Assembly (NCBI RefSeq): GCF_020515525.1
Contig: NZ_JAIYEP010000046.1
Location: forward strand, 1-35,402
Direction of reading: 5' to 3'
Length of the DNA stretch: 35,402 nt
Source of the DNA: Rhodococcus yananensis
GTDB taxonomy: Bacteria; Actinomycetota; Actinomycetes; Mycobacteriales; Mycobacteriaceae
The notes under the pieces: generated by a model
What the model was told of the DNA's origin: nothing
Database searches by the model: none
What the model saw: only the letters and a program-made list of their open reading frames with translations
Part shown: positions 1 to 35,402 of the stretch, piece by piece
Numbering within the stretch: the first letter of the stretch is position 1
How the letters are laid out: each line of letters begins with the position of its first letter
Program-made: the position numbers and the translations under genes

Positions 1-669
1 TCGCCCGCCACACACCGCTCCCTCGCCGCGCATCTCGCGGCGGCGGCGGACGCGGCGGTGTACGTCCTCGACTACCGTCTCGCCCCCGAGCACCGCTGTC
101 CGGCGGCGGTCGAGGACGCGACCGCCGCGTATCTCGAACTCGTCACCGAGCAGTTCGGGGCCGACTCCGCGGTCGCCCTCGCGGGTGACTCGGCCGGTGG
201 TGGTCTGGCGGTCGCGACGGCGGTGCGACTGCGCGACCGGCACGGTGTGTCTCCCGCGGCTCTGGGGTTGTTGTCGCCGTGGACTGATCCGTCTGCCGCG
301 CTGCCCTTCTACCGCGACGTGGTGATCAACGCCGGGTGGACGTCGGCGTCCTGTCGCGCCTACCTCGGCGACGGCGACCCCACCGATCCCGACTTCGCCC
401 CGATGTACGCCGACCTCGCGGGTCTTCCGGCGACCCTGGTGCAGGTGGCGACGACGGAGGCGCTGTACCGACAGGTGTGCACCTTCGCGTCGAAACTGGG
501 TGAGGCCGGGGTCGACACGACGCTCGTCGAACAACCCGAACTGTGGCATGTCGCGCCGCTGCAGGCGTCGCTGGTGCCGGAGGCCGCCGCGGCGATCGCC
601 GACTTCGGCCGATTCCTGCGCGACCACACCCGCCCCTCGACCGGGCCCGAGACGTCCTCCCGCGCCTGA
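1..669 (+). CDS. Alpha/beta hydrolase (HSL/acetyl-hydrolase family), 5'-truncated
   Basis: The reading frame is open from base 1, so the start codon and the HGGG oxyanion motif lie upstream of the window. What remains is the nucleophile half of a hormone-sensitive-lipase-type esterase: the DYRLAPEH block near base 70, the GDSAGG nucleophile elbow (Ser codon 190-192), and a C-terminal WH near base 543 that supplies the catalytic His. The third catalytic residue is probably the Glu in the TTEAL segment rather than an Asp, as in some members of the family. The likely role is hydrolysis of small acyl esters; the substrate cannot be told. It converges on the binding-protein gene that follows. The family call is firm, the substrate unknown. 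Confidence 0.87.
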   Translation, partial: SPATHRSLAAHLAAAADAAVYVLDYRLAPEHRCPAAVEDATAAYLELVTEQFGADSAVALAGDSAGGGLAVATAVRLRDRHGVSPAALGLLSPWTDPSAALPFYRDVVINAGWTSASCRAYLGDGDPTDPDFAPMYADLAGLPATLVQVATTEALYRQVCTFASKLGEAGVDTTLVEQPELWHVAPLQASLVPEAAAAIADFGRFLRDHTRPSTGPETSSRA

Positions 670-743
670 GCGCCACCCGCGCGCCGAGCGAACGTATCGT
701 CCGCTCGATTCAATCGATCGGGGGTACCACTCGCTCAGGCGCG
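661..743. terminator. Long inverted repeat between convergent genes
   Basis: CGCGCCTGAGCG (661-672, containing the hydrolase stop codon) is exactly complementary to CGCTCAGGCGCG (732-743). The 59-nt loop holds smaller palindromes, CGAGCG/CGCTCG (685-690/702-707) and TCGATT-C-AATCGA (705-717). There is no U-run. It may act as a two-way terminator or transcript-end structure for the convergent pair. Confidence 0.35.
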
Positions 744-768
744 CGGAGGTCGTTCGGGCGAGCGGAGG

Positions 769-1716
769 TCAGCCGTGCTCGGACAGCCAGTCGCCGGCGA
801 CGACAGCGGCATCCTCGCCCCCGCCGATCCGCTCGAGCATCGTGGCGAGGTCGGCGGTGGTCAACTCCCCCGCGACCACCCGCAGTGCATCGAGTCCGGT
901 GTCGGTGACGGACTCCTTGCGGAACACGGGCACGACGTTCTGGGCGGGGAACACCGGTGTCGGTGCCTCGTCGACCTCGTCTCCGTCGGTGCGGTCGGGT
1001 GCGTCGTGCAGGGCCGCGACACCCGGGGGTGTCTGCCGCGACAGTGCCGGATCCGTCGTGGTCAGGCCCGCGAGTACACCGCCGGTGGACGCGGCCGCGA
1101 CGGCTTCGGTGCCGGCGGACGACGCACGCTCGCGCGGGATGCAGCCTGCCCGGTCGAGAGCCGCCAGACCTCCCGCCGCCTCGAAACCGGGCGTGTACAC
1201 GAGGGTGAATTCGCCGCATCGGTCGAGGACGTCCGGCAGTGCCGCGACCTGCCCGGTGTCACCGACCGCGGTTTCCGACGCCGCGGTCAGCAGGAGCGCA
1301 CGATCCTGCGCTGCCGCGTGATCGGCGATCGTCGCATCTCCGGGGACGGCGCGTGCGAGCGCATCGAAGACGTCCTCGGCATCGGTCTCGACGGCGTCGG
1401 GGACGAACCGGTGAAGCAGTCGCCCGGTGTACCCCGGCACGAGGGTGACCTCCCCCGCGTCGAGAGCGGCGAGGGCTGCGGTGGCGTCGGGAAGGGCCGA
1501 CACCGTCGCGTCGATGCCGGCGTCCCGCAGGGCACCGGAGTAGATCTCGGCGAGGAGGTCCCCGACCGGGCCGTCGGGAGCCGCGACGACGACCGGTCCG
1601 GGTGTCGCGGCCGGATCGAGTACGGGGGAGGCACATCCGGCGAGGGCCGAGGCGAGGGCTGCCGCCACCAGCAACGGGACGGTCCGGGGTCGATTCGACT
1701 TCCACGTGCCATTCAC
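769..1716 (-). CDS. OpuAC/ProX-type substrate-binding lipoprotein
   Basis: About 315 residues. The N-terminus is basic (KSNRPR), then a hydrophobic stretch and a lipobox LAGC, so the mature protein is a lipid-anchored extracytoplasmic receptor. The body matches glycine-betaine/choline-type binding proteins (OpuAC family), including the GEVTLVPGYTG segment typical of this group. It should deliver a quaternary-amine osmoprotectant to an ABC importer, but no permease or ATPase gene lies next to it here. GTG at 1716 is chosen because GACAAT (1724-1729) lies 7 nt upstream, as expected for a leaderless message; ATG at 1725 is the alternative. A direct repeat of GACCTCCGC follows the stop. The family is fairly sure, the ligand inferred. 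Confidence 0.8.
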   Translation of the reverse strand: MNGTWKSNRPRTVPLLVAAALASALAGCASPVLDPAATPGPVVVAAPDGPVGDLLAEIYSGALRDAGIDATVSALPDATAALAALDAGEVTLVPGYTGRLLHRFVPDAVETDAEDVFDALARAVPGDATIADHAAAQDRALLLTAASETAVGDTGQVAALPDVLDRCGEFTLVYTPGFEAAGGLAALDRAGCIPRERASSAGTEAVAAASTGGVLAGLTTTDPALSRQTPPGVAALHDAPDRTDGDEVDEAPTPVFPAQNVVPVFRKESVTDTGLDALRVVAGELTTADLATMLERIGGGEDAAVVAGDWLSEHG

Positions 1717-1751
1717 GGCAGCCATTGTCGCGCACACCCGTAGGACGCCGA

Positions 1752-1794
1752 ACGCCCCGGCCCGAACCTGGGTGCGGGTTCGGCTCCGGGGCGT
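1752..1794 (-). terminator. Intrinsic-like terminator after the malic enzyme gene
   Basis: Outer stem ACGCCCCGG (1752-1760)/CCGGGGCGT (1786-1794) and inner stem CCGAACC (1762-1768)/GGTTCGG (1777-1783), with an 8-nt loop. It begins 14 nt past the malic enzyme stop. There is no U-tract, which is common in actinobacteria. Confidence 0.7.
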
Positions 1795-1808
1795 GCGGTT
1801 CGATCGCG

Positions 1809-3002
1809 TCAGTCGGTGACACCCTCGGCCTTCGCCGCGGCCGCGACGGCCTCGGCGACGGCGGGTGCGACGCGCGGATCGAGGGGGCTCGGGACGATCT
1901 TGTCCGCGGCCAACTCGTCACCGACCACCGAGAGGATGGCCTCGGCGGCGGCGAGCTTCATGCCTTCGGTGATGCGGCGGGCACCGGCGTCCAGGGCGCC
2001 CTTGAACACACCGGGGAAGGCGAGCACGTTGTTGATCTGGTTCGGGAAGTCGCTGCGCCCCGTCGCGACGATCGCGGCGTGCTTGTGCGCGATCTCGGGG
2101 TGGATCTCCGGATCGGGGTTCGACATCGCGAAGATGATGGCGTCGTCGGCCATCGTCGCGACGATCTCCTCCGGAACGGTGCCCGACGAGACGCCCAGGT
2201 AGACGTCGGCACCGTCGAGGGCTTCGGCGATTCCGCCCTTGCGTCCCTCGGGGTTGGTGCGGGCGGCCAGATCCGTCTTGATCTCGCCGAGGTCGGAGCG
2301 GTCCGCCGAGATGATGCCCTTGGAGTCGAGAACCACCACGTCACGAGCACCGGCCGCGAGCAGGATGTTGGTGCAGGCCACGCCGGCCGCACCGGCGCCG
2401 GAGATGACGATCCGCAGGTCGGCGATGTCGCGGCTCTGGACCTTCAGCGCACCCTTGAGTGCGGCGAGCGCGACGATCGCGGTGCCGTGCTGGTCGTCGT
2501 GCATGACGGGGCAGTCGAGAGCCTCGATGACGCGCTTCTCGATCTCGAAGCAACGCGGCGCGGAGATGTCCTCGAGGTTGACCGCGCCGAAGCTCGGACG
2601 CAACCGGATGAGGGTCTCGACGATCTCGTCGGGGTCCTTCGTGTCGAGGACGAGGGGGATCGAGTTCAGGCCCGCGAACTTCTTGAACAGGGCCGACTTG
2701 CCCTCCATGACCGGCAGCGATGCGCGGGCACCGATGTCACCGAGGCCGAGGACTGCGGTGCCGTCGGACACGACGACGACCAGCCGGTTGGTCCAGGTGT
2801 AGCGGTCGACGAGGGTCTCGTCCGCGGCGATCGCCCGGCACACCTGGGCGACGCCGGGGGTGTACGCGATGGACAGATCGCGCTGGTTCTCCAGCGGTGC
2901 GGTGAGTTCCACCGACAACTTGCCGTCGATGTGGCTGCCGAAGATCTCGTCGTCGGTCAGCACGACCTTCTGAGGGGTTGCTGCATCAGACACAATAGAC
3001 AC
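1809..3002 (-). CDS. NAD(P)-dependent malic enzyme
   Basis: Oxidatively decarboxylates malate to pyruvate with NAD(P)H formation, at the anaplerotic node of central carbon metabolism. About 397 residues, the short bacterial form without a C-terminal phosphotransacetylase-like domain. Visible marks are YTPGV near residue 47, the EGKSALFKKF lysine segment near 102, the CPVMHDDQHGTA metal/substrate motif, the Rossmann glycine-rich ISGAGAAGVA, and the MSNPDPEI motif late in the protein. GTG at 3002 is preferred because AGGAG lies 7 nt upstream; a second GTG is at 2993. A 480-bp non-coding region with several symmetric elements precedes it, so it is probably regulated. Cofactor preference cannot be read from sequence. 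Confidence 0.95.
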   Translation of the reverse strand: MSIVSDAATPQKVVLTDDEIFGSHIDGKLSVELTAPLENQRDLSIAYTPGVAQVCRAIAADETLVDRYTWTNRLVVVVSDGTAVLGLGDIGARASLPVMEGKSALFKKFAGLNSIPLVLDTKDPDEIVETLIRLRPSFGAVNLEDISAPRCFEIEKRVIEALDCPVMHDDQHGTAIVALAALKGALKVQSRDIADLRIVISGAGAAGVACTNILLAAGARDVVVLDSKGIISADRSDLGEIKTDLAARTNPEGRKGGIAEALDGADVYLGVSSGTVPEEIVATMADDAIIFAMSNPDPEIHPEIAHKHAAIVATGRSDFPNQINNVLAFPGVFKGALDAGARRITEGMKLAAAEAILSVVGDELAADKIVPSPLDPRVAPAVAEAVAAAAKAEGVTD

Positions 3003-3482
3003 GATGACACTCCTGCGTGCTCCGAGACCAGCCCGGTCTCGGTTACTGCGAAGTAGCTGCAATTCGGTTCACCTGAACGTCCGCGCTGTGTGTCATGCGG
3101 GCGTTCGTCGGTGTCGAGGTGCAGTGCTTCGCCAAGGACGGTTTCGGTGAAGCATCCGGGCGCGATCACGGTTACCGCTGTACAACGCTGTACGACTTCC
3201 GGAGCGTGATGGCGCCGGGGCGGGTGGCCCTGGCGGTGGCCCTTCGGCGTCGCCGCAGGTCTGCGGCGGCAGGGTCTGCCATCTTGCATCCGAGTCGGGG
3301 CGGTGGCGCCCGTCTCGGTTCGGAGGCAAGTTTGCCACCTTCACAGAGCAAACATCAAATCGGTGTTGGTTGCGAAGGTTCTCACCGTTTTGCCGTTCCT
3401 ACCTGTGAGTTTTCGGCAGAATCGGACCGGTTCCTGGGGGAATGCCGGAGCTACTCGCCAGTACATCCCAGAATGCGGACCG
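3003..3482. other. Non-coding control region upstream of malic enzyme
   Basis: I see no convincing gene in these 480 bases. The open frames have arginine-rich, shadow-like translations and no recognisable domain. The stretch 3335-3430 is clearly AT-richer than its surroundings and is the likeliest promoter zone. Symmetric elements are GTTCA-CC-TGAAC (3067-3078), a direct repeat of CGCTGTAC with a 10-bp period (3176-3183 and 3186-3193), GGCAA-GT-TTGCC (3325-3336) and the repeat at 3022-3042. No tRNA or recognisable riboswitch was found. Confidence 0.5.
3022..3042 (-). promoter_or_regulatory. 8-bp inverted repeat just upstream of malic enzyme RBS
   Basis: CCGAGACC (3022-3029) and GGTCTCGG (3035-3042) form a perfect stem with a 5-nt loop, ending 8 nt before the AGGAG ribosome-binding site. 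It could be an operator or a leader hairpin that modulates translation. Confidence 0.45.
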
Positions 3483-3887
3483 TCAACCCCACCACTGGGT
3501 GAACATCAGAATCGATGCAGTGAAGATGACCACACACGCCGCGAGCAGGGACATCGCACCGCGTCGTCGATCGGCGACGAGCTGCGCCACGATCGCGACC
3601 ACCGTCGCGACGACGTGCGCGGCGACCGCGTCGGTGCCGGGCCCCGGCACGTCCCGGCGACCGGCGAGGTACTGCGCGACGCAGACGACGACCGTCAGGA
3701 CGATCACGGCCCCACACACGACACCGGAGACCACGCGACCGGCCCGCACGACCGCACCGGCGCGCCGTGGCGCGTCGAACGACGAATTGTAGTACTCGCG
3801 GCCGTCGTACTCGTCACCGTAGTACGACGATCCGTAATCGATGTCGCTGCTGCGACTCTCGGCGCCGCGCGGATCCCACGACCTCAT
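3483..3887 (-). CDS. Small membrane protein with a Tyr/Asp-rich N-terminus
   Basis: 134 residues, unrecognised. The first 40 residues are hydrophilic and rich in Tyr, Asp and Ser (YGSSYYGDEYDGREYYNSS). Three hydrophobic segments follow, near residues 52-72, 88-105 and 112-130, ending in FTQWWG. Its ATG overlaps the stop of the PHP-domain gene as ATGA, so the two are translationally coupled and probably act in one process. The tyrosine-rich head might be a phosphorylation or interaction tail; that is speculation. It is confidently coding because of the coupling, the compositional pattern and the absence of a competing frame. Confidence 0.75.
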   Translation of the reverse strand: MRSWDPRGAESRSSDIDYGSSYYGDEYDGREYYNSSFDAPRRAGAVVRAGRVVSGVVCGAVIVLTVVVCVAQYLAGRRDVPGPGTDAVAAHVVATVVAIVAQLVADRRRGAMSLLAACVVIFTASILMFTQWWG

Positions 3888-4738
3888 CCCGCGACCACCT
3901 CGGTCCCGCTCGCACGATCGACCAACGCCTCGAACGCGGCGGGCGCGGTCGTGAACTCACCGAGCCCGATCCGCTTGTTGTCGCCGTGATAGTCGGACGA
4001 ACCCGTCACCACCAGATCGAGACTGCTCGCCAGGTCCGTCAGCACCCGCACATCGTCGGCGCCGTGATCCGGATGCGCGACCTCGATGCCCGCCAGTCCG
4101 AGCGCAGCGAGTTCCTCGATCTGCCCGAGCGCCATCACCCTGCCCCGCGACCGCGCCAACGGATGCGCGACCACGGCGACGCCCCCGGCGGCGCGCACCA
4201 TCTGCACGGCGTCGGCGAGCGGGGTGTCCGCCTTGGGAACGTAGTACCGGCTGCGTGTCGACAACAGTTCGGTGAAGGCGTCCCCGATCGACGACACGAC
4301 CCCCGCCTCGACGAGCGCCTGCGCCAGATGCGGGCGACCCACCGACGGCCCGGCCCGGTCCAGCACCGCATCCGGATCGATCGGCAGGCCGTCCTCGGCC
4401 ATCCGCAACGCCATCGTGCGGATCCGCGACACCCGCTCGTCCCGCAGCCGCGCCCGCTCGGCCACGAATCCCGACTCGGACGGATCGAACAGATACGCGA
4501 GCAGGTGCACGGCGACGGGGTCGCCGTCGTCGCCGCGCCCCTCGCACGACATCTCCATGCCCCGCACCAGTCTCAGCCCGGAGGGCAGCGCCGCCACGGC
4601 CTCGTCCCATCCGGCCGTCGTGTCGTGATCGGTCAGGGCCACCACGTCGAGGCCTGCCGCGGCCGCCTTCCCGACGAGATCCGCGGGGGTGTCGGTGCCG
4701 TCCGAGACGACCGAATGGGTGTGGAGATCGATGCGCAC
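3884..4738 (-). CDS. PHP-domain metal-dependent phosphatase (RNase AM/TrpH-like)
   Basis: About 284 residues forming one PHP domain. The metal ligands are visible: DLHTHS at the extreme N-terminus, SDGT, LTDHDT near residue 36, the Glu of GMEMSCE, VVAHPLARSRG late in the protein and SDYHG near the end. The family includes enzymes that hydrolyse 3',5'-nucleoside bisphosphates or the 5' ends of short RNAs. GTG at 4738 gives the canonical VRIDLHTHS start; a GTG one codon upstream (4741) is also possible. The gene is first in a two-gene unit with the downstream membrane protein and is divergent from the CorA-tail microprotein gene. Confidence 0.9.
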   Translation of the reverse strand: MRIDLHTHSVVSDGTDTPADLVGKAAAAGLDVVALTDHDTTAGWDEAVAALPSGLRLVRGMEMSCEGRGDDGDPVAVHLLAYLFDPSESGFVAERARLRDERVSRIRTMALRMAEDGLPIDPDAVLDRAGPSVGRPHLAQALVEAGVVSSIGDAFTELLSTRSRYYVPKADTPLADAVQMVRAAGGVAVVAHPLARSRGRVMALGQIEELAALGLAGIEVAHPDHGADDVRVLTDLASSLDLVVTGSSDYHGDNKRIGLGEFTTAPAAFEALVDRASGTEVVAG

Positions 4739-4854
4739 CACACCAGTCTGTCAGGTGACGCGCCGGTACCCGACGACACGACCGGCACGTCCACCGGCGA
4801 CTACGATGACTGCGCGACCGGCAGGACCGTCCGCCACAGCGAGGAAGGGGAAGC

Positions 4855-5058
4855 GTGCCCACCACTGCCCCGCCGCGACCCGGTCGGCGCGCCGCGGCGC
4901 CGGCGGCAGTCCCGACGACGATCGCGGGGATCTACGGCACGAACGTCGATCACATGCCCGAGTTGCACCGGGAGCACACGTACCACGCGGTGCCGGTGTT
5001 CATCGTCGTGATCGTGCTGGTCCTGATCGTCACGTTCCGCCGCGACACGTGGCTGTGA
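4855..5058 (+). CDS. CorA-tail microprotein (67 aa)
   Basis: The C-terminal half, TIAGIYGTNVDHMPEL followed by a hydrophobic helix and a basic FRRDTWL end, matches the signature loop, second transmembrane helix and cytoplasmic tail of CorA magnesium channels. The cytoplasmic domain and first transmembrane helix are absent, replaced by a Pro/Ala/Arg-rich N-terminus. The invariant GMN motif reads GTN. It is a designed gene rather than debris: GTG 4855 has a strong RBS (GAGGAAGGGG, 4841-4850), a TACGAT -10-like hexamer lies at 4802-4807, and its stop overlaps the next gene's start as GTGA. It cannot form a pore alone in the known way, so a regulatory or scaffold role in the membrane is an inference. 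Confidence 0.75.
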   Translation: MPTTAPPRPGRRAAAPAAVPTTIAGIYGTNVDHMPELHREHTYHAVPVFIVVIVLVLIVTFRRDTWL

Positions 5059-6863
5059 CGGCGGGGACGGTCGACCGACCGCGCGGCCCGCTCCCGGCGA
5101 CACGGCGCCACGCGACGGTGCTCGCGGTGGCGTCCGCGCTCGTGGTGATCCAGGTGGTCGTGCGCGCGGTGATCGCGTTCGGCGGCGAATTCTACTGGGA
5201 CGACCTGATCCTCCTGGGCCGCGCCGGAACGCATCCGGTGTGGTCGCCGGAGCTGCTCGCCCACGACCACGACGGTCACCTCATGCCCGCGGCGTTCGCC
5301 GTCGCGTCCCTCGCGACCGCGGTCGCGCCGCTGCAGTGGTGGCCCGCAGCCCTGACCCTCGTGGTCGGGCAGCTGCTCGCGTCCCTCGCGGTGCTGCGGG
5401 TGCTGTGGCTGCTCCTCGGCCCGCGCCGGGCACTGTGGGGACCGCTGCTGTTCTACCTGTTCACACCGCTGACGCTGCCCGCGTTCGCGTGGTGGGCGGC
5501 GGGGCTCAACGCGCTGCCGCTGCAGGCCGCGCTCGCATGGGTGGCCGGTGACGCACTGTTGCTCGCCCGCACCGGCCGCCGACGATACGCGGTCACGGGC
5601 GTCCTCGTGACCGCGACCGCGCTGCTGTTCTTCGAGAAGTCGGTGCTCGTGCCGTGCGTCGCGTTCGCGACGCTCGCTCTGGTGTACCGGGTCGACGGTG
5701 CGCCCGCTCCCGTGCGGCGCGCGTGGCGGCAGGCCCGGCCGCTGTGGTTGCTCTCGGCGGTGGTCGTCGCGGTGTGGACGGTGTCGTACACGACGCTCGT
5801 CGCGTCCCGGTTCGGGGTGCCACCCCGGTCCATGGTCGACGGACTGACGCATCACGGCCTGTCGTACGGGCTGGTGCCCACGTTGATCGGCGGGCCGTGG
5901 CGCTGGGAACGTTGGAATCCCAGCCCACCGTGGGCGGACCCACCGCCGGTTCTCGTCGTCGCGGGCTGGTCGGTGGTCGCGCTGGCGCTCGTGTGGAGTG
6001 TGCGCCGGCGGCATCGGACCGGTGCCGTGTGGGTGGCGGCCGCAGCGTACATCGCGGCGTCACTCACCGCGATGATCATGACCAGGTTCGGCTCGGAGAC
6101 CACCTACGAACTCGCCCAGACTCTGCGGTATTTCGCGGACTCGTCGGTGGTCGTCGCGATCGGTGCCGCGCTCGTGATCCGCGCTCCCGCACGCGACACC
6201 GGCACCGGTGTGCCCGCCCGCGCCCGCACCGTGGGCGCCGCGTTGTGTGCCGCCGGGTTCACGGCCGGCTCGGCGATCTCGACGGTGACGTTCGCGCACA
6301 GTTGGGCGGACAACCCCACCGGGGACTATCTGGCGCACGCGAAGGCCGCGCTCACCGCCCACCCCGAGGTACCGGTCCTCGATCATCCGGTGTCGGTCTG
6401 GGTGCTGCTGCCGGTCACCTACCCGCACAACCTCGCGGGTTCGGTGTTCTCGGCGCTGCCCGGACGGTCGGAGATCGGTGCACACACCACGCAGTTGCGC
6501 GTGTTCGACGATCGTGGCGACCTCGTGCCCGCCGAACTGTTCCCCACCCGCATCGTGGAGCCGGGTGACGTTCCGGACTGCGGTCATGCCGCCCGCCCCG
6601 GCACCGTCGGGGTGCTCCCGCTGGACGAACCGGCCGGCGACTGGGAGTGGACGGTGCAGATCAACTACCGTGCCTCGGCCGACGGCGCACTCGAGGTCGG
6701 GTTCCCGGGGTGGCCGGCGGTCACCGTACCCGTGACGGCCGGTCTCGGCACCGTGTACGCGCGGGTCGACGGCGGCGGCGCGGCGTTGCGGGCGCGGGTG
6801 ACCACCGCGGAACCGGCCGTGTGTCTCGGGGGCGGCATGCTCGGCGTCGTCGTGCCGAGCTGA
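5055..6863 (+). CDS. Polytopic membrane protein, possibly GT-C-type glycosyltransferase
   Basis: About 602 residues starting at the GTG that overlaps the microprotein stop. Roughly ten hydrophobic helices cover residues 20-420, and a soluble C-terminal part of about 180 residues follows. After the first helix comes GGEFYWDDLILL, with adjacent acidic residues (about 49-50) in the first periplasmic loop, the position of the catalytic acid in lipid-linked-sugar GT-C enzymes. The C-terminal part is beta-rich by eye and has three Cys (GDVPDC, AVCL and one in an early helix). The likely role is transfer of a sugar or similar group to a cell-envelope acceptor outside the membrane. The DD motif is seen; the catalytic assignment is inference. 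It converges with the SUFU-like gene 15 bp away. Confidence 0.8.
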   Translation: MTAGTVDRPRGPLPATRRHATVLAVASALVVIQVVVRAVIAFGGEFYWDDLILLGRAGTHPVWSPELLAHDHDGHLMPAAFAVASLATAVAPLQWWPAALTLVVGQLLASLAVLRVLWLLLGPRRALWGPLLFYLFTPLTLPAFAWWAAGLNALPLQAALAWVAGDALLLARTGRRRYAVTGVLVTATALLFFEKSVLVPCVAFATLALVYRVDGAPAPVRRAWRQARPLWLLSAVVVAVWTVSYTTLVASRFGVPPRSMVDGLTHHGLSYGLVPTLIGGPWRWERWNPSPPWADPPPVLVVAGWSVVALALVWSVRRRHRTGAVWVAAAAYIAASLTAMIMTRFGSETTYELAQTLRYFADSSVVVAIGAALVIRAPARDTGTGVPARARTVGAALCAAGFTAGSAISTVTFAHSWADNPTGDYLAHAKAALTAHPEVPVLDHPVSVWVLLPVTYPHNLAGSVFSALPGRSEIGAHTTQLRVFDDRGDLVPAELFPTRIVEPGDVPDCGHAARPGTVGVLPLDEPAGDWEWTVQINYRASADGALEVGFPGWPAVTVPVTAGLGTVYARVDGGGAALRARVTTAEPAVCLGGGMLGVVVPS

Positions 6864-6878
6864 CCGAGGATCCGGGGG

Positions 6879-7469
6879 TCACATCCGGGCCGCCGCGCGG
6901 CGGGGGTCACGGACGTCGATCCCCGCCTCCGCCCATGCGTCCCGGAGAGCGTCGGCACCGCGCAGCCGCTTCCACGCGGCCTCGTTGCCGGTCAACGGCA
7001 CCGCCTCGAGGAATCGCACCGGATCGGCGGGTTCGGGCAGCGGCAGATCCGGCACGTCACCGGAGGTGAGCAGCACGGCGGTGAACGGGGCACCCTCCCA
7101 CAGCGGCTCCCCCAGATCGAGCAGTGCATCGTCGGCGAGCACGACCCCCTCGACCGCGGGAAGTGCGGCGAGCACCGCGAGCCTGCGGTGCACACCGGCG
7201 GTGATCCCCTCGGCGTCACGCAGGCTCAGGATCAGCTCCGCGCGGGGCCCCCGTGTCGGATCCGCGACCATCGCGGCGGGATCACCCATGGGGTGGCGGG
7301 AACACCCGAGCGTCGCGAACCGGACGAGTTCACCGCTGCGGTACCGCAGCACCTCCATCGGCTCGAGTCCCAGGAACGTCACCGACGCCGATTCGGGCTC
7401 CTGCCCCGCAGGGTCGGCGAGATGGGTGTCGAGGTGGGTGCGGACGGCGGTGAGGACGGCGTCGGTCAT
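6879..7469 (-). CDS. SUFU-domain protein
   Basis: 196 residues resembling bacterial proteins with a Suppressor-of-fused-like domain: FLGLEPMEVLRYRSGELVRFATLGCSRHPM in the N-terminal third, then PRAELILSLR and late WEGAPFTAVLL. Bacterial members are often found in immunity or contact-inhibition contexts but also stand alone. No toxin gene is nearby, so the role is unknown. TAGATT (7476-7481) lies 6 nt before the ATG, suggesting a leaderless message. Confidence 0.7.
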   Translation of the reverse strand: MTDAVLTAVRTHLDTHLADPAGQEPESASVTFLGLEPMEVLRYRSGELVRFATLGCSRHPMGDPAAMVADPTRGPRAELILSLRDAEGITAGVHRRLAVLAALPAVEGVVLADDALLDLGEPLWEGAPFTAVLLTSGDVPDLPLPEPADPVRFLEAVPLTGNEAAWKRLRGADALRDAWAEAGIDVRDPRRAAARM

Positions 7470-7603
7470 GTGGGCAATCTATCGGGCCCGACGGCCGCTC
7501 CGACAGGCCGATCGTTACCGGGCAACCACGCTCACCGCACCGCACGCAGCTGATCGGTGGTGCGATGCGCTCAGGCTTCATTCCGGGAGGTTCGGCGGGC
7601 GGT

Positions 7604-8833
7604 TCAGAACATGGTGCCCGCGAACGGTGCCCGCGGCCACGCGAACAGGTCGTGCGCCACCGAGGCGGCCTCGGCCGTGCGCACCCGCACCCGTCCCGCC
7701 GCGATCAGGTTCCCGATGTCGACGCCTCCGAGCAGCAACGAGCCGAGTTCGGCGACACCCAACCCGAGGTCGGGTGGTCCATCCACCTGCACGGCACCGG
7801 ACGGGCCGATCTCGAACACGCCGGTGTTGTCGTCGAACAGCGGATCCGACACCGCGATCCGGACGGTCGCGCCGCCACCCCGGTAGGAGCGTGCCGCCAG
7901 GGCCGCGGGCACATCGAGGATCCGCAGCCAGGTCTCGTCCGATCGCGGACCGACGGTGGCCGCTCTCTGGTCGGTGAGCATCCACGGCAGCGGGTCGTCC
8001 ACGGGCATGGTCGCGAACACGATCCGGTCGACGAGATCGAGTCCGAGCAGGAAACGCACCAGCGACGCGTGCGCCTCCGGGGTGGGCGCGAAGAAGTCGT
8101 CGACGACGACGGTGCGGTCCCGGCTCGTGAACCACTGCGCCGTGTCGACGGGCCGGTAACGGACGAATCCGTCCTCGGCGCCCTCCGCGCCGTGCACGAC
8201 GACGTAGGACGGACCCGCGGACACCGGCCGCAGCCGCTGCGCGGCCCACCATCGCGGAGTCCGTTCGATCCCACCCGGGCGATCCGGGAGATTCCGGGAA
8301 TAGATGCGTTCCAAAAGATCCCACGCCTGCGGGTAGGAGCAGAACCGAACGGGACCGGCCTCCGGAACGGTGGGACGAAGCGCAGCGCGCCGCACGTCCA
8401 CCTCGATCCGCTCGGTTGCCGACGCAAGTCCGTACCCGTATCGCTCGTAGATCGTGGCTTCCGAGGCGCGCAGCGTCGCGACGACGTCGCCGCGCTCGCG
8501 GCCGTCGCGCAGCTGCCGGCGCAGCAGCGCGGTCACGATGCCCCGGCGGGTGTGGGTGGGCAGGACACCGACGTGCGTCACGGCGGCGTGCTGCACGCGT
8601 CGTCCACCCGGCACGACGAGGTCACCCGTCGTCGCGTCGACCGTCCCGACGAGCCCACCGTCGACGAACGCGCCGTACGTGCGACCCGGCTCGAGATACT
8701 CGCCGATCCGGCCGTCCGGATACGACGGTCCGGGTGGAAGACCCACCATCGCGGTACGGAACAACACCAGCGCCCGCCGGAGTTCCGCCTCCGAGGCCAA
8801 CACTCGGATCTCGGGTCCGTCCTGAGAACTCAT
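7604..8833 (-). CDS. Eis-like GNAT-family N-acetyltransferase
   Basis: 409 residues with the three-part architecture of the Eis family: an N-terminal GNAT domain, a second GNAT-like domain and a C-terminal SCP2-like domain. The acetyl-CoA pyrophosphate loop VGVLPTHTRRGIVTAL lies near residues 88-103, and the RYGYG segment near 131-135 carries the Tyr expected to act as general acid. The protein ends in Phe (AGTMF); in M. tuberculosis Eis the carboxylate of the C-terminal Phe is the general base, and this geometry is kept. Such enzymes acetylate amines of aminoglycosides and lysines. ATG 8833 is 7 nt from TACTGT (8841-8846), so a leaderless start is favoured over ATG 8854. Confidence 0.88.
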   Translation of the reverse strand: MSSQDGPEIRVLASEAELRRALVLFRTAMVGLPPGPSYPDGRIGEYLEPGRTYGAFVDGGLVGTVDATTGDLVVPGGRRVQHAAVTHVGVLPTHTRRGIVTALLRRQLRDGRERGDVVATLRASEATIYERYGYGLASATERIEVDVRRAALRPTVPEAGPVRFCSYPQAWDLLERIYSRNLPDRPGGIERTPRWWAAQRLRPVSAGPSYVVVHGAEGAEDGFVRYRPVDTAQWFTSRDRTVVVDDFFAPTPEAHASLVRFLLGLDLVDRIVFATMPVDDPLPWMLTDQRAATVGPRSDETWLRILDVPAALAARSYRGGGATVRIAVSDPLFDDNTGVFEIGPSGAVQVDGPPDLGLGVAELGSLLLGGVDIGNLIAAGRVRVRTAEAASVAHDLFAWPRAPFAGTMF

Positions 8834-9000
8834 GGCTCCGACAGTAGGGCGCATCCGGCACTCCCGGTGCATCGGTACGAAACACGAGCGGATGTCGACG
8901 GTCGCGAACGGTCGTCGCCACCGCGCCGGCGCCGCGTACGGCACCGACACGCGCGCGCCGAACCGCGGGTGTTCGCCGCGTCCACGGGTAGGTTTCCACC

Positions 9001-9444
9001 GTGCACGACGACGATTGGGACACGGGCTCGCCGGGTGTGATGCGACTCCCGTCGGGGCGGCTCGTGCTCGGACGTTCCCTGCGTGGTCCGCTCCCCGACG
9101 GTCCGCCACCGGAGTTCGCGGTGTATCTGCTGGGTCGGCCGCCCGGGCCCGTCGACTGGGATTCCCGGTGGGTTCGGTGGCCGGACTTCCGACTCCCGAC
9201 CGATCGGGACGATCTGCACGACGCCCTGTACGAGGCGTGGGTGCGCGCGGGTCGCCAGCGCGTGGAGATCGCGTGCTCGGGTGGCCGCGGGCGCACCGGC
9301 ACCGCGCTGGCGTGTCTCGCCGTCCTCGACGGCGTTCCCGCCGACGAGGCCGTCGGCTTCGTCCGCGAACACTACGATCGGCGCGCGGTGGAGACGCCGT
9401 GGCAGCGGAGGTTCGTTCTCGGCTTCGGTACCGCGCCGCACTGA
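9001..9444 (+). CDS. Protein-tyrosine-phosphatase-like protein
   Basis: 147 residues. The signature ACSGGRGRTGTAL (Cys about 92, Arg about 98) is the CX5R loop of cysteine-based phosphatases, and WPDF near residue 60 matches the WPD-type general-acid loop. The fold is a compact dual-specificity-like PTP without extra domains. The loop reads CSGGRGRTGT rather than the common HCxxGxxRT, with no His before the Cys. The substrate, phosphoprotein or small phosphoester, is unknown. GTG 9001 lies 6 nt after TAGGTT (8989-8994), indicating a leaderless transcript divergent from the Eis-like gene. The 3' end carries an in-frame duplication of its stop codon region. Confidence 0.83.
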   Translation: MHDDDWDTGSPGVMRLPSGRLVLGRSLRGPLPDGPPPEFAVYLLGRPPGPVDWDSRWVRWPDFRLPTDRDDLHDALYEAWVRAGRQRVEIACSGGRGRTGTALACLAVLDGVPADEAVGFVREHYDRRAVETPWQRRFVLGFGTAPH

Positions 9445-9466
9445 CGGATCGCGCCGCACTGACGGA
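9432..9466 (+). repeat. 18-bp tandem duplication spanning the phosphatase stop codon
   Basis: CGCGCCGCACTGACGGA occurs at 9432-9448 and again at 9450-9466. The period is 18, so the second copy supplies a second TGA in the same frame (9442-9444 and 9460-9462). Confidence 0.95.
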
Positions 9467-9502
9467 CGGCGACGCACCGCGATCCGCCGATCCGGTTCCG
9501 CT

Positions 9503-10348
9503 TCAGTCCGCCCGCAACCGCGCGAGCGCCGCGTCGGCGGCCGAGGCCGTGCGTTCGGCGTTCGTGATCTCCCGTTTCGCGGATGCCGCGGCGCGGCGCG
9601 CGAACCGCAGTTGATGCTCGGCGCGGTCCAACTCGTCACGCAGCCGCGCCACCGTCTGCTCCTGCCGAGCCAGATCGTCGTCCGCGGTGCGCGCGGCGGC
9701 CCGGGCCTCGTCGACGGCGGCGTGCGCGGCCGCTGCGGCCTCCGTGGCCCGTTCCACGACCGCGTCGGATCCCGGCCGCTGCGCGGTGTCGTTCATCGAC
9801 ATCCGCTCGGCCGGTCCGTGATCGCCATGCGCGGCGTGTTCGGGTGCGACGACGGTCAGCGACGTCGCCGATCCCTCACCGAACCCGGCGGGTTCCACGA
9901 TCGTCTCCAGTCGACCGGCCCGGACCCGCTCCGCCACCGTCGGGTCGGCGACGGCCGCGTTGAGGGTCTGCGCAACCTCGCGGAGCGCGTCCCCGGTGAC
10001 CGTGCGGCCGCGTTCCGACGCCAGGTGCGCGGCGTCGCGTCCCAGCTGCGCCACCGCCTGCCGTCGACGCTCCGAGAGGCGGCGCAGGTCGTGCGCCGAC
10101 AGTGTGCGCTGCGCGCGGCGCAGTTCCCCGCCGAGATCGAGCAGGGCCTCCAGTTCGTGCGGGTGTTCGCGGGCGAGCAGATTCACCATCCACGCCGCGA
10201 CCGTCGGCTTGCGCAACCGGCCGATCGCCGCGGTGAGTTCGCGGTCGCCCGATTCCCGCGCCGCTGCGACGAACTCCTTGCGCGCGGCCACGAACTCCGC
10301 GGGGTCGAGCCCGTAGAGGGTGTCCGCGACCGAGTCGACAGTGCGCAT
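9503..10348 (-). CDS. Alpha-helical coiled-coil protein of unknown function
   Basis: 281 residues, unrecognised function. The N-terminal 150 residues are helical with LYGLDPAEFVAARKEF, IGRLRKPTVAAWMVNLLAR and LSAHDLRRLSERRRQAV; a His/Asp-containing linker follows, and the last 100 residues form a continuous Ala/Arg/Glu-rich coiled coil. There is no signal peptide or membrane segment, so it is cytoplasmic. ATG 10348 is preceded by TACGCT (10357-10362) at 8 nt. The convergent neighbour is the phosphatase gene. A structural or nucleic-acid-associated role is possible given the charge pattern, but this is a guess. Confidence 0.75.
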   Translation of the reverse strand: MRTVDSVADTLYGLDPAEFVAARKEFVAAARESGDRELTAAIGRLRKPTVAAWMVNLLAREHPHELEALLDLGGELRRAQRTLSAHDLRRLSERRRQAVAQLGRDAAHLASERGRTVTGDALREVAQTLNAAVADPTVAERVRAGRLETIVEPAGFGEGSATSLTVVAPEHAAHGDHGPAERMSMNDTAQRPGSDAVVERATEAAAAAHAAVDEARAAARTADDDLARQEQTVARLRDELDRAEHQLRFARRAAASAKREITNAERTASAADAALARLRAD

Positions 10349-10390
10349 ACCTTCAGAGCGTAGTGGCGGCACGGCGCCGCTCGCCCGTGC

Positions 10391-10426
10391 GCCGACGAAT
10401 CACAGGGCGCCGACGGATCACAGTGC
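10391..10426 (-). repeat. 18-bp tandem duplication spanning the stop of the GSP17M-like gene
   Basis: Two 18-bp units (10391-10408 and 10409-10426) match at 16 of 18 positions. The coding-strand CTGTGA (Leu-stop) is repeated in frame, giving TGA at 10420-10418 and 10402-10400. Confidence 0.9.
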
Positions 10427-10903
10427 GAGCTTGGCGAGCAGATCCCGCGCCTGTTCGGCGGTTCGCGGCTTGCACAGCACGTCGTAGCGGCCCGCGACGA
10501 GTTGCATGGTCGAGGAGAAGTCACGCTGGCCGCGGGTCGCGGCGTACGGGATGGACGCGGAGATCAGACCGAAGATGATGCCGCCGACGAGACCGACGAG
10601 CAGCGGTCCGAGGAATTCGGTGGAGAAGATCCCGAGCAGCAGCCCGAAGAACACGCCCAGCCACGCGCCGGACACGACACCGCCACCGATCACCTTCGGC
10701 CACGTCAATCGGCCGGTGACCCGCTCGACCTGCATGAGGTCGACGCCGACGATGGTGACGTCCTCGACGGAGAAGTTCTGGTCGGACAGGTGGTCGACGG
10801 CCCGCTGGGCCTCCGCGTACGTGGTGTACGACCCCACCGGCCATCCGGTCGGGGGCTCCGGCAGTCCCGGCACCTGACGCCCGGGTCCGAGGGGATTGGT
10901 CAT
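10418..10903 (-). CDS. GSP17M-like membrane protein
   Basis: 161 residues. The first 60 resemble the general-stress-protein-17M-like domain (SYTTYAEAQRAVDHLSDQNFSVEDVTIVG). Two glycine-rich transmembrane helices follow (about residues 70-115), then a short cytoplasmic C-terminal region ending in AEQARDLLAKLAL. The domain commonly occurs in actinobacterial stress-associated membrane proteins; a biochemical activity is not known. ATG 10903 is selected for AGGAG 10 nt upstream rather than the GTG-type start farther out. It is transcribed alone, downstream of the CitE-like gene on the same strand with a 114-bp gap. Confidence 0.82.
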   Translation of the reverse strand: MTNPLGPGRQVPGLPEPPTGWPVGSYTTYAEAQRAVDHLSDQNFSVEDVTIVGVDLMQVERVTGRLTWPKVIGGGVVSGAWLGVFFGLLLGIFSTEFLGPLLVGLVGGIIFGLISASIPYAATRGQRDFSSTMQLVAGRYDVLCKPRTAEQARDLLAKLAL

Positions 10904-11017
10904 GTGTCGTCGCTCCTTGTCGGTGGCCACACGTCGACGTTCGACGCGTCCGGTGTCCATTCTGCCCGGATGCTCGCCCGCCGGGCGGCGATCGGAGCGT
11001 GCTCCGGGGCCGTCCGC

Positions 11018-11974
11018 CTATCGCGGTGGCTCGAATGCGGTGGTGCGGGTCATCCCGGCGGCGCGTCCCTTGGCCGAGACGACCAGGGCCATCTTGCGGC
11101 TGGCCTCGTCGATCATCTCGTCTCCGAGCATCGCGGCTCCGCGTGCGCCGCCGGCCGCGGAGGTGTGCCATTCGTAGGCGTCGAGGATCATCTCGGCCTT
11201 GTCGTAGTCGGCCTGCCGCGGGCTGAACACCTCGTTGGCGGCGTCGATCTGACCGGGGTGCAGCACCCATTTCCCGTCGAATCCGAGTGCCGCGGTGCGC
11301 TGCGCGGAGCGGCGGAACGCGTCGACGTCACGGATCTGCAGGTACGGGCCGTCGATTGCCTGCAGGCCGTGGGTGCGAGCCGCCACGAGGATGGTCATGA
11401 GGATGTGGTGGTAGGCGTCGCCGCGGTCGTAGCCGTCGGGTTGCTCGCCCACGACGAGGGTGCGCATGTTGATGCTCGCCATGAAGTCGGCCGGCCCGAA
11501 CACGAGGGTCTGCACTCGTGGGCTCGCGGTGGCGATCTCGTCGATGTTCGTCAGCCCCCGAGCGTCCTCGATCTGGGGTTCGATACCGATCCGCCCCACC
11601 TCGAGGCCGTGGGCCTTCTCCACCTGGGTCAGCAGCAGGTCGAGTGCTTCGACATGGCTCGCGGCGGGAACCTTCGGCAGCAGGATCGCGTCGAGTTGCG
11701 CGCCGGCACCCCCGACGACGGTCGCGACGTCGAGGTAGGTCGCGTCGGTGGTCCAGTCGTTGACGCGCACCACCTTGAGTTGCTCGCCCCACCCGTCCTC
11801 GTTCAGCGCCTCGACGATGGTGGCGCGGGCCTGTTCCTTGGCCAGCGGCGACACGGCGTCCTCGAGGTCGAGGAAGACCGCATCGGCGGGCAACCCCTTG
11901 GCTTTGTCGATCATCTTGCGGCTGCTGCCCGGGACTGCCAGAACGGATCGGCGTGGTCTGAACGTGAACGACAT
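11018..11974 (-). CDS. CitE/HpcH-family CoA-ester lyase
   Basis: 318 residues of the HpcH/HpaI aldolase superfamily. Key features are RRSVLAVPGSS at the start, AVFLDLEDAVSP near residues 32-43 with the metal-associated acidic residues, VVRVNDW, LLPKVPAASHV, IEPQIEDARG and LVFGPADFMASI. Members cleave or condense malyl-CoA, methylmalyl-CoA or citramalyl-CoA, or act as malyl-CoA thioesterases. No citrate lyase alpha or gamma subunits are nearby, so it is not a citrate lyase component. GGAGG lies 12 nt before the ATG, a long spacing. The gene is divergent from the MgtE-like gene with 58 bp between starts. The reaction class is sure, the exact substrate is not. Confidence 0.88.
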   Translation of the reverse strand: MSFTFRPRRSVLAVPGSSRKMIDKAKGLPADAVFLDLEDAVSPLAKEQARATIVEALNEDGWGEQLKVVRVNDWTTDATYLDVATVVGGAGAQLDAILLPKVPAASHVEALDLLLTQVEKAHGLEVGRIGIEPQIEDARGLTNIDEIATASPRVQTLVFGPADFMASINMRTLVVGEQPDGYDRGDAYHHILMTILVAARTHGLQAIDGPYLQIRDVDAFRRSAQRTAALGFDGKWVLHPGQIDAANEVFSPRQADYDKAEMILDAYEWHTSAAGGARGAAMLGDEMIDEASRKMALVVSAKGRAAGMTRTTAFEPPR

Positions 11975-12019
11975 GGGCGAGCGTGACCTCCGAGTTCCGG
12001 AATGCGATGCGTGAAGCCT

Positions 12020-12025
12020 TAGCCT
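12020..12025 (+). promoter_or_regulatory. -10 element (TAGCCT) for leaderless MgtE-like mRNA
   Basis: TAGCCT is followed by exactly 7 nt (TTCAATC) and then the ATG. There is no Shine-Dalgarno, so transcription probably begins at the start codon. Confidence 0.65.
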
Positions 12026-12032
12026 TTCAATC

Positions 12033-13307
12033 ATGGCAGCAGTGGGCAGGGTATTCGCGGCGCGACTGGCCGGATTGGTCGTTCTCGGCCCGGACGGAGA
12101 GTCGATCGGCCGTGTCCGCGACGTCGTGCTCACCATCCGAATAGGCAGGCAGCAACCGCGCGTTCTCGGCCTGGTCGTCGAATTGCCGACCCGCAAACGC
12201 ATTTTCGTTCCGATGCTGCGCGTCACCGCGATCGAGCCGGGTGCCGTCACCCTCGTCACCGGCAACGTCAGTCTGCGGCGGTTCACGCAACGTCCCTCCG
12301 AGGTGCTGGCGCTGGCGCAGGTGCTCGATTCCCGGGTGCGTGTGGACGATCCCGAACTGCCGGATCTGCACGATTCGGACGTGACGATCGTCGATCTCGG
12401 TGTCGAACTGACCCGCACGCGCGACTGGGTGGTCAATCGAGTGGCCGTGCGTCGACACCGTGGCAGGCTCGCGCGTCGCGCGCCGATCCACGTCGTGGAG
12501 TGGCAGCACGTGCACGGACTGACCCAGCAGGCGCTGGCGATGCCCGGGCAGGGGGTGTCGCAGTTGCTGATGCAGTTCGAGGACATGCGCCCGGCGGACG
12601 TCGCGAACGCGTTGCGCGAGTTGCCGGCGAAACGCCGGACCGAGGTGGCGGTGGCCTTCGACGACGAGCGTCTCGCCGATGTGGTGCAGGAGTTGCCCGC
12701 GGACGACCAGACGGGGTTGCTCAAGGAGTTGGGGCTCGATCGCGCCGTCGATGTGCTCGAGGCGATGGATCCCGATGATGCGGCCGACCTGCTCGGTGAG
12801 CTCCCGGAATCCGATGCCGAGTCGTTCCTGCAGCGGATGGACCCGGAGGATTCGGAACCGGTGCGGCGACTGCTCGAGCACTCCCCCGACACGGCCGGTG
12901 GCCTGATGACACCGGAGCCGGTGGTGCTCACGGCGGCGACGACCGTCGCCGAGGCCCTCGCCCGCGTCCGCAATCCCGATCTGACTCCGGCGATGGCGTC
13001 GATGGTGTTCGTGGTGCGCCCACCGACGGCGACACCGACGGGCCGCTATCTGGGGTGCGTGCACCTGCAGCGCCTGCTGCGGGAGCCGCCGGCGAGTCTC
13101 GTGGGCGGCATCGTCGACAACGATCTGCCCCGGCTCGATCCCGACGATTCGTTGACGACTGTGACACGCTACTTCGCGACGTACAACCTGGTGTGTGGTC
13201 CGGTGGTGGACGACGAGCAGCATCTGCTCGGCGCCGTCAGCGTCGACGACGTACTCGATCATCTGCTGCCGGAGGACTGGCGCGAGGAGGAGGAAGACGT
13301 TGAGTGA
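12033..13307 (+). CDS. PRC-barrel/MgtE-N/CBS protein without a channel domain
   Basis: 424 residues. Two beta-rich PRC-barrel-like halves (about 1-85 and 95-165) precede an MgtE N-terminal superhelical domain (about 185-285, repeats such as MRPADVANALRELPAKRRTEV and MDPDDAADLLGELPE), then two CBS motifs (about 290-415, starting DTAGGLMTPEP). In MgtE these domains sense cytosolic magnesium and gate the pore, but the five transmembrane helices are missing and the protein ends in an acidic tail. It is therefore a soluble sensor-like protein. Its stop overlaps the TTG start of the DUF1003 membrane protein by 8 nt, suggesting a partnership. A homologue lies at the equivalent place in M. tuberculosis (Rv1232c, from memory). 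Confidence 0.88.
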   Translation: MAAVGRVFAARLAGLVVLGPDGESIGRVRDVVLTIRIGRQQPRVLGLVVELPTRKRIFVPMLRVTAIEPGAVTLVTGNVSLRRFTQRPSEVLALAQVLDSRVRVDDPELPDLHDSDVTIVDLGVELTRTRDWVVNRVAVRRHRGRLARRAPIHVVEWQHVHGLTQQALAMPGQGVSQLLMQFEDMRPADVANALRELPAKRRTEVAVAFDDERLADVVQELPADDQTGLLKELGLDRAVDVLEAMDPDDAADLLGELPESDAESFLQRMDPEDSEPVRRLLEHSPDTAGGLMTPEPVVLTAATTVAEALARVRNPDLTPAMASMVFVVRPPTATPTGRYLGCVHLQRLLREPPASLVGGIVDNDLPRLDPDDSLTTVTRYFATYNLVCGPVVDDEQHLLGAVSVDDVLDHLLPEDWREEEEDVE

Positions 13308-13815
13308 CCGCACCGCCCTGGGGCGGCAGCGCCTCGAGACCCCTCAGACGTCCCGGTTCCGTTTCAACTACGACGCCGAGGCCGTGGGTCGCGTCAGCGA
13401 GTCGATCGCGCGTTTCCTCGGGACGGGACGCTATCTCGCGATCCAGACGATCGTGGTGGTCGTGTGGATCTTCCTGAACATCGTTGCGGTGGGCCTGCAG
13501 TGGGATCCGTATCCGTTCATCCTGCTGAATCTGGCGTTCTCGACGCAGGCCGCGTATGCGGCGCCGTTGATCCTGCTGGCGCAGAATCGCCAGGAGAATC
13601 GCGACCGGGTGTCGTTGGAGGAGGACCGGTCGCGGGCGGAGCAGACGAAGGCGGACACCGAGTTCCTGGCTCGGGAACTGGCGGCGCTGCGGTTGGCGGT
13701 GGGCGAGGTGGCGACGCGCGACTATCTGCGCCGCGAGTTGGACGACATCAAGGCGCTGCTCGAGGAGCCCGGTGAGACCGACGAGTCGGGGGTGAGGAGG
13801 ACACCGCGTCGGTGA
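13300..13815 (+). CDS. DUF1003 membrane protein
   Basis: 171 residues with the DUF1003 core: SESIARFLGTGRYLAIQTIVVVVWIFLN, the WDPYPFILLNLAFSTQAAYAAPLILLAQNRQ hairpin and a following acidic/basic coiled coil (about 100-160). There are two transmembrane helices (about 45-65 and 73-95). TTG 13300 is chosen because AGGAGG lies 7-8 nt upstream inside the preceding gene and the frame gives the standard LSDRTALGRQRLETP start. The overlap of stop and start implies coupled translation with the MgtE-N/CBS protein. The function of DUF1003 is unknown; a membrane partner for the soluble magnesium-sensor module is an inference. Confidence 0.88.
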   Translation: MSDRTALGRQRLETPQTSRFRFNYDAEAVGRVSESIARFLGTGRYLAIQTIVVVVWIFLNIVAVGLQWDPYPFILLNLAFSTQAAYAAPLILLAQNRQENRDRVSLEEDRSRAEQTKADTEFLARELAALRLAVGEVATRDYLRRELDDIKALLEEPGETDESGVRRTPRR

Positions 13816-13842
13816 CGCGCACAAGAACACCGCGTCGGTGAC
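13801..13842 (+). repeat. 16-bp direct repeat over the DUF1003 stop codon
   Basis: ACACCGCGTCGGTGAC is exact at 13801-13816 (containing the TGA) and 13827-13842, period 26. The first copy continues into CGCGTC-GGT-GACGCG, a small palindrome centred near the stop. Confidence 0.95.
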
Positions 13843-13898
13843 CGGGCGGGATCACGGGACCCGGAGTTGCACACATATCACCGTCGTTCTGTAACCTG

Positions 13899-13917
13899 CA
13901 TCACAAACCGTGTGATG
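13899..13917 (+). promoter_or_regulatory. CATCACA-N5-TGTGATG inverted repeat before the transglycosylase-like gene
   Basis: A perfect 7-bp inverted repeat ends 3 nt before the GGAGGGGG ribosome-binding site. TAACCT (13892-13897) just upstream is a possible -10, which would place the repeat within the first bases of the transcript. It could be an operator or a leader hairpin. The TCACA-N5-TGTGA core has the wrong spacing for a CRP site (N6). Confidence 0.45.
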
Positions 13918-13935
13918 TGCGGAGGGGGACGGAAG

Positions 13936-14883
13936 GTGGGTGGTGGCGTGCGTTGGCAGGGAGCCTTCGTCGTGCCGATGGTCGTGGCAGCGGGTCTCGT
14001 CGCGACGGCGTCGGCGCCGTCGAGTGTCGCAGAGCCGGTGGTGGCGAGCGCCTCGGAGACGTCGGCGTCGGAGCCGGCCGCATCGACGGCGGTGGGGGTG
14101 CTGCCCCCGTCACCCGCCGACCCGCTGTCTCCGGTCGGTCCGGCGGACTCGCCCGATCCGGGGGTCTCCCCCGCCTCGGCGGGTGACGGTTTCACGATTC
14201 TCGGCGACGGCCCGCTGGCGATTCCGGAGCTCGTGTACTACGCGTATCGCGCCGCCGAGATGCAGTTGGCGGTGAATTCTCCCGAGTGCGCGTTGCCGTG
14301 GAATCTGCTGGCTGCGATCGGTCGCTCGACGTCGGATCACGCGCACGGTGGCCGCACCGACGTGCTCGGGACTCTCGCGTCACCGGCGACCGCCCCGGAC
14401 GGTCGGGTGGGACCGATGCTGCTACCCCCGCCGGTGTGGCAGGAGTACGCGGTGGACGGCAACGCCGACGGCACGGCGGATCCGCAGAACGTGTTCGATG
14501 CGACCCTGGCCGCGGGCGCGTGGATGTGCTCGGTGGGCGGTCCGGTGCGCGACGGCGACGGGGAGGCACGCGCGGTGGCCCTGTTCGATTCGTCGCCCGA
14601 GTTCCTCGCGGACACGCGGAGGTGGTCGGCGGCGTACGCGAAGGCGACGGCGGTCGCACCCGCCGCACCCGTTGCGGTGCCGTCGTCCGCGGTTCAGCCA
14701 CCGGCGGCGACGACGCCGGGCACCGTGGACGTCGCGGCGACGGCGCCCGCCGTGGCACCGCCCGCGGATCCGTCGGGCGGCGAGGTCGCTCCGCAGGACG
14801 ATCCGCCGAACGTTCCGGCGTTGCCCGAGATCCCCGCGGAACTCACGGAGCTACCCTGCCTGGTTCCCGGGCTCTGCGAGTGA
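13936..14883 (+). CDS. Transglycosylase-like secreted protein lacking the catalytic Glu
   Basis: About 315 residues: signal peptide (MGGGVRWQGAF..., cleavage near ATASA), a long Ala/Ser/Pro linker, an SLT-like domain (about 93-235) and an Ala/Pro-rich tail ending CLVPGLCE with two Cys. It is a paralogue of the next gene: GPLxIP, LLAxIGR, HAxGG, VGPM and DGNxDGxADPQN align. Where the paralogue has IGRVESGHANGG, this one has IGRSTSDHAHGG, so Thr sits at the catalytic Glu position, and MQF of the substrate groove is MLL. The EF-hand-like calcium loop (about 174-185) is retained. It probably binds peptidoglycan without cutting it. Start choice between GTG 13936 (GGAGGGGG at 13921) and GTG 13948 is open. 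Confidence 0.82.
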   Translation: MGGGVRWQGAFVVPMVVAAGLVATASAPSSVAEPVVASASETSASEPAASTAVGVLPPSPADPLSPVGPADSPDPGVSPASAGDGFTILGDGPLAIPELVYYAYRAAEMQLAVNSPECALPWNLLAAIGRSTSDHAHGGRTDVLGTLASPATAPDGRVGPMLLPPPVWQEYAVDGNADGTADPQNVFDATLAAGAWMCSVGGPVRDGDGEARAVALFDSSPEFLADTRRWSAAYAKATAVAPAAPVAVPSSAVQPPAATTPGTVDVAATAPAVAPPADPSGGEVAPQDDPPNVPALPEIPAELTELPCLVPGLCE

Positions 14884-14910
14884 CACGCCCACCGTGGGCG
14901 TGACATTTTT
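14884..14910 (+). terminator. Rho-independent terminator
   Basis: CACGCCCA (14884-14891)/TGGGCGTG (14895-14902) with a 3-nt loop, followed by TTTTT at 14906-14910, immediately after the stop codon. It is the only classical hairpin plus T-run found in the window. Confidence 0.85.
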
Positions 14911-15017
14911 GTTATCCATCTCACAGTTCGATCGGTGCGCCGCACCCATGGGATGACACACGCCACGCGGGGCGACGCGGCGCGCACCCCTGTACTGCAG
15001 TTTCTCCCGCCACACCC

Positions 15018-15070
15018 GTGTCGGAACCCCCACCCGACACACCTTCGTGTTACATCACGGTTCAGTAACA
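15018..15070 (+). promoter_or_regulatory. Two consecutive inverted repeats upstream of the transglycosylase gene
   Basis: GTGTCGG (15018-15024)/CCGACAC (15034-15040), then TGTTAC (15048-15053)/GTAACA (15065-15070). The second lies about 20 bp upstream of a TAGCCT -10-like hexamer (15089-15094), the usual place for a regulator. The GTTAC/GTAAC half-sites recall response-regulator boxes of cell-wall genes such as those bound by MtrA, but I cannot assign the protein. Confidence 0.4.
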
Positions 15071-15119
15071 GAAGGGCATCGAATCATGTAGCCTCAGCTC
15101 GGCCATGTAACGGAGGCGT

Positions 15120-15150
15120 CTCGTACCGGGATGCCCGAGGGAGGTACGAG
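15120..15150 (+). promoter_or_regulatory. RBS-sequestering hairpin at the transglycosylase start
   Basis: CTCGTACC (15120-15127) pairs perfectly with GGTACGAG (15143-15150). The right arm overlaps the G of the GTG start, and the GAGGGAGG ribosome-binding site (15137-15144) sits in the loop and arm. A competing small stem GGG-ATG-CCC (15128-15136) lies inside. Formation of the long stem would hide the initiation site, so this looks like a translational switch. Confidence 0.6.
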
Positions 15151-16025
15151 TGGGACGGCACGCCAAGCCGCAGGATTCGAAGATCCGGCGCAACTCCGTC
15201 ATCGCAATGACCGGTCTGGTGCCGGTGGGACTCGTGGCAGCGGCAGCCACCACCGCCGGGGCGTCACCGAAAACCCTGCTGGGCATCCACCAGCAGGAGG
15301 TCGAGCCCACCGCGAGCGCCGCCACCTCCCACCTCGGTTCGGCCGTGGCGGTGCCCGAAGCGGTGTCCGTGGCGTCCACCGCGGTCCTCACCGAACCTGC
15401 CGCTGCGCCCGCACCGAAGGCCGCGCCCGCGGCCCCCGCTGCCGCACCGCAACCGGAGATCATGCAGGACGGCCCGCTCGGCATCCCCGGCATCAACTAC
15501 TCCGCGTACCTCAACGCCGAGCGGATCCTCGCCGAGGAGAACCCCGGCTGCGGCATGTACTGGACACTGCTGGCCGGCATCGGCCGTGTCGAGTCCGGGC
15601 ACGCCAACGGTGGGCAGGCCGACGACCGGGGCGATCTGCTCGAGCCCGTGATCGGCCTCCCCCTCAACGGAAGCCTGCCCGGCCAGGCCGTCATCTACGA
15701 CACCGACGGCGGAGCACTCGACGGCGACGCCGTCTACGACCGCGCGGTCGGACCCATGCAGTTCATCCCCACCACATGGAACCAGTACGCGGGTGACGGC
15801 AACGGGGACGGAGTGGCCGACCCGCAGAACCTCTACGACTCGACGCTGACCACGGCGCGGTACCTGTGCGACGGCGGACGCGACATGCGCAACCTCGCCG
15901 ACACCACGAAGTCGATCCTCCGCTACAACCAGTCGATGGCGTACGTCACCAACGTTCTCGCATGGTCGGCCGCCTACTCCACGGGCATCACGCCGAGCCC
16001 GGCGGACCTGCCTCGGATCCACTGA
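15150..16025 (+). CDS. Secreted lytic murein transglycosylase
   Basis: 291 residues. A basic N-terminus and hydrophobic segment (about 15-38) form a signal peptide or anchor, an Ala/Pro linker (about 50-105) follows, and an SLT-type domain covers about 108-285. Catalytic Glu is about residue 148 in IGRVESGHANGG, and GPMQFIPTTWNQY (about 201-213) is the substrate-groove motif. GDGNGDGVADPQN (about 215-227) is an EF-hand-like calcium loop, as known from the E. coli Slt35/MltB type. It should cleave peptidoglycan between MurNAc and GlcNAc to form 1,6-anhydro ends during growth. GTG 15150 has its RBS inside a hairpin, and the leader is structured. It is followed 25 bp later by mrp. Confidence 0.9.
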   Translation: MGRHAKPQDSKIRRNSVIAMTGLVPVGLVAAAATTAGASPKTLLGIHQQEVEPTASAATSHLGSAVAVPEAVSVASTAVLTEPAAAPAPKAAPAAPAAAPQPEIMQDGPLGIPGINYSAYLNAERILAEENPGCGMYWTLLAGIGRVESGHANGGQADDRGDLLEPVIGLPLNGSLPGQAVIYDTDGGALDGDAVYDRAVGPMQFIPTTWNQYAGDGNGDGVADPQNLYDSTLTTARYLCDGGRDMRNLADTTKSILRYNQSMAYVTNVLAWSAAYSTGITPSPADLPRIH

Positions 16026-16037
16026 ACCACCCCCGCC

Positions 16038-16043
16038 TACCAT
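16038..16043 (+). promoter_or_regulatory. -10 element (TACCAT) for leaderless mrp mRNA
   Basis: TACCAT is followed by 7 nt (GGGGACC) and ATG 16051. This decides against the in-frame ATG at 16042, which lies inside the hexamer. Confidence 0.6.
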
Positions 16044-16050
16044 GGGGACC

Positions 16051-17184
16051 ATGGCAGTCACCGAGTCCGACGTCCGCGCCGCACTGTCCCGGGTCGACGA
16101 CCCGGAGATCCGCAAACCCATCACGGATCTCGGCATGGTCAAGAGTGTCGACATCGCCGACGACAGCAGCGTCGACATCGTCGTCTACCTGACGACCGCC
16201 GGGTGCCCGATGCGCACCGAGATCATCGATCGCGTCACCAAGGCCGTCGCCGATGTCGCCGGGGTGGGCGAGATCCGCGTGGAACTCGAGGTGATGAACG
16301 ACGAGCAACGCACCGAGCTCCGCAAGAGCCTGCGCGGCGACTCGGCCGAACCGGTCATCCCCTTCGCTCAGCCCGGCTCGCTCACCCGCGTCTACGCGGT
16401 GGCATCCGGCAAGGGCGGCGTCGGCAAGTCGTCCGTGACGGTGAACCTCGCCGCGGCGATGGCCGCGCGCGGGCTGTCGGTCGGCGTGCTCGACGCCGAC
16501 ATCTACGGTCATTCGATCCCGCGCATGCTCGGCACCTCCGCGAAACCCACCCAGGTCGAGCGGATGATCATCCCGCCTGTCGCGCACGACGTGAAGATGA
16601 TCTCCATCGCCCAGTTCACCGACGGCAACACGCCGGTCGTGTGGCGTGGTCCCATGTTGCACCGCGCGCTGCAGCAGTTCCTCGCCGACGTGTTCTGGGG
16701 CGACCTGGACGTGCTGCTGCTGGATCTGCCGCCCGGCACGGGCGACGTCGCGATCTCGGTGGCCCAGCTGATCCCCAACGCCGAGATCCTCGTCGTCACC
16801 ACGCCGCAGCAGGCCGCCGCCGAGGTCGCCGAGCGTGCCGGATCGATCGCGCTGCAGACCCGTCAGCGCATCGCCGGCGTCATCGAGAACATGTCCTGGC
16901 TCGAGTTGCCCGACGGCACGAAGATGGACGTGTTCGGGACCGGGGGCGGCGAGGCCGTCGCCGAGCGACTGACCCGGGCGGTGGGCGCGACGGTGCCGCT
17001 GCTCGGTCAGATCCCGCTGGATCCCGCGATCCGCGAGGCCGGCGACGAGGGCACCCCCATCGTGCTCAGCGCCCCCGAATCGGCACCGGGTGCGGCGCTG
17101 TGCGAGATCGCCGAGAAGATCGCCGTGCGGCGACGGGGACTGGCGGGAATGTCCCTCGGGATCGACACCACCCGGCACCTCTGA
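16051..17184 (+). CDS. mrp: Mrp/NBP35-family P-loop ATPase (iron-sulfur carrier type)
   Basis: 377 residues. An N-terminal MIP18/DUF59 domain (about 1-95, with TTAGCPM) is fused to a ParA/MinD-like ATPase: deviant Walker A SGKGGVGKSS (about 119-128), DADIYGHSIPRMLG, and LLLDLPPGTGD as switch/Walker B. The family delivers Fe-S clusters to apoproteins. The CxxC pair that bridges the cluster between monomers in ApbC/NBP35 proteins is missing; the stretch after IENMSWLE reads LPDGTKMDVFG. From memory, the mycobacterial homologue also lacks it. Cluster binding may then rely on the single Cys of TTAGCPM, or the role may differ. It is convergent with tatB. Confidence 0.93.
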   Translation: MAVTESDVRAALSRVDDPEIRKPITDLGMVKSVDIADDSSVDIVVYLTTAGCPMRTEIIDRVTKAVADVAGVGEIRVELEVMNDEQRTELRKSLRGDSAEPVIPFAQPGSLTRVYAVASGKGGVGKSSVTVNLAAAMAARGLSVGVLDADIYGHSIPRMLGTSAKPTQVERMIIPPVAHDVKMISIAQFTDGNTPVVWRGPMLHRALQQFLADVFWGDLDVLLLDLPPGTGDVAISVAQLIPNAEILVVTTPQQAAAEVAERAGSIALQTRQRIAGVIENMSWLELPDGTKMDVFGTGGGEAVAERLTRAVGATVPLLGQIPLDPAIREAGDEGTPIVLSAPESAPGAALCEIAEKIAVRRRGLAGMSLGIDTTRHL

Positions 17185-17196
17185 CGTCGTCGACCC

Positions 17197-17230
17197 GACG
17201 CGGCCCGACCCCACCGGTCCGGGTCGCGTC
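17197..17230. terminator. Two-way hairpin between mrp and tatB
   Basis: GACGCG (17197-17202) pairs with CGCGTC (17225-17230) and the stem continues with G-CCCG against CGGG-T, then a small internal mismatch. It fills the 51-bp gap between the two convergent stop codons. Confidence 0.6.
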
Positions 17231-17235
17231 CCGGT

Positions 17236-17655
17236 CTAGGTCGCGTCGGGATCGATCGGTGGGGTCTCGCCGGGTGCGAGGGGCTTGGACAGGTCGGGCC
17301 GGGACGGGGCGGCGCCGTCGGTTCCGGTCGAACCGTTGCGTCCCTGGGTGGACGACGGGCCGTCGAAGTTTCCGGTGAAGAGCGAGTCGTCGCCGTCGAG
17401 CAGATGTTTGGTGATCACGGCCTTCGGCGTCATGCCGCGCAACTGGTTGAGTTCCGCCAGCGGTTGCCGCAGATCGTCGAATTCCGGACCGAGATCGTCC
17501 TTGAGTTGTTCCCGGGCGCCCGCCGCATAGTCCCGGACCTGACGCAGCGCTTTGGCGACCCAGGACACCGCCCCTGGCAGGCGCTCCGGGCCGAGCACGA
17601 CCAACGCTGCGATGAGCAGGACCATCAACTCGCCCCAACCGATGTTGCCGAACAC
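17236..17655 (-). CDS. tatB: Twin-arginine translocase subunit TatB
   Basis: 139 residues. [29 protein letters not shown] is the hallmark N-terminal membrane helix plus hinge, with Glu in the helix and GPERLP at its end. The amphipathic helix ([23 protein letters not shown]) follows, and then the actinobacterial block [22 protein letters not shown] before a disordered Pro-rich tail. TatB forms the folded-protein receptor complex with TatC. GTG 17655 is preferred because TACTCT (17662-17667) lies 6 nt upstream and the protein then starts as in homologues. It lies downstream of htrA in the envelope-stress locus, with a 66-bp gap and its own probable leaderless promoter. Confidence 0.95.
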
Positions 17656-17721
17656 CGCTCCAGAGTACGTCGTGCGCACCGAGTCGGCTCACCGACGGTC
17701 GTCGGGCGACGACGTGACCGC

Positions 17722-19305
17722 TCAGTCGGAGGCCGGAGTGACCTGGATGTCGACGACGCGGCCGCTGCGCACCAACTGAACGGTGACCGGTTCGCCGATC
17801 GTCTGGAGGTGCACGGCGACGACCAGTTCGTCGGCGCTCGTGACGTCCCGGTCTCCGACCCGGGTGATGACATCGCCCTCGACGATGCCGGCGGCCTGGG
17901 CGGGGCTGCCGTCCTGGACGTTGGCGACCTCGGCACCGCTGGCGACCTCGTTGACGACGGTCCGCGCGTTCACGCCGATCTCCGGGTGGTGCATCACCCC
18001 GTCGCGGATCAGTGCCTGCGCGACCGCGGTGACCTCGTCGACGGGGATCGCGAAGCCGAGCCCCACCGAACCGCCCGTCTCCGACTTGATGGCCGAATTG
18101 ATCCCGATCACGTGCCCTTCGAGGTCGATGAGTGGACCACCCGAGTTGCCGGGGTTGATGGACGCGTCGGTCTGCACCGCGTCGATCACCGCGTCGGTGT
18201 CGGTTCCCTGGCCGCTGAGCCGCATCGGCCGGTGCAGCGCGCTGACGATGCCGCGGGTGACCGTCTTGCTCAGTCCGAGGGGTGAACCGACGGCGACGAC
18301 GTCCTCACCGACCTGCACGTCGGCGGATCTACCGAGTTCGGCGACGACCAGATTGTCGACGTCGTCGACCGACAGCACCGCGAGGTCGGTCTTGATGTCG
18401 CGGCCGACGATCTCGGCGGGCACCTTCGTGCCGTCGTTGAACGTCACCTGCACGTTCGCGTCCGGGTTGTCGGCCGCCATCGAGACGACGTGGTTGTTCG
18501 TGACGATGTAGCCGGCTCCGTCGATGACGACGCCGGATCCGGTGCCCGCGTTGTCACCGAGCGTGACCTGGATGGACACGACGGACGGCAGAACCGCCTC
18601 GGCCACCCGCGCGACGGTGCCGTCGGGTATCTCGGTTCCGCCCGCGACCTGTTCGAGCGACACACCGCGGCTGGTCAGCGAACCGTTGTCGGAGAGCACC
18701 AGCGCCACCACCAGGCCGCCGACCATGCCGACGACGAGCGCGGCCGCGGCGAGCGTCGCGAGAGCGCGGGAGTCCACGCGACGGTCGAACAGCACCTCGC
18801 GGAGGGAGAGCCGGCGTGCCGGCGGGAGGGGGGCGTCCTCGGTGGCACCGAGCGGGGCTCCGAGCCGCACCGACGACTCGGGATCGCGCCACGGGTCGAC
18901 CGGATCCTCGACCGTGTCGTCCTCGGGGCCGCGCGGAGGGCGTTGCAGGGTGTCGGCGGTGTCGTCCGGACGACCGTAGGCCTCGGCGAGCACCGGATCG
19001 GTCGGCGGGGCGTGTCCGATGCGGGGGTCGGGCGTCGAGCCGCGACCGCCGGCGAACGAACCGTCGGTGCCCGAGGGGCGGCCGAACACTCGCGCGGCCG
19101 CGTCGTCGACGGCGGGCCGGTACACCGGCCGCGGATCGAGCCGGGGCGCATCCGCCGGCCGGGTGATCACGCCGGATGCGAGGTCCGGTGTCCCGTCGTG
19201 CCCGGACGGATCACCTGTCCCGTCATGCCCGGACAGATCACCGGACAGATCGTCGATGCCGAGTTCGTGTTCTCGGCCGGTCCGTTGCACAGAATCCGCG
19301 CTCAC
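17722..19305 (-). CDS. htrA: Membrane-anchored HtrA/DegP-type serine protease
   Basis: 527 residues. A long acidic, Pro-rich cytoplasmic part (1-175), one transmembrane helix (about 182-204), an extracytoplasmic trypsin-like domain with the triad His272 (TNNHVVS), Asp307 (IKTDLAVL) and Ser388 (INPGNSGGPL), and one C-terminal PDZ domain (about 435-525). It degrades or refolds damaged envelope proteins and belongs to the sigma-E stress locus. The N-terminal part carries a tandem 9-residue repeat (SGHDGT-based). GTG 19305 has GGGGGAG 10 nt upstream, and GATACT (19345-19350, minus strand) may be a -10 of its own promoter in the 84-bp gap after rseA. Mycobacterial homologues are involved in envelope stress and cleave lytic enzymes in some species. 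Confidence 0.95.
   Translation of the reverse strand: MSADSVQRTGREHELGIDDLSGDLSGHDGTGDPSGHDGTPDLASGVITRPADAPRLDPRPVYRPAVDDAAARVFGRPSGTDGSFAGGRGSTPDPRIGHAPPTDPVLAEAYGRPDDTADTLQRPPRGPEDDTVEDPVDPWRDPESSVRLGAPLGATEDAPLPPARRLSLREVLFDRRVDSRALATLAAAALVVGMVGGLVVALVLSDNGSLTSRGVSLEQVAGGTEIPDGTVARVAEAVLPSVVSIQVTLGDNAGTGSGVVIDGAGYIVTNNHVVSMAADNPDANVQVTFNDGTKVPAEIVGRDIKTDLAVLSVDDVDNLVVAELGRSADVQVGEDVVAVGSPLGLSKTVTRGIVSALHRPMRLSGQGTDTDAVIDAVQTDASINPGNSGGPLIDLEGHVIGINSAIKSETGGSVGLGFAIPVDEVTAVAQALIRDGVMHHPEIGVNARTVVNEVASGAEVANVQDGSPAQAAGIVEGDVITRVGDRDVTSADELVVAVHLQTIGEPVTVQLVRSGRVVDIQVTPASD
19189..19242 (-). repeat. 27-bp in-frame tandem repeat in htrA
   Basis: Two 27-bp units (19189-19215, 19216-19242) differ at two positions. 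They encode 9-residue units with the SGHDGT core in the disordered cytoplasmic head of HtrA. Confidence 0.9.
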
Positions 19306-19389
19306 GCGTGTCCGTCTCCCCCGTGTTGGTCCGTCACGCAGCCCAGTATCACCGATGATGCCCGGGCCGTCGCCATCGCCCGTCCGTCG

Positions 19390-19752
19390 TCACCGACGGC
19401 GCAGGATCGACCAGCGACGCGACGCTCCCCACATTTCGGTACCGGCACCGCCGGGAAGATCGTTCGCGCGCGGATCGTCGGGCCTGGTGTCGCAGAGGTG
19501 CGCGGGAATGTTGCTGAGGGCACCGAGCAGCGACGACGGCATCGTCGGGGCGTGCGTCGCGGCGTTGCGCAGGGCGTGACGCGCCTGCTGCTGGGCTTCG
19601 ACCTCGGCGGCGCACTCGGGGCAGACGGACAGGTGCTGCGCGGCACGCAGGTGGGGTGCCATCCGCAGTTCGCCGTCGACGAATGCGGCGACGGCCTCGC
19701 TGGCCAGGTGCTCCGTGGAACCGAACCTGCGAGGTGGCTGCACCATCGTCAT
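19390..19752 (-). CDS. rseA: Anti-sigma factor RseA (zinc-associated, for SigE)
   Basis: 120 residues. The anti-sigma domain carries the zinc motif HLSVCPEC (His40, Cys44, Cys47) within VAAFVDGELRMAPHLRAAQH. STEHLASEA near residue 12 includes the Thr (about 13) that aligns with Thr39 of M. tuberculosis RseA, reported as a PknB phosphorylation site leading to ClpC1P2 degradation. It has no transmembrane segment, so it is a cytoplasmic anti-sigma factor. GGGAGG lies 6 nt before ATG 19752, 16 bp after the sigE stop, so the two are co-transcribed. The protein lacks the longer N-terminal extension of the mycobacterial homologue and ends in a basic SRRWSILRRR tail. Confidence 0.92.
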   Translation of the reverse strand: MTMVQPPRRFGSTEHLASEAVAAFVDGELRMAPHLRAAQHLSVCPECAAEVEAQQQARHALRNAATHAPTMPSSLLGALSNIPAHLCDTRPDDPRANDLPGGAGTEMWGASRRWSILRRR

Positions 19753-19768
19753 CAAATCCTCCCGGCGG

Positions 19769-20494
19769 CTACCTTGCATCGACGTGACCGACTTCGACCT
19801 TCCCATGTTCGCGCAGGTGCTCACGCAACGCCTGGCGACCCCGGTGGATGCGGCTGCGCACCGTACCGAGCTTGACGCCGAGCGTCGCACCGATCTCCTC
19901 GTACGAGAGGCCCTCGATGTCGCAGAGCACCACTGCCGCACGATACTCCGGTGCGAGCGAGTCGAGCGCGGACTGCAGGTCGGCGCCGAGTCGGGCGTCG
20001 TGGTAGATCTCCTCGGGGTTCGGCCCCTGGGCCGGCACCCGGTCGTAGTCCTCGGGCAGCGCCTCCATCCGGATACGGTTGCGACGGCGCACCATGTCGA
20101 GGAACAGGTTCGTGGTGATGCGGTGCAGCCACCCCTCGAAGGTCCCGGGCTGGTAGTCCTGCAGCGACCGGAAGACCCGGATGAACGTGTCCTGGGTCAG
20201 GTCCTCGGCGTCCTGCGCGTTGCCCGAGAGCCGGTAGGCGAGCCGGTACACCCGGTCGCCGTGTTCACGGACCAGGTCGTCCCACGACGGCATCGCGGCA
20301 CGATCGCCCGTCGCATCGAACACCGCGGTACCGGTCAGTGCCGCGCTCTCGGCCGGGATGCCGGTGGGCTCCGCGATACCGTGTCCGTGGGTGTCCACCC
20401 GGTCGAGCGTGACGGTGTCGCTACCGGGGACGATGTGGGAACTGTGCATGTGGATCGCCGGATCCTCCTCTTCGGGACCGCTGATCGGGAACAT
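19769..20494 (-). CDS. sigE: ECF RNA polymerase sigma factor SigE
   Basis: 241 residues. Region 2 (about 72-140) holds [25 protein letters not shown] and [18 protein letters not shown]; region 4 (about 170-225) holds [27 protein letters not shown] and the recognition helix [17 protein letters not shown]. The extra N-terminal 70 residues are variable and His/Asp-containing. It drives the response to envelope and oxidative stress and is held by RseA, encoded next. ATG 20494 lies just 13 nt after an ECF-type -10, so a transcript from that promoter would be nearly leaderless; ATG 20449, with an AGGAGG 14 nt upstream, is an alternative start for longer transcripts. Confidence 0.95.
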
Positions 20495-20507
20495 CGCTCG
20501 AGGTGTC

Positions 20508-20534
20508 CAACGCGCGGGGCCGGGACTTTGTTCC
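20508..20534 (-). promoter_or_regulatory. ECF-type (probably SigE-autoregulated) promoter of sigE
   Basis: On the minus strand GGAAC (20534-20530) is separated by 17 nt from CGTTG (20512-20508). This matches the GGAAC / CGTT consensus and spacing of SigE-class ECF promoters. Predicted transcription start is about 20500. Confidence 0.75.
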
Positions 20535-20642
20535 CGACCGGCCCGTTGTCTGCCCGGTCGACGCCGCCGATCGTCGCGTTCGCGGTCTGCTGCGTGTCCG
20601 ACCGCTACATTTCCGCACGGCGATGTGGCCGCCGTATGAGTA

Positions 20643-20661
20643 ACCTGATAGTCGCCTGAGA
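20643..20661 (-). promoter_or_regulatory. MprA-box-like direct repeat upstream of sigE
   Basis: Minus strand TCTCAGGC (20661-20654), 3 nt, TATCAGGT (20650-20643). Two loosely conserved 8-bp direct repeats 2-3 nt apart is how the mycobacterial MprA site is described, and MprA is a known activator of sigE. Assignment is by layout only. Confidence 0.4.
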
Positions 20662-20740
20662 AATCCGCGGATCAAGATTTCGGTCGCCCGTGTCGCGCGC
20701 CTGCCTGCATCGATGCCCCGGCACCGATAGCCTCGTGCAC

Positions 20741-21376
20741 GTGCAGACCAATGCCGATCGGATTCTGGCCCACGCCGAGAACGTCGTCGTCGAGGACGAC
20801 GACCTCGTCGCGGCGCGGGAACGTGCCCTCGATCTCGGGGCCGACCCGGTGCCCCCGTCCGTGGGTGCCGCCCTGTCGTTGTTCGCGCGCATGCTCGATG
20901 CCCGCACCGTCGTGGAGATCGGCACGGGTGCGGGAGTGAGCGGCCTCTGGTTGCTGCACGGGTTGCGGGAGGACGGGGTGCTGACCACGATCGACAGCGA
21001 ACCCGAGCATCAGCGCGCCGCGAAGACCGCGTTCCGGGAGTCCGGTGTCGTCGCGTCACGCACCCGGTTGATCAACGGCAGCGCCCTCGACGTGCTGCCG
21101 CGGCTCGCCGATTCCGGCTACGACCTGGTGTTCGTCGACGCGATGCCGGACGACCACCCGCACTACGTGCGCGAGGGGGTGCGACTGTTGCGGGCGGGCG
21201 GCGTGATCGTCCTGCACAATGCGCTGCTGGCCGGGCGTGTCGCAGATCCGGCGGCGCGCGATTCGACGGTCGTCGCGGTGCGTGAGGCGGCCCGCGCGAT
21301 CTCCTCCGACGAGCGGCTCGCGCCGGTCGTGCTACCGCTGGGCGACGGCCTGCTGTGCGCTGTCCGCATGGACTGA
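20741..21376 (+). CDS. Class I SAM-dependent O-methyltransferase
   Basis: 211 residues of the catechol-O-methyltransferase-like family, aligning with Rv1220c of M. tuberculosis. SAM binding is by [25 protein letters not shown] and [17 protein letters not shown], and the C-terminal block is [20 protein letters not shown]. The metal-binding Asp seen in many family members (VDADK) is altered to VDAMP here. The substrate is unknown. GTG 20741 is preferred because TAGCCT (20728-20733) lies 7 nt upstream (leaderless); GTG 20735 is two codons earlier. It is divergent from sigE and convergent with glgC, with stops 13 bp apart. Confidence 0.9.
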
Positions 21377-21392
21377 GCGCGGTCCGTCCTCA
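21373..21392. terminator. Small hairpin over two convergent stop codons
   Basis: CTGAG (21373-21377) pairs with CTCAG (21388-21392). The methyltransferase TGA is in the left arm and the glgC TGA (as TCA) in the right arm. It is short and probably weak. Confidence 0.3.
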
Positions 21393-22604
21393 GATCCACA
21401 CGCCCTTGCCGATCGCGACGACACCACCGTTGCTGACCGCGAACCGTTGACGATCCCGTTCGAGGTCGACGCCGATGATCTCACCGTCGCCGACGACCAC
21501 GTTCTTGTCGAGGATCGCGCGGCGGACCACCGCGCCCTTCCCGATGCGCACCCCGGGCATCAGGACGCTGCCCTCGACGGTCGCGCCGTCCTCGACCATC
21601 ACGTTGGAGCTGAGCACCGAGTTGCGGACGGTCGCAGCCGACAGGATCGAGCCGGCCCCGACGATGGATTCCTGGGCGAGCCCGCCCTGCACGAACTTGG
21701 CGGGCGGGAGGTTCTCCGCCGCACCCCGGATCGGCCACCGACGGTTGTAGAGGTTGAAGATCGGATGGACCGACACCAGGTCCATGTGCGCGTCGTAGAA
21801 CGCGTCGAGGGTCCCCACGTCCCGCCAGTACGCGCGGTCGCGCTCCATGGCGCCGGGAACGACGTTGTCGTTGAAGTCGTACACGTGGGCGAGGCCCTGC
21901 GCCACCAGGGCGGGGATGATGTCGCCGCCCATGTCGTGGTCGGAGTCCTGGTTCTCGGAATCGGCGCGCAGCGCCTCGACGAGGACCTTGGTCGTGAACA
22001 CGTAGTTGCCCATCGACGCGAAGGTGACGTTGGGGTCGTCGGGGGTGCCCGGCGGGTGCGCGGGTTTCTCGAGGAACTGGGTGATGCGCCCCGACTCGTC
22101 GCTGTCGATGCACCCGAACGCGAACGCCTCGCTGCGCGGCACCCGGATTCCCGCGACGGTGACGCCCGCCCCGGAGTCGATGTGCTGACGGACCATCTGC
22201 TCGGGGTCCATCCGGTAGACGTGGTCGGCGCCGAACACGACGATGTACTCGGGATCCTCGTCGTAGACGAGATTGAGGGACTGCAGGATCGCGTCGGCGC
22301 TGCCGGTGTACCAGCGGGGGCCGAGCCGCTGCTGGGCCGGGACCGGTGTGATGTATTCGCCGGTGAACCCCGACAACCGCCACGTCTGGGAGATGTGCCT
22401 GTCCAGGGAGTGCGATTTGTACTGGGTCAGCACGCAGATCCGCAGGTAGCCGGCGTTGACCAGGTTGCTCAGCACGAAGTCGATCAGCCGGTAGGCCCCG
22501 CCGAACGGCACGGCGGGTTTCGCACGGTCGGCCGTCAACGGGTACAGGCGTTTACCCTCGCCTCCGGCGAGCACGATTCCAAGCACATGCGGCTGGCTCC
22601 TCAC
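21390..22604 (-). CDS. glgC: Glucose-1-phosphate adenylyltransferase
   Basis: 404 residues, extremely similar by eye to mycobacterial GlgC. It makes ADP-glucose from glucose-1-phosphate and ATP, the donor for alpha-glucan and maltose-1-phosphate synthesis. The nucleotidyltransferase domain has [58 protein letters not shown] and [10 protein letters not shown]. The C-terminal left-handed beta-helix is the hexapeptide-repeat region from about 300 to [13 protein letters not shown] 22604 has TAGGTT (22611-22616, minus) 6 nt upstream and no RBS, so a leaderless message is likely. The start faces csoR and then glgA. Confidence 0.97.
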
Positions 22605-22684
22605 ACGCTCAACCTATCCGGCGGCCCCCACCGTCGCCAGCGATGCGGCATTTCGGCGCGGGGGTCCACGACACACCCCGGCCA

Positions 22685-22706
22685 ATACCCCGAGGGGGTA
22701 TATCAT
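22685..22706 (+). promoter_or_regulatory. CsoR-type operator overlapping the csoR promoter
   Basis: ATACCCC (22685-22691)-GAG-GGGGTAT (22695-22701) is a near-ideal palindrome of the copper-sensor operator class. The -10-like TATCAT (22701-22706) overlaps its end and lies 7 nt before ATG 22714. Repressor binding would block initiation, giving autoregulation. Confidence 0.75.
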
Positions 22707-22713
22707 GGTCGGC

Positions 22714-23046
22714 ATGAGCGGCGAACACGAGGTCCCCACAGCCACAGGCGAGTCGTGCCACACCACCCACGGCTACATCGGTGACAAGGCGAAGTACCTC
22801 GCGCGCGTCAAGCGCATCGAGGGCCAGACCCGGGGTATCCACCGGATGATCGACGAGGAACAGTACTGCATCGACATCCTCACCCAGATCTCCGCGCTCA
22901 CCCGCGCCCTCGAAGGGCTCGCCCTCGGCCTGCTCGACGACCATCTGCGGCATTGTGTCGTGGACGCGGCGGCCACCGGCGGAGAGCAGGCCGAACGCAA
23001 ACTCGAGGAGGCCTCCGCCGCCATCGCCCGGCTCGTCCGATCCTGA
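22714..23046 (+). CDS. csoR: CsoR-family copper-sensing transcriptional repressor
   Basis: 110 residues, all-helical. KAKYLARVKRIEGQTRGIHRMI is the family's DNA-binding helix region. Copper ligands Cys52 (QYCIDIL), His77 and Cys81 (DHLRHC) follow the CsoR pattern, and Tyr51 matches its second-shell Tyr. The N-terminal tail has an additional Cys15/His16/His19 cluster (ESCHTTH) not required in typical CsoR. ATG 22714 is chosen because TATCAT lies 7 nt upstream; ATG 22705 would lie inside the promoter. No copper ATPase or metallochaperone gene is adjacent, and the gene sits between glgC and glgA, so its other targets are likely elsewhere. Confidence 0.88.
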   Translation: MSGEHEVPTATGESCHTTHGYIGDKAKYLARVKRIEGQTRGIHRMIDEEQYCIDILTQISALTRALEGLALGLLDDHLRHCVVDAAATGGEQAERKLEEASAAIARLVRS

Positions 23047-23129
23047 GTTTCCCGGCCGCTCGCCGCATCCCGCCGACCGGTCGCCGGGATCGAGTGGCCC
23101 GAACCGGACCGGACGGATAGTTTGAATCG

Positions 23130-24302
23130 GTGCGCGTGGCGATGATGACTCGGGAATATCCGCCGGAGGTGTACGGCGGTGCAGGTGTCCACGTCACCGA
23201 ACTCGTCGCCCGGCTCCGGCAGCTGTGCGAGGTGGACGTGCACTGCATGGGCGCACCCCGCGACACCGCGGTCGTGCACGGCCCCGATCCCGCCCTGGCC
23301 GCCGCGAATCCGGCGCTGGCGACCCTCTCGGCCGAACTGCGCATGGCCGATGCGGCGTCGGGCGCCGACATCGTGCACTCCCACACCTGGTACACCGGGC
23401 TGGCCGGGCACCTCGCCGCCGAGTTGTACGACCTGCCGCACGTGCTGACGGCGCACTCCCTCGAACCGCGGCGGCCCTGGAAGGCGGAGCAACTCGGTGG
23501 CGGCTACCGGATCTCGTCCTGGTCCGAACGCAACGCCGCGCAGTACGCCGACGCGGTGATCGCCGTCAGCGACGGCATGCGCCTCGACGTGCTCGACGCG
23601 TATCCGTTCGTGGACCCGGCCCGGGTCCACGTGGTGCGCAACGGCATCGACACGGCGACGTGGTATCCGGGGCCCGCGGTCCCGGGCACCGGGTCCGTCC
23701 TCGACCGGATCGGCGTCGATCCCGACGCCCCCCTCGCGGTGTTCGTCGGGCGGATCACCCGACAGAAGGGACTGAGCCATCTCGTCGCGGCGGCCCACCA
23801 CGTGGCTCCCGAGATCCAACTGGTGCTCTGTGCGGGCGCCCCCGACACACCGGAGATCGCCGCCGACACCGCCCGCGCCGTCGCCGAACTGCAACGTGCC
23901 CGCGGCAACGTCTTCTGGGTGCAGGAGATGCTGCCCACGGATTCGGTGCGCGAACTCCTCTCCGCCGCGCGGGTGTTCGTGTGCCCGTCGGTGTACGAGC
24001 CGCTCGGGATCGTCAACCTCGAGGCGATGGCGTGCGAGACGGCCGTGGTCGCGTCGGATGTCGGCGGCATCCCGGAAGTCGTCCGGGACGGTGTGACCGG
24101 ACGCCTCGTCCACTACAACTCGTACGAGCCGCAGGCCTACGAACGCGCGTTGGCCGCAGCGATCGACGAGGTTGCGGGCGATCCGGTCCGCGCCGCCGAG
24201 TACGGGCGCGCGGGCCGGGAACGGGTGGTCGCCGAGTTCTCGTGGACACGGATCGCGCGGCAGACCCTCGACGTGTACGAGGACGTACTCAACCGCCGCT
24301 GA
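23130..24302 (+). CDS. glgA: GT4 glycosyltransferase GlgA/GlgM (glycogen or maltose-1-phosphate synthase)
   Basis: 390 residues of the short actinobacterial GlgA type. REYPPEVYGGAGVHV is the donor-site N-terminus, VHSHTWYTGLAG and LTAHSLEPRRPWKAEQLGGGY shape the acceptor side, FVGRITRQKGL carries the catalytic Lys/Arg pair, and PSVYEPLGIVNLEAMA the EX7E motif. The mycobacterial orthologue (Rv1212c) mainly makes alpha-maltose-1-phosphate from ADP-glucose and glucose-1-phosphate for the GlgE pathway, so the ADP-glucose from glgC is its donor. GTG 23130 is 6 nt after TAGTTT (23118-23123), leaderless. The 3' end overlaps the convergent methyltransferase gene by 14 bp. Confidence 0.94.
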   Translation: MRVAMMTREYPPEVYGGAGVHVTELVARLRQLCEVDVHCMGAPRDTAVVHGPDPALAAANPALATLSAELRMADAASGADIVHSHTWYTGLAGHLAAELYDLPHVLTAHSLEPRRPWKAEQLGGGYRISSWSERNAAQYADAVIAVSDGMRLDVLDAYPFVDPARVHVVRNGIDTATWYPGPAVPGTGSVLDRIGVDPDAPLAVFVGRITRQKGLSHLVAAAHHVAPEIQLVLCAGAPDTPEIAADTARAVAELQRARGNVFWVQEMLPTDSVRELLSAARVFVCPSVYEPLGIVNLEAMACETAVVASDVGGIPEVVRDGVTGRLVHYNSYEPQAYERALAAAIDEVAGDPVRAAEYGRAGRERVVAEFSWTRIARQTLDVYEDVLNRR

Positions 24303-25182
24303 CGGTGGCGTCGCCGCGGTCGTCACCGTCGTCGCGCCGCAGCCACGTCGACACCGTCACCGATGCGGTGACCTCGAAGTCGTGGGGCAGCACCGCGACC
24401 ATCTCGGCGCGCTGCTGCGGCGTGAGGTGGAACGCGGACGGGCCCATACCGACGAGCCGGGTCACCGCCCCCGGATCCAACGCCATCGTGAAGTGCACCG
24501 GTACGCGGTCGACCCGTTCGAACCGGCCCGACAGCGCTGCCGACAATCGCTCCGGCTTGTGTTCGTCGACGCGCACCATGCCCGGCAGCGACACCAGTTC
24601 CCGAAGGTGATCGCCGGTCGGCGCGGCCACCACGAGGGCACCTCCGGGACCGAGGACACGGTGCAGTTCGGCGGCGTTGCGCGGCGCGAAGATCGACAGG
24701 ACATGGGAGACGGCCCCTGTTGTCACCGGCAGCCGGCCCCAGGCGTCGGCGAGCACCGCACCGACACGCGGATGGCTGCGTGCGATGCGGCGCACCGCCG
24801 GTTTGGACACGTCGAGACCGATACCCCGCGCATCGCCGAGATCGTCGAGTACGCGCGCGAGGTACTGTCCCGTCCCGGCCCCCACCTCGAGCACCCGCGC
24901 GGCGCCCGGATCGGTCGACGTGTCCCACGTTCGGGCACACGCCGCACCGACAGCGCTGCGCAGCGGGTCGTAGTGTCCGGCGTCCAGGAACGCGGCGCGG
25001 TCGGCGATCATCTCGGCGGTGTCGCCGGTGAACTTCGTGGACGATCCCGGCAGGAGCGACACGTAGCCCTGTCGCGCGACGTCGAAGGTGTGCCCGAGAT
25101 CGCACAGCACCGTACCGGCGTCCAGATCGAGCGGCCCCTCGCAGTGCGGACATGCGAGCAGGTCGATCACGGAATCGAGCAT
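24289..25182 (-). CDS. RlmA-like 23S rRNA (guanine-N1) methyltransferase
   Basis: 297 residues. An N-terminal zinc finger (Cys11, Cys14, Cys27, His31 in ACPHC and LCDLGHTFD) is followed by the conserved VARQGYVSLL and GDTAEMIADRAAFLDAGHY, then a SAM-binding Rossmann domain (VLEVGAGTGQYL about 97-108, GLDVSKPAVRRIARSHP, SIFAPRNAAELHRVLGPGG). The layout is that of RlmA(I)/(II), which methylates N1 of G745 or G748 in 23S rRNA hairpin 35 and affects macrolide binding. GAGG lies 8 nt before ATG 25182. The C-terminal coding end overlaps glgA antisense. Confidence 0.88.
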   Translation of the reverse strand: MLDSVIDLLACPHCEGPLDLDAGTVLCDLGHTFDVARQGYVSLLPGSSTKFTGDTAEMIADRAAFLDAGHYDPLRSAVGAACARTWDTSTDPGAARVLEVGAGTGQYLARVLDDLGDARGIGLDVSKPAVRRIARSHPRVGAVLADAWGRLPVTTGAVSHVLSIFAPRNAAELHRVLGPGGALVVAAPTGDHLRELVSLPGMVRVDEHKPERLSAALSGRFERVDRVPVHFTMALDPGAVTRLVGMGPSAFHLTPQQRAEMVAVLPHDFEVTASVTVSTWLRRDDGDDRGDATVSGG

Positions 25183-25230
25183 CGGTTCACCTCACCCGTC
25201 GGGTTCTTCAGGACCGCACCGGGCTCTGCC

Positions 25231-25276
25231 CGCCGACGACACCGGGCCCCGCCCGCCGACGACACCGGGCCCCGCA
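25231..25276. repeat. 23-bp tandem repeat leading into the terminator
   Basis: Two exact-looking 23-bp units begin at 25231 and 25254, sharing CGCCGACGACACCGGGCCCC. A diverged third partial copy (GCACCGGGCTCTGCC) precedes them. Each unit repeats part of the left arm of the adjacent hairpin. Confidence 0.85.
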
Positions 25277-25298
25277 CAGGGGTCTGTGCGGGGCCCGG
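25265..25298. terminator. 15-bp perfect hairpin downstream of the DUF3117 gene
   Basis: CCGGGCCCCGCACAG (25265-25279) pairs perfectly with CTGTGCGGGGCCCGG (25284-25298) around a 4-nt loop. It starts 21 nt past the DUF3117 stop and separates that operon from the RlmA-like gene. No U-run on either strand. Confidence 0.8.
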
Positions 25299-25319
25299 AG
25301 CGTACGAACGAGTCACCGA

Positions 25320-25487
25320 TCAGCTGGTGACATTCTTGAGTTCGTCGCCGAGGGCAGCAGCCTCATCCGGCGTGAGTTCGACGACCAGACGTCCGCCGCC
25401 CTCGAGTGGAACCCTCATGACGATTCCTCGTCCCTCTTTGGTTGCTTCGAGGGGACCGTCCCCGGTCCGGGGCTTCATGGCCGCCAT
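25320..25487 (-). CDS. DUF3117 small conserved protein
   Basis: 55 residues, MAAMKPRTGDGPLEATKEG..., essentially the M. tuberculosis Rv1211 sequence recalled from memory. It is extremely conserved in actinobacteria and of unknown biochemical function. The sequence is predicted to be a small beta-rich unit (RGIVMRVPLEGGGRLVVEL) plus a short helix (TPDEAAALGDELKN). ATG 25487 is preferred over longer frames because GGGAG lies 7 nt upstream and homologues begin there; an internal ATG follows three codons later. It is the last gene of the long minus-strand run, with a strong hairpin behind it. Confidence 0.93.
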   Translation of the reverse strand: MAAMKPRTGDGPLEATKEGRGIVMRVPLEGGGRLVVELTPDEAAALGDELKNVTS

Positions 25488-25638
25488 CCTCTGCTCCCTC
25501 CAAATCTGCACCCGGCGCTCGGATGCGTGGGTTACCGTGTGGTGACCTCGCCGACCGCGACGAGGCACGCCCCCTTATTCTTCCCTATCGCGAACTTCGC
25601 CGGTCATCTGACTCCCGCATACGGGTGTGCGAAGTCGA

Positions 25639-26208
25639 TCACCGGCCGTTCGGCACCCAGCACGTCGCGAGATGATCATCGACCATCCCGGTGGCCTGCA
25701 TCAACGCATACGCCGTGGTGGGGCCCACGAACCGGAAACCTCTGCGTCTGAGTTCGCCGGCCATCGCCGTGGACTCGCCGGTGACGGCGGGTATCGCGTC
25801 CGTATTCGCGAACCGTCGGGCACGGCGGGGAGGCGCGAACGACCACAGGAGCGAATCGAGGTCCGTTCCGTCGAGTGCGAGTACCGCCCGCGCGTTCCCG
25901 ATCACGGCGTCGATCTTGCGCCTGTTCCGGACGATGCCCGGGTTCGCCATGAGTCGGGCGACGTCGTCGTCGCCGTACCGCGCGACGACGTCGACGTCGA
26001 ATCCGTCGAAGGCCGCGCGGAACGCCGGGCGTTTACGCAGGATCGTCAGCCACGACAGCCCCGACTGGAACGCCTCGAGGGAGAGCCGCTCGAACAGTTC
26101 GTCGCGACCGTGCAGCACGCGTCCCCACTCGGTGTCGTGATAGTCGCGGTAGATCGTCTCACCGGGCCGATCCACCGCCCACGGGCATCGTTCACGGTCA
26201 TCGCTCAT
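25639..26208 (-). CDS. tag: DNA-3-methyladenine glycosylase I
   Basis: 189 residues. It removes 3-methyladenine from alkylated DNA in base-excision repair. Zinc-snap ligands are visible: Cys8 (RCPWAV), the His of YHDTEWG, and His/Cys in DDHLATCW. The helix-hairpin-helix-like core contains ETIYRDYHDTEWGRVLHGRDELFERLSLEAFQSGLSW, with the catalytic-pocket Glu in SLEAFQ. The start overlaps the end of the DivIVA-like gene by 11 bp, so translation is coupled and repair is wired into an envelope/MGLP operon, as in mycobacteria (tagA, Rv1210). Confidence 0.95.
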   Translation of the reverse strand: MSDDRERCPWAVDRPGETIYRDYHDTEWGRVLHGRDELFERLSLEAFQSGLSWLTILRKRPAFRAAFDGFDVDVVARYGDDDVARLMANPGIVRNRRKIDAVIGNARAVLALDGTDLDSLLWSFAPPRRARRFANTDAIPAVTGESTAMAGELRRRGFRFVGPTTAYALMQATGMVDDHLATCWVPNGR

Positions 26209-26620
26209 GTGTTGCCTCCGGACCGTCGGGATCGGTGCCGGTCGTGCCGTCCGGGGTGTTCGTGTCGTCCGGGGTGTTCGTGTCGTCCGCTTCGGGACGG
26301 TCGCCGGAATCGCCGTCCGAGGTGCCCGGTGGTGCCGCCGCCTCGTGTTCGTCCAGTCGGGCTCTCAGTTCGTCGATCTCGCGTGCCAGCCGGTCCAGAG
26401 CCCAGTCGACCTCCCCCATCTTGTAGCCGCGCACCGTCTGCTGGAAACGCAGGTCGCGCACGTCGGTGCCCGTCACGTCGGTGGCGGGCAGCACCGTGGC
26501 GGTCGTTCCGGGCGGGATGGGTGCGAGCGCCTCCCCTCGGCCGAACACCGCGCTCGCCGCGAGGAAGAGCGCGGCGCCGACGAACGCCACGACGAGGACG
26601 TACAGCAGAACCGTCAGCAT
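26198..26620 (-). CDS. Single-pass membrane protein with a DivIVA-like segment
   Basis: 140 residues: an N-terminal transmembrane helix (about 3-27), then VRDLRFQQTVRGYKMGEVDWALDRLAREIDELRARL, the DivIVA-domain motif in which FxxxxRGYxxxEVD marks the conserved core, and an acidic tail with (DTNTPD) repeats. It is the counterpart of Rv1209. DivIVA-like segments often target proteins to curved or polar membranes, so a link to polar growth is inferred. It follows gpgS by 34 bp and overlaps tag. Confidence 0.85.
   Translation of the reverse strand: MLTVLLYVLVVAFVGAALFLAASAVFGRGEALAPIPPGTTATVLPATDVTGTDVRDLRFQQTVRGYKMGEVDWALDRLAREIDELRARLDEHEAAAPPGTSDGDSGDRPEADDTNTPDDTNTPDGTTGTDPDGPEATHER
26246..26289 (-). 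repeat. 18-bp in-frame tandem repeat in the DivIVA-like gene tail
   Basis: Units 26246-26263 and 26264-26281 differ at one position, with a partial third copy to 26289. They encode two DTNTPD-type hexapeptides in the acidic C-terminal tail. Confidence 0.9.
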
Positions 26621-26654
26621 CCCTCGATCTTGACACGTGCCGCCGACACCGCGA

Positions 26655-27572
26655 TCAGCCGGTGATCGTGGCCATCGGCGGGCGATCGTCGAGGTTCACG
26701 TGCGTCCGTCGCGGCACGAAGGAGTCGCCGTCGACGACGAACTGCGTCAGCGGCGCACCCGAGTCCGGCACTCCGCACCGGCCGAGCATCGTGCCCACGA
26801 TCTGGCGGCTCATCGCACCGAGCTCCGACAACGGGCGGTTCCGGTGCTTGCGCACACCCAGGTTGACCTGGGCTATCGCCGACAATCCGTAACGGTCGTA
26901 GGTGTCGAGCAGCAACCCGATCTCCACGCCGTAACCGGGCGCGAACGGTACCGCTTCGAGTAGTTCCCGGGTTCCGGCGTACTCGCCGCCGAGCGGTTGG
27001 AGGACACACGTCAACTCGGGACGCATCGCCGCGAGCAGTGGCCGCGCGACCAGTTCCGTGACGCGACCCCCGCCGTGGGCGTCCTCGGTGCCGCTCACGC
27101 GCAGCGGCCGACGATAGTAGCCCTTGACGAGGTGGATGCCGTCGCCGAGGAGCAGCGGTCCGAGCAGCTTCGGGACGAACGCCGGATCCGGGTTGATCAG
27201 GTCGGAATCGACGAACGCGACGAGATCTCCGGAGGTGGCGGCGAGGGAGCGCCACAGCACCTCCCCCTTGCCCGGCACCGGTGCCAGCCCGGGAACGGCG
27301 TCCTCCCGCGACAGGACGCGGGCACCGGCGGCGCGGGCGCGGGTCGCGGTGTCGTCGGTGGACCCGGAATCGAGCACGACGAGTTCGTCGACCAACCCTC
27401 CGAGCAGCGGGTGGATCGTGTCCACGACCCCCGCCACGGTGTCCTCCTCGTTCAGGGCGGGCAGCACGACGGTGACCGTGCGACCGGCCTTCGCCGCTTC
27501 GAGTTCGGCGACCGTCCATGCGGGACGGTCCCAGCTGTTCGCCTGATCCCAGGTTCGTGCGGGCGCACTCAT
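26655..27572 (-). CDS. gpgS: Glucosyl-3-phosphoglycerate synthase
   Basis: 305 residues of the GT81 family. It transfers glucose from UDP- or ADP-glucose to 3-phosphoglycerate, the first step of methylglucose lipopolysaccharide (MGLP) synthesis. The GT-A fold shows VTVVLPALNEEDTVAGVV (about 33-50), the DSGSTDDT nucleotide-binding region, the DXD-like motif FVDSDLINPDP (Asp122/Asp124), PLGGEYAGTRELLE and PFAPGYGVEIGLLLD. The start overlaps the folP2 stop as ATGA. The last codons form CGATCA-N5-TGATCG with the stop codon in the right arm. The operon partner folP2 is conserved next to it in mycobacteria. Confidence 0.95.
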   Translation of the reverse strand: MSAPARTWDQANSWDRPAWTVAELEAAKAGRTVTVVLPALNEEDTVAGVVDTIHPLLGGLVDELVVLDSGSTDDTATRARAAGARVLSREDAVPGLAPVPGKGEVLWRSLAATSGDLVAFVDSDLINPDPAFVPKLLGPLLLGDGIHLVKGYYRRPLRVSGTEDAHGGGRVTELVARPLLAAMRPELTCVLQPLGGEYAGTRELLEAVPFAPGYGVEIGLLLDTYDRYGLSAIAQVNLGVRKHRNRPLSELGAMSRQIVGTMLGRCGVPDSGAPLTQFVVDGDSFVPRRTHVNLDDRPPMATITG

Positions 27573-28504
27573 GCCAGCCCCCTGACCGTCCGTGCCGGTG
27601 GGCGGGTCCCCACGATCGCTGCCGTCATGTCGACCACCCTGCGGGTCGCGGCGACCTCGTGTACCCGGAACACCCGGGCGCCCGCCGCCGCGGCCAATGC
27701 CGTCGCTGCCAATGTGCCCTCCAACCGCTCGGCGAGTTCGACCCCCAGAGTCTCGCCCACGAAGTCCTTGTTGCTCAGCGCCATGAGCACGGGCCATCCC
27801 GTGTTCACGAGAACGTTCGCGTGCCGCAACAGTGCGAGCCCGTGGTGGGTGTTCTTGCCGAAGTCGTGGGTGGGGTCGATGAGGACCGCATCGCGTGCGA
27901 CACCTCGCCGGACCGCGTCCTCGGCCGCACCGACCACCTCCGCGACGACGTCGGCGACGACGTCGGCGTAGCGGACACGGTGCGGCCGGGTGCGCGGCAC
28001 GGCACCACCGGTGTGCGAGCAGACGATGCCGGCACCGGTCGCGGCGGCGACGTCGACCAGGTCCGGGTCGGCACCGGCCCAGGTGTCGTTGATCAGGTCG
28101 GCGCCCTCCGCGACGGCACGACGCGCGACCTCGCTGCGCCACGTGTCGACGCTGATGAGCAACGACGGGTACCGTTCGCGGATCGCCGCGACGAACGGCA
28201 CGACGCGCCGCGTCTCCTCGGCGGCGTCGACCTCGTCGCCGGGACCGGCCTTGACCCCTCCGATGTCGACGAGATCCGCCCCTTCACGGACCGCGCGGTC
28301 CACCGCGGCGAGCGCCGCATCGTCGGTGAACGTCGCGCCGCGGTCGTAGAACGAGTCGGGTGTCCGGTTCACGATCGCCATCACGAGCGCCCGGTCGGTC
28401 GCCACGGGCCGCCCGCACAGGGTGGGCAGCACGGACCCGGGTGGCGCGTCGTCGCCGGCCGTGGGGCCGGGATTCGCGGAGGTGTCGGTGACGGAACCGG
28501 TCAT
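27569..28504 (-). CDS. folP2: FolP2-type dihydropteroate-synthase-like protein
   Basis: 311 residues with a DHPS-type TIM barrel: MAIVNRTPDSFYDRGATF (loop 1, about 43-60), VDIGGVKAGPG (about 79-89), LISVDTWR, DLINDTW, VCSHTGG, LIDPTHDFGKN and the final FRVHEVAATRRVVDM. In true DHPS loop 2 reads GGESTRPG; here the Ser-Thr-Arg is replaced by VKAGPG, the loop involved in p-aminobenzoate and sulfonamide handling. Mycobacterial FolP2 has been reported to lack DHPS activity, so this is probably a different enzyme or regulator. It is coupled to gpgS by ATGA, which suggests a role near MGLP metabolism. ATG 28504 or 28513 may be the start. Confidence 0.9.
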   Translation of the reverse strand: MTGSVTDTSANPGPTAGDDAPPGSVLPTLCGRPVATDRALVMAIVNRTPDSFYDRGATFTDDAALAAVDRAVREGADLVDIGGVKAGPGDEVDAAEETRRVVPFVAAIRERYPSLLISVDTWRSEVARRAVAEGADLINDTWAGADPDLVDVAAATGAGIVCSHTGGAVPRTRPHRVRYADVVADVVAEVVGAAEDAVRRGVARDAVLIDPTHDFGKNTHHGLALLRHANVLVNTGWPVLMALSNKDFVGETLGVELAERLEGTLAATALAAAAGARVFRVHEVAATRRVVDMTAAIVGTRPPARTVRGLA

Positions 28505-28523
28505 GGCTCCCATCCTGACACGC

Positions 28524-30311
28524 TCACCGGCCGGGCATTTCACCCCGCGTGAGCGCATCGACGTATCCCTCGAAGATCGCCCGGTAGCCCTCGGCCCTGC
28601 TCGCGAGGACCAGCAGCTCGTCGTCACCGACGTCGGAGTAGCCCTGTTTGCGCAGATCCACCTTGCGGCTCTTGAAGGTGCTGGTGTGCTCGAGGTGATC
28701 GGTGATGCGGACGAACAACGGCACGGCGTACTCGGGGAGGAGCCGGTGGAGCAGTTCGGACAGTTCGGCGCCGTCGAGTGCCGCACCGGGGTGCAGGGTC
28801 ACCGCGGCCATTCCAGCGCGGCCGTCGGCGCCGGGCACCTCCACGCCGTACACGACGGCCTCGGAGACGGCGTCGTGTTCGGTCACGGCTCCCTCGACCT
28901 GGGTGGTCGCGACGTTCTCGCCCTTCCACCGGAAGGTGTCGCCGAGCCGGTCGACGAACGCCACGTGCATGAAGCCCTGGCTGCGCACGAGGTCGCCGGT
29001 GTCGAACCACACGTCGCCGTCGGTGAAGGCGTCGCGCACGAGCTTGGCCTCACTCGCGTCCGGGTCCGTGTATCCGTCGAACGGTGCCCGGGAGGTGATC
29101 TTCGCCAGGAGCAGACCGACCTCACCGCGCCCGACCCGGTGCAGGCGCCCGTCCTCGCCGCGACGCGGCCGGCCGGTGTCGGCGTCGTAGTCGACCACGG
29201 CGTACGGCAGTGGGCACACCCCGGCGGTACGGGGCTGGTTCAGTGCGTTGATGAACGCGATGTTGCATTCGCTGGCGCCGTAGAACTCGGCGACCCGTTC
29301 GACCCCGAAACGCTCGGTGAACGCCTCCCAGATCTCGGGGCGCATGCCGTTGCCGACGATGACGCGGATGTCGTTGTCGCGGTCGGTGGGCTGCTCCGGC
29401 TGGTTCAGCAGGTAGCGGCAGACCTCGCCGATGTAGATGAACGCGGTCGCCCCGTTGCGGGCGGCGTCGGCCCAGAACCCCGAGGCGGAGAACTTGCGTC
29501 CCAGCGCGAACGTGGCGCCCGCACCGAGTACGGACGACAACGCGACTGTGAGCGCGTTGTTGTGGTACAGCGGCAGGCAGCAGTAGAGGGTGTCGTCACG
29601 GCGCAGGCGCACACCGAGCCCACCGAGACCCGACATCGATTTGAGCCACCGGAAGTGGGTCATCCGGCTGGCCTTCGGCAGGCCGGTCGTGCCGGAGGTG
29701 AAGATGTAGTAGGCGACCTCCGATGCCTGCAGCCGCTCGGTGACCGCGGGATTCGCCGAGTCCGCGTCGGCCGCCAGCACGTCGAGTTCGGTGATGCGGA
29801 GTGTCGTCTTCGCCTGGGGTGGTCCGTCGAGCGAGTCGATCGCCTCGTCGCATTCCTCGCCGACGACGAGGACGGTGGCGTCGAGCAGACCGAGACTGTG
29901 GGCGAGGACGTCGCCGCGCTGGTGGTGGTTGAGCATGCCGGCCGCGGCACCGAGTTTCACGGCGGCGAGCACGACCAGCAGGGCTTCGGGGCGGTTGGCC
30001 ACGAGGATGCCGACGACGTCGCCGGTACGGACGCCCTGCGCGGCGAGCACCGCGGCATATCGGTTGACCTGGGCGTTGGCGTCGCCGTAGGTGAGGGTGT
30101 CGCCTTCGAAGCGCAGGAACGGGTGGTCGGGACGACGCTCGGCGAGCTTCTGGAACACCGAACCGATGGTTTCGCGGGCTCGGGGGGTCCGCGTCATCCC
30201 CAGCGCCCCGCGGAGCAGGCTCGGGGCGTCGGCCAGCATCGACGGCAGCTGGGCGGCCAGCCCCGTCAACGAGACGGTCGAGACGTTCTTCGCGGGCGCA
30301 GTGTCGGTCAC
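28524..30311 (-). CDS. fadD6: Fatty-acyl-CoA/AMP ligase (FadD6, FATP-like)
   Basis: 595 residues of the ANL superfamily, very-long-chain acyl-CoA synthetase type. The AMP-binding P-loop YIFTSGTTGLPKASRMTH lies about 202-219; the A5-type FYGASECN, the A7 VWFDTGDLVRSQGFMHVAFVDRLGDTFRWKGENVAT block and the C-terminal STFKSRKVDLRKQGYS are all present. It activates long-chain fatty acids to acyl-CoA at the membrane for lipid synthesis or uptake. GTG 30311 has GAGG 7 nt upstream (30319-30322) and gives 595 residues, close to the mycobacterial homologue. The conserved neighbours folP2 and gpgS suggest acyl supply for MGLP acylation, an inference. Confidence 0.93.
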   Translation of the reverse strand: MTDTAPAKNVSTVSLTGLAAQLPSMLADAPSLLRGALGMTRTPRARETIGSVFQKLAERRPDHPFLRFEGDTLTYGDANAQVNRYAAVLAAQGVRTGDVVGILVANRPEALLVVLAAVKLGAAAGMLNHHQRGDVLAHSLGLLDATVLVVGEECDEAIDSLDGPPQAKTTLRITELDVLAADADSANPAVTERLQASEVAYYIFTSGTTGLPKASRMTHFRWLKSMSGLGGLGVRLRRDDTLYCCLPLYHNNALTVALSSVLGAGATFALGRKFSASGFWADAARNGATAFIYIGEVCRYLLNQPEQPTDRDNDIRVIVGNGMRPEIWEAFTERFGVERVAEFYGASECNIAFINALNQPRTAGVCPLPYAVVDYDADTGRPRRGEDGRLHRVGRGEVGLLLAKITSRAPFDGYTDPDASEAKLVRDAFTDGDVWFDTGDLVRSQGFMHVAFVDRLGDTFRWKGENVATTQVEGAVTEHDAVSEAVVYGVEVPGADGRAGMAAVTLHPGAALDGAELSELLHRLLPEYAVPLFVRITDHLEHTSTFKSRKVDLRKQGYSDVGDDELLVLASRAEGYRAIFEGYVDALTRGEMPGR

Positions 30312-30420
30312 GTCTATCCTCACGGCGATGGTGGGCGGGGCGACCGCTCGATCCGCTGCCGCGCGGCCCACCCCCGGAACTTACCGAAGAGTAGATAATC
30401 GGGCGCCGGAGTGGAACCCC

Positions 30421-30996
30421 TCACATTCCGGCCACACCCCGCGCGCACCGATCCAAGGCATCTCCGACGTTACCCGAACGCTCCAGCCGATCGAGGGCGC
30501 GTTGCGCGACGAACCCCGTACCCACCATCGATTCGAGCCAGGTCAGCAGCGGGGCGTAGTGACCGACCGGGTCGAGCAACACCACCGGTTTGCCGTGTAT
30601 CCCGAGGAAACCCCCCGTCCACGTCTCGAACAGCTCCTCGAGCGTGCCGATTCCACCCGGAAGGGTGATGAAGGCGTCGGCACGCGTGTCCATCACCTGT
30701 TTCCGTTCGCGCATCGTCTCGGTGACGATCAACTCGTCGGCGTCCACGTCGGCGACCTCGCGGTGCACCAGCGCCTTGGGGATGACACCGACGGTGTGTG
30801 CGCCGGACGCCCGCGCCGCCTCCGCGACCGCACCCATCATCGACACGTTCCCGCCACCGGAGACCAGACTCCAGCCGCGGCGACCGATCTCCGCGCCGAG
30901 TTCACTCGCCAGATCCAGGAACGAGCGGTCGACCGGGCCGGACGCGCAGTACACGCACACCGCGAGACCGGATCCGCCGGCCGCACCGTCGATCAC
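30421..30996 (-). CDS. LOG-family phosphoribohydrolase, short form
   Basis: 191 residues of the TIGR00730 type. VCVYCASG, LVSGGGNVSMMGAVAEAA, TMRERKQVM (catalytic Arg) and LPGGIGTLEELFE (nucleotide-binding PGGxGTxxE, about 113-121). Such enzymes hydrolyse N6-modified AMP to free cytokinin-type base plus ribose-5-phosphate; the Rv1205 counterpart makes cytokinins. GTG 30996 is chosen for the GTGA overlap with the upstream LOG gene and AGGAG 8 nt before. A GCCGGA/TCCGGC stem lies at its 3' end. Confidence 0.9.
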   Translation of the reverse strand: MIDGAAGGSGLAVCVYCASGPVDRSFLDLASELGAEIGRRGWSLVSGGGNVSMMGAVAEAARASGAHTVGVIPKALVHREVADVDADELIVTETMRERKQVMDTRADAFITLPGGIGTLEELFETWTGGFLGIHGKPVVLLDPVGHYAPLLTWLESMVGTGFVAQRALDRLERSGNVGDALDRCARGVAGM

Positions 30997-31802
30997 CACG
31001 CCGTCTCCTCACCGAACAAGGTGTGTTCGTCCTCGCTGCGGTGGGCGTCGACGACGATCTGGACGGCCTCCTCGATGCTGTCGGTGACCGAGATCAGGTC
31101 GAGATCGTCCGCCGAGATCTTCCCGTCCCGCGCCATCGTCGCGCGGATCCACTCGAGCAGACCCGACCAGTAGTCGCTGCCGAACAACACGATCGGGAAC
31201 CGTGTGATCTTGTGGGTCTGGACGAGCGTGACCGCCTCGAACAGTTCGTCGAGGGTGCCGAATCCACCGGGCAGGCAGATGAACGCCTGCGAGTACTTGA
31301 CGAACATCGTCTTGCGCGCGAAGAAGTACCGGAAGTTCAGGCCCAGATCGACCCACTCGTTGAGGGACTGCTCGAACGGCAACTCGATACCGAGCCCGAT
31401 CGAGAATCCGCCCGACTCGCTGGCACCGCGGTTCGCGGCCTCCATCGCGCCCGGGCCACCGCCGGTGACCACGGCGTACCCGGCGTCCACCAGCGCCGCG
31501 CCGAGCCGTCGCCCCGCCTCGTACTCCGGATGGTCGACGGGGGTGCGGGCCGACCCGAACACCGCGACCGCGCGCGGAACCTCCGCGAGAGCACCGAATC
31601 CCTCGACGAACTCGCTCTGGATGCGAAGCACCCGCCACGGATCGGTGTGCACCCAATCGGTGGGTCCGCGCCGGTCGAGGAGCCGCTGGTCCATCGTCGT
31701 GATCTCGGTCGCGCGATCTCCGCGGAGCTGGACCGGACCGCGGTGGACGACCTCGCTGCGCGGCCGGCGGTCGGAGTTCGGGTCGGGAGTGTCGGCTGCC
31801 AT
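30993..31802 (-). CDS. LOG-family protein, long form
   Basis: 269 residues. An 80-residue charged N-terminus including WVHTDPWRVLRIQSEFVEGFG precedes the LOG Rossmann domain: AVFGSARTP, GGGPGAMEAANRGA, FARKTMFVKYSQ and LPGGFGTLDELFEAVTLVQT. The family may hydrolyse nucleoside monophosphates or, in other branches, bind them. ATG 31802 lies 7 nt after TAATCT (31810-31815, minus strand), a clear leaderless start. It is translationally coupled to the shorter LOG paralogue, an arrangement that suggests a two-subunit or two-substrate unit. Confidence 0.9.
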   Translation of the reverse strand: MAADTPDPNSDRRPRSEVVHRGPVQLRGDRATEITTMDQRLLDRRGPTDWVHTDPWRVLRIQSEFVEGFGALAEVPRAVAVFGSARTPVDHPEYEAGRRLGAALVDAGYAVVTGGGPGAMEAANRGASESGGFSIGLGIELPFEQSLNEWVDLGLNFRYFFARKTMFVKYSQAFICLPGGFGTLDELFEAVTLVQTHKITRFPIVLFGSDYWSGLLEWIRATMARDGKISADDLDLISVTDSIEEAVQIVVDAHRSEDEHTLFGEETAW

Positions 31803-31846
31803 GGCCGTCAGATTATCGGTCCCGGTCGGGCCGGCCTCACCGACGG

Positions 31847-32923
31847 TCAGCGCGTCAGGTAACCGCGCAGCACCGAGGTCACCTCGGTGATGTGCCGGAC
31901 GTCGACGTGCTCGTCGCGCTTGTGGGCCAGGTTCGGGTCGCCCGGCCCGTAGTTGACCGCCGGGATCCCCAGCGCCGCGAACCGCGACACGTCCGTCCAG
32001 CCGTACTTGGCCCGGAACCGGCCGTCGGCGGCAGCGACGAGGGCCGCTGCCGACGGGTGCGACAGGCCCGGCAACGCCCCCGGCGACATGTCGGTGAGTT
32101 CCATCGCGACGTCCAGACCGTCGAAGACCTCGCGTACATGCGCGAGCGCCGCGTCGGGCGTGCGGTCCGGCGCGAACCGGAAGTTGACGTCGAGCTCGGC
32201 CTCGTCGGGGACGACGTTGCCCGCCACACCTCCGGCGATCCGCACGGCGGACAGACCCTCGCGGTAGACGCAGCCGTCGATGTCCACCGATCGTGCCTCG
32301 TACCGGGCCAACCGGTCGAGCACGGGAGCGAGCCTGTGCACGGCGTTGTCGCCGAGCCACGACCGCGCGGAGTGTGCGCGGACACCGGTCGTCGTGATCC
32401 GCACCCGCAGGGTGCCCTGGCAGCCCGCTTCGATCAGTCCGCCGGTCGGTTCCCCGAGGATCGCGACGTCCGCGTCGAGCCAGTCGCGCAGTTCGGACTC
32501 GATGCGACCGAGCCCGTTGAACTCGGCGGCGATCTCCTCGCAGTCGTAGAACACCAACGTCAGGTCGTGCGCGGGGTCCGCGACGGTCGCCGCGAGGTGC
32601 AGGAACACGGCGTCACCGGACTTCATGTCGGACGTGCCGCACCCGTACAACAGATCTCCGTCGCGGCGCGAGGGAACATTGTCGGCGATCGGCACGGTGT
32701 CGAGGTGGCCGGCCAGCAGCACCCTGCTGCCCAGTCCGCGGTGGGTGCGCGCCAGCACCGCGTTACCGCTCCGGATCACCTCGAATCCGTCGGTCTGCTC
32801 GCGCAGCGCCTCCTCGACGGCGTCCGCGAGCACCGCCTCGTCGTGGGAGACGCTCGGCACGTCCACGAGCGCGGCGGTCAGATCGATGGGGTCGGCGTGC
32901 AGATCGAGGTGCGGTACGGCCAT
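31847..32923 (-). CDS. dapE: Succinyl-diaminopimelate desuccinylase
   Basis: 358 residues. Zinc metallopeptidase of the M20 family: GHLDTVP (His73, Asp75), [10 protein letters not shown] (Asp99), CEE (catalytic Glu129 and ligand Glu130), ILGEPT (Glu158) and the C-terminal LAHKRDEH. A dimerisation lid domain lies between about 165 and 280. It converts N-succinyl-LL-diaminopimelate to LL-diaminopimelate and succinate, supplying lysine and peptidoglycan DAP. ATG 32923 has TATTGT (32930-32935, minus) 6 nt upstream. It is divergent from dapD, two steps earlier in the same pathway, with a 98-bp shared promoter region. Confidence 0.95.
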
Positions 32924-33021
32924 GACCGAACAATAGGGGAGGCCGCTGTCCCGACGTCGCCGCACCGGTTTTTCGCGGCCACCACACGGGACGCGCGGCC
33001 CCTCGCGTACGCTTTCGCTCC

Positions 33022-33975
33022 GTGAGTGCACACGGAGCATCAGCAGTAGGCATCGCGAACATCGCGGCGGACGGCACCGTCCTCGACACCTGGTTCCCGG
33101 CCCCCGAGCTCGGGGAATTCACCGAAACCGGCACGTCACGCCTCGAAGGCACCGACATTCCGTCGGATCTCGCTCTGCTTGCCGGAACGGACGAAGCCCG
33201 CGACGTCACCCTCGTCGTGGTGCGCACCGTCATCGCCGACCTGTCGCAGCCGCCGGTCGACACCCACGACGTCTACCTGCGTCTGCACCTGCTGTCGCAC
33301 CGGCTGGTGCGCCCGCACGGGATCAACCTCGACGGCATCTTCGGTTTCCTCGCCAACGTCGTGTGGACCAACTATGGGCCGTGCCTCGTCGAGGGCTTCG
33401 AGACGGTGCGGTCGCGCCTGCGGATCCGCGGCCCGGTGACGGTGTACGGCGTCGACAAGTTCCCCCGCATGGTCGACTACGTGGTCCCGTCGGGTGTGCG
33501 CATCGCCGACGCCGACAGGGTTCGCCTCGGCGCGCATCTCGCGTCCGGCACGACCGTCATGCACGAGGGGTTCGTCAACTTCAATGCGGGCACCCTCGGC
33601 AACTCGATGGTCGAGGGCCGCATCTCGGCCGGTGTCGTCGTCGACGACGGTTCCGATGTGGGCGGCGGCGCCTCGATCATGGGTACGCTCTCGGGCGGCG
33701 GCAAGGAGGTCATCTCCATCGGCAAACGCTGCCTGCTCGGCGCCAATGCCGGCGTGGGTGTCTCGCTCGGCGACGACTGCATCGTCGAGGCCGGTCTGTA
33801 CGTGACCGCGGGTACCAAGGTCACCGGCCCGGACGGAACGGTCGTCAAGGCCAAGGAACTCAACGGTGCGTCGAATCTGCTGCTGCGCCGCAACTCCGTC
33901 AGCGGCGCCGTGGAAGTCGTGCCCAACAAGGGGTCCGGCGTCGAACTGAACGCCGCCCTGCACGCCAACGACTAG
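33022..33975 (+). CDS. dapD: Tetrahydrodipicolinate N-succinyltransferase
   Basis: 317 residues. It transfers succinyl from succinyl-CoA to tetrahydrodipicolinate. The N-terminal domain has [25 protein letters not shown]; the left-handed beta-helix carries [60 protein letters not shown] and [29 protein letters not shown]. The length and motifs are those of the mycobacterial long DapD (Rv1201c). GTG 33022 follows TACGCT (33008-33013) by 8 nt. The permease gene begins 14 bp after the stop, so the two may be co-transcribed. Confidence 0.95.
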
Positions 33976-33988
33976 AACCGATCGAATC

Positions 33989-35377
33989 GTGAGTGAAGCC
34001 GAGCGTTCCACCGGGGCCACCGATCTCGGGAGTGGCCTGAAGGTCCGACATCTGACGATGATGGGGCTCGGCTCCGCGATCGGCGCGGGCCTGTTCCTGG
34101 GGTCCGGTGTCGGCATCGCCGCCGCCGGGCCCGCCGTGCTGGTGTCGTACCTTCTCGCCGGAATCATGATCATCTTCGTGATGAGGATGCTCGGCGAGAT
34201 GGGCGCTGCCCTGCCGGTGAGCGGCTCGTTCTCGCACTACGCGCGGATCGGCATCGGCCGCTGGGCCGGGTTCACGATGGGCTGGCTCTACTGGTTCATG
34301 CTCATCATGGTGCTCGGGGTCGAGATCACCGGTGCCTCCGCGATCGTGCAGTCGTGGCTGCCCGGCGTGCCGCAGTGGGTGGTCGCGCTCGTATTCGTGG
34401 TGTTCTTCGCGGTCGTCAATCTCGCCCGCGTCGCCAACTTCGGCGAGTTCGAGTTCTGGTTCGCGGCGCTGAAGGTCGCGGTCATCATCGGGTTCCTCGT
34501 CATCGGTGTGCTGCTGGTGTTCGGCCTGTTGCCGGGCACCGACCCGGTCGGTTTCGTCCACGTCCTCGGGGACGGCGACGGATTCGCCCCCAACGGGATC
34601 GCCGGTATCGCCGCGGGCCTGCTCGCGGTGGCGTTCGCGTTCGGCGGCATCGAGATCGTCACCATCGCGGCCGCCGAATCGAACGATCCCGAACGGTCCA
34701 TCGCCACCGCCGTCCGCACCGTCGTGTGGCGCATCACCTTCTTCTATCTCGGCTCGATCACGATCATGGTGTTCGTGTTGCCGTGGACCACGGTCAGCGG
34801 CGAGAACTCCCCGTTCGTGTCGGTTCTCGACATCGCCGGGTTGCCGTACGTGTCCGGCTTCATGGAACTGGTCGTGGTCATCGCGCTGCTGTCGGCGTTC
34901 AACGCCAACGTCTACGGCACCTCCCGCATGGCGTACTCCCTCGCCCGCGGCGGCGACGGGCCGGCGCTCCTCGCACGGATCTCCCGTTCCGGGGTACCGC
35001 GCAACGCGGTGCTGCTGTCGGTGTTCTTCGGGTTCGTCAGCGTTCTGCTGAACTGGCTGCTGCCCGACACGATCCTCGGGATCCTGCTCAACGCGGTCGG
35101 TTCGGCACTGATCGCGATCTGGCTGTTCATCGTCGTCGCACACCTGCGGCTGCGCCGCCGGTTCGAGGCCGAGGGCACCCTGCGACTGAAGATGTGGGCA
35201 TTCCCGTACCTGAGCTGGTTCACTCTCGCAATGCTGCTGGGGTTCATCGCCCTCATGCTGTCCGACAGCGACGCTCGGCTGCAGCTCGCGTCGACGTTCG
35301 TGCTGTTCCTGGTGATCGCCGGGATCGGCATGATCTGGCAGCGTTTCCACCACCCGACCGAGCCGTCGCGCCCCTGA
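33989..35377 (+). CDS. APC-superfamily amino acid permease
   Basis: 462 residues with about 12 transmembrane helices. The N-terminal GLKVRHLTMMGLGSAIGAGLFLGSGVGIAAAGPAVLVSY contains the helix-1 substrate-binding GSAIGAG, and LAVAFAFGGIEIVTIAAAES in helix 6 is typical of the AAT/GABA-permease group (proton-coupled import; D-serine/D-alanine/glycine, proline or aromatic types). The substrate cannot be fixed. GTG 33989 gives the standard hydrophilic lead-in before helix 1. Its position behind dapD may link it to amino acid supply, but the coupling is only positional. Confidence 0.9.
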   Translation: MSEAERSTGATDLGSGLKVRHLTMMGLGSAIGAGLFLGSGVGIAAAGPAVLVSYLLAGIMIIFVMRMLGEMGAALPVSGSFSHYARIGIGRWAGFTMGWLYWFMLIMVLGVEITGASAIVQSWLPGVPQWVVALVFVVFFAVVNLARVANFGEFEFWFAALKVAVIIGFLVIGVLLVFGLLPGTDPVGFVHVLGDGDGFAPNGIAGIAAGLLAVAFAFGGIEIVTIAAAESNDPERSIATAVRTVVWRITFFYLGSITIMVFVLPWTTVSGENSPFVSVLDIAGLPYVSGFMELVVVIALLSAFNANVYGTSRMAYSLARGGDGPALLARISRSGVPRNAVLLSVFFGFVSVLLNWLLPDTILGILLNAVGSALIAIWLFIVVAHLRLRRRFEAEGTLRLKMWAFPYLSWFTLAMLLGFIALMLSDSDARLQLASTFVLFLVIAGIGMIWQRFHHPTEPSRP

Positions 35378-35402
35378 TCCCGCCCCGTGCGCACGTCTGG
35401 TA

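Follow-up and report, generated by a model that had tools for sequence, protein, structure and literature searches.

A conserved, probably non-catalytic relative of EF-hand lytic transglycosylases encoded next to its intact paralogue in Rhodococcus

Endopeptidase and hydrolase folds that have lost their activity are known regulators of cell-wall enzymes. The LytM-type proteins EnvC, NlpD and DipM combine a hydrolase fold lacking an active site with control of cell-wall enzymes, and DipM interacts with soluble lytic transglycosylases; these proteins belong to another fold family, however, and regulation is shown there, whereas it is proposed for the protein described here. In Neisseria, the lytic transglycosylase LtgA modulates its partner enzyme Ape1 (PMC7083599), but it was studied as an enzyme with its active-site helix deleted and is not a natural inactive paralogue. 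SltB1 is reported to bind PBP2 in a Ca-dependent manner, and a model presented in PMC12547810 places the EF-hand loop and the N-terminal helical domain at the interface. The present locus also compares closely to family 3 (MltB/Slt35/SltB), with which it has in common a lysozyme-like fold, an EF-hand-like loop and, in one of its two proteins, the MQF and RYN motifs. Among the entries listed by searches of open-licence PubMed Central, there was no natural, dead EF-hand lytic transglycosylase, and hence none retained throughout a genus after repeated loss. If the more tentative proposal given below is true, the locus is a natural experiment in which what such an enzyme does structurally has been separated from the reaction it catalyses. 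Since the genus contains near relatives that carry the catalytic Glu as well as others that lack it, the role of the Ca loop and of the non-catalytic body in EF-hand lytic transglycosylases becomes a directly testable question.

The window, a stretch of 35,402 nucleotides from Rhodococcus yananensis that was analysed as a whole, contains in order a CBS/MgtE_N gene (12033-13307), a DUF1003 gene (13300-13815), both assigned by domain search, the upstream gene U (13948..14883, forward strand), the downstream gene D (15150..16025, forward strand) and a gene taken to be mrp (16042-17184), with the presumed tatB and htrA next on the opposite strand. The two adjacent reading frames stand where an earlier note on this DNA had put them, on the same strand, except that the start of U moves from 13936 to the GTG at 13948, 12 bases downstream, since the V/M-R-W stretch beginning there is common to 16/16 full-length U, the window's included, an invariance that is partly by construction because we set the starts at this stretch in the full-length alignment. 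Both proteins have a signal-like N-terminus as read from the sequence, in agreement with the secretion signal noted before, and their SLT-like domains do align, in two segments of 37–39% identity (E 2.4e-16 and 7.3e-12 by sequence comparison); U is, on these alignments, a paralogue of D. D reaches 33.6 bits against Pfam SLT_2 (cut-off 24.3) and is the intact partner lytic transglycosylase, while the window's U, probably a secreted, non-catalytic transglycosylase-like protein, matches no Pfam or NCBIfam family, and an SLT_2 match is rare among U proteins in general (1/16, at E 0.008). Alignment to solved transglycosylases, proposed in the earlier note, worked for one side only: a profile built from D and the intact proteins related to it finds SltB3 (E 3e-8) and Slt35 (E 5e-6), whereas by sequence the U profile finds no transglycosylase and nothing meaningful among solved structures. 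The window's genome also holds a third, more distant copy (G000:C6:61395-61931, L002), which is intact-looking and has the motifs VESNHG and GPLQF.

We focus first on the catalytic position and the substrate cleft. In D, residue 148 (GAG, 15591..15593, forward strand) is presumably the catalytic Glu, given its invariance in D and relatives and the ES motif, which we take to be the mark of that residue; sequence alignments to SltB3 and Slt35 do not cover the position. The aligned codon of U, residue 128 (14329..14331, forward strand), is ACG for Thr, and the motif pair IGRVESGHANGG versus IGRSTSDHAHGG, by which the earlier note told the two proteins apart, is thus correct, as is the loss of MQF, which reads MLL with Leu at the substrate-contact Gln position (14419..14421, forward strand). 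By alignment, Asp takes the place of the −1-subsite Asn (residue 214, 14587..14589, forward strand), turning RYN into LFD. Among 17 U, the catalytic position is occupied by Glu in 5, Thr in 3, Ser in 3, Asn in 3, Ala in 2 and Gly in 1, where the Glu of genome G005 was read separately and could not be aligned at this position in the residue census. With six residue types, this column ranks first in entropy of the 148 domain columns, i.e. it is the most variable, and 58/148 columns are invariant in U, including five EF-hand positions and both Cys. In 15 U the GP motif follows the catalytic position after 27 residues, and in the other 2 after 28, versus 53 in 17/17 D; a cleft segment of 25–26 residues is missing from 17/17 U, 26 of them from the lysozyme-fold domain of the window's U (14203..14646, forward strand; structure model). 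The shortened cleft, the change of RYN and the variation of the Glu state among species go beyond what the earlier note had noticed.

The remaining groove positions were taken from the SltB2 structure paper (PMC12547810) and mapped by counting along the SltB3 alignment. D keeps every one of them, together with the catalytic Glu and the Gln, in 17/17 genomes. In U (n=17), Gln persists in 7 (lost from 10/17), the Thr188 equivalent in 1 (lost from 16/17), Asn302, at the −1 subsite, in 2 (lost from 15/17), and Phe, Tyr218 and Tyr301 in none. Outside the Rhodococcus group, Glu is present in 115/115 domains reaching that position and Gln and Phe in 117/117, with few exceptions elsewhere (Tyr218 is Leu in 4, Thr188 is Ser in 1, Asn302 is Gly in 1 and Tyr307 is Phe in 1); these 117 are distinct sequences gathered with a profile built on U and D, a set in which mycobacteria and Nocardia-like genomes are strongly represented, and more divergent Glu-less copies could escape such a search. 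Compared with family 3 as enzymes, the window's U thus lacks the catalytic Glu, the Gln-Phe and Tyr-Asn motifs and part of the cleft; compared by fold and descent, it has the EF-hand-like loop and the lysozyme-like fold and lacks the Pfam SLT_2 match. The idea that U competes for the wall, raised in the earlier note, is weakened by these data, since the groove is eroded and the residues that would hold the sugar are mostly gone. A related reading, in which U is a peptidoglycan lectin or decoy whose old groove binds glycan strands uncut and shields them from D, can draw on the lysozyme fold retained in the model and on an aromatic residue at the Tyr307 equivalent of 17/17 U (Tyr in 12, Phe in the other 5), as well as on Trp in place of Tyr218 in 11/17, but the groove losses and the 25–26 missing cleft residues speak against it, and we consider it unlikely.

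It is also conceivable that catalysis persists in U, by means of an acid that has moved or with another substrate. Five of the 17 U retain both Glu and Gln, and two positions bordering the former groove have become acidic: residue 214, which is Asp in 15/17 and Asn in 2/17, and residue 218, beside the groove Tyr position (Glu in the window, 14599..14601, forward strand, by alignment), which is Glu in 10, Asp in 6 and Gln in 1 (n=17), compared with an acidic residue in 8/128 readable other domains. At least one of the two is acidic in each of the 17 U. Neither is invariant, however: the U of G013 combines Ala128 with Asn214 and that of G011 combines Gly128 with Gln218, and U has lost part of the cleft along with groove residues, with six residue types at position 128. 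As to the alternative acid that the earlier note saw as a possible refutation, E94, E104 and the EF-hand Asp residues are invariant in U but are already present in intact upstream copies and hence not new, whereas 214 and 218 are. The note's broader statement, that catalysis was lost with fold and Ca site kept, stands as regards the known catalytic residues, the modelled fold and the invariant EF-hand, and is qualified by the new acids. Because of these two positions, our confidence that U is non-catalytic was lowered by a small step and that in persisting catalysis was raised, although the latter still appears distinctly improbable; U is most probably functional and non-catalytic.

U, with its altered cleft, recurs in 17/18 genomes, more than chance would give, of its Rhodococcus group, which includes R. 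coprophilus, R. gordoniae, R. ruber, R. aetherivorans and R. zopfii. The sole genome without it, G012, is also without D (it has a distant paralogue only), mrp and CBS, the latter two of which were both found by the same search in the controls G001 and G009; G012 thus probably lacks the whole locus owing to an assembly gap, and it was left out of the count because CBS and mrp are absent too. A family-wide search over 401 genomes, sampled from the larger family, gave matches in 139/401 at E 1e-24, with U-type scores (E 2e-78 or better) in the Rhodococcus group only and 2e-46 as the next best; catalytic residues were read in the fetched loci among these. A pair of lytic transglycosylases lies between DUF1003 and mrp in 10/20 outside loci (L045, L046, L048, L146, L157, L159, L160, L161, L164 and L165), and a single copy occupies this site in mycobacteria (L049, L052, L054), a Gordonia MAG (L082) and G026 (L163). 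The upstream copy is intact in R. koreensis (L045), Rhodococcus sp. HNM0569 (L046), Skermania (L048) and G062 (L164). The upstream enzymes of L045, L048 and L164 have the same locus order as U and fall in the same clade, the mycobacterial single enzymes have the same locus order, and all six keep Glu, MQF and RYN, unlike the window's U. In a domain tree of 61 rows, built without the catalytic columns and without the segment missing from U, 25 sequences (downstream copies and three mycobacterial ones) are split from 36 (upstream copies and U) with support 96/84. This tree thus puts U together with the intact upstream member of the tandem pair encoded in the order CBS-DUF1003-LT-LT-mrp; the stem branch of U is long (1.06), which makes its placement less sure. 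The survey for a conserved pair suggested in the earlier note thus shows a tandem arrangement spanning several genera, whereas the Glu-less form was seen in one Rhodococcus group only. In another genus, the upstream copy of G076 (L146:3323-4240) keeps Glu and MQF but has RYG in place of RYN and a shorter cleft segment, and may represent the same kind of erosion at an early stage, begun independently. A contig titled as a Bifidobacterium breve MAG (L074) carries a mycobacterial-type copy, and this bin is probably mislabelled or contaminated.

The catalytic Glu is gone from 12/17 U, and the data point to at least three losses if it was never regained. In a tree of five neighbour proteins, with U and D excluded, the Thr-bearing G003 and G015 cluster with the Glu-bearing G007 and G009 (support 100/100). 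The window, with Thr, joins three Glu-keepers, G001, G005 and G010 (99/98), and nine genomes without Glu form one clade (98/96). A single Glu change, which would hold the five Glu-keepers together, is rejected by the AU test at p 5e-10 for the neighbour genes; for U the rejection is weaker (p 0.008), and the tree of the U gene alone lacks the clade of nine genomes without Glu. Unrooted parsimony within the group requires 2 Glu changes; taking Glu as ancestral and excluding regain gives 3 losses. The Glu codon is GAA in all five Glu-keeping U, and since GAA accounts for 32–37% of the codons for Glu in four Glu-keeping loci in which they were counted, this weakly supports retention over regain. 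No U has Glu without Gln, whereas those of G003 and G015 lack Glu and keep Gln, which suggests that Glu goes before Gln.

Loss of the Glu is accompanied by no visible release of the U domain from purifying selection, as estimated by dN/dS. Values for the U domain are 0.07–0.10 in three Glu-keeping pairs, 0.03–0.22 in eight Glu-less pairs and 0.20 in two mixed ones, as compared with 0.07–0.17 for the D domain over 13 pairs; the 13 pairs were chosen by us and some have branches in common, and dS is large in the distant ones. The U domain evolves faster than that of D in several pairs, and the tail and N-terminus of U (0.11–0.52, one tail value not being computable) evolve faster than its domain. 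An artefact or frameshift was rejected on the open reading frame in 16/16 full-length copies, and gene decay was ruled out by the low dN/dS and the invariant columns. That U is a decaying relic heading for loss, as its long stem branch and the repeated loss of catalytic residues could be taken to mean, is therefore very unlikely in view of the open frames, the low dN/dS, the 58 invariant domain columns and an invariant promoter element described below. U thus shows one mark of a pseudoenzyme, namely catalytic residues lost with the rest under selection.

What selection appears to preserve is the body of the protein. The lysozyme-like fold of U is confidently modelled, and its EF-hand-like loop (D1, N3, D5, D9, D15; 14455..14499, forward strand) is fixed at positions 1, 3, 5, 9 and 15 in 17/17 U, of which D1, N3, D5 and D15 correspond to the ligand positions given in PMC12547810. 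Retention of this loop, as claimed earlier, stands in both proteins, that of D (15795..15839, forward strand) being read from sequence and aligned with SltB3 and Slt35. Outside the Rhodococcus group, position 3 varies (75 N, 20 D, 15 K and few others). Behind a Pro/Ala-rich tail, the C-terminus of U carries a CLVPGLC motif (14857..14877, forward strand), which is CLVPxxC in 16/16 full-length U, every letter but xx being invariant. Related Cys motifs occur in the tails of several upstream copies, as LPCLxFC at L045, L046, L163, L164 and L165 and in looser PC-x3-C forms at L048, L136, L146, L157 and L160.

Because the known cutting site is lost, yet the predicted shape, the Ca loop and the gene switch are preserved, U is probably a docking or control protein and not a cutter. 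Selection would then keep a surface and not a pocket: the Ca loop and tail would anchor U to the machinery of peptidoglycan synthesis or else to D, and the docked protein would be either an adaptor or a brake occupying the docking place that an active enzyme would use. That U tethers or regulates its partner, as the earlier note put forward, is possible. Our overall reading, which we regard as evenly balanced, is that U belongs to the actinobacterial branch of EF-hand family 3 (MltB/SltB-like) lytic transglycosylases as a non-catalytic, probably secreted protein under selection, and survives as a docking protein. Docking as such, suggested by analogy, falls a little short of even as the surviving function, and docking specifically by the Ca loop is doubtful. 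In a more tentative proposal, the ancestral upstream enzyme would have had a second, non-catalytic role in docking through the Ca loop and tail, and three lineages within one Rhodococcus group would independently have dropped catalysis, leaving a docking module beside an active partner. No counterpart of the N-terminal helical domain of SltB1 is seen in U. By analogy again, the Ca loop of U may be kept for stability alone. In a study of Slt35, the EF-hand Ca loop was reportedly linked to stability. A similar statement is contained in PMC13134497.

Finally, we consider how the two genes are controlled. Upstream of U lies a CRP-like element, TGTAACCTGCATCACA (13890..13905, forward strand), with one mismatch to TGTGAN6TCACA, and TGTAA-N6-TCACA is found there in 16/16 Rhodococcus-group genomes examined, within a region that is otherwise poorly alignable. 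A scan of the whole window with the CRP pattern gave 8 matches versus 8.3 in shuffles, so that the promoter claim rests on this conservation across species. The same element lies 5′ of the upstream copy in 7/21 outside loci, without mismatch in L045, L163, L164 and L165 and with one mismatch in L046, L159 and L146, and is absent from 14/21. Rv1230c of M. tuberculosis is presumably the single mycobacterial enzyme of this locus, which fits the mycobacterial locus order. For Rv1230c, PMC4117774 gives a CRP ChIP site and a changed transcript in a crp mutant.

D, on the other hand, has a conserved upstream block of its own, GTTACATCAC...TAAC (15049-15070), in 15/15 Rhodococcus-group loci, while GTTACATCACG was not found with ≤1 mismatch in the 21 outside loci scanned. 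Separate control of D via this block is possible, and U and D thus need not be made together. This bears on the proposal that U is a dedicated regulator of D, an inhibitor or activator acting through a pseudo-homodimer. The two genes adjoin in 15/15 Rhodococcus-group genomes that have both on one contig, the window's included, and their Ca-loop sequences are similar; adjacency is, however, also explained by an ancestral tandem pair, and joint production is not required given D's own block, so that we hold such a regulator to be improbable. It ranks, like the lectin, the persisting catalysis and the relic, below a docking adaptor or brake. The reverse strand of the D block resembles the direct repeat for MtrA given in PMC11215152 (7 bp, with a spacer of 4 bp). 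An Rfam search of the window returned nothing at gathering thresholds and one weak, chance-level match near U. The 5′ leader of D contains a 7-bp hairpin (15115-15135), just ahead of a Shine-Dalgarno-like stretch, all pairs of which are kept in 8 sequences chosen from 15, with two-sided changes at one pair. In M. tuberculosis, a strongly transcribed predicted RNA lies between Rv1230c and Rv1231c, according to PMC3388012.
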